Assembly: GCA_009917695.1 (NCBI GenBank)
Contig: JAACJG010000006.1
Location: 124,001-188,000, forward strand
Direction: 5' to 3'
Source of the DNA: Candidatus Rifleibacterium amylolyticum
Lineage (GTDB): Bacteria; Muiribacteriota; Ozemobacteria; Ozemobacterales; Ozemobacteraceae
Length of the DNA stretch: 64,000 nt
Positions within the stretch are counted from its first letter, which is position 1. Every line of letters starts with the position of its first letter. The translations under genes were made by a program, and so were the position numbers. A model generated the notes under the pieces. That model was not told the DNA's origin. It saw nothing but the letters and a program-made list of their open reading frames with translations, and ran no database searches. Positions 1 to 64,000 of the stretch are shown piece by piece.

Positions 1-2
1 AG

Positions 3-3000
3 GCGGTAATCAGCAATTATGACTACGATAAAGTCATAATGTATCACCCGACTCTCTTCGCCACCGGCATTACAATGATCCGGGTATCAGGCAACACTCC
101 AGGTTCCGAGGCCGTTTATCAGTATGACTACTACCTTGCCGACGTGCCGGATCTGCAAAGCAATTTCGTAACCTTTGAAGTAAGAGCGACTGATGACGCT
201 GGCAACCCAAGCAACCCGCGCACTTCCAACCCACTCGCTCTCGACAATATTCCTCCTGAATTTGCCCTGCCAATGGGTGTTAGCATGATCGAAAATGGTG
301 GCATCATTGGTGATAACATTGCCATAATCAACGACCAGCTTCATTTCTACGGCAATATGTCGAGCGTAATGAACGATGTTCTCATCACTGTCGATCTGAG
401 CGCTATTGGTGGTGTTGCCAATCAGATAATCCCTTTCAACAATTCGGCAACAACGACATTTGAACTGGTCTACAACATAATTCAATATACTTCAGAAAAT
501 ACCATGCCGCGCGCCTTTACTATCACGGCTAAGGATACTGCCGGCAATACGATAAGCCAGGTAATTTTGCCAATAGTTTATGTTGATAATAACCCGCCCA
601 CACTCAGTGGGGCTCAGATTCAGAATGTTTCCAGACCGAATCAGATTATCAGACACGGTGACCAGATGGCAGTTTCTGCCAGTGTGACAAACATTGACAA
701 CGGCAGCGTCTGGGTAAACTTCGAGAGAGTTGGCGGCACAGCCAGCAGCACCCTGGCCCCATATAGCGGCACCACATACCGTCTCGACCACGTTGTCGGC
801 GACCCGACAGCAGGCTTTCCTTACGATCAGAACGTCGCCTTCACCGTTTACGCAATGGATGATGCCGGCAACATGGTACAGGCAATATCAAGCCCTGTCA
901 TGGTCGACAATGAACCACCACTCGTTATTGGGTCATCTTACATATCAGACCCGGTTCTCACAGTTACTCATCCATATGTCAGAGTTAATGACCGTATCAC
1001 CTTCAGAGTTCAACTTGCCAGTTCATCAGCGTCAGTGCATGACGGCGAAACTGTTAAGCTTAATTTGAGCGAATTCGGCGAAGCTACAGCTGTTGATATG
1101 GTCTATGACGGCATAGCTTCCTACAGCTATACCACCGATGTCCCGGCCGGAACTCTCAACAATGAATATTATTTCACCTTTGCTGCCACTGATAATGCTG
1201 GCAACAGCAGACCTGGCACCATAAAGGTTAAAATCGACAACAAGCCATGTGACGTAGGGCCGATGGCCGTAAACTGGCTAACTGACCTCAATAAGTCAGG
1301 AGTAGTAAACATTGGTGATCGTCTTGAATTTATCGTACCGGTAGACGAGCCTGATGCCGGCACCTGCACTATCGACCTATCACTGGTTGGTGGAGCAAGT
1401 TCCTATGTCATGAGCTATGACGCCGTTTTACGCCGTTACTATCTGATTCATGACTGCCTTGAATCGGCTACAGAGAATCCAAGCTACATTTTCAGAGCAT
1501 CGGTTGTCGATAAGGCCGGGAACGTCATGAACTCACTTTCGTCACCTTTCGAGGTCGACTGCCGACCCCCATTTATCGAATACGCCTCAGCAACATTCCA
1601 GGATCTCAAAGGAAAACAGGGCGTAGTAAATATTGGCGACAAGGTGAGTATTCTCGCCAAAGTAGACCTTGGACGGCTCGATGGTGGCGTGCCAACAGTC
1701 AACCTTACCGCAATCGGAGGCAGTTCTGCTCAACAACTGCTTGATGACGGCGCCAACAACGACGGCATTGCCGGTGACGGTCTTTATGGTTACACACACA
1801 CAGTTGTTACCGGTACTACTGATGGCGCCAGCACGACATTTACCGTACAGATTACTGACAATGCAGGTAATAGAGGTATTGCCAGTACCGAGCAACTCTT
1901 TGTCGATAACAAACCTCTGGTAATCACCTCGATCACCAGTTCCCAGATTTTTGACAACAACGGCAACACAATTGTCGATCTCGATGGTGTTTACACAACT
2001 TATCCAAGTGTCGCCACCGACCAGGTGCGCCTTGAGGTCATGATTCAGGGCAACCCCGGTGACATGGGCACTCTCACTGCCGACCTGACACCGCTCGGTT
2101 ACAGTGACAACGCCAGCTCAGTTCCTTATGTTGCAAATGCAAGCGGCTGGAAGGGCACCGGCATCTATATGCCGATCGTTGGCACCACTAACCGTGAAGC
2201 AGTGCAGATGTCTGTCACTCTTACCGACGTAAATGGCAACGAAGTTGTCGCAAACACTTCGAATTCCGTAACAGTAGATAACCGGCCGCCTAAAATCGAG
2301 ATTTACCCGATCTCATTTGTTGTCGATAATGGCCGGCTCGGCGAAGCCAACCTTGGCGATGTCATTCAGATCAAAGTGAGGTTGACCAATCACGACGGCA
2401 TTCTGCCGATGATCGACTTCACCAATCTTTATCTCGAAAACGGTATGACTCCACCCAGTCCCACCCTTTTCCCGCCAAATGCTTTTGGCGGGAACGAATA
2501 CACCTACGACTGGACAGTCCCCGAAGGACTCGGAACACTCGCATCACTCACCGTTCTCGCTTACGATGAATCAGGTAACATGGCTTATGCATATACCAAC
2601 CAGATCCGGTTTCTCTCCAAGACTCCTGTGTTTACTGGATTTCCTCAGACCAGAGCCGACCTGAGTTCAGACTCGGTTCCTCTCAACAGTCCCAATAATA
2701 TCGCCAACCCAGGTGATACCGTTACTCTGACCTGTGTTCTGACCTCTCTGTACAACACCAACAATACCCCGCCGGCAACCGTTCTGGCAGACATCAGAAG
2801 CATCATAAACAGCCCGGTGGATGACTCATCCTCGGCCTATTATGACGGCAACATGAAAACCTACTGGACTCCATTGGCTTATCAGCCTGCGCCAATAAGC
2901 GGTCCAGGTAATTATGTCTACATTTCATCTTATACGGTCTCGGCCGGTAACGTTGATACCAGCATAGCCACCTTTGGCGTGAAGGTTCTGCATCCTGATA

Positions 3001-6000
3001 CCAGCTCAATCGTTCTGGCATCATCGACGATCATCTGTGACCCGGACAATCCTTTCGGTATCGATACTCAAGTGCCATTTGTCAAGAGTGTTGTATTTGG
3101 CGTTCTTGATGAAAATAACGACAACCTTGCCTCCAACGCCATAAATATCGACGACCTGCTCTATGTAAGAGCTGAAATCGAAAAATTTCCCGACCCCGGT
3201 TCTTCGACCTTTCAGCTGATGATGCCTGATGGCATCACTCAGATCACTCAAGAACCTCTCTATAACATTTCTGGAACAAATTTCTGGGAAACCCAGTTCC
3301 GAGTCGCCACTGCTACCGTTACCGGCTGGCCGGGTATGGATAAGGCAACTGTGCGCTACAGAGTGTTTGCAAGTGATGATGCCGATAACCTTGCAGCATC
3401 GAATCTCACAAATGCAACGTTCACTATCGACAACAGTCCTCCAGTTATTACAAGTTCACAGGTTTATGTCAAAGACAATAACCTGGCGAGCTACGTTGCC
3501 AACATCGGGGATGGTTATCAGCAGGGATTTGGCGATAATTACAACTCGGATGGTATTGGTGCAGTTGCAACCATTGCCAGCGGAGCTACCGACCTGACCG
3601 GACTTGGCATGGCCTATCTCGACTTTACCAACATCCTTGGCACCACGACCTACAAGCTCGACAATATAACCGGCAACGTTGCCTCGACCAGTATTCCTTA
3701 CGAACTGGCAACGTTCACTATCGATTACGCAACTTATACGGTAAGACTCTATGTAAGAGACCCCAGCGGGAACAAAACATACGTCGATCACCTGGTCAGC
3801 GTAGATACGACCCGACCTGAGCTCAGGATGGCCAGATACGACGGCAGAGTGCTCACTCTCGACTTCTCCGAGGCGATCAGACCTCTTGATTTCCAGAGCA
3901 GACTTGCATACGTCAGACTTGGCAGCACAATCGATCATGACGACTCCAGGGTTCCCATGTCAGCAGTTTCGCTCGACCCGGTAGAAGATGGAATCTGGGA
4001 AAATATGGATACATCTACGATCAACATCCAGCTGTCTTCATATACAAAGAGCGTTATCGCCGACTGGGGTGCCGGAAATCTGTATATCTCGATCGCTCAT
4101 GACACACCTACAGGCGAAGCTCCAAACTTCCCAAGCCTGCTTAACCAGCCTTTAGGCCTCGACACTGCGGGGAACTGGCTGAAGCCTTTGCCGAGAGCCA
4201 TTGCTACCTTCCCGGTTAATATTATCCAGACTTACACAACCAGACCGAACCTGGTGCGAGCAAGATATAACGCCAATACTCCTTCAGAAAAGGATTCTCT
4301 CTACCTTGATTTTGACAAAGACATGGATGTCAATTCAATCGATGAGATAACACTGTATAATCTGGCTATCTGGCGCAGTCGTTCAAATCCGGAAGATCAC
4401 TACGGCAATCGCTACAGATTCATTACTACAGCGGCATCAGACACGATAAACATTGCCAAAACAAGCATCAGAACAGTATGTATTCGCCTTTCGCAGGAAG
4501 CGCAGGACTGGATCGCACTCAACTATACGAGAACCGGCTCCCAGTTCCATATGCAGATTAACGGCGATGAATTTGAACCGCCCGATCCGCTCGATCCGGC
4601 GCCGTTGATCAGAGACTTCGAAGGCAATCGTATCAATCCGATCACCTATCAGAACGCTACGCCCTCAACTCTGATTCCTCTCAACACCCAGTTCTCTGTC
4701 AGAGCAACAGCTTTGGACCTCTCGAGCGCGACACCTCTGCTGCAGATCAGCTTCCAGAACAATCCTGAGCGCCGGGCCAGACTTTACCAGGATCCTTACA
4801 AGAATCTGGCCGAGACTATCGAGCTTAGCCGCGATCTGCCTATGGATATGTCTATGATATACCTCCATGAGAAAGGTGATCTGTCAGGCCGGTCTATCCC
4901 GCTCAGCCTGACTATGGTTGACTACAGCCAATACAAGGCGCTCAACACTGATTATGCGTCAAACACTGTCCATATCCCGCTGACCGCCGAAGCTCTCAAA
5001 ACCATGCTGAGCTGGGGCACCAGCAAATTCTTCATCGCCTGTAATTCAGGTGCTTTCAAAGATCTCTGGGGCAATTCCAACATCAGATATCCGGCACAGG
5101 GCAACGAAGCAGCACCTATCGGCGTAATCACCTTCCCGGCAGGAATTGCAAATCCGAGAATTCAGACGGTAGCGATCTCACCGGCCAAATCGCTGGCAGA
5201 TCAACAGATCCAGCTTTTCAAAGGACAGCCCGTGGGCAATCTGTTCTACGAAGTTGCCTTCGAAACAGCAACACTGTCGGCAGACGTTTACATTCCGATA
5301 GACCGCACCAAAGAGCCCAAACTCGAACTGTTCACACAGGACGACCCGGCTCTGCCCAAAGACACCGCACAGTTCGTTGCCTGGCTCGACCATGATCAGG
5401 GCGGCGTAATTCGCACAGTAGCGCGCTTCACCAACAACAGCGACCTGACCAACACTGCCGTACAGCGCAAACCCTGTATGGTAAAAGTAAGCAACTTCTC
5501 TGATGTTTACAGCGGCAGCCAGAACATACTGTTCACTGACACTGCGTCTCTGTCCTATAACCTTCTGGATAAGGACAACTCGGTCAATGGTTTCAAAAAT
5601 GGCAGCTACACCATGGTGCTCGACAGCAAGATTCCTGACCCACTCTATGTAATACCGACCGGAACCATAGGTATTACACCTGCAGGCGGCCAGACTTTCG
5701 ACCTGGTATTCAGCGAACCGATGGACAAACAGATTGGCAGCTCATGGCAACCTCAGCTGAGACTTGGTGATGCCAGCAACTCAGTCATGTCATTCGTTTT
5801 CTCGAAGTGGATAAGCTCGACCACAGCCCAGTTCACCAACTCGGCTAACTTCGATGCCAACACTCAACAGGGCACCTATACTTACTACGTATCAGGCGGT
5901 TTCGATGAGGCTGGCAACCGTGGCAATAACGATGTTCAGCTCGGCAGTCAGCTGCAGATTCGCTCAAAGGGTCCGAACATTCTTTCCTATCGCGTAACGA

Positions 6001-9000
6001 CTTATCAGTCTACGACTGCTAAATTCAGTTCGCCGACTGGAGACCTGACTGACGCCCCATTCAGCCCCTATGTCGATCCTTACGTTGCTACTATTACAGT
6101 TAACTTCCAGCTGGCACCTGTCGCCAGCAGTCTGTGGCTGCACTTATTCCAGGGCGAGGCCTCTCTGGCCAGCATGCCGATAACCGTAACCGGCCTCGAA
6201 GGCAAAGCAACCTGGGATGGGACATTGAACGGTGTTCCGATCGGAATGACCGGACCAACCACTTACGTGATGCGGGTTTACGATGATGCCGGCAATGAAG
6301 GCAGTAACCGCGGCAACATCACTTATGATGGGCGCGCTCCCGAAGTGTCTTCATGGCGTTTCTCGAATGTTAAGACCTTCAACGGCAAAGCATACTTCAG
6401 CCCTCAGGTCAGTTCTTTCGCCAAAGTAGATGTATTCGGACCTTCCAGCGGCCAGGCTCTCAAAATGAGACTTACCAGCCCTGGTATTCCAACCGAAACC
6501 TATCCGTTGTCAGCACTCACCGGCGGCGGCTACACAATCAGCTTTGATGGCAGAAATACCGAAGTTCCTTCCGGACTGCTGCCGGAAAGCGAATACATGG
6601 TCGCACTCGTCGATCTTGCCGGTAACCTTGGCACAGCGCTCGGTGCCAACGGCAAAGCAACATCCACACTGGTTATCGACCCGACCGCGCCTGTCATCGA
6701 CGCTATCGCAACTTTGCGCGACGACACCCTGGCAGCTGTAACTCGCTTCAACCCGAGAGTAGGCACAGGCCTGCTCAGATTCGCAGTATCAACAACCGAC
6801 CCAACAGTCTCATCAGGAACCGCGCTGATTAAGATAACTACCGGTTCTACTCTTATACGAGAAATAGTTCTTGAGGGTGGAAGTTCGCCCTTCATAGCCC
6901 TCTGGAACGGGCAAGACAGTGATCTACAGCCCGTTGCTGATGGTATATATACAGCAACAGTGACAGACCTCGCCGGCAACGTTGCCGACATAAATCCGGT
7001 TGAAATTACTGTGGTAAACTCAATCTTCAAGGTTACCGGCGTTACTCAGGTCGATCGCCAGAAAATCAGAGTCAACTTCAGCCACGATGTCGATCAGAAC
7101 GATGGTGGCCTGGCAACCAATTACACACTCAGCCCGGCTTCTCCGGCTGGAATTGGCGTAGGTTCTCCCATAACCTTTGCCAGCAACAGTGCGACTCTGC
7201 CACTTAACCAGGTTCTCACTCACGACACTCAGTATACTTTGACTGTAGCCGTGGGATACAAAAGTGCTGATGGTGAAGGCATCGCGGCCGGTAATAATAC
7301 CGCAGACTTCACTGCCGACACTCAGGGGCCAAGAATCGACAGCATCACTTATGATGGTCTCAGCTCACAAAAGCAGTTCAACCTGGTGTTTGACGAGCAG
7401 ATTGAAGCAACAACAGCTCAGAGCAACGGCAATTATACTCTGACCAGTGGCACTGATACTATTGCGATTGAAAAAGTTGTTCTGCGCTCAGACCTCAAAT
7501 CAGTAACCATAACCTGTTTCGACGACATAGTTGAAACGAAAAACTATACGCTGGTAGCCAGCGGAGTTAAAGACCTGTTCGGCAACCCGAGTGATTCAAG
7601 CATCGCAAGGGTAACCTTCCAGGGTCAGGATATTACGCCGCCAGTTCTTACCATCAGCGCATTCAGCAGCCCAGCTAATGAATACGACATAAGCGTCGTG
7701 GTCAAATCAAACGAAGACCTGTCGGGCGCACCGACCGCGACGATCACCCAGAGCGGTGGAACCGCGGTATCACTGATACTGAATTCTGGCCCGACCAGTC
7801 GCATGTTCATCGGTGGTGCACATCTTGACTCAAACTATCCCGGTGTAGCAACGATAAAGGTAACTGGCCGCGACATATCGACCAATCTTGGAACTGCCAA
7901 CATGAGTTTCTCGACTGCCTATGTGAACTCTTCGGTCAGGGCTTCGGTGAAGTCGGTTGATGAGAACTTCGAAGCGGTGTTTGAACCTGGCAGTCTCAAG
8001 AGCAATTCAGTGGTTACCATTCTGAGCGAGCAACTCGCCAGAGTTGGTGAAGACACCACTCTGCCTTCGATCGTGCCGAGCATCATGGCTGACCTCAGTG
8101 CCGAGCAGCGTTCGACTCTACGCGGCAGCAGCCTCAGCGGCAGCAGCAGCGGCAATTCGATCGAGCTGACGCCGGTTGGCAGTGCTTACAGCCTCAATGT
8201 TCCGGCCGGGCGCATTATCAAGCCGGTCAGAATGAGTCTCAAACTTGAAGAAAGCCAGATCGGCAATGGCATAGGCCTGTATCGCAGCGTTGCGAGCGGC
8301 TGGAAACCAGTTGTCTTTGCGGTAAGCGAAGGCGTCGCCAGCTTCGAAGAAACCAGTGGCGGAACCTACGCCATGATGAAGGACGTGCTGGCACCCCGTG
8401 CTAACATGACAACCGAGATTGGCGACGAGCCGATACGCGAAGCACGCCCGACCTTCAGCTGGCAGCTTGAAGAGCTCGCTTCCGGCCTTGATCGTGATTC
8501 AGCCTGGGCTGTCCTCGACGGGAAAATGCAGCCGCTGATGATCGACAAGAGTGGCATAACTGCCAACTTCGTGCCGGTCGAAGACCTTATCGGCGGCGAA
8601 CACGAAATCAGCCTGCGCATCGCCGACAAAGCCGGCAACATGACAGTAACTCCGGCACTGCGTTTCGTAGCACAGCCCCCGCTGAACATCTACGATGTCG
8701 TTCAGTATCCGAACCCGGCCCGCAACCGCGCCAACATGCGCATCAGCACGAACCGCAACGATATCGACTGGAACGAAGTCGAAGTCAATATCTACGACGT
8801 TGCCGGCCACAAGGTCGCCGACCAGCGCAACCTCAGTCTGCGCGGCAGCACCAAGCAGGGCAACACACACGTTCAGGAAGTATTGTGGGATCTGCGCGCT
8901 ACCGGCGGCAAAGCCGTGGCCAACGGCGTCTATTTCGCCCGCATCACGGTAAGAGACCCTGATAACTGGAACAAAAAGACCAAATACACGCACAAGATCG

Positions 9001-9014
9001 CGGTATTACGATGA
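3..9014 (+). CDS. giant Ig-repeat surface/secreted protein, 5' truncated by window edge
   Basis: The frame is open from base 3, so the true start lies upstream. About 3,000 residues are visible. The protein is built of tandem Ig/cadherin-like modules, recognisable by recurring strand signatures such as 'VDNNPP', 'VDNEPP', 'VDNRPP', 'IDNSPP' and 'DDAGN' spaced about 100-130 residues apart. The later part (about residue 2330 on) has modules resembling bacterial Ig-like Big_5/SbsA type ('KIRVNFSHDVD'). The last ~100 residues ('VVQYPNPARN', 'VNIYDVAGHKV', 'GVYFARITV') look like the FlgD/T9SS-type C-terminal beta-sandwich found at the end of many exported proteins. A role in surface attachment, sheath or matrix is inferred. 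No enzymatic domain is seen. The signal peptide would lie outside the window. Codon use matches the neighbours. Confidence 0.85.
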   Translation, partial: AVISNYDYDKVIMYHPTLFATGITMIRVSGNTPGSEAVYQYDYYLADVPDLQSNFVTFEVRATDDAGNPSNPRTSNPLALDNIPPEFALPMGVSMIENGGIIGDNIAIINDQLHFYGNMSSVMNDVLITVDLSAIGGVANQIIPFNNSATTTFELVYNIIQYTSENTMPRAFTITAKDTAGNTISQVILPIVYVDNNPPTLSGAQIQNVSRPNQIIRHGDQMAVSASVTNIDNGSVWVNFERVGGTASSTLAPYSGTTYRLDHVVGDPTAGFPYDQNVAFTVYAMDDAGNMVQAISSPVMVDNEPPLVIGSSYISDPVLTVTHPYVRVNDRITFRVQLASSSASVHDGETVKLNLSEFGEATAVDMVYDGIASYSYTTDVPAGTLNNEYYFTFAATDNAGNSRPGTIKVKIDNKPCDVGPMAVNWLTDLNKSGVVNIGDRLEFIVPVDEPDAGTCTIDLSLVGGASSYVMSYDAVLRRYYLIHDCLESATENPSYIFRASVVDKAGNVMNSLSSPFEVDCRPPFIEYASATFQDLKGKQGVVNIGDKVSILAKVDLGRLDGGVPTVNLTAIGGSSAQQLLDDGANNDGIAGDGLYGYTHTVVTGTTDGASTTFTVQITDNAGNRGIASTEQLFVDNKPLVITSITSSQIFDNNGNTIVDLDGVYTTYPSVATDQVRLEVMIQGNPGDMGTLTADLTPLGYSDNASSVPYVANASGWKGTGIYMPIVGTTNREAVQMSVTLTDVNGNEVVANTSNSVTVDNRPPKIEIYPISFVVDNGRLGEANLGDVIQIKVRLTNHDGILPMIDFTNLYLENGMTPPSPTLFPPNAFGGNEYTYDWTVPEGLGTLASLTVLAYDESGNMAYAYTNQIRFLSKTPVFTGFPQTRADLSSDSVPLNSPNNIANPGDTVTLTCVLTSLYNTNNTPPATVLADIRSIINSPVDDSSSAYYDGNMKTYWTPLAYQPAPISGPGNYVYISSYTVSAGNVDTSIATFGVKVLHPDTSSIVLASSTIICDPDNPFGIDTQVPFVKSVVFGVLDENNDNLASNAINIDDLLYVRAEIEKFPDPGSSTFQLMMPDGITQITQEPLYNISGTNFWETQFRVATATVTGWPGMDKATVRYRVFASDDADNLAASNLTNATFTIDNSPPVITSSQVYVKDNNLASYVANIGDGYQQGFGDNYNSDGIGAVATIASGATDLTGLGMAYLDFTNILGTTTYKLDNITGNVASTSIPYELATFTIDYATYTVRLYVRDPSGNKTYVDHLVSVDTTRPELRMARYDGRVLTLDFSEAIRPLDFQSRLAYVRLGSTIDHDDSRVPMSAVSLDPVEDGIWENMDTSTINIQLSSYTKSVIADWGAGNLYISIAHDTPTGEAPNFPSLLNQPLGLDTAGNWLKPLPRAIATFPVNIIQTYTTRPNLVRARYNANTPSEKDSLYLDFDKDMDVNSIDEITLYNLAIWRSRSNPEDHYGNRYRFITTAASDTINIAKTSIRTVCIRLSQEAQDWIALNYTRTGSQFHMQINGDEFEPPDPLDPAPLIRDFEGNRINPITYQNATPSTLIPLNTQFSVRATALDLSSATPLLQISFQNNPERRARLYQDPYKNLAETIELSRDLPMDMSMIYLHEKGDLSGRSIPLSLTMVDYSQYKALNTDYASNTVHIPLTAEALKTMLSWGTSKFFIACNSGAFKDLWGNSNIRYPAQGNEAAPIGVITFPAGIANPRIQTVAISPAKSLADQQIQLFKGQPVGNLFYEVAFETATLSADVYIPIDRTKEPKLELFTQDDPALPKDTAQFVAWLDHDQGGVIRTVARFTNNSDLTNTAVQRKPCMVKVSNFSDVYSGSQNILFTDTASLSYNLLDKDNSVNGFKNGSYTMVLDSKIPDPLYVIPTGTIGITPAGGQTFDLVFSEPMDKQIGSSWQPQLRLGDASNSVMSFVFSKWISSTTAQFTNSANFDANTQQGTYTYYVSGGFDEAGNRGNNDVQLGSQLQIRSKGPNILSYRVTTYQSTTAKFSSPTGDLTDAPFSPYVDPYVATITVNFQLAPVASSLWLHLFQGEASLASMPITVTGLEGKATWDGTLNGVPIGMTGPTTYVMRVYDDAGNEGSNRGNITYDGRAPEVSSWRFSNVKTFNGKAYFSPQVSSFAKVDVFGPSSGQALKMRLTSPGIPTETYPLSALTGGGYTISFDGRNTEVPSGLLPESEYMVALVDLAGNLGTALGANGKATSTLVIDPTAPVIDAIATLRDDTLAAVTRFNPRVGTGLLRFAVSTTDPTVSSGTALIKITTGSTLIREIVLEGGSSPFIALWNGQDSDLQPVADGIYTATVTDLAGNVADINPVEITVVNSIFKVTGVTQVDRQKIRVNFSHDVDQNDGGLATNYTLSPASPAGIGVGSPITFASNSATLPLNQVLTHDTQYTLTVAVGYKSADGEGIAAGNNTADFTADTQGPRIDSITYDGLSSQKQFNLVFDEQIEATTAQSNGNYTLTSGTDTIAIEKVVLRSDLKSVTITCFDDIVETKNYTLVASGVKDLFGNPSDSSIARVTFQGQDITPPVLTISAFSSPANEYDISVVVKSNEDLSGAPTATITQSGGTAVSLILNSGPTSRMFIGGAHLDSNYPGVATIKVTGRDISTNLGTANMSFSTAYVNSSVRASVKSVDENFEAVFEPGSLKSNSVVTILSEQLARVGEDTTLPSIVPSIMADLSAEQRSTLRGSSLSGSSSGNSIELTPVGSAYSLNVPAGRIIKPVRMSLKLEESQIGNGIGLYRSVASGWKPVVFAVSEGVASFEETSGGTYAMMKDVLAPRANMTTEIGDEPIREARPTFSWQLEELASGLDRDSAWAVLDGKMQPLMIDKSGITANFVPVEDLIGGEHEISLRIADKAGNMTVTPALRFVAQPPLNIYDVVQYPNPARNRANMRISTNRNDIDWNEVEVNIYDVAGHKVADQRNLSLRGSTKQGNTHVQEVLWDLRATGGKAVANGVYFARITVRDPDNWNKKTKYTHKIAVLR

Positions 9015-9026
9015 TGATCCCGTAGG

Positions 9027-9046
9027 GGGCGCGTCGAGACGCGCCC
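9027..9046. repeat. perfect GC-rich inverted repeat downstream of the giant gene
   Basis: An 8-bp perfect stem (GGGCGCGT / ACGCGCCC) around a CGAG loop lies 12 bases after the stop of the giant gene. There is no T-run after it, so it is not a classical intrinsic terminator. It may be a dispersed palindromic element or help transcript ending. Confidence 0.5.
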
Positions 9047-9049
9047 GCA

Positions 9050-9091
9050 ACGACAACGATTACGATTACGAGAACGAGCACGAGCACGAGA
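9050..9091. repeat. degenerate hexanucleotide tandem repeat ACGANN x7
   Basis: Seven consecutive hexamers of the form ACGANN (ACGACA, ACGATT, ACGATT, ACGAGA, ACGAGC, ACGAGC, ACGAGA) fill the gap before the lipoprotein gene. The same ATTACG-type hexamer recurs at 15912 and, inverted, at 18308. Confidence 0.8.
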
Positions 9092-9107
9092 TGATGGAGA
9101 TAGCAAG

Positions 9108-9803
9108 ATGAACAGAAAATCGATAGTGGTGCTGACCATTGCAGTTATATTCTTCCTCGCCAGCGGCTGCGGTGGTGGGGGCGGCAGCGGCCGTTACACC
9201 ATTCCACCCGAAATTCCGACTCCAGGAACAGGTGGCGGAGGCGGCGGCGGTGGTGGCGGGGGAATCGGCGAAACCGATCCCGATTCATTGCTTGCATCAG
9301 CCTGGGAAGACTTCCGTTATGGCGCTTTCAGCAGCGCGATTAACAAGTTCAATCAGGTGCTGACTATCACCAACATAACTGAAACTCAGAAAGTTCAGGC
9401 ATATAACGGCCTCGGCTGGTCGCTGACCAAGTCGTCAGGAGTCGAATCTGGCTATTCGTCGTTCACTCAGGCTTCAGCCTCAGATAACGAAGCGCGTATC
9501 GGCCTCGCCGCAGCCCTGATTCAGCGCGGTCAGAATGCCGGAATCACCCAGGCGATTCAGCTGCTCGAAGCAGTTGGTCTGAACAACACGGCCTATCGTT
9601 TCACTTCTACGCATCCAATTGGAATCAGCAATGCCGAAGCTCATGCCATGCTGGCTTTCTGCTACTTCTGGCGGGGCGGCGTTGGTGACGACGACAAGGC
9701 CAGGTCGCAGATCAATATCGCCAGGTCAGAAGACAGTTCGAACGACAGTGCTGTTGCTCAGATTCACAAGACACTCCAGGATATGGGGTTAACAGGTATT
9801 TAA
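9108..9803 (+). CDS. TPR-like lipoprotein
   Basis: The 231-residue protein has a signal peptide with a lipobox ending 'LASGC' (cysteine near residue 21), so it should be lipidated and anchored in a membrane. A glycine-rich, low-complexity linker follows (about residues 22-63). The rest is alpha-helical and TPR-like: 'SAWEDFRYGAFSSAINKF' and 'AYNGLGWSLTK' fit tetratricopeptide helices, and 'AEAHAMLAFCYFWRG' fits another. Such proteins usually act as scaffolds. No enzymatic motif is seen. GGAG lies 8 bases before the ATG. It sits between the giant Ig protein and a PorV-like protein, which suggests a role at the envelope, perhaps with one of them. Confidence 0.8.
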   Translation: MNRKSIVVLTIAVIFFLASGCGGGGGSGRYTIPPEIPTPGTGGGGGGGGGGGIGETDPDSLLASAWEDFRYGAFSSAINKFNQVLTITNITETQKVQAYNGLGWSLTKSSGVESGYSSFTQASASDNEARIGLAAALIQRGQNAGITQAIQLLEAVGLNNTAYRFTSTHPIGISNAEAHAMLAFCYFWRGGVGDDDKARSQINIARSEDSSNDSAVAQIHKTLQDMGLTGI

Positions 9804-9889
9804 GTTTTTTTGAAAATATCGTTCATAAATGCAACAAAGTTGCCGAATAGGTTGATAACCAGTTCTATCGACTCGTAAGGGGAAACAAT

Positions 9890-10873
9890 ATGAAAAAGGT
9901 TTTAAAGACGCTCTTCCTGGCTGCTCTCAGCGTAGGAACCATGAGCACCGCCTTTGCCGAATCTGCAGGTCAGGCTGGAGCCTACCTCAAGATGGGCGTT
10001 GGCGCCAGAGCACTCGGTATGGGCAGCGCCTTCACTGCACTCGCCGATGATTCAACTGCCGCATTCTGGAACCCGGCCGGCCTTGCCCGACTCGAAGAGT
10101 CGGAAGCTTCTTTCATGCACGCCGACCTGACCATGGATCGCGAATACAACTTCTTCAACTACGCTCATGTTCTCAAAAACAAGAGCGGCAAAAAAAATGG
10201 CGTCGTCGCCCTTTCACACATGACATTCGGCGTCGATGGCATTCCCGAAACCAGAACAGCGACCACCAACTGGGATGGAACTCCTCTGGCCAGCGGAGAC
10301 GAACCTGCCACAAGATCTGACGGCACTTACAAAGCTGGCGAAAACGTCTGGATCTTCAGCTATTTCAAAGACACCGAAAAGAACACTTTCGGTTCTTATG
10401 CCCGCAAACTGTCTGACAAGCTTTACGGTGGTGTGAACGTCAAGTATCTCAAACACGAACTGTTCACCAACTCGGCCAGCAGCTGGGGTCTCGATTTCGG
10501 CTTCCTTTACGAAGCCTGCGAAAAGACAACTCTTGGCCTGTCGATCCGCGACATCGGCGAAACCCTCGATTGGGATACCGCATCGGGTCATAAAGACGAC
10601 GTTCCGGTTACCACCACCTTCGGCGTTGCCTACAAGGCACGCAAAGACCTCACTCTGGCCGCCGACATCAACAAGGTCGAAGATATGGATGCCAAGCTTT
10701 TCGCCGGTGCTGAATGGTGGATGAAAGACTATGCCGCCCTGCGTCTCGGCAGCAAAGACGGCGACCTGACCCTCGGCGCCAGCTTCAAACTCGATACCTG
10801 GCGGTTCGACTATTCATACGCCGACGAAACTCTCGGCGATGCCCACAGGATTTCCGCCTCGAAAAAGTTCTAG
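9890..10873 (+). CDS. PorV/PorQ-like (UPF0164) outer-membrane beta-barrel protein
   Basis: The 327-residue protein begins with a Sec signal peptide ending near 'MSTAFA'. The mature N-terminus has the hallmark of PorV/PorQ (UPF0164) proteins: 'AGAYLKMGVGARALGMG', then 'AFTALADDSTAAFWNPAGLA'. The remainder alternates beta-strands and ends with an aromatic residue ('ISASKKF'), typical of outer-membrane barrels. In Bacteroidota PorV is part of the type IX secretion machine, but relatives occur widely in bacteria without T9SS, so that role cannot be assumed. AAGGGG lies just before the ATG. A hairpin terminator follows, so the gene probably ends its own transcript. Confidence 0.88.
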   Translation: MKKVLKTLFLAALSVGTMSTAFAESAGQAGAYLKMGVGARALGMGSAFTALADDSTAAFWNPAGLARLEESEASFMHADLTMDREYNFFNYAHVLKNKSGKKNGVVALSHMTFGVDGIPETRTATTNWDGTPLASGDEPATRSDGTYKAGENVWIFSYFKDTEKNTFGSYARKLSDKLYGGVNVKYLKHELFTNSASSWGLDFGFLYEACEKTTLGLSIRDIGETLDWDTASGHKDDVPVTTTFGVAYKARKDLTLAADINKVEDMDAKLFAGAEWWMKDYAALRLGSKDGDLTLGASFKLDTWRFDYSYADETLGDAHRISASKKF

Positions 10874-10907
10874 TGTAAAACCCAAACTGGATTCCCCTTT
10901 TCTTTTT

Positions 10908-10949
10908 AACTCGTCTTTCTCTTGCATATAAGAGAAAGATGAGTTAGTT
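10908..10949 (+). terminator. hairpin terminator after the PorV-like gene
   Basis: A 16-base arm at 10908-10923 pairs with 10930-10945 across a 6-base loop, with one G.T wobble. It is followed by a short T-rich stretch (AGTTTT). Position 35 bases after the stop and before the STAS gene fits an intrinsic terminator. Confidence 0.65.
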
Positions 10950-10989
10950 TTAGGGTCGAAATTATCGTTAAGTTTCCGGGAGGGTTGTT

Positions 10990-11334
10990 ATGGAAGTTAA
11001 AATAGATGTCAGAGCCAAAGGCAGCGATGTGACACTCATAGTCATTCGCGGCGAGATCGGCACCGAAACCGTCGATCAGTTCAAAGAAAAAATCGATCAG
11101 GTAATCAACGACGGCAAGAAAAAGCTCGTCATCGACCTTCAGGAAGCAAACTACCTCAACAGCATGGGTCTAGGCGTTTTCGCTTCAGCCCTCAAAAAAC
11201 TGAAGAAGAGCAATGGCGACCTCAAGCTCATCAATCTGTCGCCCACCGTCATGGAACTGCTCGAGCGCTCACGCCTCGACAAGGTTTTCGACGTATTCGA
11301 AACCGAAGAAGAAGCAGTAAAAAGCTTCGGTTGA
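10990..11334 (+). CDS. STAS-domain anti-sigma factor antagonist
   Basis: The 114-residue protein is a single STAS domain (SpoIIAA/RsbV type). The core 'LVIDLQEANYLNSMGLGVF' carries Ser58 in the 'NSMGLG' turn, the place of the serine phosphorylated by RsbW/SpoIIAB kinases. In that family the unphosphorylated antagonist binds the anti-sigma kinase and frees a sigma factor or other partner. GGGAGG lies before the ATG. The stop overlaps the TTG start of aroE. Possible partners in this window are the receiver/RsbW-like protein at 36229-37140 and the SpoIIE-type phosphatase at 49996-51180, but that pairing is inference. Confidence 0.92.
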   Translation: MEVKIDVRAKGSDVTLIVIRGEIGTETVDQFKEKIDQVINDGKKKLVIDLQEANYLNSMGLGVFASALKKLKKSNGDLKLINLSPTVMELLERSRLDKVFDVFETEEEAVKSFG

Positions 11335-12164
11335 ACAGCGCCCTGAGCCTTGAAATAGACGGAGCCAGCCAGGTTTTTGGCATTATCGGCGATCCGGTGA
11401 GCCATTCTTTCAGCCCGGTTTTCTGGAACCGGGCTCTGGCATTCTGCGGAATCAACGCAACCTATGTACCCTTTCGTGTATGCCGCGCCGATCTGGCTGA
11501 GGCAATTACCGGTCTCAAAGCTCTGGGTGTAAAAGGCATAAACGTTACCAGCCCCCACAAACATGCGGCGGCGTCATTTTGCGATACGCTGTACAGCCCG
11601 GCTGACGGAATCAAAGCGGTCAACTGCATGAAATTCTGCGAAGACGGTCCTATTGAAGGCTGGAACACTGACGCTACCGGTTTTTTGAGAATTCTCGAAA
11701 GGTTGGGTCGGCCACAAACCGGTCTGGTAATGGGAAGCGGCGGCGCGGCAGCAGCAGCCAGCCAGGCATTACTGCTCAGCGGCGCTCGTGTTTTCCAGAT
11801 CGCCCGAAGTTTCTCTGACGCTATTGACTCAGAACCCTCAGATAGTATAAAAAGACTGGCATGGCATGAGAAAAACTTTGCGCAAGCAATAGAAGAATCT
11901 GATATAATAATCAACGCGACCCCACTGGGGTGGCATAAAGATGATTTTGTTGCAGAACTCAAAGAATTTCTCAGCAAAAACAAGTTTTATGTCGATTTTA
12001 ATTATGCACCAACGTCCAGGTTGGTGGCGACGGCCCGGCAAAAAGGCTGTAATGTGATAGATGGCCGGGAGCTGCTGCTCGAACAGGGACTCGAATCTTT
12101 CAGGCTGTTGACCGGGCAGACAGCGCCCGAGCAGTTGATTAGAAGGTGCATTTTTGGCGGGTAA
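11331..12164 (+). CDS. aroE: shikimate dehydrogenase
   Basis: AroE reduces 3-dehydroshikimate to shikimate with NADPH in aromatic amino-acid synthesis. The 277-residue protein has the substrate-binding 'SHSFSP' (residues 24-29), the 'NVTSPHK' motif with the catalytic lysine near residue 77, 'NTDATGF', the nucleotide-binding glycine-rich loop 'GSGGAAAAA', 'INATPLGW', and the C-terminal 'EQGLESFRLLTG'. The loop reads GSGGA where GAGGA is usual, and 'TPLGW' replaces 'TPLGM'. The start is TTG overlapping the STAS stop (TTGA), which suggests translational coupling of two otherwise unrelated genes. Confidence 0.92.
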   Translation: MNSALSLEIDGASQVFGIIGDPVSHSFSPVFWNRALAFCGINATYVPFRVCRADLAEAITGLKALGVKGINVTSPHKHAAASFCDTLYSPADGIKAVNCMKFCEDGPIEGWNTDATGFLRILERLGRPQTGLVMGSGGAAAAASQALLLSGARVFQIARSFSDAIDSEPSDSIKRLAWHEKNFAQAIEESDIIINATPLGWHKDDFVAELKEFLSKNKFYVDFNYAPTSRLVATARQKGCNVIDGRELLLEQGLESFRLLTGQTAPEQLIRRCIFGG

Positions 12165-12200
12165 CCTCGAAGTTACTTGCCTTAGCAAGGTAAATTGAGG
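12165..12200 (+). other. stem-loop between aroE and pilB
   Basis: Directly after the aroE stop, CCTCGAA...TTGAGG encloses an inner stem (TTACTTGC / GCAAGGTAA) with loop CTTA. There is no T-run, so termination is doubtful. It could be an mRNA processing or stability element upstream of the pilB ribosome-binding site. Confidence 0.35.
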
Positions 12201-12239
12201 CATTATTTCTGGTAAAGAAATAAGGAAGGAACTGCAGAA

Positions 12240-14093
12240 ATGAATCAAACTCCTCCTGCCGCACCAGGGGCACCAGACGGATTACCCCCCGCTGGAGCAC
12301 CGGCCGCATCATCGGCTGGAGGGCCACCTCCAGGCCAGGCATCCGCACCCAAATCTGCGGCGGCTACCTCGATTCTTTCCAAGAAGCTGCGACTTGGTGA
12401 CGCCCTCATTCAGGAAGGCCTGATCAACGAAGAACAGCTGCAACAGGCACTCGCTCTGCAAAAAAAGAGCGGCAAGCGTCTCGGCGCAGTTCTCGTCGAA
12501 ATGCATCTGGTCACCGAACAGGACATCGTTCAGATCCTGTCAAAGCAGCTGCGCATTCCTTTCATCGACCTTTCGAACTACCTCATCGATCCGGTCATCG
12601 CCAAGCTGGTTCCTGAACATATTGCCAAGCGCCACATGCTGATTCCGATCAATAAGGTCGGAAACAAGCTCACCGTGGCCATGGTCGATCCGCTCAACAT
12701 CATCGCGATCGACGATATTCAGCTGATGACCGCCCTCATGGTCAAGCCCGTCGTCGCGACTCATACCGATATCAACAAAGCCCTGCAGGATGCCTACGGT
12801 GCCGTAGCGCAGCAGGACAAACTGATGGACGACCTCGAAGATATCGGCCACTCTGACGACGAAGACCTCGACGGCCTCGGCGAACTCGGCGAAAACGACG
12901 CGCCGATCATCAGACTGTGTAACCTCGTTATTTCGCAGGCAGTTCAGAACGGTGTTTCCGATATTCATATCGAGCCCTTCGAAAAAGAACTGCGCATCAG
13001 ATACCGCCAGGACGGCATGATGTATACCGCCATGCAGCCGCCGAAAAAAGCGACGGCCGCCATCACTTCGCGTATCAAAATCATGTCGTCGCTGAACATC
13101 GCCGAAAAGCGTCTGCCGCAGGACGGCCGCATCAAGATCAAGGTTTCCAACCGTATGATCGATCTGCGCGTCTCGGTTCTGCCGGTTATCTGGGGCGAGA
13201 AGATCGTTATGCGTATTCTCGACCAGACCTCGCTCAAGGTCAACCTCGAAGATCTTGGTTTCGAGCCGAAAACCCTTGAACGCTTCAAATCAGGCGTTGC
13301 ATCGCCATACGGCATCATTCTGGTTACCGGCCCTACCGGGTCGGGCAAAACCACAACACTTTATTCGGCACTGACTTCGGTTAACTCGATCGATACCAAC
13401 GTCATGACCGCCGAAGATCCGGTCGAATACATGTTGCACGGCGTTAATCAGGTTCAGTGCAAACCCGAAATCGGCCTGACCTTCGCCGCCGCGCTGCGCT
13501 CGTTCCTGCGCCAGGACCCCGATGTAATCATGGTCGGCGAGATTCGCGACTTTGAAACGGCAGAAATCGCGATCAAAGCGTCGATGACCGGCCACCTTGT
13601 TCTCTCTACCCTGCATACAAACGACGCGCCCGGCACCATCGGCCGTATCGTCAACATGGGTATCGAACCGTTCATGGTTACCACCTCGGTAATTCTGGTT
13701 CAGGCCCAGCGACTTGTCCGCAAAATCTGCAAAGACTGCAAATTCGAAATCAAACCGCGCGCCGAACAGATCGGTCAGTTCGGTATCACGCCAGAACTGC
13801 TGCGCCGCCTCGACCTGCCTCATATCAACGAAAAGAACATGATGTTCTACAAGGGCAAAGGCTGCGAATCGTGCGGCAACTCAGGCAGCCGTGGCCGCGT
13901 CGGCGTATACGAAGTCATGATGATGTCTGAACGCCTGCGCGACATCATTCTCAACGGCGGCTCGACCGATGACATCAGGCGCCAGGCCATTGAAGAAGGC
14001 ATGTTGTCACTGCGCGAATCAGCTCTGCGCAAAGCTCTGATCGGCATGACATCTCTCGAAGAAGTCGTTCGCGTCACCATGGGCGAGCACTGA
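12240..14093 (+). CDS. pilB: type IV pilus extension ATPase PilB
   Basis: PilB/GspE-family hexameric ATPases drive pilin assembly from the cytoplasmic side. The 617-residue protein has a Pro/Ala-rich N-terminal stretch of about 40 residues, an MshEN/GspE N-terminal domain (about 45-190), an acidic linker ('DDLEDIGHSDDEDL'), and the ATPase core with Walker A 'GPTGSGKTTT' (about 364-373), Asp box/Walker B 'VIMVGEIRD' (about 428-436) and the His box 'STLHTNDAPGTI'. Four cysteines ('CKDCK', 'CESCG') form the usual zinc site. MshEN domains in some homologues bind c-di-GMP, which would fit the signalling genes nearby, but the binding residues were not verified. AAGGAAGGA precedes the ATG. pilT follows after a terminator. 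Confidence 0.95.
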   Translation: MNQTPPAAPGAPDGLPPAGAPAASSAGGPPPGQASAPKSAAATSILSKKLRLGDALIQEGLINEEQLQQALALQKKSGKRLGAVLVEMHLVTEQDIVQILSKQLRIPFIDLSNYLIDPVIAKLVPEHIAKRHMLIPINKVGNKLTVAMVDPLNIIAIDDIQLMTALMVKPVVATHTDINKALQDAYGAVAQQDKLMDDLEDIGHSDDEDLDGLGELGENDAPIIRLCNLVISQAVQNGVSDIHIEPFEKELRIRYRQDGMMYTAMQPPKKATAAITSRIKIMSSLNIAEKRLPQDGRIKIKVSNRMIDLRVSVLPVIWGEKIVMRILDQTSLKVNLEDLGFEPKTLERFKSGVASPYGIILVTGPTGSGKTTTLYSALTSVNSIDTNVMTAEDPVEYMLHGVNQVQCKPEIGLTFAAALRSFLRQDPDVIMVGEIRDFETAEIAIKASMTGHLVLSTLHTNDAPGTIGRIVNMGIEPFMVTTSVILVQAQRLVRKICKDCKFEIKPRAEQIGQFGITPELLRRLDLPHINEKNMMFYKGKGCESCGNSGSRGRVGVYEVMMMSERLRDIILNGGSTDDIRRQAIEEGMLSLRESALRKALIGMTSLEEVVRVTMGEH

Positions 14094-14129
14094 GTCGATG
14101 CAGTTGTCTCTCTACAGAATCGAATCTTC

Positions 14130-14169
14130 ACTCCCCCGCTGCCCCGGCAGGCGAGGGAGTGTTGTTTTT
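14130..14169 (+). terminator. intrinsic terminator after pilB
   Basis: A GC-rich hairpin (ACTCCCCCGCTGCC against GGCAGGCGAGGGAGT, with one bulge) is followed by GTTGTTTTT. It separates the pilB and pilT transcripts. Confidence 0.85.
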
Positions 14170-14217
14170 ACCGACTTGCGAAGAAAATAAAAAAAAGATC
14201 CATTAAGGAGTGCGGAA

Positions 14218-15279
14218 ATGTTTGTCCTGAACGATTTGTTGAATCTGGTCATTGAAAATGGGGCATCAGACCTTCACATTACCGTGGGTACCCCGCCGGT
14301 AATCCGTGTCGACGGCGAGCTTATCCAGACCGACCTCGACGTCCTGACCCCCATGGACACAAGATCATTGATATATAACATGCTGACCGCCGAGCAACAG
14401 AAAGAGTTTGAAGAGAATTTTGAACTCGACATGTCATACTCGGTACATGGCTTCGGACGCTTCCGCGTTAACGTCTACAAACAACGCGGTTGTATCGGCG
14501 CCGCCTTCCGAATTATTCCGACCAAGATTCCGTCTCTTGAAGAACTGCGACTGCCGGAAAAATTGCGCGATTTTACGCGCATGCGCAAGGGCCTGGTGCT
14601 GTTTACCGGCCCAACCGGTTCAGGCAAATCAACTTCGCTGGCCTGTCTGATCAACATCATCAACGAATCCAGACGCTGCCACATCATGACGATCGAAGAC
14701 CCGATCGAATACCTGCATTACCACAAACGCTCGGTCATCAACCAGCGCGAACTGCACATTGATACCAAGTCATTCGCCGAAGCACTGCGCCGAGTTCTGC
14801 GCGAAGACCCCGATGTCATTCTGGTAGGCGAAATGCGCGACCTCGAAACCGTCGGCGCCGCCTGCACCATGGCCGAAACCGGCCACCTTGTCTTCGGCAC
14901 TCTGCACACCACTGACGCTGCTCAGACTATCAACCGCATCATCGACATGTTCCCGCCACATCAGCAGTCGCAGATCCGCTCTCAGCTGTCGTTCGTTCTG
15001 CGTGCGGTTGTTGCCCAGCAGTTGTTGCCGGTAGCCAGCGGAAAAGGCCGCGTCGTCTGCAACGAAATTCTGATCGGCAACCCGGCCGTCGCCAACTGTA
15101 TCCGGGAACAGAAGATCTCAGGTCTGTACACAGTTATGCAGACCAGCCACGAAGACGGCATGATGACCTTCGAAATGTCGCTCAGAGACCTTTATCTGCG
15201 CGGCGACATCACTCTTGAAGAAGCAATGGTTCACACCATGCACCCGAAAGAACTTGAAAGAATGCTTAAGAGCGCCTGA
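14218..15279 (+). CDS. pilT: type IV pilus retraction ATPase PilT
   Basis: PilT depolymerises pili and powers twitching motility. The 353-residue length fits the family. The N-terminal PAS-like domain is followed by Walker A 'GPTGSGKSTSL' (about 131-141), the Asp box, Walker B 'VILVGEMRD' (about 200-208), the His box 'FGTLHTTDAAQTI', and a C-terminal 'NCIREQKI' in the place of the AIRNLIRE retraction motif. No zinc cysteines are present, as expected for PilT rather than PilB. AAGGAG lies before the ATG. It is followed by the pilin gene, which has its own promoter. Confidence 0.95.
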   Translation: MFVLNDLLNLVIENGASDLHITVGTPPVIRVDGELIQTDLDVLTPMDTRSLIYNMLTAEQQKEFEENFELDMSYSVHGFGRFRVNVYKQRGCIGAAFRIIPTKIPSLEELRLPEKLRDFTRMRKGLVLFTGPTGSGKSTSLACLINIINESRRCHIMTIEDPIEYLHYHKRSVINQRELHIDTKSFAEALRRVLREDPDVILVGEMRDLETVGAACTMAETGHLVFGTLHTTDAAQTINRIIDMFPPHQQSQIRSQLSFVLRAVVAQQLLPVASGKGRVVCNEILIGNPAVANCIREQKISGLYTVMQTSHEDGMMTFEMSLRDLYLRGDITLEEAMVHTMHPKELERMLKSA

Positions 15280-15289
15280 CAAAGTTGCA

Positions 15290-15318
15290 TTGACAAAAGC
15301 AGCTTTTTTAGGTACGCT
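15290..15318 (+). promoter_or_regulatory. sigma-70-type promoter of the pilin gene
   Basis: A perfect -35 TTGACA (15290-15295), a 17-base spacer, and a weak -10 TACGCT (15313-15318) lie 53 bases before the pilin start, beginning just past the pilT stop. The match is by eye. Confidence 0.5.
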
Positions 15319-15371
15319 TAAGTTGACCGAGGTTCCTAAATTTATTTTCTTTTATGAAAGGAGTTCTTATT

Positions 15372-15740
15372 ATGAGATCTCGCAAGGGCTTCACGTTGAT
15401 CGAACTTATGATCGTTATCGCCATTATCGGTATTCTGGCTGCTATTGCGATTCCTAACTTCCGCAAAGCACGTCAACAGGCACGTCAGAAAGCGTGCTTC
15501 GCTAACCAGAGAGTTATCATGGGTGCCATCGAAATGTACAACATGGACACCAACGCCATGATGGATTCTTATGGTGACGCAGAAGAAACCTCTCTCATCA
15601 ATGGTAAGTATCTCAAATCGAAGATCGTACCGGCCGAAGCTAACTGTGCCATCACTGGTTCCAACCTGATCAAAGAAGGCATCGTAGAATGCTCTGTTCA
15701 CGGTAGCCCGGAAAATCCGAAGAACCTTGACGGCGCCTGA
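15372..15740 (+). CDS. type IV major pilin-like protein
   Basis: The 122-residue prepilin has a very short leader, 'MRSRKG', cleaved before 'FTLIELMIVIAIIGILAAIA', the canonical N-methylation motif with Glu5 of the mature protein, followed by the hydrophobic helix. The globular part is small, with cysteines including 'ACFANQ', 'NCAITG' and 'ECSVHG'. The ATG at 15372 was chosen over the in-frame ATG at 15354, because the strong AAAGGAG site (15356-15362) lies inside that longer frame and is correctly spaced for 15372. It has its own promoter and terminator, as expected of an abundant subunit. A pseudopilin role cannot be excluded. Confidence 0.93.
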   Translation: MRSRKGFTLIELMIVIAIIGILAAIAIPNFRKARQQARQKACFANQRVIMGAIEMYNMDTNAMMDSYGDAEETSLINGKYLKSKIVPAEANCAITGSNLIKEGIVECSVHGSPENPKNLDGA

Positions 15741-15769
15741 TCTGGCCAACGTCTGATTGTTAAAAAATT

Positions 15770-15794
15770 GAGCGGCGCAAGCCGCTCTTTTTTT
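15770..15794 (+). terminator. intrinsic terminator after the pilin gene
   Basis: A perfect 7-bp stem GAGCGGC / GCCGCTC around a GCAA loop is followed by seven T residues. Confidence 0.93.
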
Positions 15795-15829
15795 ATGCCC
15801 GGCGGATCGCTCGCGTCGACATTATTTTC

Positions 15830-15905
15830 TGTCATGCCCGGCGCAATAAGCGAATTCACAGAATTCATGAACATTCTGGATCCTGCGACTACGCGCAGGA
15901 TGACA
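15830..15905. repeat. intergenic palindromic element with TGTCAT/ATGACA ends
   Basis: The 76-bp element starts TGTCAT and ends ATGACA. It contains an internal hairpin, ATCCTGCG / CGCAGGAT. Its layout parallels the elements at 16828 and 38838, though the core differs. Confidence 0.5.
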
Positions 15906-15911
15906 ATTTTT

Positions 15912-15978
15912 ACGATTACGATTACGATTACGATTACGAAATTATACCGATACCGATACCGATACCGATACCGATACA
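15912..15978. repeat. double hexanucleotide array: ACGATT x4 then TACCGA x5
   Basis: Four exact ACGATT units (15912-15935) and one degenerate unit run almost directly into five exact TACCGA units (15945-15974). The array lies in the gap between the pilin gene and the prepilin-peptidase-like gene. Confidence 0.9.
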
Positions 15979-16044
15979 AAAATATAGCAGAAATGATATT
16001 GTAATTATATTGAAACTACAGTGAAATAGAGCTAAACATAAAGC

Positions 16045-16773
16045 ATGGCAGAAAAAGAAGCACTACAATTACTCCTGACGCCGTTCTTTTTTATCTTCGG
16101 CAGTCTGCTTGGCAGTTTCAGCAATGTCGTAATACTGCGCATGGCCAGCGGAAAATCGGTGATATTTCCACCTTCGGCCTGCCCGAAATGCAATCATCAA
16201 CTGCACGCCATCGACCTGATACCGGTGTTGAGCTGGCTGACCCTGCGTGGTCGCTGTCGCTACTGCCAGACCCGGATCGCCTGGCAGTATCCGGTTGTCG
16301 AGGCCTGCATGGCCATGATTCTCGGCTTCAGTTATCTAAAAGCCGGCCTGGGGCTGCCCTTTATCGTTCTGGCCGGGCGCACCGCCATCTGGTTCGTTGC
16401 CAGCGTGCTGTTCGTTCGCAACGAGGTGCAATCGCCCAATCCCTTTGCCTGGGCGGTGATCTTTTATGTTTATCTGAATTTTCCGCTCGGCGTCTGCCCG
16501 TTCGTCGATCGGCGGGTATTGGCAATTCCGGTTATTGCGGCAGTTGCCGCCCTGCTGGCCAGTTTTCGCAATGAGCGAACCAATGACTTTGCCTGGGGCT
16601 GCCTGAGCTTTATCGCGATCTACAGCCTGCTGCAACGCTTTTCGCTGCTGACTGCGATTCCTGTATTGCTGGCAGCGCTTCTGAACAGATACGAACGCAC
16701 CCGGTCAGTTGGACACCTGCTCTTCTTCGGCCTGCAGATAACCGCTATCATCTACGCCATCGCCCCAATGTAG
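16045..16773 (+). CDS. prepilin-peptidase-like membrane protein (PilD family), possibly inactive
   Basis: The 242-residue hydrophobic protein begins like PilD: 'GSLLGSFSNVVILRM' and then the DiS_P_DiS domain with two CxxC pairs ('CPKCN', 'CRYCQ') and 'PVLSWLTLRGRC'. PilD normally cleaves the prepilin leader and methylates the new N-terminus, using two aspartates, the second in a GxGD motif. A possible first aspartate lies in 'VDRRVLAIP', but I find no GxGD motif in the remaining helices, and the protein is about 40 residues shorter than typical PilD. It is therefore either a degenerate copy or an N-terminal-domain-only relative. Position after pilB, pilT and the pilin supports a pilus role. 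Confidence 0.78.
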   Translation: MAEKEALQLLLTPFFFIFGSLLGSFSNVVILRMASGKSVIFPPSACPKCNHQLHAIDLIPVLSWLTLRGRCRYCQTRIAWQYPVVEACMAMILGFSYLKAGLGLPFIVLAGRTAIWFVASVLFVRNEVQSPNPFAWAVIFYVYLNFPLGVCPFVDRRVLAIPVIAAVAALLASFRNERTNDFAWGCLSFIAIYSLLQRFSLLTAIPVLLAALLNRYERTRSVGHLLFFGLQITAIIYAIAPM

Positions 16774-16827
16774 CTTTGTGCGAGCCTTGTCTCCAGTCAT
16801 CTGTCACATTTGAATCAGGGCGTTATT

Positions 16828-16905
16828 TGTCATTGCGAGCGAAGCGAAGCAATCCTTCTGCTAACAGGATTGCCGCGTCGGGCTGACGCCCTCCTCGCAA
16901 TGACA
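16828..16905. repeat. intergenic element with perfect 12-bp terminal inverted repeats
   Basis: TGTCATTGCGAG at 16828-16839 is exactly inverted as CTCGCAATGACA at 16894-16905. The 78-bp element lies between the convergent ends of the prepilin-peptidase-like gene and the TPR gene. Related copies are at 22597 and 38838. Confidence 0.8.
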
Positions 16906-16936
16906 TTACATTCTTAAACTCTTATGAGACAGAGAA

Positions 16937-18280
16937 CTAGGCGGCTTTGTGGCGGATAAAATATTCGGCTTCGCGGGCGCAGTTTGAATCTGGAACCAGC
17001 TCGGTAATACGGCGGAAGCGACTGAGACTGTCGGGCAAGCTTAGCTGGCGTTCGAGCTGCCCAAGTCGCAGTAAAGCCTGCGGGCTTTCGTAACCAAGAT
17101 CGACCGCGCGTTTAAGCGCCTGCTGTTCTTCTTCGGCATTGCCAAGAGCGTTGTAAACCCTGGCAAGAGCGTTAAAAACCTTTGCATTGTTCTCATTGAT
17201 CATGAGAGTGCGACGATATTCTTCGATTGCACTGCGATAATCGCCGCGGCCGGCATAAAGATCACCGAGAATGCGATGACCTTCGACATGGCCGGGATGC
17301 AGCCTGAACAGCTGATCTAGAGCTTTTTCAGCCTTTTCGTGTTCACCCAGTTCGATCATCAGAGAAGCCATGCGCACGATAAATTCAGGTCTTTCCGGCG
17401 CAACCGCAACCAGTCTGCGATAAACATCACGGGCCATGTCCGGCTCTTCGGCGGCTTCGTATGCTTCCGCCAGACTCTTGAGGTAAGAAACATTGTTCTC
17501 GTCCAGCTCAAGCAGTTTCTCGAGCGAAACAATGGCATGATCATATTCATGCTGTTTGAAATAGCACTGTGCCATTAGATACATCGAACGTTGAGCAAGA
17601 TCTGGCTGACGCTGTGACACGCGAAAATGCCCGGCTGCCATGCGATATTTGCGCTGCCTGAAATAGCAGCTGGCCAGGTTGAAATGCGCATCGAAAGCAC
17701 TTGGGTTACCGGCGATAATTTTGCGAAAGCAGCCGGCGGCGGCCGCGACATCGTTCTGCCTGAGCTGTAGCGTGCCCAGCGAAAAGAGAGCTGCTTCAAG
17801 ATCGGGCCAGGTTTCGAGAATCAACTTGTATTGGGCCATGGCGCCGCTGACATCACCGTAGCGCTTGAGCGTTTCAGCCAGCAGAAGCCTGATTTCAGAC
17901 TTATCGGGCGCGGCATTGGCAGCGCGCATCATAAAAGAAACCTGCTTCTCGACATTACCCTGGGCTTCATACAGACGGGCCATGGCAATAAAGGCCGATG
18001 GCATTCCGGGGCGCAGCTCGAGAGCGCGTTCAATGTTGTATGTCGCGTCTTCATAAGCACCGCGGCGAATCTGGCAGTCTGCCAGTTCTACCATTACCGG
18101 CGCATTGTCAGGAACGATTTTTAGAATTTTCTCGATTACAGCTTCGGCTTCGGTATTGTTGCCGTTACGCATATAGAGTCGTGAAAGTCTCTGAAGCAGA
18201 TCGATATCGGCCGGATTCTGCCGGCTCTTTTCTTCGAGCTGATCAAGCAGCCCGTTCATGTCTCCGGGACGTTGCAACAT
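16937..18280 (-). CDS. TPR-repeat protein
   Basis: The 447-residue protein consists almost wholly of tetratricopeptide repeats, with about a dozen units such as 'AEAVIEKILKIVPDNAPV', 'AMAQYKLILETWPDLEAAL' and 'AIEEYRRTLMINENNAKV'. There is no signal peptide, so it is probably cytoplasmic. TPR arrays mediate protein-protein contacts, and the partner is unknown. It is the last gene of the minus-strand run rlmN-PASTA-kinase-rpe, separated from rpe by 87 bases that contain a hexanucleotide repeat, so it may be transcribed separately. The first ATG is preceded by GAGGCAGG at good spacing. Confidence 0.88.
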   Translation of the reverse strand: MLQRPGDMNGLLDQLEEKSRQNPADIDLLQRLSRLYMRNGNNTEAEAVIEKILKIVPDNAPVMVELADCQIRRGAYEDATYNIERALELRPGMPSAFIAMARLYEAQGNVEKQVSFMMRAANAAPDKSEIRLLLAETLKRYGDVSGAMAQYKLILETWPDLEAALFSLGTLQLRQNDVAAAAGCFRKIIAGNPSAFDAHFNLASCYFRQRKYRMAAGHFRVSQRQPDLAQRSMYLMAQCYFKQHEYDHAIVSLEKLLELDENNVSYLKSLAEAYEAAEEPDMARDVYRRLVAVAPERPEFIVRMASLMIELGEHEKAEKALDQLFRLHPGHVEGHRILGDLYAGRGDYRSAIEEYRRTLMINENNAKVFNALARVYNALGNAEEEQQALKRAVDLGYESPQALLRLGQLERQLSLPDSLSRFRRITELVPDSNCAREAEYFIRHKAA

Positions 18281-18307
18281 GTTTGCCTGCCTCTATCTTT
18301 TCGTGCT

Positions 18308-18328
18308 CGTAATCGTAATCGTAATCGA
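18308..18328. repeat. CGTAAT x3 hexanucleotide repeat
   Basis: Three exact CGTAAT units and a partial fourth lie between rpe and the TPR gene. The complement is ATTACG, the same hexamer as at 9056 and 15912, here in inverse orientation. Confidence 0.8.
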
Positions 18329-18367
18329 ATTTCTCGATCTTCAACGAATCGACCAGGAGCCTTATAT

Positions 18368-19024
18368 TTACAGGCTGTGCACTTCCCGCGCCAGACGCTT
18401 TTTGTCTTCGGCCGCAAAAAATGCTGAGCCCATAACTAATATATCGGCACCTGCCGCGCTAATTCTTTGCGCATTCTGCAAACTGATGCCACCATCAACC
18501 TGAATCTGCGTCTTAAGGCCGCGCTCATCGATCATTGCACGCAGCCGCCTGATTTTATCAATAAGCGGCTCGATGAATTTCTGACCGCCAAAGCCCGGGT
18601 TAACCGTCATCAGCAAAACCTGATCGCACTCTTCGAGAACATGCTCGACCGCGCACAATGGCGTCTGCGGATTGAGTGTTATACCTGAAGCAAGGCCCAT
18701 TTCACGAATAGCGGTCAGATAACGATGCGCATGCCGGCAGGCCTCGATATGAAAAGTTATGCGGTCAGCCCCGGCATCGCGCCAGGCTTCGAGCCAGCGC
18801 TCCGGGGTTTCGATCATCAGATGCACATCAAATGGCAGACGGGTGTGCTTTCGATAAGCCTTGATCAGCGGCGGACCAAAGGTCAGGTTCGGCACGAAAT
18901 GCCCGTCCATGACATCGACATGCACCCAGTCGGCGCCTGAATCTTCAACAGTTTTGAGCTCTTCTGCCATGCGCGAAAAATCGGCGGAGAGAATCGAGGG
19001 AGCAAGAAGTATTTTTCTGGTCAT
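18368..19024 (-). CDS. rpe: ribulose-phosphate 3-epimerase
   Basis: Rpe interconverts ribulose 5-phosphate and xylulose 5-phosphate in the pentose phosphate pathway. The 218-residue TIM barrel shows the family signatures: 'LAPSILSADF' at the N-terminus, 'WVHVDVMDGHFVPNLTFGP' with the metal-binding His and Asp, 'FDVHLMIE', 'VNPGFGGQKF' and 'QVDGGIS' with the second catalytic aspartate. Length is normal. The start lies 4 bases after the stop of the kinase-like gene, so the two are co-transcribed. This matches the rlmN-prkC-rpe neighbourhood known from Firmicutes. Confidence 0.96.
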   Translation of the reverse strand: MTRKILLAPSILSADFSRMAEELKTVEDSGADWVHVDVMDGHFVPNLTFGPPLIKAYRKHTRLPFDVHLMIETPERWLEAWRDAGADRITFHIEACRHAHRYLTAIREMGLASGITLNPQTPLCAVEHVLEECDQVLLMTVNPGFGGQKFIEPLIDKIRRLRAMIDERGLKTQIQVDGGISLQNAQRISAAGADILVMGSAFFAAEDKKRLAREVHSL

Positions 19025-19028
19025 TATG

Positions 19029-20264
19029 TCACCAGAACAGAATCAGCATTACCATCACAACCAGACAAAGTCCCATGAAAATTACCGGGTTGCGCAGCCA
19101 GTGAGCTTCTTCTGCGCCCTGCCACACTTCGGCACGATTGCCTTCCTGATCATGATTCGGTTTGAGCAGGCGCAGGTGCGGCCGCTTCGATTTACGCGAC
19201 GAAACCGGGTCAACTTCATTGGCACCTTCAGCTGGAATGTCTTTGCCAGAGTTGTCGACAACCAACGCCAGGTTGCCCTCGATCGCGGGTTGGGCAAAGC
19301 CAGCCACAATTTCACTTTCGGCCTGATCGTAACCTTGGAGCTGAGCTTGAGCAGCGGTCATTACCCGTGGCGACGATTTTTCAATGCTGGCAGGCATATT
19401 CATATTAACATTCGACATGCGGCCGTTGAGAGCATCGACTACCTGAGAAGCCATCGAAAGCTGGCGGGACTTGCTGCGAATACTGTTGCTGCGGGCTATA
19501 CCTGAGAGATCGGCCAGCGCTTTGAGAAATTCTTCGTGGCTGTTGAAGCGCGCCTTCATATCACGGGTCAAGGTCTGGCGCACAAAATCTACAACCCTGG
19601 TCAGTTGCTCTGGCGCAAGATCGGCATGCCTGATGCGCAGGCGCTGTTCAAGCTTCATGTCCCACAGCTCGTTAACGCCACCACGACGCCGAATCAGCGA
19701 TTCTCCAGTCAGCATTTCATAAAAGGTGCCCCCGAGAAAAAACAGGTCAGAGTGAATACCCGAGGTGGTCGAACGCTGACTGCGGCTGGCAAGCTTAAGA
19801 CGCGGATGAGTGAATGACAGCACCGTGATCTTGCCATCTTTACCGCGCAACACGTTAGACAGCTTGATTGTCCGGCATTCAATATTCTGATCGGCGGCAT
19901 GCTGCAGAACCGTAGCAAGATCCTGAATTATCCGGCAGCATTCAGCAAAATTGAGAGCTTCATTTCTGATGATGTTGTAGAGGTCGTCACCTCTGACCAG
20001 CTGCGAAACGACATAGGGCTGGTCGCCATACATGTCCACATCGAGCACTTCGGCGATCAGCGGGTGTGAAAGGCTGGCGAAAGACCTGATCTCATCGCTG
20101 AATCCCTTGACGCGCTCTGTATTGCAGGCCATTTCCTCTTTTAAAATCTTCATTACCACGGTTGTGCCGGTTTCCAGCTCGGTTGCGGTAAAGATTTCGT
20201 ACATGTGACTTTCAGAGAAAGCAGCTTCTACTCTGTACTTTCCGTTAATTACTTCTCCGATCAT
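19029..20264 (-). CDS. Ser/Thr protein-kinase-like protein, probable pseudokinase with C-terminal membrane anchor
   Basis: The 411-residue protein has the kinase fold over about residues 8-270. It keeps the VAIK lysine ('VVMKIL'), the alpha-C region ('FSDEIRSFASLSHP') and the late motif 'SDLFFLGGTFYEMLTGE'. The catalytic motifs are changed. The HRD position reads 'CRTIKLSN', with Thr132 in place of the catalytic Asp. The DFG position reads Ser150-Phe-Thr. The Gly-rich loop lacks glycines. A charged linker leads to one C-terminal helix ('FMGLCLVVMVMLILFW') with almost nothing after it, so it is a tail-anchored cytoplasmic protein. It most likely binds partners or nucleotide without phosphorylating. 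It lies 25 bases after a PASTA gene and 4 bases before rpe. Confidence 0.85.
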   Translation of the reverse strand: MIGEVINGKYRVEAAFSESHMYEIFTATELETGTTVVMKILKEEMACNTERVKGFSDEIRSFASLSHPLIAEVLDVDMYGDQPYVVSQLVRGDDLYNIIRNEALNFAECCRIIQDLATVLQHAADQNIECRTIKLSNVLRGKDGKITVLSFTHPRLKLASRSQRSTTSGIHSDLFFLGGTFYEMLTGESLIRRRGGVNELWDMKLEQRLRIRHADLAPEQLTRVVDFVRQTLTRDMKARFNSHEEFLKALADLSGIARSNSIRSKSRQLSMASQVVDALNGRMSNVNMNMPASIEKSSPRVMTAAQAQLQGYDQAESEIVAGFAQPAIEGNLALVVDNSGKDIPAEGANEVDPVSSRKSKRPHLRLLKPNHDQEGNRAEVWQGAEEAHWLRNPVIFMGLCLVVMVMLILFW

Positions 20265-20289
20265 TTCTGCCTCCTGAATGACTTGCCAG

Positions 20290-21447
20290 TTATGGCTCGA
20301 CTCTTCTTTCTTCGATAGGAACGTCGTTTATATATATCTGTACTTTACTATTCGGCACGAGAGGCACCTTAACCTTAACAAGTTCGAGCGGTTTGTGCGC
20401 CCCGGCATAAATCTGCTGCCGGCCGGTATCGGTAATATGAATGAACTTGACCTCTTTCGGCATGAAGCCGTCGGGCATGACAAAGCTCAACTCGCGCTCG
20501 GCGGCGCTCTGAATGACGCGCGGCGGGGTCACCGGCTGGGGCACTGTCACATTTTCACCGGCGATGAGAATCTTGGGCGGTTCGACCACCTGATTCTGGG
20601 AAGGGGCCGGCGTCGGCTTGTTGACGATCGGTTGCGCGACTGCGCCGGCATAGACTTCGAAGCGCCTGAGATCTTCAGCACCGGCCGTACCAGGGTCATC
20701 ACCCGAAGAAACCAGAAAACTGATGACATCGCCCTTGCGTACTGTCGTATAAGGCGCTGGACTGGTCGAGATAATCTGAAATTTCGGGCGGTTGGCGTCA
20801 GGCTTGGAAAAAATTCGCCCGAAGTTGAAACCCCATGCCTTCAGCCGGTTTTTACCCTCATCCAGGGATATTCCGACCAGACTGGGCAGAGGATATGATT
20901 CAGGCCGGCGCCCAAGACTGATCAACAGATCAACATCTTTGTTGACGCCATACTCTTCTGATGGCAGTGGCGACTGGCCGACAATGCGGTCTGGCGCGAT
21001 CTTATCTGAAAAGACGTAAGCGCGATCGCCAATCGAAAGCTGCGAATTCATCAGCGCCATATCGACTTCGCGCATGTTTGCACCTACCAGATCTGGCACA
21101 TTTACCTTCTGCAGGCCCAGTGAAATGGAAAGAAGCACTTTCTTGCCGGGTTTAACCACGGTACCAGGTTCAGGAAACTGAGCTATTACATGATCTTTTG
21201 GCTGGCGGTCATCGTATTTCTCGTCGCGACGAACTATTTCTACGCCTTCCGGCTGGCTCTTATAGATTTCAGCGATGTGACGGCCACGAAAATCTGGCAC
21301 GATTACGGTGCCGCCGCGATTGAAGAAATCGTTGAGTTTCTGGTAAGCGAAGAAAATACCGGCAACTACAACAATTACCAGAATCAGAATTAGTATCGTC
21401 ATCTTCAACAGAATTGAAATACAGGATTCGCCGCTTTTCTTAGACAT
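20290..21447 (-). CDS. membrane-anchored PASTA-domain protein
   Basis: The 385-residue protein has a short cytoplasmic tail, one membrane helix (about residues 14-36) and an extracytoplasmic part with three PASTA modules: 'VIVPDFRGRHIAEI', 'VNVPDLVGANMREVDMAL' and 'YPLPSLVGISLDEGKNRL', each ending in a 'V.KG..V.L.VS.G' strand. PASTA domains of PrkC/PknB kinases bind peptidoglycan fragments. A Pro-rich C-terminal region follows, and no kinase domain is present. The ATG at 21447, with AGGAA upstream, is preferred over the in-frame GTG further up. It overlaps the rlmN end by 8 bases. The kinase-like half of a PrkC-type receptor is encoded by the next gene, so the pair may form a split receptor. 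Confidence 0.88.
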   Translation of the reverse strand: MSKKSGESCISILLKMTILILILVIVVVAGIFFAYQKLNDFFNRGGTVIVPDFRGRHIAEIYKSQPEGVEIVRRDEKYDDRQPKDHVIAQFPEPGTVVKPGKKVLLSISLGLQKVNVPDLVGANMREVDMALMNSQLSIGDRAYVFSDKIAPDRIVGQSPLPSEEYGVNKDVDLLISLGRRPESYPLPSLVGISLDEGKNRLKAWGFNFGRIFSKPDANRPKFQIISTSPAPYTTVRKGDVISFLVSSGDDPGTAGAEDLRRFEVYAGAVAQPIVNKPTPAPSQNQVVEPPKILIAGENVTVPQPVTPPRVIQSAAERELSFVMPDGFMPKEVKFIHITDTGRQQIYAGAHKPLELVKVKVPLVPNSKVQIYINDVPIEERRVEP

Positions 21448-22468
21448 TTTCTTTTCCTGCCAGCTGTCCGCAGGCCGCAAGTATCTCCTGCCCGCGGGAT
21501 TTTCGAACTGTTACCGCAATGCCGGCCTTTTTAAGAACGCGCCGAAACTCTTTTTCGTTCTGCGCCGAAGCCGGCTGATACTTAGCTCCGGGAAAGTGAT
21601 TGAATCGAACTATATTTACATGCACGATCAGCCCTTCGCAAAAATTTACCAGGTTGAGAGCATCGTTATACTGATCGTTGATGTTGTGCAGAAGAACCAT
21701 TTCGAGAGTTACGCGCCGACCGGTACGGTCACAGTAGGTGCCAATTGCCTCTTTCAGCCGTCCGAGCGGATAGCGCTTGTTGATGGGAACCAGCGTATTG
21801 CGACCGTTGTCGTCGGCGACATGCAGGGATACCGCGAGATTAACTTCGCCGGGCCGGTCAATGAGCTCCATGATGCCCTCGATAACGCCAGAAGTGGAAA
21901 TGGTGATACGGCGGGTTGCCATAGCCAGCCCCTGCGGATCAGTCAGCATGTCGATTGCCTCAAACAGGGCGCGGCGATTGTAAAAGGGCTCGCCCATTCC
22001 CATAAATACGATATTTGTCGGCTTAACACCAGTGCGTTTAACCAGCACCATTACCTGCAGAAGAATCTCTTCGGCGGTCAGATTGCGGGTGAACCCTGAT
22101 TCGCCGGTGCGGCAGAAGAGGCATCCAACCGGACATCCGACCTGAGTCGATAGGCAGAAAGTCATAGAATCTTCATCAGGGATCGCGACTGCTTCGATCA
22201 AAGCTTCGTCAGACAGCTTGAGCACGACCTTACAGGTGCCATCGCTGTCTTTGAGAAAACGATGAACTGGCGGCAGAATCCTGGGAAACGCCTCCTTGAG
22301 CATGGCGCGGTCGGCAACAGAAATATTCGTCATTTCGTCGAACGAAAAAACGAACTTTCTGAAAATCCAGTCATGAATCTGACCGGCCCTGAACGCAGGC
22401 ATTCCAGCCTCAGCCAGCACTTTTTTAAGTTCCGATAAACCACAGGCAAACAAGGATTTTGCAGTCAT
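21440..22468 (-). CDS. rlmN: dual-specificity rRNA/tRNA adenine C2 methyltransferase RlmN
   Basis: RlmN is a radical-SAM enzyme that methylates C2 of A2503 in 23S rRNA and A37 in some tRNAs. The 342-residue protein has the radical SAM cluster motif 'CPVGCLFCRTGESGF' (CxxxCxxC), 'GMGEPFYNRRALFEA', 'TISTSGV' and 'LAVSLHVADDNGRNTLVPI', all typical of the family. The ATG at 22468 has AAGGGG at good spacing and is preferred over the upstream in-frame start. It is the first gene of a tight minus-strand operon with the PASTA and kinase-like genes and rpe. Confidence 0.95.
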   Translation of the reverse strand: MTAKSLFACGLSELKKVLAEAGMPAFRAGQIHDWIFRKFVFSFDEMTNISVADRAMLKEAFPRILPPVHRFLKDSDGTCKVVLKLSDEALIEAVAIPDEDSMTFCLSTQVGCPVGCLFCRTGESGFTRNLTAEEILLQVMVLVKRTGVKPTNIVFMGMGEPFYNRRALFEAIDMLTDPQGLAMATRRITISTSGVIEGIMELIDRPGEVNLAVSLHVADDNGRNTLVPINKRYPLGRLKEAIGTYCDRTGRRVTLEMVLLHNINDQYNDALNLVNFCEGLIVHVNIVRFNHFPGAKYQPASAQNEKEFRRVLKKAGIAVTVRKSRGQEILAACGQLAGKENV

Positions 22469-22596
22469 TTTTTTCCCCTTCTGACAATACATCGGCAGCC
22501 TTCTGCAAAGATCTGAACAATCTTTGCATGTCTCAGCAATTCTCGATCAGAATCGTCATTACGAAAAGCTCGTCAACATCAAATCTGGGTGTTATC

Positions 22597-22671
22597 TGTC
22601 ATTGCGACTGCGAGGCGCAGCCGAAGCAGGAAGCAATCTCACAGACAGAAAGATTAGCTCAGAGCTGGCTT
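22597..22671. repeat. partial copy of the TGTCATTGCGA intergenic element
   Basis: It begins TGTCATTGCGACTGCGAGG and includes ATTAGCTCAGAGCTGGCTT (22653-22671), a 19-base string found identically at 38879-38897. The right-hand inverted end is not evident. The rest of the 299-base gap between rlmN and the chemoreceptor gene shows nothing else I can support. Confidence 0.6.
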
Positions 22672-22767
22672 TACAATTCACTGAAAATTGCTGGCTCAAC
22701 CTGCAAATAATCTGCGACGATCGGCGCAATTTGCGGATAACTTGAATTAGCTTCGATCAGCTCAGTG

Positions 22768-24309
22768 TCAGCTGTTGAGGTTGAACTTGTCGAGCATGTC
22801 GCCCATGAGCTGAACCAGAGTCAAAAGTTCTTTGGTTATGCTCATATACTGCCTGATATGCGACAACTGTTCGTTAACTGCCGAAGCGACACGGCGCGTG
22901 CCTTCTGAAGTGATCTTGGTCGCGCCGCTGATGCTTTCTATGCTGCCGCGCAGCGAGTCGATGTTCTGTGACTGCTCGGTCGATGCGGTACTTATATCCT
23001 GAATCATCTTGTTGACGTTGAGAACCGAGCTGACGATCTTGTCGAGGTTGTTACCGGCCACGTTGGCGATATTAACGCCATCGATAACCTTCGAAGCGCC
23101 GCGATTGATGGTTTCGACCGCTTTACCGGTCTTGAGCAACATTTCCTTGATCTTTTTGCCGATGTCTTCTGCCGCTTCACCAGATTCTTCAGCGAGTTTG
23201 CGCACTTCACCGGCAACAACCGTGAAACCCTGGCCGTGTTCCCCGGCGCGGGCCGCTTCAATGGCGGCATTTAGAGCCAGCAGGTTGGTCTGGTGCGCGA
23301 TGTTGGTGATGGTGTTGACGATTTCGCCGATCTGTTTACCGGCTGAGTTAAGATTCTCGATAACGTCTTCGAGACCGAGAACTTCGTCTTTGATCTGTTC
23401 CATGGTGTCGATGGTCTCGCTCACCGCGTTCTTACCCTCACCCGCAATCGCAGCAGTCTCGGCGCTGTCGGTGGCCGCCTGATGCGAACGACTGGCGATG
23501 GTCTGCGCCGAGCCCGAGACTTCCTGAATATGAGCTGTGGTTGAATCGAGCGTATTGGCGATATAGTTCGAACTGCGTGAGATTTCCTGGACATCGGTAA
23601 AGAACTGGCGCACGTTTTCATCAGAAAAAACCGGCATCGCGGTTAAGGGTTCGAGTTTGCGGTTCAGTTCCTGCGCAATGGAATAGGATTCCTGTAGAAT
23701 CGTTCGCGCCGTCACCAGAAAGGTATCGAAGTGAATGGCCGCTTCGAGCATGTCAACCTGGCTGGTATCTGAGCTTTCGTTTTGAAAGACCTTGAGGCGT
23801 TCGACAACATCTTTGATCGGCGCCGAAACCTTGTTCATGAAAAACCAGAACAGCACCAGCGACACACCGCCAAAAATCAGCGAACCCGTATAAAACATCT
23901 GAGCGGCTGTTTCGAGGTCGCGCAGGCCATTATCAAGATTTTCGAGATCGGCGAACCTGCTCTCGAGATACTCTGACAAAATGCCGGCCTCAAATGCTGC
24001 AATTTCGACACGGCTGGAGGCCTCATCGAGGAGTCGCTTTTTTTCAGCTTCGAGTTGTTCAGTGGTCAGCTGCGGTTCACCTTCTGGGGCCTGAAACTCA
24101 GAAAGCTCCATCTTTTGAATATCTTCAAGCACAGGAATATCGCCAGCGCTTTTCAGTTGCAAAGCGACATTACGAGTTCCGGTTATGACCGTTCGCGCTT
24201 TCATGGCGCCCTGAGCGCGTTGAAAAATATAGTTCGCCGCCAGAACCGGTATGAGAACCATAACCAGCATCAGAGCGGTAAACTTGACCTGCAGTGTGAT
24301 TTTTTTCAT
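22768..24309 (-). CDS. methyl-accepting chemotaxis protein
   Basis: The 513-residue chemoreceptor has two membrane helices (about residues 8-30 and 137-160) that enclose a small helical sensor region of about 100 residues. A short HAMP-like segment follows, then a long cytoplasmic coiled coil with the conserved hairpin tip ('NLLALNAAIEAARAGEHGQGF', residues abbreviated here from the full motif, and 'AGEVRKLAEESGEAAEDI'). Methyl-accepting receptors control a CheA kinase through CheW. No che genes are present in this window, so its partners are elsewhere. It may act on pilus motility or on another output. The HAMP region is weak and may be degenerate. The second Met of 'MLMKK' is preferred as start. 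Confidence 0.92.
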   Translation of the reverse strand: MKKITLQVKFTALMLVMVLIPVLAANYIFQRAQGAMKARTVITGTRNVALQLKSAGDIPVLEDIQKMELSEFQAPEGEPQLTTEQLEAEKKRLLDEASSRVEIAAFEAGILSEYLESRFADLENLDNGLRDLETAAQMFYTGSLIFGGVSLVLFWFFMNKVSAPIKDVVERLKVFQNESSDTSQVDMLEAAIHFDTFLVTARTILQESYSIAQELNRKLEPLTAMPVFSDENVRQFFTDVQEISRSSNYIANTLDSTTAHIQEVSGSAQTIASRSHQAATDSAETAAIAGEGKNAVSETIDTMEQIKDEVLGLEDVIENLNSAGKQIGEIVNTITNIAHQTNLLALNAAIEAARAGEHGQGFTVVAGEVRKLAEESGEAAEDIGKKIKEMLLKTGKAVETINRGASKVIDGVNIANVAGNNLDKIVSSVLNVNKMIQDISTASTEQSQNIDSLRGSIESISGATKITSEGTRRVASAVNEQLSHIRQYMSITKELLTLVQLMGDMLDKFNLNS

Positions 24310-24447
24310 AAGCATCTACCCTATAATCGGGCTGCCACATTGTAACATAGAGCAAAAAATTTATCAGCAGATATTTAGCCAATACCGGTAACCCTGATAT
24401 TTGCAGAAAAAGCCGATATAAGAGCAAAGACCGGCTCTATTGTACAC

Positions 24448-24476
24448 TTGACTATGTAATCTAAACAATCTACACT
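24448..24476 (+). promoter_or_regulatory. sigma-70-type promoter before the histidine kinase at 24535
   Basis: TTGACT (24448-24453), a 17-base spacer and TACACT (24471-24476) lie 58 bases before the chosen start codon. Confidence 0.5.
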
Positions 24477-24534
24477 GACAACGAGATGATGAGGATTTCT
24501 ACAGATTGATCAGAAGCTGATATTGGCAGACACA

Positions 24535-25683
24535 ATGAGCAATGATGCAGCCAGAATAAACACCGGAACATTAGCAGACCAGCCTGAAGCTGGTCTGCCA
24601 CTGAATCTTCACCATCGAGCAATTTTCATAGTAGGGTCTTATGCTGTCCTGGCCGGCCTATATATTACTCTATCAGACCACCTGCTCGGCCTGCTGATCA
24701 AAGACAAAAATATGATCGTAACCCTCAGCGTATACAAAGGCTATGCTTTTATTGCCGTCACCGCCACACTGCTTTATCTGATGCTCGACAGCACATTCAA
24801 ATTGATCAGAACAACCTTTTCTGAGCTCGAAAAGAAGGAAGCCGAACGCAGACAGGCAGAACGACTATTGCGCGAGGCGAATGAAAGCCTAGAAAAGACG
24901 GTCGAGATGCGCACTCATGCGCTTCAAGACGCTCTTGAAGAGGCGAGATCGGCTGACCGCCTCAAATCAGCCTTTCTTGCCACCATGTCGCATGAACTGC
25001 GCACGCCGCTCAATTCTATTATCGGTTTCACCGGTATTCTGCGGCAGAACCTCGCCGGGCCTTTAAACGATGAACAGCAGAAACAGCTGGCGATGATCAG
25101 CAAAAGCGCAAATCACCTGCTCTCTTTGATCAACGACGTTCTCGACCTTTCCAAAATAGAAGCACGACAGCTACAGTTGAGCATAGAACCATTCGATCTC
25201 AAAACTTCAATAGAAAAGGTAGTCAAAACTTTTTCGCCAATGCTTGCCGAAAAGCAGCTTGAACTTGCAGTTAAGCTTTCACTCGGGTCTGGCATGATAG
25301 TAAGCGACCAGAGAAGAATTGAACAGATCATGATGAATCTGCTGTCCAATGCCGTAAAATTTACCGAAAAAGGCAAGGTTACCTTGTCTGCAACCCGGAA
25401 AGATGACCGGATAATTGTAGAAATCAGCGATACCGGCATAGGCATCAGGAAAGAAGACATAGATACGTTGTTCAAACCCTTCTCTCAGATAGAAAACCAG
25501 CTCAGCCGCCGTTTCGATGGAACAGGACTGGGGCTTTCCATCTGTAAGCGCCTTATCGATCTGCTTAAAGGCAAAATCTGGGTCGAAAGCGAATGGAACA
25601 GGGGCAGCTGTTTCGGTTTTGAGCTGCCTGCCAACCAGGACATCAGCAGTATGAAGCCTTCAGACCATTCCAATGATAGCTGA
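24535..25683 (+). CDS. membrane sensor histidine kinase
   Basis: The 382-residue kinase has two N-terminal membrane helices (about residues 26-48 and 58-82) joined by a very short loop, a coiled coil, HisKA with phosphoacceptor His in 'TMSHELRTPLNSIIGF', and a complete HATPase domain with N-box 'MNLLSNAVKFTEKG', G1 'DTGIGI' and G2 'FDGTGLGLSICKRL'. There is no receiver domain, unlike most kinases that follow. The membrane pair resembles the N-terminus of many deltaproteobacterial PAS kinases and probably senses something within the membrane. The ATG at 24535 and an in-frame TTG at 24523 are both possible starts. No cognate regulator is adjacent. Confidence 0.92.
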   Translation: MSNDAARINTGTLADQPEAGLPLNLHHRAIFIVGSYAVLAGLYITLSDHLLGLLIKDKNMIVTLSVYKGYAFIAVTATLLYLMLDSTFKLIRTTFSELEKKEAERRQAERLLREANESLEKTVEMRTHALQDALEEARSADRLKSAFLATMSHELRTPLNSIIGFTGILRQNLAGPLNDEQQKQLAMISKSANHLLSLINDVLDLSKIEARQLQLSIEPFDLKTSIEKVVKTFSPMLAEKQLELAVKLSLGSGMIVSDQRRIEQIMMNLLSNAVKFTEKGKVTLSATRKDDRIIVEISDTGIGIRKEDIDTLFKPFSQIENQLSRRFDGTGLGLSICKRLIDLLKGKIWVESEWNRGSCFGFELPANQDISSMKPSDHSNDS

Positions 25684-25703
25684 TGGTTTGGTATGACAGG
25701 CTT

Positions 25704-25721
25704 TCCGGCGATTTCGCCGGA
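25704..25721. other. perfect stem-loop after the histidine kinase gene
   Basis: TCCGGCG / CGCCGGA pair around an ATTT loop, 20 bases after the stop. There is no T-run, so this may be a weak or factor-aided terminator. Confidence 0.4.
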
Positions 25722-25779
25722 TATATGCTAGAATTAGGAAAGAGCGATTCACGATGCAAGCACCACGGACTGTTGAACC

Positions 25780-27402
25780 ATGCGGGCAGAAAGCAAATAC
25801 ATAGATCAGGTTGACGCCGCGATAATGGCGGCTTATGCGGCATCGACCGATGACCGCTCCTATGCCATGCTGGCTGAATCATTGACCAGCTGGGATGAAG
25901 AAGTCTACCCCGACAAGGGCAAAGACGAGGCACGACTGGCTGAAGAACTCTACAAACTCATGACCTTTCTCGAAAAGAAAGGCCTGAAGCGACAATCAGA
26001 CCAGGTATTCCGGGCGATGCTGCTGACTTTTCCAGAACAGCATTTCGCTCAGTCGCCGTCTCAGATCAAGGTCGAAGGAATAGATCTGAGCCTTTTCAAA
26101 AAAATCGACAGCGAAAGCATGAAGCGATTCGAAGACTGTTACCGCATGGCGCTCGCTGATCTGCAGAAACTGGCTCATGAAATCGACATGCGCCAGTTCA
26201 GAGAAGAGTGCGTCGGACTGGCCGGCTCTCTCTTCGCGGCATTTGTAGCCGTAGCTGCCGGTGCTGCCGAAAGTGAGCACAGAGATGTTCCATGGCTGCT
26301 GATGCATCAACTGGCATGGCAGCTCAACAACGTCGACAAATCTTACAATGAGGCTTATGGCATATTGCGCAGCCTGTTGTCACTTAAATCCCCGGCACCA
26401 GGCGAACAGCTGGCTGTCGAACTTGATAACAGCATGAGATTTTTCAAGCGCAATCATTACTGGAACAGGATCGACAAGGCCTCGATGACAGGCGACACGG
26501 CGACCATGGCAATGTACATCGACCGTCTCATGCCCATGGTCACAGCCGGGCACGAAAAAAGCAACCTCGTCATGCTGCGCGCCAAAGCGGTAAAAAAAGA
26601 CAAAGAGTTGCCTTGGGGCTGTCTGCTGCTTCTGACTGCGATTATTCTCGGCGCATTTGCCATCGACCGGCTCGCTGAAGCGTTTAAATTGCAAGGCGTT
26701 GAACAACCTGTAACAACTACGACCACTACATTGCTGCCATCCGATCCAACAGGCACAATCCCGCAAAAATCAGGCGATGAGCTCGCCAGTATAAGCCTGC
26801 AGGTTTTCAACCGCGCTGGCCTCGATGAAAGCAAACCGCCGCCCCAGCCTCTCGGCCGAAAACTTACTCTCAACGAAGTACGCTACGTCATTTTTCAAAA
26901 GCAACGCCTGGAGCATCTTGAAGGCATAGAACTCTCTGAAGCAGAAAAAGAGCTGCTCTACCGACTCTGGGAAGAATGGCACAAGCGCAGCGATAATGCC
27001 GAGTTCGACCAGGAACTAAAAGATCAGGTTGCTTCAGAAGCACAACTGTTGTCTGATTCACTGGCCGGCGATGCAATCGATCAGCTCGATCGCCTGAGCA
27101 AAATTCTCAAGCCCGATGACTGGAAGAAAAATAACGAAACCACTTCTGAAGATGATGATTCTGATGGCGAAAGGACACACCATCAACGCAGCGAAGGCCT
27201 GCTGAACCTGCAAGATCCTGACGACATCCGCAAAACTCTCGAACAACTTGAGAAAAAAGGCTATTACAATGGCCCGCTTGATCTCATGACCTGGAACAGC
27301 GTAGCCAGATCAGCGCTGGCCCGATTCAAAGCGGCAAAAATGCTGCGCACCGACACCCGCTGGGATATCGAAACCCAGCAGGCCCTCTTCTCCGACCCTT
27401 GA
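25780..27402 (+). CDS. uncharacterised single-pass membrane protein with a peptidoglycan-binding-like C-terminus
   Basis: I do not recognise the 540-residue protein as a named family. Residues 1-275 are alpha-helical and cytoplasm-like. A membrane helix follows at about 277-296 ('LPWGCLLLLTAIILGAFA'), then a Thr-rich linker. The rest is charged, with a final segment ('DDIRKTLEQLEKKGYYNGPLD', shortened here, and 'WDIETQQALFSD') that resembles a peptidoglycan-binding (PG_binding_1) fold, expected outside the membrane. Several parts are strongly acidic. It stands alone between a histidine kinase and a structured intergenic region. A role in linking cytoplasmic signalling to the wall is speculation. 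Confidence 0.7.
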   Translation: MRAESKYIDQVDAAIMAAYAASTDDRSYAMLAESLTSWDEEVYPDKGKDEARLAEELYKLMTFLEKKGLKRQSDQVFRAMLLTFPEQHFAQSPSQIKVEGIDLSLFKKIDSESMKRFEDCYRMALADLQKLAHEIDMRQFREECVGLAGSLFAAFVAVAAGAAESEHRDVPWLLMHQLAWQLNNVDKSYNEAYGILRSLLSLKSPAPGEQLAVELDNSMRFFKRNHYWNRIDKASMTGDTATMAMYIDRLMPMVTAGHEKSNLVMLRAKAVKKDKELPWGCLLLLTAIILGAFAIDRLAEAFKLQGVEQPVTTTTTTLLPSDPTGTIPQKSGDELASISLQVFNRAGLDESKPPPQPLGRKLTLNEVRYVIFQKQRLEHLEGIELSEAEKELLYRLWEEWHKRSDNAEFDQELKDQVASEAQLLSDSLAGDAIDQLDRLSKILKPDDWKKNNETTSEDDDSDGERTHHQRSEGLLNLQDPDDIRKTLEQLEKKGYYNGPLDLMTWNSVARSALARFKAAKMLRTDTRWDIETQQALFSDP

Positions 27403-27481
27403 CCATAAATCCATCAGGCATGAAGCTTTAAAGATTCAGTTACGAGTGGAATCATTATTGTGAATGCGCAGACAGGGATCT

Positions 27482-27725
27482 CATAAGCGAAAACTTTTTG
27501 CACAGGGAGGTGCTTATGCAGAGCTGCGAAGGATAGAGCAGCTCTGCCGAGCCAGGCAGTATTGACGCAAAGCCATGGCTATTTACCATAGATTGCGTCT
27601 GGTGAGAGTTGTAGCGTTGAGTCCCTAAAGGGATCCGCATCTCTAACGGCCGAAGCCGTAAAGCTGCCTAACCCTGTAGAAAGCACGGGTAACAAGGCAT
27701 AGCTTGTTGCTATAACTCTACGCAA
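27482..27725 (+). ncRNA. candidate structured RNA with alternative helices
   Basis: The gap 27403-27853 holds no plausible gene but a chain of strong inverted repeats. Hairpins are CATAAGC/GCTTATG (27482-27518), a perfect 10-bp GCAGAGCTGC/GCAGCTCTGC (27518-27547), GACGCAA/TTGCGTC with inner ATGG/CCAT (27564-27599), a GAGA-GCG-TCCC-TAAA-GGGA-CGC-TCTC hairpin (27604-27643), ACGGC-CGAA-GCCGT (27646-27659) and GCCT...AGGC (27666-27698). A long-range helix GAGTTGTAGC (27606-27615) with GCTATAACTC (27709-27718) is extended by TTGCGT (27593-27598) with ACGCAA (27720-27725). TTGCGT can thus pair with either of two ACGCAA copies. Strand is assumed from the downstream gene. The motif GACGCAAAGCC recalls the c-di-GMP-I riboswitch, but the rest does not fit. 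Confidence 0.6.
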
Positions 27726-27777
27726 TATAGGCAATCCCACCTAATAATGAATCTTTACATGAAGATTGAAACATTCC

Positions 27778-27806
27778 TTGGAATGTACACATAAAACCGC
27801 TATAAT
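27778..27806 (+). promoter_or_regulatory. strong sigma-70-type promoter for the signalling operon at 27854
   Basis: TTGGAA (27778-27783), a 17-base spacer and a perfect TATAAT (27801-27806) lie 47 bases before the start codon. They lie downstream of the structured region, so that RNA is not part of a leader transcribed from this promoter. Confidence 0.65.
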
Positions 27807-27853
27807 ACTTTAGGCTTTGAACACCGTAGAGCATCAAATACAGCAGGTAAAAT

Positions 27854-28939
27854 ATGGAAATGGCTTCTGAAAACCTGGGTATATCCGAAGGATCTGAAAA
27901 GCAGGAAGTTTCGCCTCTCAAACTCTGGAAAGAGGATAAACAGTGTATTCTGGCTGTCGATGACATGCCGGAGAATATTGAGATAATCCGCAATCTGCTC
28001 GGCCGGGAATACCAGATCAAGGCTGCCACCAAAGGCAGCAAGGCCATCGAGATTGCCCGACGGAAACCCCAGCCGGACCTCATTCTGCTCGATGTCATGA
28101 TGCCAGAAATGAGTGGTTTCGAAGTATGCCGCATTTTGAAAACCGATGCTGACACCGTACAGATCCCGATCATCTTCATCACCGGTAACAACGATTCTAC
28201 CAACGAGTTCGCGGGCTTCGAAATCGGTGCGACCGACTATATCAGCAAGCCTTTTCACCCCGCCGTCATCCGGTCGCGTGTACAAACACATCTGCAATTA
28301 CAAAAAGAAAAGCGCATGGTCGACCAGCTGCTCGAAAACATCTTTCCACGCCGAATAATTCAGGACATCAAATTTCGCGGCTTCAGCAACCCCGAACTTT
28401 TCGACCCGGTAACCCTGATGATAACCGAATTATTGCCACCGACTAACGTTAGTGCGTCAATCGAACAGACTATCGCTGAAATCACCGATCTTTTCACGGT
28501 TCTCGACGGTCTGCTCGTGAGGCGTGGCGCTGAACGTATCAACGCGATTAATTACACTCACATTGCTGCCTGCGGCATTCCGGTAGCAAATATCAATCAC
28601 GCCAGCATAATCATGCAGACGGCGACCGACTTCATGAATTTCTTCAACCTTAGCCAGCAATATTGCAGCAAAGGCTGGCAGGTGCGAATCGGCATACATA
28701 CCGGCAGCGTTATCGGCAGCATTGTTGGCCGCAGGCGCTACAGCTACGACATTTTCGGCGAAGACGTACGAATGGCGTTGCAGACCAAAAACGTAACTCC
28801 GCCCATGAGTCTTCTGGTCACCGAAAACACAATGCAGTCGGTTAAAGATTCATATTCTTTCGCCAGATTTACGCCAGTTCAGATGGATATTCCCGATATA
28901 AGCCTGTACATCTGCTCGAGAGCCCAGAATCAGATATGA
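27854..28939 (+). CDS. response regulator fused to a degenerate class III nucleotide cyclase domain
   Basis: The 361-residue protein has an intact receiver (about residues 33-150) with acidic 'VDDMPEN', phospho-acceptor Asp in 'LILLDVMMPEMSG' and Lys in 'YISKPF'. The C-terminal half (about 175-355) has the shape of a class III adenylate/guanylate cyclase ('WQVRIGIHTGSVIGSIVG', 'YDIFGEDVRMAL'), but the catalytic residues are gone. The first metal Asp position reads 'MITE', the second reads 'NAINYTHIA' instead of a GDA motif, and the transition-state Asn and Arg are replaced ('DVRMALQTKN'). It is probably a regulated binding module, not a cyclase. Its stop overlaps the next start (ATGA), so it opens a three-gene coupled operon with two hybrid kinases. 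Confidence 0.85.
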   Translation: MEMASENLGISEGSEKQEVSPLKLWKEDKQCILAVDDMPENIEIIRNLLGREYQIKAATKGSKAIEIARRKPQPDLILLDVMMPEMSGFEVCRILKTDADTVQIPIIFITGNNDSTNEFAGFEIGATDYISKPFHPAVIRSRVQTHLQLQKEKRMVDQLLENIFPRRIIQDIKFRGFSNPELFDPVTLMITELLPPTNVSASIEQTIAEITDLFTVLDGLLVRRGAERINAINYTHIAACGIPVANINHASIIMQTATDFMNFFNLSQQYCSKGWQVRIGIHTGSVIGSIVGRRRYSYDIFGEDVRMALQTKNVTPPMSLLVTENTMQSVKDSYSFARFTPVQMDIPDISLYICSRAQNQI

Positions 28940-31900
28940 GTCAACAGAATATTACCCCGGCAGACAAAAAACCAGACTTTACCGATCTCTTCGACCTCGA
29001 AGAAATACAAAAGCTTCAGGATGTTATCGCCGAAACTTTTGGCTTTGCCTGTCTGATCACCGCGCCAGACGGCACCCCAATTACCAGACCAAGCCATTTT
29101 TGTTCGCTATGCTCGAAGATTATCCTCGAAACGCCAGTCGGGCGCAAAAATTGTATGATGCTCCGCCCGGCAGAAAACAACTTGCCGACAGATAATACCA
29201 CCATAAAATGCGAAACCTGTGGCAGATGGCACCTGATAGCCTCTATTACTCTGGACGACAGGCCCATCGCGCTATGGAAGGCCGGACAGGTCAGAGACCC
29301 TGAGACCAGCGATGAACAACTGCTGGAATACGCCAGAAAAATAGGGGCTGACCCCGAAGAGTATAAAAAGTGTCTGGCCGATGTTAAGGTAATGTCGCAG
29401 CAGGATCTTATAAAAACCGGTAATTTGATTCTCGAAATTACCAGACTACTTACCAGAAAAGCCGACAGAAATTATCGCCTGCAACAACTTAATGCAAAAA
29501 TCGAAAACGAAAAACTGCTCAACCGCACCCTCGCACTTTGCGACCGTGCGTTCGAGCTGGCGCATGCCGGCTACTGGCATCTCAAATTGGATGATCCTGA
29601 TTATTATATAGCAAATGAACGCTCCGCCGCCATTCTTGGCGAGCCTCCTGCACCAGGCTGGCGCTATTCAATCACTGACTGGCTGGCCAATATCAGGTCG
29701 ATAGATCCCGAAGCTGCCAGCAAAGCACAAAAAAGCCTTGAGGGAGCCATTCACCAGCATGAACAGCGATATGACACAGTTTTTCCATATCGCCGCCCGG
29801 CCGACGGACAAATAGTCTGGATCCGCGCCACCGCTAATCTGATCAGAGACGACGATGGCAATCCGGTAGAATTAGACGGCGTGGCCCAGGATATCACCGA
29901 GCAGGTTCTCAGCGAAAAAGCTCTCAAAGATAGTCAACAGAGACTAGATCTTGCCATCAATGGGGCATGGCTCGGCCTGTGGGACTGGCAGGCAGAACCA
30001 CCTAAGTTTTCCACCAACCAGATCTGGTATGAAATGCTCGGCTATCTGCCGGGAGAACTGGAAAAGATCTATCCCGATGGTTTTCAACGCTGGGCCAAAC
30101 TGGTGCACCCGGATGATTTTCCGCGAGTCTGGAAAGATGCGCAGGATCATCTGGCAGGCATTACTTCTATTTATCGCTCAGAGTTCCGTATGCAGACCAG
30201 GTCTGGTGGCTGGAAATGGATAATGACTACCGGCAAGTGTGTAAAACGCGATGCTGATGGCAAAGGAACCCGTCTGATCGGTTTTCACATTGATATTGAC
30301 GAGCAGAAAAAAACCGAAACCGCTCTGGCCAAAGCAAAGCAAGAGGCCGAAACCGCCGCTCAGATCAAGTCAACTTTTCTCGCCAATATGTCACACGAAA
30401 TACGCACACCGATGAATGCGATTATCGGTATGTCGCAGCTTGCCCTGCAAACTGATCTGACGCAACAACAACGCGGTTACATCGAAAAAGTCAACATTGC
30501 CGCGCAAAACCTGCTTGGCATCATCAACGACGTTCTCGATTTTTCCAAAATTGAAGCCGGCAAAATGCTGATCGATGAAACCAGTTTCTGGCTCGAAGAC
30601 GTGCTGAACAACTTTGCCATAGTCACCAGTCTGAAGGCAGAAGAAAAAGGCATAGAACTGATCTTTGATATCGCTCCTGAAATCCCGGTCGGGCTGATCG
30701 GAGACCCTCTCAGACTCAATCAGGTTCTCACCAATCTTGGCAATAACGCCATAAAGTTTACTGACTCAGGTTTAATTGTCATCGGAATCGAGACCAGCTC
30801 AGTCAGAAACAGCGACTGTGAACTGCATTTCTGGGTCCAGGACACCGGCTCCGGCATCGCTGAATCTGAGCAGAGCAAGCTTTTCTCACCGTTCTCGCAG
30901 CTCGATGGCTCGGCAACGCGGCAGTCGGGTGGCTCCGGCCTCGGTCTTGTGATCTCGAAAAACCTTGTCGAAGGCATGCAGGGCAAAATCTGGCTCGAAA
31001 GCAAGCTGGGCAAGGGTTCCACCTTTCACTTCACCGCCCAGTTCAAGCTGCAACACCGTTACGACAGGCCACGCCCATCGAAGCGACTTCTCGCCGGCAA
31101 ACGTGCTCTGCTGATGGCCATGAATGAGCGCGAACGCCCGATTGTCGAGCGCTACCTCAAACATTACGGCATGTATTTCGACAGTGTCGAATCCTGCCAG
31201 AAGTTGCCAGAAAAGCTGATTTCGCTGGCAACCGAGGGAAAAATTCCCGATGTTTTTATTAACTGCGCTGACACACAGAGTACCGGCTGTATTGAATGTG
31301 CGACGCGAATAAGAAATTCTGAATTCGCAACGGTTCCCATCATAATTGTGGCGGGCGCATATCAGTTGACCAAGCTTCTGCATTCTGCCGAAATGCTGGG
31401 CATCAATCATGTCAGGATATTGGGCAGGCCATTGTTTCCACTTAATTTGCAGACGACTATACTCGAATCTCTCGGTCTGTATTACCAGGCCGGCTCTGCA
31501 CCTGAAGCGGAGCTGAGCGCTGCCGGACCGCTCGCAGCAACGATCGGAGCCAGAATTTTGCTGGTTGAAGATAACGAAATGAATCAGGATCTGGCAATAG
31601 AGCTGCTGACTCAGGCAGGAATGAAGGTCACGCTCGCCAGGAACGGTCAGGAAGCTCTCGACATACTCTCAGCCGGGCAAAAATTTGACGGCGTTCTCAT
31701 GGACTGCCAGATGCCAGTTCTAGATGGCTACAGTGCCACACGGGAACTCAGAAAAATGCCGGGCTTTGAATATCTGCCCGTAATCGCCATGACCGCCAAT
31801 GCAATGCAGGGCGACCGCGAAAAGGCGCTGGATGCAGGAATGAACGATCACATCGCCAAGCCTGTCGAAGTCAGCAATCTGTTCAACACTCTTTCACGCT

Positions 31901-32556
31901 GGATCAGCCCAAGAGAACAACCCGGGAAGGAATTATCAGAAGCGGCACCGGTGAAGCCTGCAGAAGAATTCAGTAAACTTGCCGGCATCGAAACTGAGCG
32001 AGCTATTGCCAATCTGTTGAATAATACTGAGCTGTATATGCGTCTGCTGACAGGCTTTTACAACAGTTACGAAAACTTCACCGAAAAATACCGGGCTTGC
32101 GCCAATCTCGAAGAAGCAACCCGTTACGCCCATTCGTTAAAAAGCGGAGCCGGCAACATTGGCGCAACATCGGTGCAAAGCCTCGCCGAAAAATTGGAAC
32201 AATCATGTAAAAGTGGTGTAGAGTCAGCACAACAGACAGAATTGATCGAAAACGTCGCCAGAGCAATAGATTTCGCACGAAAAGAAATCTCCAGACTGAT
32301 GCCGGAACCGGCTGGCACAGCGATTACTGAAGTGCAGACCGGCGCAGAACAAACCGGATATCACGATATTTTACTGAAGTTGCAGGAACTGCTTGCCGAA
32401 AACGATTCAGAGGCAATCAGCCTGATCGAGCAGAACGAAAGGCTTCTTCAGGAGGCTTTGCCAGAAACTTTCGCAGAACTGGAAGAAGCGATCCGCAGCT
32501 ACGACTTTGACGAAGCTCTTCATCTGCTGCAGTCCATCTTGCGAGAAAAGCCATGA
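28936..32556 (+). CDS. PocR-PAS hybrid histidine kinase with two receivers and HPt
   Basis: The 1206-residue cytoplasmic phosphorelay protein begins with a PocR ligand-binding domain (about 10-180) that has Cys motifs 'CSLC' and 'CETCGRWH'. Two PAS/PAC domains follow (about 200-330 and 335-460), then HisKA with His near residue 486 ('NMSHEIRTPMN') and HATPase ('NLGNNAIKFTDSG', 'GGSGLGLVISKNL'). A receiver-like domain (about 715-850) lacks the phospho-Asp and acidic pocket. A second receiver is intact (Asp near 921, 'VLMDCQMPVLDG'), and an HPt domain has His near 1063 ('YAHSLKSGAGNIG'). In the PocR family, small molecules such as glycols or hydrocarbon derivatives are sensed. The ligand here is unknown. 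The start overlaps the preceding stop and the stop overlaps the next start. Confidence 0.92.
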   Translation: MSQQNITPADKKPDFTDLFDLEEIQKLQDVIAETFGFACLITAPDGTPITRPSHFCSLCSKIILETPVGRKNCMMLRPAENNLPTDNTTIKCETCGRWHLIASITLDDRPIALWKAGQVRDPETSDEQLLEYARKIGADPEEYKKCLADVKVMSQQDLIKTGNLILEITRLLTRKADRNYRLQQLNAKIENEKLLNRTLALCDRAFELAHAGYWHLKLDDPDYYIANERSAAILGEPPAPGWRYSITDWLANIRSIDPEAASKAQKSLEGAIHQHEQRYDTVFPYRRPADGQIVWIRATANLIRDDDGNPVELDGVAQDITEQVLSEKALKDSQQRLDLAINGAWLGLWDWQAEPPKFSTNQIWYEMLGYLPGELEKIYPDGFQRWAKLVHPDDFPRVWKDAQDHLAGITSIYRSEFRMQTRSGGWKWIMTTGKCVKRDADGKGTRLIGFHIDIDEQKKTETALAKAKQEAETAAQIKSTFLANMSHEIRTPMNAIIGMSQLALQTDLTQQQRGYIEKVNIAAQNLLGIINDVLDFSKIEAGKMLIDETSFWLEDVLNNFAIVTSLKAEEKGIELIFDIAPEIPVGLIGDPLRLNQVLTNLGNNAIKFTDSGLIVIGIETSSVRNSDCELHFWVQDTGSGIAESEQSKLFSPFSQLDGSATRQSGGSGLGLVISKNLVEGMQGKIWLESKLGKGSTFHFTAQFKLQHRYDRPRPSKRLLAGKRALLMAMNERERPIVERYLKHYGMYFDSVESCQKLPEKLISLATEGKIPDVFINCADTQSTGCIECATRIRNSEFATVPIIIVAGAYQLTKLLHSAEMLGINHVRILGRPLFPLNLQTTILESLGLYYQAGSAPEAELSAAGPLAATIGARILLVEDNEMNQDLAIELLTQAGMKVTLARNGQEALDILSAGQKFDGVLMDCQMPVLDGYSATRELRKMPGFEYLPVIAMTANAMQGDREKALDAGMNDHIAKPVEVSNLFNTLSRWISPREQPGKELSEAAPVKPAEEFSKLAGIETERAIANLLNNTELYMRLLTGFYNSYENFTEKYRACANLEEATRYAHSLKSGAGNIGATSVQSLAEKLEQSCKSGVESAQQTELIENVARAIDFARKEISRLMPEPAGTAITEVQTGAEQTGYHDILLKLQELLAENDSEAISLIEQNERLLQEALPETFAELEEAIRSYDFDEALHLLQSILREKP

Positions 32557-35500
32557 AAAATCACCTTTCTACCGGACTTTCATTGACCTGGAAACTCTAT
32601 ATTCCCTTCGCGTTCCTTTTTGTCCTGTTTTGCGGCCTCGGTTTTTTCTCTCTCAGACTCATTTATCAGCTCGAAACCATCACCAGTGGCCTGCACAGTG
32701 AAGTGGCAGGATTTGCCAGACTTAACGATCTCCACAGACTGCTGGCAGACCAGCGTTCAATACTTGCCAGTCTGGTTCTAAGCCAGAACCGCGAAGATAT
32801 ACTGAAGGCAGAGCAGCTGCTTGTGCTCAACCGTCATGAGTTTCTCCAGGCCTGCAGTGTTTACGAAAAGTATGTATTCTCATCAGACAACAGTCATCTC
32901 TACGATGATTTCGAGTCACAGGCCGAAAATTATCTTCTCGAAATCGATGTTACGGTTAAGCTGGCGATTCAGGGCAATATGCAGGAAGCACAGGAATATA
33001 TGCGAACTACTGCTGCCTCAGCTTTTCGTGAAGTGCTCGACTCGCTCAATCAGCTGAGAAAAGCCAGCGAGCGCCAGGCCAGAATTGCTCATGAAAGTTC
33101 AGGTCAGGTCTATTATCAGGGTAAGGTAGTGCTGCTTATAGCAATCATAATGGTCAGCATCGGCACCATAATGATTGCCAGATTCATGCGCTTCAGCCTT
33201 TTCGTGCCGATTCTCAACCTGACCCGGGCCATTACCCGCCTGGCCTCGTCTGACTTGAAGGTTGAGATACCCGAACAGAATCGAAATGATGAACTGGGCA
33301 AGATGGCGCATGCGGTTAAAGAACTGCAGAAAACGGCCTGCGCCCAGCAGCAGACCGCATGGGTCAGGTCACAGCTGCAAAAGATCAGTCAGGAAATTCA
33401 GCAGAGCGAAGAAATCAACGAGTTCACTGCTACTCTGCTGCAAAAACTGGCGCCGGCATTGAATGCTCAGGTAGCGGCATTTTACACTTACAATCCGCAT
33501 GAAATCGCCTTTGTGCAGACAGGCGGCTATGCCCTGGCGACTGACAGCAAACAAACCAGATCATTTCGCATAAATGAAGGGTTGATCGGGCAATGCGCTG
33601 CTGATAAAACTATAAAAATCTTTTCCGGCATCCAACATGGCAACCTTGCTATTTCATCAGGCATCGCTGAGGGCATACCGGCACAACTCGTCATGGCACC
33701 TGTCGTCGCCCCGCATGGCGAAGTGCTGGCTGTTCTCGAATTCGCAGCGATTAACCCTCTTGAGAGCCACCACTACGAACTGCTCGCAGAAATACTGCCG
33801 CTGCTGGCCCTTAACCTTCAGATCATCGAGCGCAATCAACACACACGCGCTCTGCTGCAGGAGAGTCAGAAACAGACGATCGAACTCGCAGACCAGGCCA
33901 GGCAGATTTTTATCAGCCAGAAAGAAATTCAGGAACAACGCGACCAGTTGCTCCAAACCAACTCTGAACTTGCACAAAAGAGCGGTGAACTGGAATCAAC
34001 TCTACAGAGACTTGAAGAAGCCACAAGGGTCAAAAATGTCTTTCTCGCCAACATGTCACACGAAATACGCACGCCTATGAATGCAGTCATCGGCATGTCG
34101 CATCTCTGCCTGAAAACCGAACTTACCGACAAACAGAAGGATTACATCGAAAAAATACAGCAGGCCGGCTTTTCGCTGCTGGAAATCATCAACAACATCC
34201 TCGACTTTTCGAAGCTTGGCGATGGTAATATGAAGGTGCGCAACAGCATGTTCAATATCGCCGAACTTATCAGTAAGCAGAGCAACGAATTCTCAATGAA
34301 GGCACGCAACAAAGGCCTTGATTTTACGACGCAGGTCGACAGAGAACTGCCCCTCAACCTTTATGGCGACCAGGCAAGAATAGGTCAGATATTGCATCAG
34401 CTGCTCGCCAATGCCGTAAAATTCACGGAAAAGGGACAGATCAGACTTAACGTAAGTGCTAAGGAACGTAATCTGGAGCAGGTAAAACTGCGTTTTGAGG
34501 TTTATGACACCGGCATCGGTCTCAACGAAACTCAGCTTACCCAGATGTTTCAGCCATTTCAACAGATAGACGATTCATCGACGCGGCAGTTTTCCGGCAC
34601 TGGCATCGGCCTCGCACTGTCAAAGCGTCTTGCTGAAATGCTCGACGGCAAAATAGACGTTACTTCCAGACCAGGCAAGGGCAGCACATTCAGCTTCGAA
34701 GTCTGGTGTCGAATTGCTGAAGCCACTTCGCCCAAAGCCATGACTGTTTCGATCGAAGGCCTGCACGTGCTGGTAGTCGATGACAGTCCGGTAGATCGCC
34801 AGATTCTCAAAGAACAGCTCGATGCCGCCGGAATGCGCGTTGAAGTCTGCGGCAATGGAGCCGAAGCCCTCAACGCAATCATGCGGGTCGATGCCGACGA
34901 TCCGTTCAAAATTGTCTTCATGGACTGGCGCCTGCCGGGTGGCGACGGCGTTGAAATCATCAAGCAGATCGAGACTATGCCGACAAAGTCAGCAAAACCG
35001 GCAATCATCATGGTCACGGCTTTCGAAATCGAAGATGTCAGAGATCAGGCTGAACTTGCTGGCGTTCAGGCCTTTTTGCCCAAGCCGGTCACGCCGTCCA
35101 ATCTCTGGGCATCTCTTGCCAAAGCCTTTGGCTCTCCGGTTCCCGTGCCAGCATCCGACAGCAAAACCGGCGACCCCGCAAAAACTTTACGCGGCATGCG
35201 CATTTTGCTGGTAGAAGACAACGACCTCAATCAACAGATCGCAAGCGAACTGCTGCAATCGGTAGGCATTACGGTCACTGTCGCCGGCAACGGCAAAATG
35301 GCGCTTGAATTGCTCAGATCAGCGCCAGACCCGTTGCCATACGATCTGATTCTCATGGATATCCAGATGCCGGTGATGGACGGACATCAGGCGACACTTG
35401 AACTCAGAAAAGACCAGCGTTTCAAGACAATACCGATAATCGCCCTTACCGCCCATGCGCTCGAAGAAGAAAAAAATCTCTGTTTCGAAGAAGGCATGAA

Positions 35501-36218
35501 TGGGCATATCAGCAAGCCGATCGACCCGCTGCTGCTCTTCAGACTCCTTGCCAACTGGTATAAACAGGATGCTAAATCTGCCGCATCAGCTTCCAACCAG
35601 AAGCCACTGCTTGACAGAAAAACCGGACTGCGCCGGGTTGCCGGCAACCAGCGCCTTTACAGCAATCTGCTGCAAAAATTCTGCGAAGGGCAGGCCAATG
35701 CAATCGCCGCAATACGCCAGGCTCTGCGCGAAAGCGACCGCAGTACGGCCCAGAGAGTTTCGCACACACTGAAAGGAATTGCTGGCAATATCGGCGCTCT
35801 GCCTCTGCAAAACGCTGCGGCGGCCCTTGAAAAGGCAATAAAACTGGACGCTGCAAAAGCTGAATTAGAAGAACTGCTCATCAGTTGCGAAGAAATTTTC
35901 GCCAAAACCGCTGGTGAAATTCAGGACAACAAAGCCACGACGAAACATGGCAAAAGCGAAACTCGAAAACCGCAGCAGGCAGAAGTGTCACCCACTGACA
36001 CGACCAGCAGCGGACGCCTGCTCAAACACCTGCATCACCTGCTGTCACAAAGTGATGGAGAATCAGAAGACTACCTGACTCTGCATGAGACTGCGCTGAC
36101 AAAACTTCTTGGTCAGGAGGCGATTGACAAGCTGCGAGCAGCGCTGAGCGGTTACGATTTTGACCAGGCCCTGCTGCATTTACAGAATGCGGCAACAGCC
36201 AGACAGATAAAGCTTTAG
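32553..36218 (+). CDS. membrane hybrid histidine kinase (HAMP-GAF-HK-REC-REC-HPt)
   Basis: The 1221-residue protein has two membrane helices (about 13-38 and 188-212) flanking a helical extracytoplasmic sensor. HAMP (about 213-265), GAF (about 290-420) and a coiled coil follow, then HisKA with His near 499 ('NMSHEIRTPMNAVIGM') and HATPase ('HQLLANAVKFTEKG', 'FSGTGIGLALSKRL'). Two receivers are complete, with phospho-Asp in 'IVFMDWRLPGGDG' and 'LILMDIQMPVMDG'. The HPt has His in 'RVSHTLKGIAGNIG', and a final helical tail resembles the tail of the preceding kinase ('LLHLQNAAT' against 'LLQSILREKP'). The ATGA overlap with the preceding gene indicates coupling. Two receivers and an HPt allow internal phosphorelay, and the output regulator is not obvious. 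Confidence 0.93.
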   Translation: MKNHLSTGLSLTWKLYIPFAFLFVLFCGLGFFSLRLIYQLETITSGLHSEVAGFARLNDLHRLLADQRSILASLVLSQNREDILKAEQLLVLNRHEFLQACSVYEKYVFSSDNSHLYDDFESQAENYLLEIDVTVKLAIQGNMQEAQEYMRTTAASAFREVLDSLNQLRKASERQARIAHESSGQVYYQGKVVLLIAIIMVSIGTIMIARFMRFSLFVPILNLTRAITRLASSDLKVEIPEQNRNDELGKMAHAVKELQKTACAQQQTAWVRSQLQKISQEIQQSEEINEFTATLLQKLAPALNAQVAAFYTYNPHEIAFVQTGGYALATDSKQTRSFRINEGLIGQCAADKTIKIFSGIQHGNLAISSGIAEGIPAQLVMAPVVAPHGEVLAVLEFAAINPLESHHYELLAEILPLLALNLQIIERNQHTRALLQESQKQTIELADQARQIFISQKEIQEQRDQLLQTNSELAQKSGELESTLQRLEEATRVKNVFLANMSHEIRTPMNAVIGMSHLCLKTELTDKQKDYIEKIQQAGFSLLEIINNILDFSKLGDGNMKVRNSMFNIAELISKQSNEFSMKARNKGLDFTTQVDRELPLNLYGDQARIGQILHQLLANAVKFTEKGQIRLNVSAKERNLEQVKLRFEVYDTGIGLNETQLTQMFQPFQQIDDSSTRQFSGTGIGLALSKRLAEMLDGKIDVTSRPGKGSTFSFEVWCRIAEATSPKAMTVSIEGLHVLVVDDSPVDRQILKEQLDAAGMRVEVCGNGAEALNAIMRVDADDPFKIVFMDWRLPGGDGVEIIKQIETMPTKSAKPAIIMVTAFEIEDVRDQAELAGVQAFLPKPVTPSNLWASLAKAFGSPVPVPASDSKTGDPAKTLRGMRILLVEDNDLNQQIASELLQSVGITVTVAGNGKMALELLRSAPDPLPYDLILMDIQMPVMDGHQATLELRKDQRFKTIPIIALTAHALEEEKNLCFEEGMNGHISKPIDPLLLFRLLANWYKQDAKSAASASNQKPLLDRKTGLRRVAGNQRLYSNLLQKFCEGQANAIAAIRQALRESDRSTAQRVSHTLKGIAGNIGALPLQNAAAALEKAIKLDAAKAELEELLISCEEIFAKTAGEIQDNKATTKHGKSETRKPQQAEVSPTDTTSSGRLLKHLHHLLSQSDGESEDYLTLHETALTKLLGQEAIDKLRAALSGYDFDQALLHLQNAATARQIKL

Positions 36219-36228
36219 CGAGACCGGA

Positions 36229-37140
36229 TCAGAGTGGTGGCAGGTTCTTGCGCAAAATCACCTGGTTGCCATTGCCAAGATAGGTCAGCTCGTCGAAGCT
36301 CAGACGGGCCAGCATTATGCCACGACCATTCGCTGCAAGCAGATTTTCCGGATCGTTGGGGTCGGGAACTTCCTCCCAGTTGAACCCCTCGCCTTCATCG
36401 GTAATCGTCCACTCGCAGCATTCGCCATCCATCTGAAACTGTATCAGAACACTGCGATCGCGATAAGGCGAATCTGCCATGCGTTGTTTAACCAGATTCG
36501 GCCAGACTTCAGAGCTGCTTTCGAGTGCTTCGCTTTTTTCATGATAGGTAATTCCGAGGTTGCCGTGCTCGATAGCATTCATGATGATTTCCAACAAACC
36601 AAGATGAATGTTCAGCCGCTCTGACGGCGGAATACGCCCCTCTGTTTCCTGCATCAGACGATCGACGACACGACTGACTATGGCTGGCTGATTTCCCAGT
36701 TGTAGAGTCAGTTCGCGGTGCAGAATCATGCCAAAAACTTGCCGCTCGACCGAACGTGTGGCAAAAACATCCTGATATTTTTTCAGATTGGCCACGACAT
36801 CCTGCGGCATTACCGGTTTTACCAGAAAATCGTTAGCGCGCAGGCGCAAGGCTTTCAGTGTGTATTCAGCCGTTCCAAATGCCGTGGTCATGACAACTAT
36901 CACGTCGTTAGACTGTTTGCGTATCTTTTCGAGCATTTCCAGCCCGTCCATTACCGGCATCGAAATATCAGAAAAAACCAGATCTGGCTTGAAGTTTTCA
37001 AAAGCCTTCAGGCCATCGGCGCCATTGGCCGCAGCTTCAACCTCGTAGCCTTCATCACGCACCAGTGTTGTCATGAACTGGCGCGAAGCTTCGTCGTCCT
37101 CCACAATCAGTACTCTCATTTTACGCTCTGGCTGAGTCAT
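36229..37140 (-). CDS. response regulator with an RsbW-like anti-sigma/ATPase output domain
   Basis: The 303-residue protein has an N-terminal receiver (acidic 'VEDDEASR', phospho-Asp in 'LVFSDISMPVMDG', Lys in 'FLVKPVMP') and a C-terminal HATPase_c_2 domain like RsbW/SpoIIAB ('LLEIIMNAIEHGNLGI', 'ITDEGEGFNWEEV', 'NGRGIMLARLSFDEL'). In the RsbW family this domain binds a sigma factor or phosphorylates a STAS antagonist, so here phosphorylation may gate a partner switch. AGGGGG lies 8 bases before the ATG at 37140, which I prefer over the GTG and ATG just upstream. Its start lies inside the 3' end of the next gene upstream, so the two are co-expressed. Candidate targets include the STAS protein at 10990-11334. 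Confidence 0.9.
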   Translation of the reverse strand: MTQPERKMRVLIVEDDEASRQFMTTLVRDEGYEVEAAANGADGLKAFENFKPDLVFSDISMPVMDGLEMLEKIRKQSNDVIVVMTTAFGTAEYTLKALRLRANDFLVKPVMPQDVVANLKKYQDVFATRSVERQVFGMILHRELTLQLGNQPAIVSRVVDRLMQETEGRIPPSERLNIHLGLLEIIMNAIEHGNLGITYHEKSEALESSSEVWPNLVKQRMADSPYRDRSVLIQFQMDGECCEWTITDEGEGFNWEEVPDPNDPENLLAANGRGIMLARLSFDELTYLGNGNQVILRKNLPPL

Positions 37141-38695
37141 CCGCATCACCCCCTGACGCTAGTTGTAACATGCGCTCTATGATTCCTTCAACCTTTTTCG
37201 CCAGTATGTCAGGCGAGAAAGGCTTGCTGACAAAAAGCACCGCATCTGATTCATCCAGATGACTGCACTCTTCAGACATGCTCTCAGGAGCTATAATCAG
37301 CAGCGGAACCTTTCGCCAGTCATCGCTGGCGTGGACCTTCTCGATCAGACCGCGGCATGAGCCGGCAGCAGGCTGCCAGTCAATTATGATCAGCTGAGCC
37401 GGCGGTTTACTGTCCAGGAATGGCAACAACGCTTCACTGTCGGCAAGAGCCTCTATGCGATGCAGTCCGATACTCCGCAACGTTTCAGAGATTGTAAACA
37501 GCAGCATCTGGTTGTTTTCGACGATAAGAGTTCTGAGGTGGCTGAAATCTCTCTCACCGGTTTTTACCCGTGCATCTTTCGCAAAGTCGATAACTATTGT
37601 TGTGCCAGTGATGTCGTCTGAAGTAAAGCTCATGGTGCCACCCATAGCTTCGGCCATAATCCGGGCAGAATAACCGCCCAGACCGGTTCCTCCCATTTTG
37701 CCATGCGATACGAACTTTTGCAGAAACTTGTCGCGAATCTCGAGTGGAATCACTCCGGCATTGTTCAGGGTGATGCGCAACTGCGGCCGCTCGCAAAAGC
37801 TCACCTTCACCAATCCGTGGTCGGGACTGGCTTCGACCGAATTTTTGATGATATTAGCCAGCATCGAATAGCAGAGAGTTTCGTCGCCATCGAGATAAAA
37901 TCTGCTGTCAGCCGAGGCTTCTTCACCATCGACGTATGTCATAAGTTTGATCGACTTTGCATTGATCAGCCCCGACAGCTCGAATTCAATCTGAGAAACC
38001 GTTTTGACGAGTTCGACCGGAACCGGCCGAAAGCGGTAAGTTCCCGACTCTATTTTATAGAGATCCATCGACCGATTGATCATGTCGAGCATTTTCATGC
38101 CTGACTTTTCGAGCATGCGCACGCTGTCGATGACGTCTGCCGGCAGATCGGCACGATTCTTGAGCAGAGCAGGAATACCAATAAAGGCTGTCAACGGCGT
38201 TTTAAGGTCATGTCGCGTGATACGCTCGACCTGTTCGCGCAGTCTGACGTTTTCGCTGAGCACGCAGTTCTGTTTTTCGAGATCTTTAAGAGCCTGCTGC
38301 AGAGCCAGATGGGTTGCTACCCGTGCCAGAACGATCGCAGGAACAACTGGCTTAGTTATGTAGTCGACGGCGCCGGCATCGAACCCTCTCTCTTCGTCGC
38401 TGGCATCTTCGAGAGCTGTGACGAAGATAACCGGAACATTTCTGGTATTCGCCCGCCTTTTCAATTCACGGCAAACTTCGTAGCCATCGATACCCGGCAT
38501 CATCACATCGAGAAGAATCAGATCTGGCGGCTCCTGGCAATCAGCCAATGCCAGAGCTTTGTCACCCGACGTCGCAATTCTGGTGCGATAATGTGAAGCC
38601 AGTATACTTCGCAAAACCTGTATGTTATCGACTATGTCATCAACGATCAGAATCGTCTTTCTCTCGTCTGAATCCTGCACGATCACTCCCATCAT
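37121..38695 (-). CDS. receiver-histidine kinase-receiver protein
   Basis: The 524-residue cytoplasmic protein starts with an intact receiver (residues 14-130; Asp near 60 in 'LILLDVMMPGIDG'). A HisKA domain follows with His in 'RITRHDLKTPLTAF' (near 160), then HATPase ('MLANIIKNSVEASPDHG', 'GGTGLGGYSARIM'). The C-terminal domain is receiver-like ('TLIVENNQMLLF', 'LIIIDWQPAAG', 'VLFVSKPF'). Its first acidic pair is reduced to 'VEN', but an Asp and a Lys remain. The G1 box is weak ('LNNAGVIP'), so kinase activity is uncertain. A GTG at 38680 with GGGAG upstream is an alternative start. It overlaps the receiver/RsbW-like gene and probably phosphorylates it, which is inference from position. Confidence 0.88.
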   Translation of the reverse strand: MMGVIVQDSDERKTILIVDDIVDNIQVLRSILASHYRTRIATSGDKALALADCQEPPDLILLDVMMPGIDGYEVCRELKRRANTRNVPVIFVTALEDASDEERGFDAGAVDYITKPVVPAIVLARVATHLALQQALKDLEKQNCVLSENVRLREQVERITRHDLKTPLTAFIGIPALLKNRADLPADVIDSVRMLEKSGMKMLDMINRSMDLYKIESGTYRFRPVPVELVKTVSQIEFELSGLINAKSIKLMTYVDGEEASADSRFYLDGDETLCYSMLANIIKNSVEASPDHGLVKVSFCERPQLRITLNNAGVIPLEIRDKFLQKFVSHGKMGGTGLGGYSARIMAEAMGGTMSFTSDDITGTTIVIDFAKDARVKTGERDFSHLRTLIVENNQMLLFTISETLRSIGLHRIEALADSEALLPFLDSKPPAQLIIIDWQPAAGSCRGLIEKVHASDDWRKVPLLIIAPESMSEECSHLDESDAVLFVSKPFSPDILAKKVEGIIERMLQLASGGDADDSARA

Positions 38696-38837
38696 AACCG
38701 CATCGGCAAATTATCAATATGATAACACACACTTAAGACCACAACAATATACCCAGAATGGCTCCACAATTCAGCAATTCTCGCTGAGTAGTTAAACTGC
38801 CATCAATAAAGACTGGGTGCAAAGAGTTTGTATTTTT

Positions 38838-38941
38838 TGTCATTGCGAGCGCAGCGAAGCAATCCTATTAACAATGGGATTAGCTCAGAGCTGGCTTATG
38901 CCTTCGGCATACCGCTCCAGGGCTTTGCCCTTCGCAATGAC
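38838..38941. repeat. intergenic element with TGTCATTGCGAG left end
   Basis: It starts TGTCATTGCGAG (38838-38849) and ends CGCAATGAC (38933-38941), the inverse of GTCATTGCG. It includes ATTAGCTCAGAGCTGGCTT, also found at 22653. It lies in the 414-base gap 38696-39109, which otherwise shows no gene or clear promoter. Confidence 0.75.
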
Positions 38942-39109
38942 GATTATTGCCCGAGAATTACTGTCCACAATCTGTCTGATTGACATTTCATTCAATAAGT
39001 CTTATAAAACAGGTAAAGTAGAATCAGGTCAGCTGTATGGACGGTTCGCACCAGAAAAAGCAGTACAGCTGTAGAGCCTGCAATATTTATGGTTGTTCAG
39101 GAACATTCT

Positions 39110-40663
39110 ATGGCTGCTGATAGCGTTGAATACAGCTCTCTTTACGCCAACCTGCTGCAGAATCTTCCCGGCATGGCTTATCGCTGCACCAACCAGCTCG
39201 ACTACCGCATGCAATTCATCAGTGAAGGCTGCCTCGACATCACCGGGTATACTGCCGATGAACTTATCAACAGCAAAATCGCCGCCTATGGCGACCTGAT
39301 ACATCCTGATGATAAAGACAGGGTCTGGCAAACCATTCAAAGCGCAATCAGTCAGCAAAGCTCATTCGTGCTGGAATACCGTATCATCAAACGCAATGGC
39401 GAGACCCGCTGGGTCTGGGAAAAAGGTTGTGCCGCATGTTCTGGCGACGACAAGGTTCTCGACGGCTTCATTCTCGATATTACCAGCCGTATATACAGCG
39501 AAAGCCGTCAGCGAATGGCCCACAAGATGGAATCAGTCGCCAGATTGGCCGGTGGTATCGCACACGACTTCAACAACATGCTCGGCGTCATCATCGGTCA
39601 TACTGAAATGCTGCTCGAAAGCCACAGCAATGAAAATGATATCGTTGACGGCCTCAACGAAATTCTTGCCGCCGGCAAAAGATCACGTGAAGTTACCAGA
39701 CAACTGCTCTCTTTTGCCCGTCGACAGAACATCAGACCAGTCGTCGTCGAACTCAACCAGATTGTCGATGGCATCTTACCCAATCTCCGCCAGATGCTCG
39801 ACGAAAGCATCGAGCTTGTCTGGCAGCCAAAGGCAGACCTGTGGCAGATCAAGATCGATCCGCTGCAAATCGATCAGATACTCATCTGTCTCTGCTCGAA
39901 TGCCCGTGAAGCTATTACCGGAAATGGCAAAGTCATCATCGAAACCGCCAATGTTGTTCTCGACAACGAATATTGCTTCGAACACCAGGGGTTCATTGCC
40001 GGCGAATACGTAATGCTGGCGGTTGGCGATAATGGTCGCGGCATCGAAAGCGAACTGCTCGACAACATCTTCGAACCTTTCTTCACCACAAAAGACGCAA
40101 CCGTTGGCGTTGGTATGGGTCTGCCGACGGTATATGGCATAGTCAAACAAAACCATGGATTCATCAACGTCTACAGTGAAGCTGATCTTGGCACCAGTGT
40201 AAAAATTTACCTGCCCCGTCGACATCATGAAGCATCACCGCAATGGCAGCCTGAACTACCGCCGACAACTGGCAACAAAGAAACGATAATGCTGGTTGAA
40301 GATGAGCCGGCACTGATGAAAATGATCAAGATGATGCTCGAGCGACTTGGTTACAAGGTCATAGCAGCCGGATCACCCTGCAAGGCTCTTGAAATAGCAG
40401 AACAACAGAGTCAGGAGCTGAGCCTTCTCATCACCGATGTCGTCATGCCTGAAATGAACGGACACGAACTCGCAGATAAAATCAGAGCCAGGCTGCCTGA
40501 GCTGCCGGTATTGTATATATCTGGTTACACTACCAGCCTGGTAATCAGCCAGAATCTGCTCGAAAACGGCGCCAGATTTCTACAAAAACCCTTTTCTATA
40601 GAAGATCTCTCGCAGACAGTGAACTCTATATTCAACCCACATCAGGCTGAGAACTCCGGTTGA
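39110..40663 (+). CDS. PAS hybrid histidine kinase with C-terminal receiver
   Basis: The 517-residue cytoplasmic protein has one PAS/PAC domain (about 8-130), a HisKA-type domain with His in 'RLAGGIAHDFNNMLGVI', HATPase with N-box 'ICLCSNAREAI', G1 'VGDNGRGI' and G2 'GVGMGLPTVYGIV', and an intact receiver ('LVEDEPALMK', Asp in 'LLITDVVMPEMNG', Lys in 'FLQKPF'). This architecture recurs in several genes here and looks like one expanded paralogue family. The ATG at 39110 is chosen because AGGA lies 7 bases upstream; an in-frame ATG at 39089 lacks this. Its 3' end overlaps the convergent kinase gene by 32 bases. Confidence 0.92.
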   Translation: MAADSVEYSSLYANLLQNLPGMAYRCTNQLDYRMQFISEGCLDITGYTADELINSKIAAYGDLIHPDDKDRVWQTIQSAISQQSSFVLEYRIIKRNGETRWVWEKGCAACSGDDKVLDGFILDITSRIYSESRQRMAHKMESVARLAGGIAHDFNNMLGVIIGHTEMLLESHSNENDIVDGLNEILAAGKRSREVTRQLLSFARRQNIRPVVVELNQIVDGILPNLRQMLDESIELVWQPKADLWQIKIDPLQIDQILICLCSNAREAITGNGKVIIETANVVLDNEYCFEHQGFIAGEYVMLAVGDNGRGIESELLDNIFEPFFTTKDATVGVGMGLPTVYGIVKQNHGFINVYSEADLGTSVKIYLPRRHHEASPQWQPELPPTTGNKETIMLVEDEPALMKMIKMMLERLGYKVIAAGSPCKALEIAEQQSQELSLLITDVVMPEMNGHELADKIRARLPELPVLYISGYTTSLVISQNLLENGARFLQKPFSIEDLSQTVNSIFNPHQAENSG

Positions 40664-43600
40664 GTATCTGACCGATCGCGTTCAGCAGGTCGAGATTGGT
40701 GAAAGGCTTGGCGATGAAGTCTATGCCTTCTTTGAGAATTCCCTGCTGGGCAATTACATTGGCCGTGTAGCCCGACATATAAAGACAACGCAGCCCCGGG
40801 TATACTGAAACGATCTTTTCGTACAACTCCCGGCCGTTCATGCCTGGCATGACCACATCGGTCAGCAAAAGATCTATTTTTGCCGCGGCTGTTTCGGCAA
40901 TTGTGATGGCTTCCAGCGGACTGTTTGCCGCGAGCACCCTGTATCCTGCCCGCATCAGCAACTTACTGGTCATTCGCAGAATAGCCGGGTCATCTTCGAC
41001 TACCAGCACAGTCTCACCACTTACGACTGCCTGATCGGCAGACTTCTTCGTGCTCGGCATCACTTCTTCACTTTCATGCCAGGGAATATAGATCTTGATA
41101 GTAGTGCCTTTGTTCAGCTCGCTGTAAACATTGATGAAACCATGATTCTGCTTGACTATACCGAAAACTGTCGCCAGACCAAGGCCAGTGCCTTTGCCAA
41201 TACCTTTTGTCGTAAAAAACGGTTCGAAAATTTTCTCTCTGGTTTCGGCATCCATGCCACAACCGTTGTCGCTTACCGCCAGCATCGCATAGCGACCCTG
41301 CACAAATCCAGGGTGGGTCTCACAATACTCTTCATCGAATTCGGCCGAAGACGTTTCGATGAGAATATTACCATTGCCAGCCATGGCATCGCGGGCATTG
41401 ACACAGAGGTTGGCGAGAACCTGCCCGATCTGAACCGGATCGAGTTTTACCAGTAATGCACCATGACAAGGAACCCATGCAAGTTCTGCATCTTCAGAAA
41501 GCAGGCGCCTCAGCATCTTTAAATGGCTGCTTATCGCTTCGTTCAGATCGAGGACGATCGGAGCAATCGTCTGCTTTCTGGCAAAGGCAAGCAGCTGCCC
41601 GGTTATATCAGCTGACCGCGTCGCCGCCTTGAAAATCTCGGTGAGATACTCATACATCTGCGAACTTTTGTCATCTATGCTTTCCATGACCATTTCGGTA
41701 TATCCAAGTATAACCCCAAGCATATTGTTGTAGTCATGTGCCACGCCACCGGCAAGCTGACCGATGGACTCCATTTTCTGAGCCTGCTGCAGCTGCTCGT
41801 TCAATCGTATTTTTTCGGTGATGTCGTGCTTTACCGCCACATAGCTGACAATCTTCGATTCATTGAATATCGGCGAAATGGTCGCTTCTTCATACATCAG
41901 CGAGCCGTCCTTACAGCGATTTACCATTGTGCCGTTCCAGGTCTGTCCACTGCTTATGGTCTGCCAGAGCTCACGATAAAAATTTTCATCATGCTGGCCG
42001 CTTTTGAAAATGCTGGCTCTCTTGCCAATAACCTCTGCCCGGTTGTAACCAGTCATGCTTTCAAGCGCCGGGTTGGCATATTGAATTACCGCATTGGTAT
42101 CGGTGATCAGAATAAGCTCACCAACCTGTTCCACTGCTGCGGTCAGCCGGTCGAGCTCAGCTTCGGAAGCTTTTCTGGCAGTGATATCGAAAATGAATAC
42201 CAGTTTGCAGTCTTTGCCATGATACTTGATTGTCGAAACTGTTATATCGACCGGCATTTTGCTGCCGTCGTCGCGCACGATTTCAAGTTCAAAGACAGGC
42301 ATTTTGCTTGAGTCGTCAGCGTAAGTCGCCATGACTTTCTTGTATTTCTCCTGCGACGAGGCGGCAAGATAATCGGTAGCCAGCCGGTTCAAAGCCGGAT
42401 CAGAAGTGGTGACGCCCATGATACGGCAGGCCTCGTCATTGAGATAGACAATTTTTCCTTCATCAAGAACCATGATTCCGGTGGGGGCGCTTTCGATCAA
42501 CGAGCGAAACTGTGCTTCACTCTGCTTCAGCTCAATAGTTTTGCGTGCTACCTGACGGCGAAGTGTCCATGACCAGCCGAAAACAAGCAGAAGCACAACC
42601 AGCAAAGGAAATGTGGCTACAACAAGATATCGAAGAAATACTTTCAGATCGCTTTCGCCATCGCCCAGTATACCCAGCCATTTTTCATGAATTTTGCGGT
42701 ATTCACCAGAGACCTCGATAGCCTTCAGGCCCTCGGCAAATTTGGCCAGCAGAGCCTTGTTGCCTTCGGCAAAGGCAAAGCAAAACTCCGACGAGAATAC
42801 CGGTCGGCTGGTCAATTCAATATCAGCCAGCTTCTTATCTTTGATCAGAAACAGCGCCACCATCCTCGGAATCAAAACAAAGTCCGTATGACCTGCCGCC
42901 AAACTTTCGACAGCTGTATCAAAGTTATCAACGACGTTAATCTCGGCAGCGATCTTTTTTTCGAGCACAAACTCATGCATTACATCACTTTGAATAACAG
43001 TGACTCTGGCACCGGTCAGATCGTTGAGATCTTCGACTTTTCTCGTGTAGTTACATCGATAGGCGATTACATATTCGCAATTTACATGAGGCGGTGAAAA
43101 GTCAAATTTACGATCGCGCGCCGGAGAGTAGATCATACCCATGACAGAGTCGATTCTGCCCTGCTCAAGATCAGAACGGACATCTGACCAGTTGCCCAGC
43201 CTGATATCGACATCGAGGCCAACAGCCTGAGCTGCTGCACGCGTAATCTCAACCACCATACCCGCCGGTTGCCCATTTTCATCAATATAGTCATAAGGAG
43301 GATAATAAGCATCACCACCAACGATAATACGACGTGATGAGGGAATCTCAAGACTGGCGAACCACTTGGCGTGCAGCTGACGAAAGGTGCCATCAGCCAT
43401 CAGCAGTGCCAGACCTTCATTAAGAATGGCAAGCGTTTTACTGTCACCCTTTTTGACAGCAAAGCAGAAATCCTGACGAAAACCGACAATCGGCTTGTCG
43501 ATAACCTTGAGGTTATCGATGCGGGTCTCCTGCAAAAGACGCAGAGCAACCAGGCGTTGTATAACTACAGCATCACATTCACCGGCAGCAAGTTTTTTAA

Positions 43601-44117
43601 AGGCATCGACGAATGTCGCTTCGGTAATTATTTGAATCCCACGCTCAGTGCGTCGTAAAAACTCTTCTGCATTATCACCACGCATCACCGCAACCCGGCG
43701 GCCGCGCAGATCGTTGATATTCACGATATCGGTGGTGTCCTGACGCACCACTATTGCGCCATACATGGTCAGATAGGGCACCGAAAAATCAAACCGAGCC
43801 TCACGTTCAGGCGTTCTGCCAACCATTGGCAGAGCCTGAATTTCGCCGTTTTCTAAAAGTCCGCGCACGTATTCCCAGGTACCGGTAGCGAACGAAACCT
43901 CGCAATCCATACGGGCCAGAGCACTTCTCATAAGTTCCACCGAAAAACCATCAGCATGGCCATCCGAGTGAACCATACAGAAAGGTGGGTAATCCTGCTC
44001 GCAGCCAGAAAGCAAATGCGTGGTATTGCCAGCGGCTGTAGTCGCGGCGTCGACAACCGCATGCAAATTTAATACGAAAACCAGCAAAAAGAGCAGCAAA
44101 AACCTGCTTGCTTTCAT
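40632..44117 (-). CDS. hybrid histidine kinase with two periplasmic solute-binding sensor domains
   Basis: The 1161-residue BvgS-like protein has a signal peptide (about 1-24) and two tandem SBP_bac_3 domains (about 35-250 and 265-490). Each shows '[10 protein letters not shown]'/'[10 protein letters not shown]' and '[12 protein letters not shown]'/'[12 protein letters not shown]'. A membrane helix follows (about 505-530), then two PAS domains (545-670, 675-790), HisKA with His in '[14 protein letters not shown]', HATPase ('[10 protein letters not shown]', '[11 protein letters not shown]') and an intact receiver ('LVVEDDPAI', '[13 protein letters not shown]'). The SBP domains suggest sensing of amino acids or related solutes. 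The ATG at 44117 gives the signal peptide at the N-terminus. A TTG at 44177 overlapping the preceding stop is the alternative. Confidence 0.92.
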
Positions 44118-44173
44118 TTCATAATGTTTTGTCTGGTTCTGGTGCTGAAAAAAAAACATCTGTATCAATAATT

Positions 44174-45457
44174 TCAATCTGGAGCTTTACCTGCCAGGTC
44201 GCCCTTTTGGGCAAGGATCCTGATGATAGCGGCAAGCAGTTCGCTTTTGGTAAAAGGCTTGGCGATAAAATTAACATTTTGGTCCATTAATCCGTGATGT
44301 GAAACAATCTTTTCGCCATAGCCCGACATATAAAGACATTCAATTTCAGATCGCAGCTCAGCTATCTGCTTTGCCAGAGTGCGACCGTTCATTTCCGGCA
44401 TGACCAGGTCGGTCAATAACAGATCGATTCTGGCCGGATTCGTCTTGACCAGGTTTATGGCTTCTGTCGGCCTCTCAACCGAGATAACGTTATAACCGGC
44501 GCCCTGCAGCATTTTGCGGGTCATTCCCAGCATTGCAACATCATCATCGACCAGAAGAATGGTCTGGCAATCACTGCCAGGCTGGCTTTTCTGTCGAGCT
44601 CCGCTATTGCCGGAAGCGGTTTCCTGATGGCGCGGCAGATAAACACAAAATTCACTGCCCTTGCCAGGCGTGCTGATAACCGAGATAAAACCGCCATTCT
44701 GCCTGACAATTTCATGGCAGATCAACAGGCTGCGATCGGCAGCTTTAGCCTTAGCCTGACCAGGCTTGAACAGGCCAGCCAGTTGCTTTTCGTCCATGCC
44801 GGAGCCAGTATCGGCAACTTTTATCAATACATAATCGCCGGGCGATTTTTCGCCAGAGGCCCCACAGTCGGCCTGGCTGATCGAAGCTGAATCGAGGCTT
44901 ATACAGATGCTGCCAGAGCCTGCTATCGATTCACAGGCATACAGGCACAGGTTGGAAATGATCTGACTGATCTGCACCGTATCAGCATTACTCAGGCATT
45001 GCTTTCGTGCCGGTTTCCAGATCAGCTCGATATTGTCGCGAACCAGATGTTGCAGCAGCGGCATCATGTTACTTATTGTCGCATCGAGATCCTGGATCTT
45101 CGCGGTGACCGGCTGACGACGGGCAAATACCAGCAGCTGCCTGACCAGATCGCTCGATTGCTCGGCCGCTTTGTAGATTTCCTGCAGGTTTTCATAAAGA
45201 TGATGTGATGAGTCGATCCAGCTCAAGGCTATTTCGGCATGTCCAAGAATCACACTGAGCATGTTGCTCAAATCATCAGCAACACTCCCCGCCAGCCGTC
45301 CGACCATTTCGGTCTTCTGCAGACGTTCCAGCTCTGCCAGCAAACCCTGTCTGCTGTCTGCAACTTTATCAATTGCTTCGACCAGGCCCTCGTCTTTTTT
45401 CTGCTGTTGCAAAGAATTCTTCGTTGAAGTGTTTGTCGCTTTGTTATCAGTATCCAT
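44174..45457 (-). CDS. degenerate histidine-kinase-like protein with intact receiver
   Basis: The 427-residue protein aligns with the PAS-less hybrid kinases around it but has lost key residues. The H-box reads 'RLAGSVADDLSNML', with Asp61 in place of the phospho-accepting His. The N-box region is 'NLCLYACESI' without the usual Asn. G1 'DTGSGM' remains, but the G2 GTGLGL motif is absent ('AADRSLLICHEIV'). The C-terminal receiver (about 295-415) is complete: 'LLVDDDVAML', Asp in 'LLLTDLVMPEMNG', Lys in 'FIAKPF'. It probably cannot autophosphorylate but could accept phosphate or pair with the kinase downstream, whose gene follows directly. GAGG precedes the ATG. Confidence 0.85.
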   Translation of the reverse strand: MDTDNKATNTSTKNSLQQQKKDEGLVEAIDKVADSRQGLLAELERLQKTEMVGRLAGSVADDLSNMLSVILGHAEIALSWIDSSHHLYENLQEIYKAAEQSSDLVRQLLVFARRQPVTAKIQDLDATISNMMPLLQHLVRDNIELIWKPARKQCLSNADTVQISQIISNLCLYACESIAGSGSICISLDSASISQADCGASGEKSPGDYVLIKVADTGSGMDEKQLAGLFKPGQAKAKAADRSLLICHEIVRQNGGFISVISTPGKGSEFCVYLPRHQETASGNSGARQKSQPGSDCQTILLVDDDVAMLGMTRKMLQGAGYNVISVERPTEAINLVKTNPARIDLLLTDLVMPEMNGRTLAKQIAELRSEIECLYMSGYGEKIVSHHGLMDQNVNFIAKPFTKSELLAAIIRILAQKGDLAGKAPD

Positions 45458-45614
45458 GCCCTCTATCCACTCCTGCTGTTTAATCCCTCACATTCATTAT
45501 AGCAGAATCGACGGGGTTAATACATCAATAAAACTCAAATCAACATTCCCGGCAAACATGAATGAAAATGCGCCAGCTGTGAATCATTATTTCAATATCT
45601 ACAGCATAAAAAAA

Positions 45615-45623
45615 TGATATAAT
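45615..45623 (+). promoter_or_regulatory. extended -10 promoter before the kinase at 45729
   Basis: TGATATAAT is a perfect extended -10 (TGnTATAAT) 105 bases before the start codon. No good -35 is visible, as is common for extended -10 promoters. It lies in the 271-base divergent gap 45458-45728. Confidence 0.45.
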
Positions 45624-45728
45624 TTATAGTAGGGATTTACAGGACAATGGCGAGATCCAGGCTTTCCGCATTCAAGCCACAATAGACAGATCAGACATCG
45701 CCTCATGCACATTGAAGAGGGTACACTT

Positions 45729-48700
45729 ATGACAAAGGTTCTTCTGACAGGCCAAGCCAATGCCAGTCAGGCAGATCTGGCCGAGAAACTGGCAGCAAAG
45801 TTGCCAGACGCCCGGTTTCTTAATGCAGAACCCGAGAATGACTGGCTTGACAGGATCAAAAAAGAAATTCCCGACCTGATAATTTTTGCCGCAGATGTTC
45901 CATACACCACAGTCAAAGAATTCTGCCAAAAACTTCTCGCCGACTCCAGAACCAGCAACATACCTACAATCGTTATCTCTGATAAGCCAGACGCTCAACT
46001 AAGCAACGAAAAGCAAAACTTGAGCAATATGATTATATTGCCAGCCAATGTAGACATCAGCCTTCTCGCACTCCAGATAGAGCTTTTACTACGGGCCTGC
46101 AAAGCAGAAAAGAACCTGCGTCTCGAAAAAGAACAGCTGAATGAGCTGGTAAAGAAAAGAACCAGGGCGCTGCAACAAAGCGAAAGAAAGTGGCGCAACA
46201 TTCTCGTCAACACCCCGCAGATTGGCATCAGCCTCGACACCAGAGGCAGAATTACCTTCGCCAACAAGCATTTTCTCAACCTGACCGGCTGGTCGCGCGA
46301 AGAGGTCATCGGCAAAGACTGGATAGAAAACTTCATACCCGAAGAGATACGCGACGAGATTCGCCAGGTGTTTCTTTCGAGCATGAAAAAAGAGAACGCT
46401 TTCGGGCATTCGACCCATGAGAATGAGATTATCACACGCGACGGCAAACGTCTCATTATCAGCTGGTCAAATGTGATTACCAAGTCGCTGAATGGCGATA
46501 TCAGTGATGTAACCTGTCTTGGTGTCGACATTACCGAACGCCGAAGAGCGGAACTGCGTCTGCAGGCCAGCAAAAATCTGCTCGAAACCGCCGGGCGCGT
46601 CGCTCATTTTGGCGGCTGGAGCGTAGATGTCGCAACTGCAAAAGCCACCTGGTCGGATGAGGTTGCAGCGATTCATGATATGCCGGCCGGGTATTCTCCT
46701 GATGTCAGTGAAGGCATAAGCTTTTATGCGCCTGAATGGCGCGATAAAATCAGAAAAGTTTTTGAAGACTGTGCTGTCAAAGGCGTTCCCTATGATGAAG
46801 AAATGGAAGTCATCACCGGCCAGGGCAGGAGGCTCTGGGTGCGAACAACCGGGCAGGCGGTTCGCGACGAATACGGCAATATAGTCAAGGTTGAAGGCTC
46901 TTTTCAGGATATCAGCGAACGCAAACAGATAGAAAACGAGTTGCGCCGAAGCGAAGAGAAATATCGCATTCTCGTCGAAAACCAGACAGATCTGGTAGTT
47001 AAAGTTGATACCGAAGGCCGCTTTTTGTTCGTAAGCCCATCTTATTGCCGCTTATTCGGAAAAACTGAAGGTGAACTGCTTGGCCAGCAGTTCATGCCGC
47101 TGGTTCACGAAGATGACCAGGCAAAAACAACAGAGGCGATGAAACCGCTCGCGATACCGCCACACACCGCCTATATGGAACAACGGGCAATGACGTCAAA
47201 AGGCTGGGTATGGCTTGCCTGGCTTGATACAGCGATACTTGACGAAAATGGGCAGGTCAAAGAAATTATTGGCGTCGGCCGCGACATTACCAAGCGCAAA
47301 CTCGCAGAAGAGGCTTTAAAAACCAGTGAAGAACAGGTTCGTTTTCAGGAGGAGCTTCTGCGCAATGCCCCCATGCTGGCGCTTTTTCACGATAATGAGT
47401 TCAAGGTGATATGGCATAACAAGGCATTCGCAGATGCCACAGGCAAAGCGGCGCATGAGATTATCGGTAAAAAATGTCATGCCGCCTGGGGATTGCCAAA
47501 GCCATGTGTCGGCTGCCCCGGAATAGAGACAATGAAAACTGGAGCCAAAAATCAGGGCGAAATTGTTACCGGCAGCGACCAGGAGAACGAAGACAACCTG
47601 CGGCACTGGGACATTCGCTCTACACCGGTGCGAGATTCAGATGGAAATATTATCGGCGCCATAGAAATCGGGCTCGATATAAGCGAGAGAGTCAAGCTCA
47701 CCAGGCAGTTTTTGCAGGTACAAAAGCTCGAATCAGTCGGCCGACTGGCCGGAGGTGTAGCGCACGATTACAACAATATGCTCGGAGTCATTCTGGGTTA
47801 CGCCGAAATGGCGATAGAAAAATTGCCTGACAGCAAAACCGTTCATTCATGTCTTGGAGAAATACTCAGCGCGGCGAACCGTTCGAAAGACATAACCAGG
47901 CAACTCCTGGCTTTCGCCAGCAAACAGACGATTTCGCCACAAATTCTCGACCTGAATGCAACGGTCGAGGGCATGCTGAAAATGCTCAGGCGTCTTATCG
48001 GCGAAAACATAGATCTCGTCTGGAAACCAGGAAAAGGCAAATGTATCGTAAAGATGGACCCATCGCAGATCGACCAGATTCTGGCAAATCTTTGCGTCAA
48101 TGCGCGCGATGCCATAAGTGGTGTCGGTGAAATCGTCATTCAAGCCGATATTGTAGTCATAGAACCGGCAACCTGCTTTCTGAAGCCAAATTTTGTTCAG
48201 GGTGAATTCATCAAACTTTCAGTAAAAGACAATGGCTGCGGCATAGATAAAAAAACGATGACTCAGCTGTTCGAGCCATTTTTTACGACCAAAGCCCCGG
48301 GCAAAGGAACCGGACTCGGTCTGCCGACCGTTTATGGCATAGTCAACCAAAATCACGGTTTCATAGATATCACGAGCTCTCCGGGTAAAGGCGCGATTTT
48401 TGACATCTATCTACCCTGCTGTAAAGAAGCCGGCGATGTACAGGCAAAAACAGCGCCACAAAAGGTTCCACACGGCAAAGGCGAGACTATATTGATAGTA
48501 GAAGACGAACCCGCCCTGCTTGCAATAACCAGGATCAAACTTGAACAGCTTGGCTACAAAGTTTTAACAGCTTCGAACCCGGAAAAGTCAATTCAGCTTG
48601 CAAAAGATAATGCCACCCAGATCGATCTCTTGCTTACCGACGTTATCATGCCCAGAATGAGTGGTCGCGACCTTTCTCAAAAGCTGCAGGAAATCATACC

Positions 48701-48848
48701 GAATCTGAAAACCCTTTTCATGTCAGGTTACGATGCCGAGATCATCACCCGCCAGGGCATACTCGAAAAGGGAACCAACTTCCTTCACAAACCCTTTACC
48801 ATGACAGAACTCGCCAAAAGGGTTCATAGTATCATTCACGATCTGTAA
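45729..48848 (+). CDS. multi-PAS hybrid histidine kinase
   Basis: The 1039-residue cytoplasmic protein starts with a receiver-like domain (about 1-120) lacking the phospho-Asp ('LIIFAADVP', Ala at the usual position). A coiled coil and four PAS/PAC domains follow (about 145-270, 275-395, 400-525, 530-655). The fourth has a Cys cluster 'CHAAWGLPKPCVGCPG' like PAS domains that may bind metal or sense redox. HisKA has His in '[15 protein letters not shown]' near 679. HATPase has '[10 protein letters not shown]', 'KDNGCGI' and '[11 protein letters not shown]'. The C-terminal receiver is intact ('LIVEDEPALL', 'LLLTDVIMPRMSG', 'FLHKPF'). The ATG at 45729 with GAGG upstream is preferred. It is followed after 54 bases by the B12-binding gene. 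Confidence 0.92.
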   Translation: MTKVLLTGQANASQADLAEKLAAKLPDARFLNAEPENDWLDRIKKEIPDLIIFAADVPYTTVKEFCQKLLADSRTSNIPTIVISDKPDAQLSNEKQNLSNMIILPANVDISLLALQIELLLRACKAEKNLRLEKEQLNELVKKRTRALQQSERKWRNILVNTPQIGISLDTRGRITFANKHFLNLTGWSREEVIGKDWIENFIPEEIRDEIRQVFLSSMKKENAFGHSTHENEIITRDGKRLIISWSNVITKSLNGDISDVTCLGVDITERRRAELRLQASKNLLETAGRVAHFGGWSVDVATAKATWSDEVAAIHDMPAGYSPDVSEGISFYAPEWRDKIRKVFEDCAVKGVPYDEEMEVITGQGRRLWVRTTGQAVRDEYGNIVKVEGSFQDISERKQIENELRRSEEKYRILVENQTDLVVKVDTEGRFLFVSPSYCRLFGKTEGELLGQQFMPLVHEDDQAKTTEAMKPLAIPPHTAYMEQRAMTSKGWVWLAWLDTAILDENGQVKEIIGVGRDITKRKLAEEALKTSEEQVRFQEELLRNAPMLALFHDNEFKVIWHNKAFADATGKAAHEIIGKKCHAAWGLPKPCVGCPGIETMKTGAKNQGEIVTGSDQENEDNLRHWDIRSTPVRDSDGNIIGAIEIGLDISERVKLTRQFLQVQKLESVGRLAGGVAHDYNNMLGVILGYAEMAIEKLPDSKTVHSCLGEILSAANRSKDITRQLLAFASKQTISPQILDLNATVEGMLKMLRRLIGENIDLVWKPGKGKCIVKMDPSQIDQILANLCVNARDAISGVGEIVIQADIVVIEPATCFLKPNFVQGEFIKLSVKDNGCGIDKKTMTQLFEPFFTTKAPGKGTGLGLPTVYGIVNQNHGFIDITSSPGKGAIFDIYLPCCKEAGDVQAKTAPQKVPHGKGETILIVEDEPALLAITRIKLEQLGYKVLTASNPEKSIQLAKDNATQIDLLLTDVIMPRMSGRDLSQKLQEIIPNLKTLFMSGYDAEIITRQGILEKGTNFLHKPFTMTELAKRVHSIIHDL

Positions 48849-48902
48849 ATCACACGCCCACAATGTCTTTGCATAGCAGTTTCAGCTGTGTTAGATTCAA
48901 GC

Positions 48903-50003
48903 ATGAATATGCAAAAACTATTAGAATCTCTGACTGGTTTGCCTCAGGTCTCGCGACGGTCGGCAGAAGCCTACAATTCCAGAAAAGGCCTGCTCGCCGA
49001 AAGCGTCAACCTGGCGATGGCCGCACGCCAAGATCTGGCCAGGCTTATCGGCAGCAAGACCAATATCGAACTGATGCAGAATAATCATCAGAATCACGTT
49101 CAGTTCATTACCACGGTTCTCCATCTCAATGCCTTTCGGTTGCTGGCTTCAGTGATTCCCTGGATTTATCTGACCTACCATCAGCACGGATTTTCTTTCG
49201 AGTATTTTCCCGTCGCCCTCGCGGCCTGGAAACAGGCTGTCATAAATGAGATCCCAAAGGAACTCGCTCAAGAAATCGTGCCGGTTTATGACTGGATGTT
49301 GAGTCAACACGACACAGCCGTAAGTGAGTTGAGCAATCTTCCAGTCACCAACGATGCAGAGCTGCCTGAGTCTGCAGCGACATTTCTCAACAGCATTCTT
49401 GAAAAAGATTTGCCAGGCGCTGTCAACCTCGCACTACAGAGCACCAGATCGGAAGATGGCCTGAGAAGATTTTACAACACAACCATGCAGCCGGCCATGT
49501 ATGAGGTTGGCGCCCGCTGGTCACGCGGTGAAATTTCGGTTGCCGACGAGCATATGGCTACTGCCGTCGCCCAGTCCGTCGTTGCCAATCTGCAGGCAAA
49601 AACAGCTGCAACAGCCGGCAAGCGTGGCAAAGCGATCATAACTGCGGCAACGAATGAACAGCACGATCTCGGTGCCCGCATGGCAGCACATGTTTTTGAG
49701 ACAGATGGCTGGGAAGTAATTTATCTCGGTGCCAACATGCCCATATCTGACCTGACTCATCTGGCGCGACGGGTAAAACCGAGATTCATCGGCATCTCAG
49801 TTGCCATGCCATATAATCTGCATCATGTAAAACGTATAGAAGAAGCGTTCAAGAATGACGTTGAGCTGAAGCAGATCAAGATCATTGTCAGTGGTATAGT
49901 ATTCAGGCTGTTTCCCGAAGCAGCGACATGTCTCGATGGCATTAACGTCATCACGAACCTCGACGAGGCAATCACCATGACCAGGAGATGGGCAGTTGGT
50001 TGA
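48903..50003 (+). CDS. stand-alone B12-binding protein with CarH-type light-sensor motif
   Basis: The 366-residue protein has an N-terminal helical domain of unknown role (about 1-145), a B12-binding-2 four-helix domain (about 150-235) and a cobalamin-binding Rossmann domain (about 238-365). 'EQHDLG' (Glu252, His254) fits the (E/D)xHxxG lower-ligand motif. 'WSRGEISVADEH' (Trp206 to Glu216-His217) is an exact Wx9EH, the motif that in CarH/LitR photoreceptors caps adenosylcobalamin and makes them light-sensitive. The MerR DNA-binding domain of CarH is absent, so output must be through protein contacts. The next gene, a SpoIIE-type phosphatase, overlaps its stop and is the obvious partner. In-frame starts at 48888 (GTG) and 48909 are alternatives; none has a good ribosome site. 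Confidence 0.88.
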   Translation: MNMQKLLESLTGLPQVSRRSAEAYNSRKGLLAESVNLAMAARQDLARLIGSKTNIELMQNNHQNHVQFITTVLHLNAFRLLASVIPWIYLTYHQHGFSFEYFPVALAAWKQAVINEIPKELAQEIVPVYDWMLSQHDTAVSELSNLPVTNDAELPESAATFLNSILEKDLPGAVNLALQSTRSEDGLRRFYNTTMQPAMYEVGARWSRGEISVADEHMATAVAQSVVANLQAKTAATAGKRGKAIITAATNEQHDLGARMAAHVFETDGWEVIYLGANMPISDLTHLARRVKPRFIGISVAMPYNLHHVKRIEEAFKNDVELKQIKIIVSGIVFRLFPEAATCLDGINVITNLDEAITMTRRWAVG

Positions 50004-51180
50004 AGCAGATAATTTCATCAGCTCGCTGCCAGAAGGCCTGCAGAAAACGCTTAAGCTCTCTGAAAGAGTGTTCTGCCTGGGAGTCTCGAAAAGCGGCGTT
50101 ATTGAAGCGTGCAGCGAAAGTCTGCGCAAAATTCTTGCCGTTCCCGAAATGCCGGTCGGTAATCTGGTGGAAGAAATATTTCTACCGGCAGCAACCGGCG
50201 CAAGCAGACTGACCATTGCCGATATTGCCGCCGCCGGCGAAACTGGCTCTCTGCTGGCACGGCTCGCCATGAGCAATCGCCCCTGCCGCCTGATCGTTTT
50301 CCGACAAGGCGAAGGATATACCTGCTGGGGTGAAGTCATTGGCGACAAAAGTACGACCGGCCTCAGTGAAGTCAGTGGCATGGCCGGTCAGATTCAGGAA
50401 CTGTTGAAGCAGATAAAAAAGCAGCATGATGAGCTGCAGCAGGGTTTAAAAACTGCGGCCTGGCTGCAACATCGATTTCTGCCAACTGCCAGAAAGTATG
50501 GCGACGTAAGCGCAGCCTGGCATTTCAGGCCCTGCGAAAAAATCGGCGGCGACTACTTCAATATTTTCATCAAAAGAGGTGGCAGTCTGGCGGCCTACCT
50601 GCTCGATGTCTCAGGGCACGGCATGGCCTCGGCAATGCTGGGAATCGCAGCTACTCAATATATCAGGCAGACCATCGATGGTTTTGAAAACGACGACCTG
50701 AAGGCTTCTATCATGCCTCAGCTGCTGGCAAAACTCGAACAGGAGTTTCCGCTCGAACGGTTCAATCTGTATTTCAGCATGATCTACCTCGAAATAGACC
50801 ATGAGTGTCGCCAGATGAGATGGATAAATGCCGGGCACCCAGATCCGATACTGTTGCGCAATGGTGAGGCGCCGATTCTGCTCAAAGGTGGCGGGCCTTT
50901 TGTCGGCCTAGATCAGGCGGAACTGGTAGACGAGCAGCAGATAGAGCTTAAACCAGGAGATAGAATATATCTCTATTCAGACGGAATTACCGAACGCCGC
51001 AGTCAGGACGGCGGCTTCTTCGGCGAAAAGCTGCTAATGGAATCACTGGCCCGCGAAAATCAGCAACCTCTGCAAAAACAGACCAACGCCGTCATTGCCG
51101 ACAACGACACTTATGGCGCTCCCCTGCCCCCCCAGGACGACATCACTCTGGTCGGCCTCGAAACAGGAGCTGATTCTTAA
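49996..51180 (+). CDS. SpoIIE/RsbU-type PP2C serine phosphatase
   Basis: The 394-residue protein has an N-terminal PAS-like segment (about 1-125), a short coiled coil and a complete SpoIIE phosphatase domain (about 170-390): 'GGDYFNIF' with metal Asp, 'LLDVSGHGMASAML', 'INAGHPDPILL', 'RIYLYSDGITE' and 'PQDDITLVGL'. Family members dephosphorylate STAS antagonists and so release sigma factors or other partners. The TTG start at 49996 overlaps the B12 protein stop, with AGGAG 8 bases upstream, so translation is coupled. This suggests light or B12 status controls the phosphatase. The STAS protein at 10990 and the RsbW-like receiver protein at 36229 are candidate pathway members, by inference. Confidence 0.92.
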   Translation: MVEADNFISSLPEGLQKTLKLSERVFCLGVSKSGVIEACSESLRKILAVPEMPVGNLVEEIFLPAATGASRLTIADIAAAGETGSLLARLAMSNRPCRLIVFRQGEGYTCWGEVIGDKSTTGLSEVSGMAGQIQELLKQIKKQHDELQQGLKTAAWLQHRFLPTARKYGDVSAAWHFRPCEKIGGDYFNIFIKRGGSLAAYLLDVSGHGMASAMLGIAATQYIRQTIDGFENDDLKASIMPQLLAKLEQEFPLERFNLYFSMIYLEIDHECRQMRWINAGHPDPILLRNGEAPILLKGGGPFVGLDQAELVDEQQIELKPGDRIYLYSDGITERRSQDGGFFGEKLLMESLARENQQPLQKQTNAVIADNDTYGAPLPPQDDITLVGLETGADS

Positions 51181-51231
51181 TCAACTTACTGAAAAATCGG
51201 GCAGATCAGATGTCTGTCTAACTCTTTGTGG

Positions 51232-52368
51232 TTAATGCTTGAGAGATTCAATACCGGCTTTGGCCTCGACTTCGCTTTCTGAATCAGCGAACTGCTGCGC
51301 GATTGCCAGGCATTTGTCGGTGATCTGCAGAAACGCCTCGACCATATCGGGGTCAAAGTGGCTGCCGCTGCTCTCTTTAATGATCGACAGCGCCTTTTCC
51401 AGAGAGAAAGGCGGCTTGTAAACCCTTCTGCTGATCAATGCATCGAAAACGTCAGCGACAGCCATCAGACGCGCAGAAATCGGAATATTGTCGCCGGAAA
51501 GGCCCTGTGGGTAACCACTGCCATCCCACTTTTCCTGATGCGAATAGGCGATTTCTCTGGCGATATGCAAAAACGAATCAGAGATGCCCAGACGGCTTTC
51601 TGCGGCAACAATAGCATCGCGCCCAAGAGTCGTATGGCGCTTCATGATCTCGAATTCTTCGGGCGTGAATTTTCCCGGCTTGAGAAGAATGTGGTCAGGA
51701 ATGCCGACCTTGCCAATATCGTGAAGCGGAGCCGATTTCGCCAGCAGCTGCACGCATTCGTCAGTCAAATAATCTTTGAAACGTGGATGATTCTGGAGCT
51801 GCAGCGCCAGCTCACGCACATAAAGCTGCGTGCGCTTGATATGATTGCCGGTTTCGTTATCACGCGTCTCCGCCAGAGATGCCAGCGCCATGATGGTAAC
51901 GTCCTGAACCACCACTATCTCATGAGTACGCCTCTGCACTTCTTTTTCGAGATACTCATTTTTGTCGCACAAAAAATCACGGGCTCTTTTCAGCAACACA
52001 TGGGCCTCAACCCGCAACATGACGATAAGTGGATTGATCGGCTTGGTAATATAATCTACTGCTCCAAGCTTGAGACCGGCTTCTTCATTGTCCTCATCAG
52101 TCATTGCTGTCAGAAAGATGACTGGTATGTCTTTTGTCCGCGGTTCACCCTTCAGACGCCTGATTACTTCATACCCATCCATTCCAGGCATCATTATGTC
52201 AAGAAGAATAAGATCAGGAGGAGATTCCGATACAGCGATCTCAAGGGCTTTCTGACCGCTGGCGGCAACTTTAACATGGTATTTGCTCTTCAGAATAAAG
52301 CTCATGAGAGCAAGGTTTTCCGGGGTATCGTCAACTACGAGAACGGTCGGCCGAAGATCGGTTTCCAT
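51232..52368 (-). CDS. response regulator with HD-GYP c-di-GMP phosphodiesterase domain
   Basis: The 378-residue protein has a receiver (acidic 'VDDTPEN', Asp in 'LILLDIMMPGMDG', Lys in 'YITKPI'), a short helical linker and a complete HD-GYP domain: 'ETGNHIKRT', 'APLHDIGKVGIPD', 'RHTTLGRDAI', 'SHQEKWDGSGYPQGL' and 'ISARLMAVADVFDAL'. All metal ligands and the GYP loop are present, so it should hydrolyse c-di-GMP when activated by phosphorylation. Such proteins often control pili and surface life, which fits the pilB/pilT genes in the window. It is convergent with the SpoIIE-type phosphatase gene and stands alone. A c-di-GMP synthase (GGDEF) is not encoded here. Confidence 0.95.
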   Translation of the reverse strand: METDLRPTVLVVDDTPENLALMSFILKSKYHVKVAASGQKALEIAVSESPPDLILLDIMMPGMDGYEVIRRLKGEPRTKDIPVIFLTAMTDEDNEEAGLKLGAVDYITKPINPLIVMLRVEAHVLLKRARDFLCDKNEYLEKEVQRRTHEIVVVQDVTIMALASLAETRDNETGNHIKRTQLYVRELALQLQNHPRFKDYLTDECVQLLAKSAPLHDIGKVGIPDHILLKPGKFTPEEFEIMKRHTTLGRDAIVAAESRLGISDSFLHIAREIAYSHQEKWDGSGYPQGLSGDNIPISARLMAVADVFDALISRRVYKPPFSLEKALSIIKESSGSHFDPDMVEAFLQITDKCLAIAQQFADSESEVEAKAGIESLKH

Positions 52369-52547
52369 AAGAGTAAGATCCTGTTCTTGTATTTCTGCCT
52401 AATTCTATGAAAAAGAGACTTATTATTATCTGCAACTAATTTATATTACATCCTGTCGAAAAGATTCCGCAAACTATTTTAAACAAAGAACAGCCGCGAA
52501 AAATGACACAGATCCCCCGTTCAACACAGATGGATGAGCTCTTTATG

Positions 52548-53150
52548 CTAAATTTTGATTGCTCCCTGGCGGAGTATCAGCGGGGGGGTGACGGTGAAAT
52601 CGGCTACTGTGGAAGGCAGCGAGGGTTTGAGCACGCCGCCGTCGATGAGCCAGTCGATTTCGCCGGCGAAGTCGGCGGCCAGCTTATCAGGGTCGCAGTC
52701 TGAAGGCTCGCCTGAGCGGTTTGCGCTGGTGGTCAACAGTTTGTGTTGATAGCCGGCAAGCAGCTGCAGCAGCTGCTGGTGCGCCGGAATGCGCACGCCA
52801 AGCGTGTCAAAGGTGAACGCGCAGAAATGCTGATTTTCAGGTTTATTTAAAATTGCCGTCAGCGCGCCAGGCCAGTGCTGCTGCAGGGTCGCCAGAAGTT
52901 CTGACGAAACGTCGAAACCGTTCTGCGTGAGCTGTTCTATTGCGTTCAAGAACAGAATCAGCGGTTTGCGGGCATCGCGATTCTTGATCGCGTAAATACG
53001 CGCCACGGCATCCGGCAGATGTGCCGCGACTGCGAAGCCGTACAATGTGTCGGTCGGTATTATCGCAACCGCGCCGGCATCGAGATCGCTGTACAACTGC
53101 GACAGAAGTGCCTGATCAGCCAACAGTTGCAATATATCTATTCGTTTCAT
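52548..53150 (-). CDS. tsaC: L-threonylcarbamoyladenylate synthase (TsaC/Sua5 family)
   Basis: TsaC makes threonylcarbamoyl-AMP from threonine, bicarbonate and ATP for the t6A37 modification of tRNA. The 200-residue YrdC-domain protein has 'AIIPTDTLYGFAV', 'IKNRDARKPLILFL', 'WPGALTAIL', 'LGVRIPAHQQLLQLL', 'TTSANRSGEPS' and 'PSTVADF', the ordered signatures of the family. It is the short TsaC-type form without the C-terminal Sua5 domain. It starts directly at the end of the toxin-antitoxin pair, so it may be read with it. The other t6A genes are not in the window. Confidence 0.93.
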   Translation of the reverse strand: MKRIDILQLLADQALLSQLYSDLDAGAVAIIPTDTLYGFAVAAHLPDAVARIYAIKNRDARKPLILFLNAIEQLTQNGFDVSSELLATLQQHWPGALTAILNKPENQHFCAFTFDTLGVRIPAHQQLLQLLAGYQHKLLTTSANRSGEPSDCDPDKLAADFAGEIDWLIDGGVLKPSLPSTVADFTVTPPLILRQGAIKI

Positions 53151-53447
53151 TCAGGAAGTTGCATCAATGGAGATCTTAAGGCCTATCGAACTCAGTATTG
53201 CCCAAAGACTGGTGAATTCCGGATTGCCCTTTTCAGAAAGCATTTTGTATAGGTTTTCACGGTTTAAATGCGCTTTTTTGGCAATTTTAGTTACGCCCCA
53301 GGCCTTAACAACATTTTTAAGCGCCAAAAGAAAGAGCTCGTTATCACCTTCTTCAAGAGCGGCGTTGAGATAAGCAGCCGCTTCTTTTGAGTCTTTTAGC
53401 GTTTCAAGAAGACTTTTCTGATGATCGTTTGTCAGTTTACCTGTCAT
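53151..53447 (-). CDS. HTH antitoxin of a type II toxin-antitoxin pair
   Basis: The 98-residue protein has a helix-turn-helix in its C-terminal half ('AWGVTKIAKKAHLNRENLYKML', shortened to key part 'VTKIAKKAHLNRENLYKML', with 'GNPEFTSLWAILSSIGL' after it), typical of HigA-like antitoxins paired with RelE/ParE-type toxins. The antitoxin neutralises its toxin and represses its own operon. Its ATG overlaps the toxin stop by 4 bases (ATGA), so the toxin comes first and the antitoxin second, as in higBA-type loci. The next gene downstream is tsaC. Confidence 0.9.
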   Translation of the reverse strand: MTGKLTNDHQKSLLETLKDSKEAAAYLNAALEEGDNELFLLALKNVVKAWGVTKIAKKAHLNRENLYKMLSEKGNPEFTSLWAILSSIGLKISIDATS

Positions 53448-53770
53448 AGCGAAGATCTCCTTTTAAAATCAGCCCAGTACTGTTTCGCAATAACAATGTC
53501 ATTCTGCTGGGTGTTTTTATCACCACCACAAAGCAATAAAATTACATACTTGCCGGACTGGCCGTAATATACTCGATAACCCGGTCCATAATCGATCTTC
53601 AGTTCAGCTACGCCTTCTCCAACAGGCCTGCAACTGCTGAAATTGCCCAGCGAAAGCCGGTCAATCTTTACATTGATTTTTGCCCTGGTCTTAGTATCTT
53701 TTAGCCCGTTCACCCATTTTTCAAATGGATCTAATCCGTTTTCCAGAAGGTAATGCTGAACTTTATACAT
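53444..53770 (-). CDS. RelE/ParE-family (HigB-like) toxin
   Basis: The 108-residue protein fits the addiction-module killer family: 'GLDPFEKWVNGLKDTKTRAKI', here about residues 11-31, then 'KIDRLSLGNFSSCRPVGEGVAELKI' in part, 'GPGYRVYYG' and 'YVILLLCGGDKNTQQNDI'. Members usually cleave mRNA at the ribosome. The Met at 53770 ('MYKVQHY') gives the usual family length, while an in-frame start at 53803 would add 11 unusual residues. It is the first gene of the pair with the HTH antitoxin. All core motifs are present, so it should be active. Confidence 0.9.
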   Translation of the reverse strand: MYKVQHYLLENGLDPFEKWVNGLKDTKTRAKINVKIDRLSLGNFSSCRPVGEGVAELKIDYGPGYRVYYGQSGKYVILLLCGGDKNTQQNDIVIAKQYWADFKRRSSL

Positions 53771-53833
53771 ATTCTTTTCATTATTGTAGCTTAAAACAAA
53801 CAAAAATACAAGCGATTTAGATAACAGGCAAGC

Positions 53834-54700
53834 TTATCTGGTGAGAATAAAATAGCGTTCGCGGCCGCTCAGGTCATCGCCGACCTGCCATGAAGACCAG
53901 TCTTTGCCGATGAGTTCTTTTATCGCAGCGCGCTGACCGTGACCGTGTTCGAAAATAAGCAGGCCGGCGGGCAATAATTTTTCGGCAGCCTGTACAATCA
54001 GAAGCTCAATCAGATTGAGCCCCGATGTACCGCCGTCGAGCGCAAGCAGAGGCTCATGCTCGCTCACCTCGGGCATCAGCGCGGCGATATCGCCGCGGTT
54101 TACATAAGGCGGATTCGAAATTATCACATGCTGGCTTGCCGGCTGTACCGCTTCGAGAAGATTTGACCGTACAACGTCGATTCTTTTGTACAGGTCTTTG
54201 TATACAGAGAGATTTTCGGCGGCAATTTCAAGAGCTGCTTCTGAAATATCGATAAGCAGTCCGCGGGCCTGAGCAAAGCGACGGGCCATGGCCAGTCCAA
54301 GAGCCCCGGTGCCGGTCCCGACGTCGGCGAATCTGAAGCTGTACGGTATTCGACCGGCGCTGAGCGACTCTTCGATTGCCTTTGCGGCCGCCATAAACAC
54401 CTCTTCGGTTTCGGGCCGCGGAATCAACGCACCCGGCCGGGTCACCAGAGTCATATCGAGAAAGCTCCAGCTGCGCAGAATATACTGCAGCGGCTCATGC
54501 GCACAACGTCGGCGCACCATCTCATCGAGGCGCCCGACAAAATCGGCGCCGGCCATTTCCTGCCAATGCAGCGGCAACTGCCCGATATCGACGCCAAGTA
54601 TAGCCGCCGCCATGCAGTTAACGTTGAACGCGGCATCTTCGATGCCTGCCTCTTCGAGCCGCCCCCGCGCCTTACCCATCACCTGTTTTACAGTTTCCAT
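53834..54700 (-). CDS. prmC: peptide chain release factor N5-glutamine methyltransferase PrmC
   Basis: PrmC (HemK) methylates the glutamine of the GGQ motif of release factors. The 288-residue protein has an N-terminal helical domain ('RRRCAHEPLQYIL'), the SAM-binding motif 'FADVGTGTGALGLAMA' and the catalytic 'ISNPPYVNRGDI' near residue 195, followed by 'HEPLLALDGGTSGLN'. The usual DLGTGSG is replaced by 'DVGTGTG', a conservative change. prfA, encoding its substrate, lies just 316 bases away in the same orientation, separated by a small antitoxin gene on the other strand. Confidence 0.95.
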   Translation of the reverse strand: METVKQVMGKARGRLEEAGIEDAAFNVNCMAAAILGVDIGQLPLHWQEMAGADFVGRLDEMVRRRCAHEPLQYILRSWSFLDMTLVTRPGALIPRPETEEVFMAAAKAIEESLSAGRIPYSFRFADVGTGTGALGLAMARRFAQARGLLIDISEAALEIAAENLSVYKDLYKRIDVVRSNLLEAVQPASQHVIISNPPYVNRGDIAALMPEVSEHEPLLALDGGTSGLNLIELLIVQAAEKLLPAGLLIFEHGHGQRAAIKELIGKDWSSWQVGDDLSGRERYFILTR

Positions 54701-54788
54701 GAAGCGATTATACCTTGATGCTCACAAATATTCAGCTGCAACTTCTCGAATACATCGAATCATGGTAGATTTAACATGGAGATCAAAC

Positions 54789-55019
54789 ATGAGAACAGCC
54801 AAAATATTTACACACAGGGGCTCGCAGTGCGTTCGTCTGCCAGGAGAATTGCAGCTTTCCGGCGATAAAGTATTCATACAAAGACACGGCGACGCTATTC
54901 TTCTGGTTCCTTGCAACAAGAAATGGGAAGTTTTCCTCGAAGGACTTTCCGGGTTTTCTTCCGACTTCATGCAGAAAAACCAGCAACAAGCAGAGCAACA
55001 GCCCGAAAGTGACGATTAA
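54789..55019 (+). CDS. orphan VapB/VagC-type (SpoVT-AbrB) antitoxin
   Basis: The 76-residue protein matches VapB/VagC antitoxins: '[20 protein letters not shown]', then '[18 protein letters not shown]' and 'WEVFLEGL', a swapped-hairpin AbrB DNA-binding domain followed by a toxin-binding tail. GGAG lies 7 bases before the ATG. No VapC (PIN-domain) toxin gene is adjacent; the downstream gene is prfA on the opposite strand, and the stop codons overlap as TTAA (55016-55019). The partner has therefore been lost or lies elsewhere. A longer upward reading of this frame runs through prmC on the other strand and is not used. Confidence 0.85.
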
Positions 55020-56092
55020 ATGTGGGATTCGTCTTCGGCGAGCTTGCGCAGGTTGTCGGCTTCGATGAGGGCTGAGATGATCTCTTCGAGGTCGCCGTCG
55101 ACGATTTCGGTGAGACGGTATAGAGTCAGTCCGATGCGGTGATCGGTAAGACGCTGCTGCGGGAAGTTGTAGGTGCGGATGCGCTCTGAGCGGTCGCCGC
55201 TGCCGACCTGGCTGCGGCGGTGATCGGCGCGGGCGGCGTCGGCCTGCTGGCGGGCGTTGTCGAGCAGGCGGGCCATGAGAATACGCAGAGCCTTGGCTTT
55301 GTTTTTGTGCTGGCTCTTTTCGTCCTGACAGCTGACGACGATGCCGGTCGGCAGATGGGTTACGCGCACAGCTGAATCGGTGGTGTTAACGCTCTGACCG
55401 CCAGGCCCGGATGATCTGAAAACGTCGAAGCGCAGTTCACTTTCATCGACGCGGACATCGACATCTTCGGCTTCAGGCAGAACGGCAACCGTAGCTGCCG
55501 AAGTATGTACACGGCCAGAGGCTTCAGTCTGCGGCACGCGCTGCACGCGATGTACGCCACTCTCGAATTTGAGGCGACCAAAGGCGCCATTGCCCTGCAC
55601 CGAGAAAACGACCTCTTTTATGCCGCCGATGCCGGTTTCGCTCATGCTCATGAGTTCGCATTTCCAGCCCTGGCGTTCGGCATAGCGTGAATACATGCGA
55701 TAGAGAACGGCAGCGAACAACGCGGCCTCTTCGCCGCCGGTGCCGGCACGGATTTCGAAAATCGTGTTTTTGCTGTCGTCGGCGTCTTTAGGCACCAGCA
55801 GCAGTTTGATCTCTTTTTCGAGCTTTTCTATTGCGGGTTCGAGCTCGGCGATTTCGAGTTCGGCCATCTCGATGATTTCGGGGTCTTTTTCGCCGGCCAG
55901 CATCTGCTTCGCGCCGTCGAGACGCTTGAGCAGGTCAGCATAGCGATGATAAGCCTCGACTACCGGTTCGAGCTCAGCCCGCCTCTTAGCGAGGCGCTGA
56001 AACTCTGACTGGTTGCCAATAACCTTGGGATTCGAGAGCTTGTCAGTCAGTTCCTTGAAATTTGCGTATACGGTTTCGAGGCGGTCGAGCAT
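55016..56092 (-). CDS. prfA: peptide chain release factor 1
   Basis: RF1 ends translation at UAA and UAG codons. The 358-residue protein has the codon-reading '[20 protein letters not shown]' (PxT motif, here PQT), the peptidyl-hydrolysis '[20 protein letters not shown]' with GGQ near residue 230, and the family '[11 protein letters not shown]' motif. The PxT tripeptide marks it as RF1 rather than RF2 (SPF). Length is normal. The next gene upstream on the same strand, a purine nucleoside phosphorylase, ends 6 bases before the start, so the two are probably co-transcribed. Confidence 0.96.
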
Positions 56093-56098
56093 TTAGAA

Positions 56099-56914
56099 TC
56101 AGAGCCTTTCGAGCATCTTTTCGATCAGCTTCAAAAAGTACGGTTGCGCAGCCGCTGCGGCGGCGATGACGTCTTCGTGATTGACCTCTTCATGCCCTTC
56201 ACCAGTCGCCATGTCAGTTATGCAGCTGATACCGAGAATTCTCTTGATGCCGCCATGAACGGCGACAATGACTTCAGGAACCGTCGACATGCCAACGGCA
56301 TCGGCGCCGAGAATTCTGAAAGCGCGCAGTTCAGCGGCAGTTTCGTAATTGGGGCCACTGACGGCCACGTAAACGCCGCGTTCAACCGGCGCGCCGATGT
56401 GACGACCGATTTTCATGGCTTCATTGACCAGTTCAGGCGTATAAACACCCTGCATCGGTGGAAAGCGTGGGCCAACTTCATCGTCGTTGATGCCAATCAG
56501 CGGATTGTCGCCCATGTGGTTCATATGGTCGGTCATGATCATGAGGTCGCCAACCTTGAAATTGCGGTTGAGACCGCCAGAAGCATTGGTAATAATAAGG
56601 TCGACGGCGCCGAGCGCCATCATGACGCGCATCGGAAAAGTGATTTCCTGCATCGAATAGCCTTCGTAGTAATGAAAGCGGCCCTGCATGGCGACGACCT
56701 GTTTGCCGCCGGCTTCGCCGATGACGAGTTTGCCGGCATGGCCCTTGACCGTCGAAACCGGAAAATGCGGGATCTCTTCGTAAGGAATGGCAACCGCGTT
56801 TTTGAGCGAGTCGGCGAACTTGCCGAGCCCGGAACCGAGCACCAACGCTACGGTAGGTTTAACCGGGGCCTTTTTATTGATAAAATCAGCGGCTTCCTGA
56901 ATTTTGGCTTTCAT
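56099..56914 (-). CDS. purine nucleoside phosphorylase, with altered base-recognition residue
   Basis: The enzyme cleaves purine nucleosides with phosphate to base and ribose 1-phosphate. The 271-residue trimeric-type PNP has 'VLGSGLGKFAD' (phosphate site), 'VKGHAGKLVIG', 'MQGRFHYYEGY', 'TNASGGLN', 'SGPNYETAAELRAF' with the base-contacting Glu, and 'VGMSTVPEVIVAVHGG'. The late motif reads 'CITDMATGEG' where bacterial relatives have 'CITNMAAG': Asp234 replaces the Asn that contacts the purine 6-position. In human PNP the equivalent Asn243-to-Asp change admits adenosine, so this enzyme may accept 6-aminopurine nucleosides. It lies just upstream of prfA. Confidence 0.93.
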   Translation of the reverse strand: MKAKIQEAADFINKKAPVKPTVALVLGSGLGKFADSLKNAVAIPYEEIPHFPVSTVKGHAGKLVIGEAGGKQVVAMQGRFHYYEGYSMQEITFPMRVMMALGAVDLIITNASGGLNRNFKVGDLMIMTDHMNHMGDNPLIGINDDEVGPRFPPMQGVYTPELVNEAMKIGRHIGAPVERGVYVAVSGPNYETAAELRAFRILGADAVGMSTVPEVIVAVHGGIKRILGISCITDMATGEGHEEVNHEDVIAAAAAAQPYFLKLIEKMLERL

Positions 56915-57092
56915 ACTCTTTTCCTTTGCATGCAGAATTTGGCGTCATCAGGGCAGAGTAAGGTAACACGCCGTGCACGCGCCTGTCAACGAACATGAAA
57001 GCGCCCACTGCAGTCGGCTGAGCGCTCAGAAAAGAGCCTGAAAAGTCGAGCCATACTCAACAATGCTGCACCACACACATGCTCTCTGACTT

Positions 57093-57121
57093 TTTACAAT
57101 TCGCTATTAGTGTGTTAGCAT
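57093..57121 (+). promoter_or_regulatory. possible promoter of the kaiC operon
   Basis: TTTACA (57093-57098), a 17-base spacer and TAGCAT (57116-57121) lie 54 bases before the kaiC start, in the 261-base divergent gap 56915-57175. The match is moderate (4 of 6 at -10) and made by eye. Confidence 0.3.
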
Positions 57122-57175
57122 GACCTACTACAATTGGCGAAAAGTGGTTTTTATTTTTTGCGAAAAGGATTTTTT

Positions 57176-58621
57176 ATGGCGCCACTTAAAAATAAGTCTC
57201 AGCCACCCTGCTTTCCCAAAACCCCTACCGGTATTGCCGGACTCGATGAAATCACCGAAGGTGGCCTGCCAAAAGGACGCACAACGCTTATATATGGTGA
57301 ACCAGGCTGCGGAAAAACCGTTCTTGGCATGGAATTTCTCGTGCGCGGAGCTGAAAACTTTGCTGAAGCTGGCTTGTTTATTTCATTCGAAGAAGAAGAG
57401 CAGAGTCTTATCGACAACTTAAATTGTTATGGCAGCGATCTCAAAGCATTGATTGGAAAGCGACTGCTGAAAGTTACGCAAATAGATCTTGCTGCCGCAG
57501 AAATCATTGAAGCTGGCAGTTTTTCGCTCGATGGACTGATTGCGCATATAGAGCATGACATAAAGACCATGCATATCAAACGGCTCGTCATTGACTCGCT
57601 GGATGCAATCTTTTCTGTTCTTACCCGAAAAGATATTCTTAGGCGTGAATTTTCTCGCCTCCTGCGCTGGCTGAAAAGCAATGGAATAACCACTATCATA
57701 ACGGGAGAGCGCGGAACCGATTCTCTTACCAAATATGGTTTCGAAGCTTATGCATCTGATTGCGTGATATTGCTCGATCATCGAATATGTGAGCAGATTT
57801 CTAAACGGCGTTTGCGAATAGTTAAGTATCGAGGCTCCAGTCATGGAAAAGATGAATATCCATGCCTGATAAATTCCCAGGGCTTTTCTGTGTTGCCTAT
57901 CACTTCATTAAAACTCGATTTTGCAGCTGAATCAAACTGGGTCAGCTCGGGCATCGAAGATTTGAACAGGCTTTGCGGAGGAAACGGCTATTATCGAGGC
58001 AGCAGCATTCTATTGTCAGGGAAAGCCGGCACCGGCAAGAGTTCTCTGGCCTGCGCCTTCGCCTGCGCCGCCGGTCTGCGTGGCGAGAAATGCATATATT
58101 TCTCACTCGAAGAATCAGAGCAGCAGCTTACACGCAACATGCGCTCTGTCGGTATAGAACTGACTGAACTACTGGAGCAGGGCTCTGTCAAGATTCAGGC
58201 ATTCAGACCTAATTATCGCGGTCTCGAAGAACATCTTTTTGAGATAACCGCTGCTATAGAAGCTTTTCAACCATCATGTGTGGTTATCGACCCGATTACC
58301 AACTTTATTACAGTCGGCAGCAACGACGAGGTAAAGTCGATGCTGACAAGGATTATCGATCATCTGAAAAGTCGTGGCATAACCATGCTGTTCACCGCAC
58401 TCACACCCGGCTCAGGCAGACCGGATGAAACAGAGACACAGGTCTCTTCGATGGTAGATACCTGGATCGCGCTCGATCTCAAACTGGTCGGCAATTCAAG
58501 ACACCGCGAGATTTACGTCGTAAAGTCACGCGGCATGGAACATTCGCATGAAATCTGTGAACTGGTAATGTCTGAAAATGGCTTCAGCCTTCGTTCTTTA
58601 ACACAGGAGCAAATCGCATGA
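57176..58621 (+). CDS. kaiC: KaiC-family double-domain ATPase/autokinase
   Basis: KaiC is the hexameric core of the cyanobacterial clock; relatives elsewhere act in timers or stress adaptation. The 481-residue protein has CI (about 10-245; Walker A 'GEPGCGKT' at 41-48, 'FISFEEEEQSL' with the catalytic Glu pair) and CII (about 250-481; Walker A 'GKAGTGKS' at 281-288, 'FSLEESEQQL'). In CII, 'DETETQVSSMVDTW' places Thr419, Ser424 and Ser425 at the positions of Thr426, Ser431 and Thr432 of Synechococcus KaiC, so the phosphorylation sites are kept. The C-terminus is short and lacks the tail that binds KaiA. AAGGA precedes the ATG at 57176. Its stop overlaps the kaiB start (ATGA). Confidence 0.94.
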   Translation: MAPLKNKSQPPCFPKTPTGIAGLDEITEGGLPKGRTTLIYGEPGCGKTVLGMEFLVRGAENFAEAGLFISFEEEEQSLIDNLNCYGSDLKALIGKRLLKVTQIDLAAAEIIEAGSFSLDGLIAHIEHDIKTMHIKRLVIDSLDAIFSVLTRKDILRREFSRLLRWLKSNGITTIITGERGTDSLTKYGFEAYASDCVILLDHRICEQISKRRLRIVKYRGSSHGKDEYPCLINSQGFSVLPITSLKLDFAAESNWVSSGIEDLNRLCGGNGYYRGSSILLSGKAGTGKSSLACAFACAAGLRGEKCIYFSLEESEQQLTRNMRSVGIELTELLEQGSVKIQAFRPNYRGLEEHLFEITAAIEAFQPSCVVIDPITNFITVGSNDEVKSMLTRIIDHLKSRGITMLFTALTPGSGRPDETETQVSSMVDTWIALDLKLVGNSRHREIYVVKSRGMEHSHEICELVMSENGFSLRSLTQEQIA

Positions 58622-58917
58622 ATCAGCCAACCGATGAAAAATGGATTCTAAAACTTTACATCGCAGGCATGACTCCTACTGCCAGAAGAGCTCTGGCAAA
58701 CCTTCAGGCAATCTGCGAAGAGCACCTGGCCAACAGCTATTCTCTGGAAATCATTGATCTGGTCGAAAGCCCGACTCTTGAAGACGGTGAACAGATTTTT
58801 GCGGTGCCTACTCTCGTGCGCAAGCTTCCCCCACCACTGCGCAAGATAATAGGTGATTTTTCTGATAAAGAAAAGGTTCTGGTCGGTCTGGATGTCAAAC
58901 CCGGATCTCATTCCTGA
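58618..58917 (+). CDS. kaiB: KaiB-family clock protein
   Basis: The 99-residue protein matches KaiB closely: 'LKLYIAGMTPTARRALANL', 'EIIDLVESPTLEDGEQIFAV' with 'PTLVRKLPPPLRKIIGDFSD' following directly, and 'KEKVLVGLDV'. KaiB switches between two folds and binds the KaiC CI ring, which sets its rhythm or damping. The start overlaps the kaiC stop (ATGA), so the proteins are made together, and the kinase gene starts 7 bases after the kaiB stop. The C-terminal tail is shorter than in cyanobacteria, as is common for KaiB outside that phylum. No kaiA is seen. Confidence 0.95.
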   Translation: MNQPTDEKWILKLYIAGMTPTARRALANLQAICEEHLANSYSLEIIDLVESPTLEDGEQIFAVPTLVRKLPPPLRKIIGDFSDKEKVLVGLDVKPGSHS

Positions 58918-58924
58918 GGAAGAT

Positions 58925-61582
58925 ATGGCAGACAAATCTGTTTCTGCAGATGTCCTGAAGGATCATGAACTGCTTCACAGCCTGATAGAGAGATCAGTTG
59001 ATGGCCTGATCGCAATCAATCAAAAGGGCAGGGTGATTTATGCCAACCCTGCGGCAGTCGACATGTTTGCCGACCGCAAGCCCGAACTCATCGGGTCCAT
59101 TTTTGGCATTCCCGCGATAAATGAGGCCGTCGAGCTTATCTTGCCCTGCAAAGCTGAAATGCGCCATGTCGAAATGCGTGCCAGCGAATTTTTGTGGCAC
59201 GGCAAGGTCATATATCTTGCCAGTCTGCGTGACATTACCATGCGCAAGCATTTATTCGATTCTTTAAAGCAGCGCGAAAAAACGCTTCAGAACGTCTTTG
59301 ACATATTGCCGGTCGGGCTCTGGTTTGCTGATGCTGAAGGCAGGCTGGAACGTGGCAACAAGGCTGGAGTCGCAATCTGGGGTTCTGAACCGAAAGTTGG
59401 CATCGAGAATTACGGCGTCTTCAAAGCCCACCGACTGCCGTCAGGAGAAGAAATAGCCGCAGACGACTGGGCACTGGCGCATGCGATAAAAGACAAAAAG
59501 ACCACGCTCGACGAGATGCTCGAAATTGACTGCTTTGACGGCAGTAAAAAGATAATACTGAATTATGTAACGCCGATTACTGATGAAACCGGAAAGGTGC
59601 AGGGTGCCATCGTTGTCAATAACGATATCACCGAGCGAATGAAGTCTGAAGAGGCCCTGCGCGAGAATGAATCACATTTTCGCACGCTGGCCAATTCAGG
59701 TCAGGCACTGATCTGGACATCAGGCCTTGATAAACTATGCAATTATTTCAATCAGATCTGGCTTGATTTTACCGGGCGAACGCTCGAACAGGAAATGGGT
59801 ATGGGCTGGGCTGAAGGAGTTCACCCTGATGATCTGCAAAAGTGCGTTGACACTTACTGCCAGGCATTTGACCGGCGCGAAAAGTTCAGCATGGTATACC
59901 GCATCAGACGCCATGACGGTGAGTATCGCTGGATTCAGGATGACGGCAGCCCAAGATTCAACAGCCACGGTGATTTCATCGGTTATATTGGCCACTGTCT
60001 CGATGTTTCTGAGCGTATTCAGTATGAGCAGAGACTGGCAGAGAGTGAAACTCTTTTTCGTTCGCTGATTGAAGGAGCTCCTGATGCGATTCTTGTTCAC
60101 ACCGGCGACCGCTATTTCTATGCCAACGCCGCTGCCATAGCCTTGTTTGGCGCGAGCAGCCAGAATCAGCTATTAGCAACACCAGTCTTGGATCTGATTC
60201 CTCCAGAAGAGCACACAACTATGAAAGCGCAACTGGAAAAGCTGCTGGTTGAAAAGCTGCCTGTAAAGTCTACTGAAAAAGTCATGTTTCGACTTGATAG
60301 AAGCGAGGTTCGTGTTGAGGTTTCGGCCGTTCCCATAACATTCGCCGGAAAAGATTGCGCTCTCAGCTTTGTTCATAATATCGAAGAACGCGTAAGAGCC
60401 AGAGCTGAACGTGAAAATCTGATGATGCAACTGGCACATGCCCAGAAAATGGAATCTATCGGCGCTCTTGCCGGAGGCGTGGCACATGATTTTAACAACA
60501 TGCTGCAGGTGATCCTCGGTGAAACAGAGTTTGCGATTGAGGAGAATGTAAAAAATCCCAATTCCGAGCTTGCAGCCAGCCTGGCCGAGATAAAAAAGGC
60601 AGCAGTAAGATCGGCCGAGCTGACAAAAAAACTTCTGGCATTTGCGCGCAAACAGCTTTATAGCCCAAAATTGCTGAACATCAATGAAGTAATCGAAGGC
60701 ATGCTTAAAATGTTGCGCCGCATGATCGGTGAAAACATTAAGCTGATATGGAAACCGGGCGCCGGTGTCTGGAAGATTGAAATGGACCCCTCGCAGCTCG
60801 ACCAGGTGCTCGCCAATCTGGCTATTAACGCTCGCGATGCTATAGAAAACGTCGGCGCTCTAGTCATCGAGACCTGCAACATAGAGATAGACAAAGAGAT
60901 GAGCAAAGAATTGGGAGGAATAGAGGAAGGCGAGTATATAGTCTTGTCGGTCAGCGATACTGGTTGCGGCATGAAACCCGAAGTACTTGAGCGTATTTTC
61001 GAACCATTTTTTACCACCAAGGAAGTGGGAAAAGGAACCGGACTGGGGCTTGCTACAGTCTATGGTATCATAGGCCAGAATGAAGGCAGCATAAAGGCCT
61101 ACAGCGAATATGGTATTGGAACAACCTTTAAAATCTATTTACCACGCGCCAAAGATGAAAGTAAGAGTGACAACAGCAGTGCTGCTGTTACATTGGCCGA
61201 TTTAACCGGCTCAGAAACCATTCTGCTGGTAGAGGACGAAATACAGATTCTGAATTATGAAAAGCTTCTGTTGGAGCGACTTGGCTACAAACTGCTGTTT
61301 ACCAGCGATCCGACAGTTGCATTGAGCATTGCGGCAGAATATCCTGAACAAATTGATCTTCTGATAACTGATGTAATAATGCCTGGCATGAATGGAAAAG
61401 AGTTGCAGCAAAAAATCATGGAGCTGCACCCACAGATCAAATGCATTTTTGTTTCAGGTTATACGACCGGGGTTATCGAGCATCACGGTATTTTGCCCAA
61501 CGAGATTAACTTTATCGAAAAGCCCTTTACCGCAAGTGCGTTCGCGACAAAGATCCGCAATGTTCTCGGGCAGCGAGAATAG
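58925..61582 (+). CDS. multi-PAS hybrid histidine kinase of the kaiCB operon
   Basis: The 885-residue cytoplasmic protein has four PAS domains (about 15-120, 125-245, 250-370, 375-495), HisKA with His near 520 in '[18 protein letters not shown]', HATPase ('NLAINARDAIENVG', 'VSDTGCGM', '[14 protein letters not shown]') and an intact receiver ('LLVEDEIQIL', 'LLITDVIMPGMNG', 'FIEKPF'). It has no KaiB-like domain, so it is not a SasA orthologue. Its place 7 bases after kaiB suggests it reads or feeds the KaiBC module, as in other kaiCB-kinase operons outside cyanobacteria. The ATG at 58925 has GAGGAAG just upstream and is preferred to the in-frame start at 58853, inside kaiB. Confidence 0.93.
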   Translation: MADKSVSADVLKDHELLHSLIERSVDGLIAINQKGRVIYANPAAVDMFADRKPELIGSIFGIPAINEAVELILPCKAEMRHVEMRASEFLWHGKVIYLASLRDITMRKHLFDSLKQREKTLQNVFDILPVGLWFADAEGRLERGNKAGVAIWGSEPKVGIENYGVFKAHRLPSGEEIAADDWALAHAIKDKKTTLDEMLEIDCFDGSKKIILNYVTPITDETGKVQGAIVVNNDITERMKSEEALRENESHFRTLANSGQALIWTSGLDKLCNYFNQIWLDFTGRTLEQEMGMGWAEGVHPDDLQKCVDTYCQAFDRREKFSMVYRIRRHDGEYRWIQDDGSPRFNSHGDFIGYIGHCLDVSERIQYEQRLAESETLFRSLIEGAPDAILVHTGDRYFYANAAAIALFGASSQNQLLATPVLDLIPPEEHTTMKAQLEKLLVEKLPVKSTEKVMFRLDRSEVRVEVSAVPITFAGKDCALSFVHNIEERVRARAERENLMMQLAHAQKMESIGALAGGVAHDFNNMLQVILGETEFAIEENVKNPNSELAASLAEIKKAAVRSAELTKKLLAFARKQLYSPKLLNINEVIEGMLKMLRRMIGENIKLIWKPGAGVWKIEMDPSQLDQVLANLAINARDAIENVGALVIETCNIEIDKEMSKELGGIEEGEYIVLSVSDTGCGMKPEVLERIFEPFFTTKEVGKGTGLGLATVYGIIGQNEGSIKAYSEYGIGTTFKIYLPRAKDESKSDNSSAAVTLADLTGSETILLVEDEIQILNYEKLLLERLGYKLLFTSDPTVALSIAAEYPEQIDLLITDVIMPGMNGKELQQKIMELHPQIKCIFVSGYTTGVIEHHGILPNEINFIEKPFTASAFATKIRNVLGQRE

Positions 61583-61584
61583 TT

Positions 61585-62865
61585 TTATTGCGATGAAATA
61601 ACGCGGTTGGCGAGAATCAGGTAATTGCTGTTGGGAAACTGCTCGCGCAGCATGGCCATGACGCGATCGGCTTCGGCGCGGTTGCCGAGTTCGATGAGGA
61701 TTCTGATGATGTAATACAGAGCCCCTTCACGCACTGCCTGGTTATTGGAAGTTTCAAAGGCCTTCTTGAAACCGAAATAGGCATTGGTAACCAGACCCAT
61801 GGCATATTCTGAATAAGCGCTCAAAAATTCGTAGCGATCGACCGGAATGTTGCGGGGATCAGGCTTGAACTGTTTGAGCAGATTGAGGGCGCCCTGCGGG
61901 TTGCGCTCCTGAATATAACATTCAGCCAGAAGATAGGCGGCGGTCTGAAATTCATTATCGTTGAGCCCGCCATAAAGTGCATCAGTCAGCGCAAGCCGGG
62001 CCGAAAGGTATTCGCCTTCATCGAAAAATCTGACGCCGCGTTGCAGGTTTTCCTGTGAGGCGACCGGGCGAGCGTTATCGAGCAGAGTCGCTTTGACGAA
62101 ATCCTGCGCATACTGGTTCATAACCTCTTCGGTCAGCCCGTTAAAGCATACCGCCAGCTCCTGCCTGACGTTTCCCGACTGCATAAGCCGTTTAACAAAG
62201 CGATGCAGAGCGCTGCTGCCGAAAGTTTTCAACAAAAACCTTATCTTAAGATAGTTTTCGACGTATTTTTCGAGCGAAATCGGGTTACCTTCGATGTTTT
62301 CGTCTTCACCACCAATGGCGTTTATATCGAAGCCGCGCCGGGTGAGCGCACGAATGCGCGCCTGCCCCTGATCGGCTGCGTGCACAGCAGTACCTTCCTT
62401 GATCCACATCGGCAGACTGTCGTATTCGCGCAAACCCATGATATCTGCCATTATCGCGTGGGTCATTTCGTGTGTCATCTCTTCGAGCAGGGTTGCCTGA
62501 CCGTTGATGAGAAAATCGAGGTCGAGATGAATGTAATGAATGACAGTGCGGTTGGCCGTGCGAATCGACTGGCGTTTGCCGCGCAATCTGAAGCCTTTGT
62601 AGGTCAGGTGGTCAGAAAACATCACCACCACATACATCTGCTCCCGCGCCGGAATCCCAAGAGAACGCTCGATTCTTTGAAAAGCTTCCTGATAAACGAA
62701 TGGCAGATCGGCGATGATTTTGCCATAACCAGGCATATTTCGGAATTTTCCACTGTAACTGGTATCGATATGCAGAACGGCCAGAGTCTCGGCCGGCATT
62801 CCCATAACCAGAAGAAAGGCAACGAGCGAAGCGCAGACAACGATTCTCAGTTCGTTAATCTTCAT
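61585..62865 (-). CDS. secreted gluzincin-type (peptidase MA-like) metallopeptidase with TPR region
   Basis: The 426-residue protein has a signal peptide (about 1-29). The peptidase part (about 35-230) has the zinc motif 'HEMTHAIM' (HExxH) and a downstream Glu in 'MWIKEGTAVH', the arrangement of gluzincin/peptidase MA-like proteins. The second half is TPR-like ('EYLSARLALTDALYGG', 'AAYLLAECYIQERNPQGAL', 'AREGALYYIIRILIELGNRAEA' in variant form), likely for substrate or partner contact. The active-site residues are present, so activity is likely, but the substrate is unknown. The start overlaps the 3' end of the upstream TPR gene by 11 bases, so they form an operon. It is convergent with the kaiC operon, ending 2 bases away. 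Confidence 0.86.
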   Translation of the reverse strand: MKINELRIVVCASLVAFLLVMGMPAETLAVLHIDTSYSGKFRNMPGYGKIIADLPFVYQEAFQRIERSLGIPAREQMYVVVMFSDHLTYKGFRLRGKRQSIRTANRTVIHYIHLDLDFLINGQATLLEEMTHEMTHAIMADIMGLREYDSLPMWIKEGTAVHAADQGQARIRALTRRGFDINAIGGEDENIEGNPISLEKYVENYLKIRFLLKTFGSSALHRFVKRLMQSGNVRQELAVCFNGLTEEVMNQYAQDFVKATLLDNARPVASQENLQRGVRFFDEGEYLSARLALTDALYGGLNDNEFQTAAYLLAECYIQERNPQGALNLLKQFKPDPRNIPVDRYEFLSAYSEYAMGLVTNAYFGFKKAFETSNNQAVREGALYYIIRILIELGNRAEADRVMAMLREQFPNSNYLILANRVISSQ

Positions 62866-63994
62866 CGAGTGCTTCTCCCGGTGGATTGATGGGCGATGAG
62901 TCAGGCTCTGCCTGTTCAGGCGTTTTATCGGCAGTTATCTCATCTTTGTTAAGCTCTGGCAAAGATTCTGTCGAACCAACATCTTCTGTGGCAGTGGCGA
63001 TTGTCTGCTGCTGCTTTTCGGCAGCCGCTTTTTCAGCGGCCACCCGTGCCTGATATACCTGTTGAAAGAGATGATGATCAGCGGCAACCTCTGGTCGGGC
63101 CAGCAGTTTGTCGAAGGTTTCGAGCGGGCTGTTGAGCATACCCATAGCATGAAGAATGCTGGCATAATGAAAATCGATTTCTGGCGTGATTTCAGTGCGC
63201 CCGGCAAAAATTGCATTCATGATTTCGAGCGCCTCTGGATATTGTGCATTCTTGTAATAAGCCCAGGCCAGCGTATCAAGATTAAAAACCCGATCCGGCA
63301 TCAGCTCTACTGACATTCGCGCCATTTCAAGCGCCTGCGGCATTTCCATTTCGAGCTCCAGCATGGTATAGGCCAGGTTGTTCAGCAGAAGCGGATCATT
63401 CGGGGTCAGTTCGAGAGCCTTTTTATAGGCAGAAACCGACGCCGGCCCGCGCTTGTATTTCATGTTGAGATCGCCAAGATATTGCCAGAGAAAAGCATCC
63501 TCCGGCAGCAGGCCGGTAGCCTCGATGGCGGTGGCAATGGCCCCCGCCCCATTCTTTTCACGATCATAAGCCATACTCAGACGATAGAGCCGGGCCGGAA
63601 CTTTTGGCTGCAGCTCATTCGCGCGCTCCAGATGCCGGACTGCATCCTCGCTCGTGTATTTTTCGACAGGGTAATCGAGAATGGTTATACCCTTGAGATA
63701 ATGCAGCGGCGCAAATGTCTCATCGCTGGCAAGTGCCTCATCGACGACCTGCAGGGCAAGATCAGCCGCCTGCAATTCATACAACACCCGCGCCCGAACC
63801 ATGGCCTGTCTGGGTGCCGGCTGGGCGGCATCAACAACAAACACCAGCAGAGCCATGAAAACAGGAATAAAGACGAGTGCGTAACGGTAAAAAACTTTGA
63901 ACAGAGGACTTGGTGCACTTTCCGGAAATCTGCTTATACGAGCCCGCGCTGAAACCGCGAGCATACCGACCAAAAAAACCGGCAGATAAATCAC
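62855..63994 (-). CDS. membrane-anchored TPR protein, 5' end probably outside the window
   Basis: At least 379 residues are visible. The frame is still open at the window edge, so the real start is probably upstream; the first in-frame GTG here is at 63994. The visible N-terminus has two hydrophobic helices ('IYLPVFLVGMLAV' and 'YALVFIPVFMALLVFVV'). TPR units follow ('RARVLYELQAADLALQVV', 'HLERANELQPKVPARL', 'YKKALELTPNDPLLLNNLAY', 'MARMSVELMPDRVFNL'), then a low-complexity Glu/Pro/Ala-rich tail. The TPR part should face one side of the membrane as a docking surface. It is co-transcribed with the peptidase gene by an 11-base overlap. Its role is unknown. Confidence 0.85.
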   Translation of the reverse strand: MIYLPVFLVGMLAVSARARISRFPESAPSPLFKVFYRYALVFIPVFMALLVFVVDAAQPAPRQAMVRARVLYELQAADLALQVVDEALASDETFAPLHYLKGITILDYPVEKYTSEDAVRHLERANELQPKVPARLYRLSMAYDREKNGAGAIATAIEATGLLPEDAFLWQYLGDLNMKYKRGPASVSAYKKALELTPNDPLLLNNLAYTMLELEMEMPQALEMARMSVELMPDRVFNLDTLAWAYYKNAQYPEALEIMNAIFAGRTEITPEIDFHYASILHAMGMLNSPLETFDKLLARPEVAADHHLFQQVYQARVAAEKAAAEKQQQTIATATEDVGSTESLPELNKDEITADKTPEQAEPDSSPINPPGEALDED

Positions 63995-64000
63995 CGCCAG

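Follow-up and report, generated by a model that had tools for sequence, protein, structure and literature searches.

A photocobilin-type B12 sensor gene overlapping a PAS-coil-SpoIIE phosphatase gene in a Riflebacteria genome of probable deep-aquifer origin

Photocobilins such as SasPcob and AbDPcob combine an adenosylcobalamin (AdoCbl)-binding domain (CBD) carrying W, EH and ExH motifs with a phycobiliprotein-like globin and regulate an output enzyme, either in cis or in trans (PMC10979010). In SasPcob and AbDPcob the globin is C-terminal, and members with a C-terminal AdoCbl domain have also been described (PMC10979010). AdoCbl binding alone reduces the activity of a photocobilin-linked enzyme, a diguanylate cyclase, in the dark, and stand-alone photocobilins alter diguanylate cyclase activity in trans (PMC10979010). 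In BBAG-2 proteins or photoglobins and in the pre-2 three-gene clusters, a globin and a B12 protein are fused or encoded by neighbouring genes, with a bilin reductase in the cluster and a heme oxygenase in the genome (PMC10151467). For B12 photoreceptors, a light signature consisting of GxxW, EH, GxxH and GxxxP has been published (PMC11796333).

Here, we analysed a stretch of 64,000 nucleotides from Candidatus Rifleibacterium amylolyticum (contig JAACJG010000006.1, positions 124,001 to 188,000; below, the window). It encodes a photocobilin-type sensor directly followed by a SpoIIE phosphatase (Table 1). Compared with SasPcob and AbDPcob, the globin of the window sensor is N-terminal and its output is a separate PAS-coil-SpoIIE protein. 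Compared with the BBAG-2 and pre-2 systems, globin and B12 domain occur with a signalling enzyme, and a search of the genome for canonical heme oxygenase gave no hit.

Table 1. Coordinates of the sensor-phosphatase pair and its features within the window
Feature	Position	Strand	Basis or remark
Photocobilin-type sensor gene, 366 aa	48903..50003	+	ATG start; alternative start GTG 48888; AF2 pLDDT 89.8
Photoglobin-type (phycobiliprotein-fold) domain, aa ~17-145, all helical	48951..49337	+	profile, hhalign, family alignment
Asn61 codon, bilin-binding Asp position (CxRD Asp; SasPcob Asp270)	49083..49085	+	alignments; PMC10979010; SasPcob register partly extrapolated
Trp87 codon, family-invariant; SasPcob Trp296 by alignment offset	49161..49163	+	alignments; PMC10979010
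B12-binding_2 four-helix bundle over B12 site, aa ~157-237	49371..49613	+	Pfam and AF2 model
Wx9EH adenosyl pocket, W206 S207 ... E216 H217	49518..49553	+	sequence, alignments
Rossmann B12-binding domain, aa 241-366	49623..50000	+	Pfam and AF2 model
E252-x-H254-x-x-G257, predicted lower axial cobalt ligand	49656..49673	+	sequence, family alignment
8-nt overlap TTGGTTGA, phosphatase start / sensor stop	49996..50003	+	same arrangement in L034, L035
PAS - coiled coil - SpoIIE (PP2C/RsbU-type) phosphatase gene, 394 aa	49996..51180	+	TTG start; PF07228 E 4.9e-39
PAS-like domain and signalling coiled coil	50032..50475	+	hhalign to HK, GGDEF and Cys-motif partners of relatives; model secondary structure
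PP2C metal-binding Asp codons D186, D204, D329, D381/D382	50551..51141	+	all conserved in relatives

A Pfam domain scan placed PF02607 at residues 167-230 and PF02310 at residues 243-341 of the sensor and detected no MerR DNA-binding domain. The Wx9EH and ExHxxG motifs named in a preliminary description of this DNA can be read directly in the open reading frame and are invariant in an alignment of 12 full-length family proteins. Homologs of the sensor occur in Riflebacteria, Deltaproteobacteria, Chitinivibrionales, Fusobacteriota and Azospirillum; a genome scan with a single protein sequence as query gave no hits. The best PDB sequence matches of the CBD were CtMerR, CarH and SasPcob, while CarH and CtMerR were the best fold matches of the AF2 model. 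The Pfam scan and the sequence comparisons thus bear out the proposal that the B12 domain is of CarH type and that the protein lacks a MerR domain. The sensor shares the AdoCbl domain, Wx9EH, ExH and GxxxP (GANMP, G276 to P280) with the CarH/LitR proteins TtCarH and CtMerR, but differs from them by the missing MerR domain, by an additional globin, by Ser207 at the position matching CarH His132 and by NxxH (NEQH) in place of GxxH. It therefore carries three of the four light-signature elements.

The Pfam domains are identical to those of corrinoid proteins from methyltransferase systems, and the HGW-Riflebacteria-1 relative (L034) carries a corrinoid/UroD-type pair downstream (L034:7817-9507). 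The sensor might accordingly be an ordinary corrinoid protein of that kind, adjoining the phosphatase by chance. However, a CBD tree places the B12 domain of the sensor together with TtCarH, CtMerR and SasPcob and splits this group from MetH and methyltransferase corrinoid domains with support of 99/98, although the three PDB rows lie on long branches, which leaves their exact placement unsure. Further, among the CBD open reading frames read in the loci compared, all 13 photocobilin-type sequences carry Wx9EH whereas the seven methyltransferase-type sequences lack it, and the partner gene in the window is a signalling gene, not a methyltransferase. Based on the tree split and the motif distribution, methyltransferase corrinoid identity was rejected, and we consider chance adjacency of such a protein extremely improbable.

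The B12 protein had been called stand-alone, but the roughly 140 residues that precede its CBD are a domain of their own, descended from phycobiliproteins/photoglobins. A profile of this domain from nine members matched allophycocyanin beta at 1.5e-6 and, weakly, the SasPcob globin. In the Azospirillum homolog (L088), which aligns with the window sensor in register over the whole chain and shares the invariant W87, the domain at the same position matches PF00502 at 3.7e-9. Using hhalign, the window group was connected to the Azospirillum/f5 group (E 8.8e-4, 108 columns) and to Streptomyces photoglobin domains (E 1.8e-3), and the latter two to each other (E 1.6e-7). A profile restricted to the SpoIIE-linked members and close kin found no phycobiliprotein among PDB sequences, so the globin assignment, for which statistical support is moderate, runs via intermediate, more distant relatives. 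Among the matches listed in a fold search with the whole sensor, CarH domains dominate. The presence of a divergent phycobiliprotein-type globin makes the sensor a photocobilin with an N-terminal globin. In two loci the sensor is split, with CBD, histidine kinase and stand-alone globin as separate genes (L027:8074-10424 and L028:8541-10738).

The ability to bind biliverdin has probably been lost in this globin. In contrast to bilin-binding photocobilins, the window sensor has Asn at the bilin Asp position, and it lacks the Cys of CxRD. AbDPcob, an accepted photocobilin, likewise lacks this Asp, so its loss bears on bilin use and not on photocobilin membership. The sensor might be a dual-colour photocobilin, with B12 as one chromophore and a bilin in the N-terminal globin as the other; in favour of this are the globin itself and its invariant Trp, whose SasPcob counterpart Trp296 forms the contact between chromophore and corrin (PMC10979010). 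Asn61 and the missing Cys speak against it, as does the search for canonical heme oxygenase (PF01126, a family that does not span every heme-degrading enzyme), which found none in the genome itself or in ten genomes with related sensors. We therefore regard dual-colour sensing as very unlikely. The kinase-linked photocobilins L010, L011 and L012 of Riflebacteria family f5 keep C-x-R/Q-D, typical of covalent bilin attachment; despite this motif, PF01126 was not found in their genomes.

In the model of the phosphatase, a PAS-like fold is followed by a long helix and a PP2C domain; the best PDB matches are RssB, SiaA and RsbU-type proteins. Fold and metal-binding Asp residues are shared with these phosphatases, whereas the PAS/coil front is the protein's own and is common to kinases and cyclases that are paired with B12 sensors. 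The reported overlap of the TTG start with the sensor stop proved to be correct. HGW-Riflebacteria-1 and an Ozemobacteraceae MAG (L035), which are the two closest relatives, have an identical 8-nt TTG/TGA overlap, so it is not due to chance. In comparison with HGW-Riflebacteria-1, dN/dS is about 0.14 for the sensor and 0.16 for the phosphatase gene, with dS near saturation; purifying selection acts on both. With the metal-binding Asp residues intact and both genes under selection, the proposed coupling of a CarH-type B12 gene to a SpoIIE phosphatase stands. An RNA family scan gave no match around the operon; the one cobalamin riboswitch of the genome (G000:C7:224638-224774) lies away from it.

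In nearly all loci read, a signalling gene lies 3' of the sensor gene on the same strand, in most cases overlapping it or separated from it by a few bases. The partner is a SpoIIE phosphatase in L034, L035 and L037, a histidine kinase in L027-L029 and L031-L033, a GGDEF protein in L036 and L087 (Ilyobacter polytropus), and a PAS-Cys protein in L026, L038 and L039. One sensor front end is therefore matched to several kinds of output within the family. Skermanella (L089) is the exception to this gene order, and in Azospirillum an annotated hypothetical gene lies between sensor and kinase. The PAS-Cys partners (L026:5551-6237, L038:9106-9723, L039:1717-2397) end in a short Cys-motif tail after PAS and coil and have no recognised enzyme domain. 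By hhalign (97.8%, E 9.5e-13, Ilyobacter partner left out), PAS and coil of the SpoIIE partners are homologous to the PAS and coil found in kinase, GGDEF and Cys-motif partners, and the PAS/coil may thus be the common receiver of the sensor signal.

Sensor and phosphatase could also be co-expressed with no action on each other, the sensor signalling elsewhere, for example to a large PAS-repeat hybrid histidine kinase (45705-48848), whose same-strand gene is the next one upstream and leaves a gap of 54 nt to the sensor gene. The HGW relative likewise has upstream signalling genes, and the genome contains 46 SpoIIE domains over the cut-off. The upstream gene, however, varies between relatives, the hybrid kinase not being conserved, while the downstream partner with the common PAS/coil is retained, making this arrangement improbable. 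In the HGW relative, an additional HAMP-SpoIIE gene is found closely upstream of the sensor (L034:3935-5080).

We propose, with a probability of about one in two, that the pair is a two-protein module in which a photocobilin-type sensor gates the PAS-coil-SpoIIE phosphatase by contact, responding to AdoCbl status rather than light. The proposal builds on what the genes and genome contain: domains, motifs, overlap, conserved pairing, common PAS/coil, an intact phosphatase site, a corrinoid adenosyltransferase (CobA/BtuR) and no canonical heme oxygenase that the search could find. The sensor would consist of the N-terminal globin of phycobiliprotein descent followed by the CarH-type AdoCbl domain, in which His254 would hold the cobalt from below and Trp206, Glu216 and His217 the adenosyl group from above. 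The phosphatase would be produced by coupled translation from the same mRNA. Binding of AdoCbl, or loss of the adenosyl group, is predicted to alter the shape or dimer of the sensor, and the altered sensor may then directly contact the PAS/coil of the phosphatase. This contact would set phosphatase activity on a phosphorylated STAS-type antagonist and thereby act on a partner switch. AdoCbl binding, protein contact, direction of control, the STAS target and a non-light input are what we infer for this module.

Light had been suggested as the input, and the most serious alternative is that green light photolyses AdoCbl, shifting sensor conformation and toggling the phosphatase on or off. The adenosyl pocket and three of the four signature elements (PMC11796333) are intact, sequence and fold are near those of proven photoreceptors, and photoactivity has been seen in the Wx9EH proteins tested to date (PMC11796333, PMC10979010), which counts against a non-light input. 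Both SasPcob and AbDPcob are regulated by light although they lack His132 (PMC10979010). In addition, the genome, of probable deep-aquifer origin, encodes a full-length DNA photolyase (L098:592-2013), so the lineage may still meet light. On the other hand, the assembly of 5,391,313 bases in 35 contigs corresponds to Riflebacteria MAG Ch46 (35 contigs, 5.39 Mb) from borehole 5P, which taps a 2.8-km-deep Siberian aquifer (PMC7509429), and the bacterium, here taken to be Ch46, probably stems from this dark habitat. The name of the nearest relative begins with HGW, as do those of groundwater genomes obtained at Horonobe from 140-250 m depth (PMC5520028), and a further relative is found in Ilyobacter from marine mud. 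Together with the lack of PF01126 hits, Asn61 at the bilin position, Ser207 at the His132 position and NxxH for GxxH, this makes light gating doubtful, though it ranks next after AdoCbl status. The latter is the more likely physiological input; we prefer it because AdoCbl binding has an effect in the dark and photocobilins act in trans (PMC10979010).

The STAS gene at 10990-11334 had been named as the phosphatase target. That gene sits next to aroE at a distance of 38 kb, and the genome has 13 STAS hits over the cut-off, of which it is one; the link was rejected, since neither position nor uniqueness supports it. No cognate STAS antagonist or anti-sigma kinase adjoins the pair among the open reading frames read on both sides. 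An adjoining STAS or anti-sigma kinase gene is not required of SpoIIE/RsbU partner-switch phosphatases. Elsewhere in the genome, approximately ten large SpoIIE-domain open reading frames (~960-1030 aa) stand in a row at roughly 3-kb spacing (G000:C7:10528-48266).

A light-to-partner-switch route, which the preliminary description had considered possibly new, has a precedent: photocobilins are known, and a link of a photocobilin to SpoIIE and STAS was predicted in a Saccharothrix network (PMC10979010). Streptomyces plasmids carry SpoIIE - photocobilin - STAS clusters (L090, L093, L095), which share with the window a photocobilin adjoining a SpoIIE phosphatase but differ in having the phosphatase upstream and with another front (a weak GAF in one), a C-terminal globin and an adjacent STAS gene. 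A branch with an N-terminal globin and interchangeable PAS-coil outputs is new as far as the papers cited here show, as are its presence in bacteria from dark environments and the apparent loss of its bilin function.

More tentatively than for the pair itself, we suggest that the CarH-type pocket of the clade senses AdoCbl independently of light, was retained in bacteria living in permanent darkness and acts as an interchangeable front end for PAS-coil outputs. If true, the published light signature would mark AdoCbl binding and not light sensing, which is of consequence as sequence signatures are now used for naming B12 photoreceptors. That deep-subsurface and anaerobic bacteria with no recognised bilin source carry most of the signature makes the distinction between light and B12 cofactor sensing testable. 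A practical test system for the sensor family is the named Fusobacteriota strain Ilyobacter polytropus DSM 2926, whose plasmid pILYOP01 encodes a full-length sensor homolog overlapping the GGDEF gene (L087:4965-7008).

Downstream of the pair in the window, two small overlapping genes (53151-53803) that by eye resemble a HigB/HigA-type toxin-antitoxin system lie between Sua5-like and PrmC-like genes.
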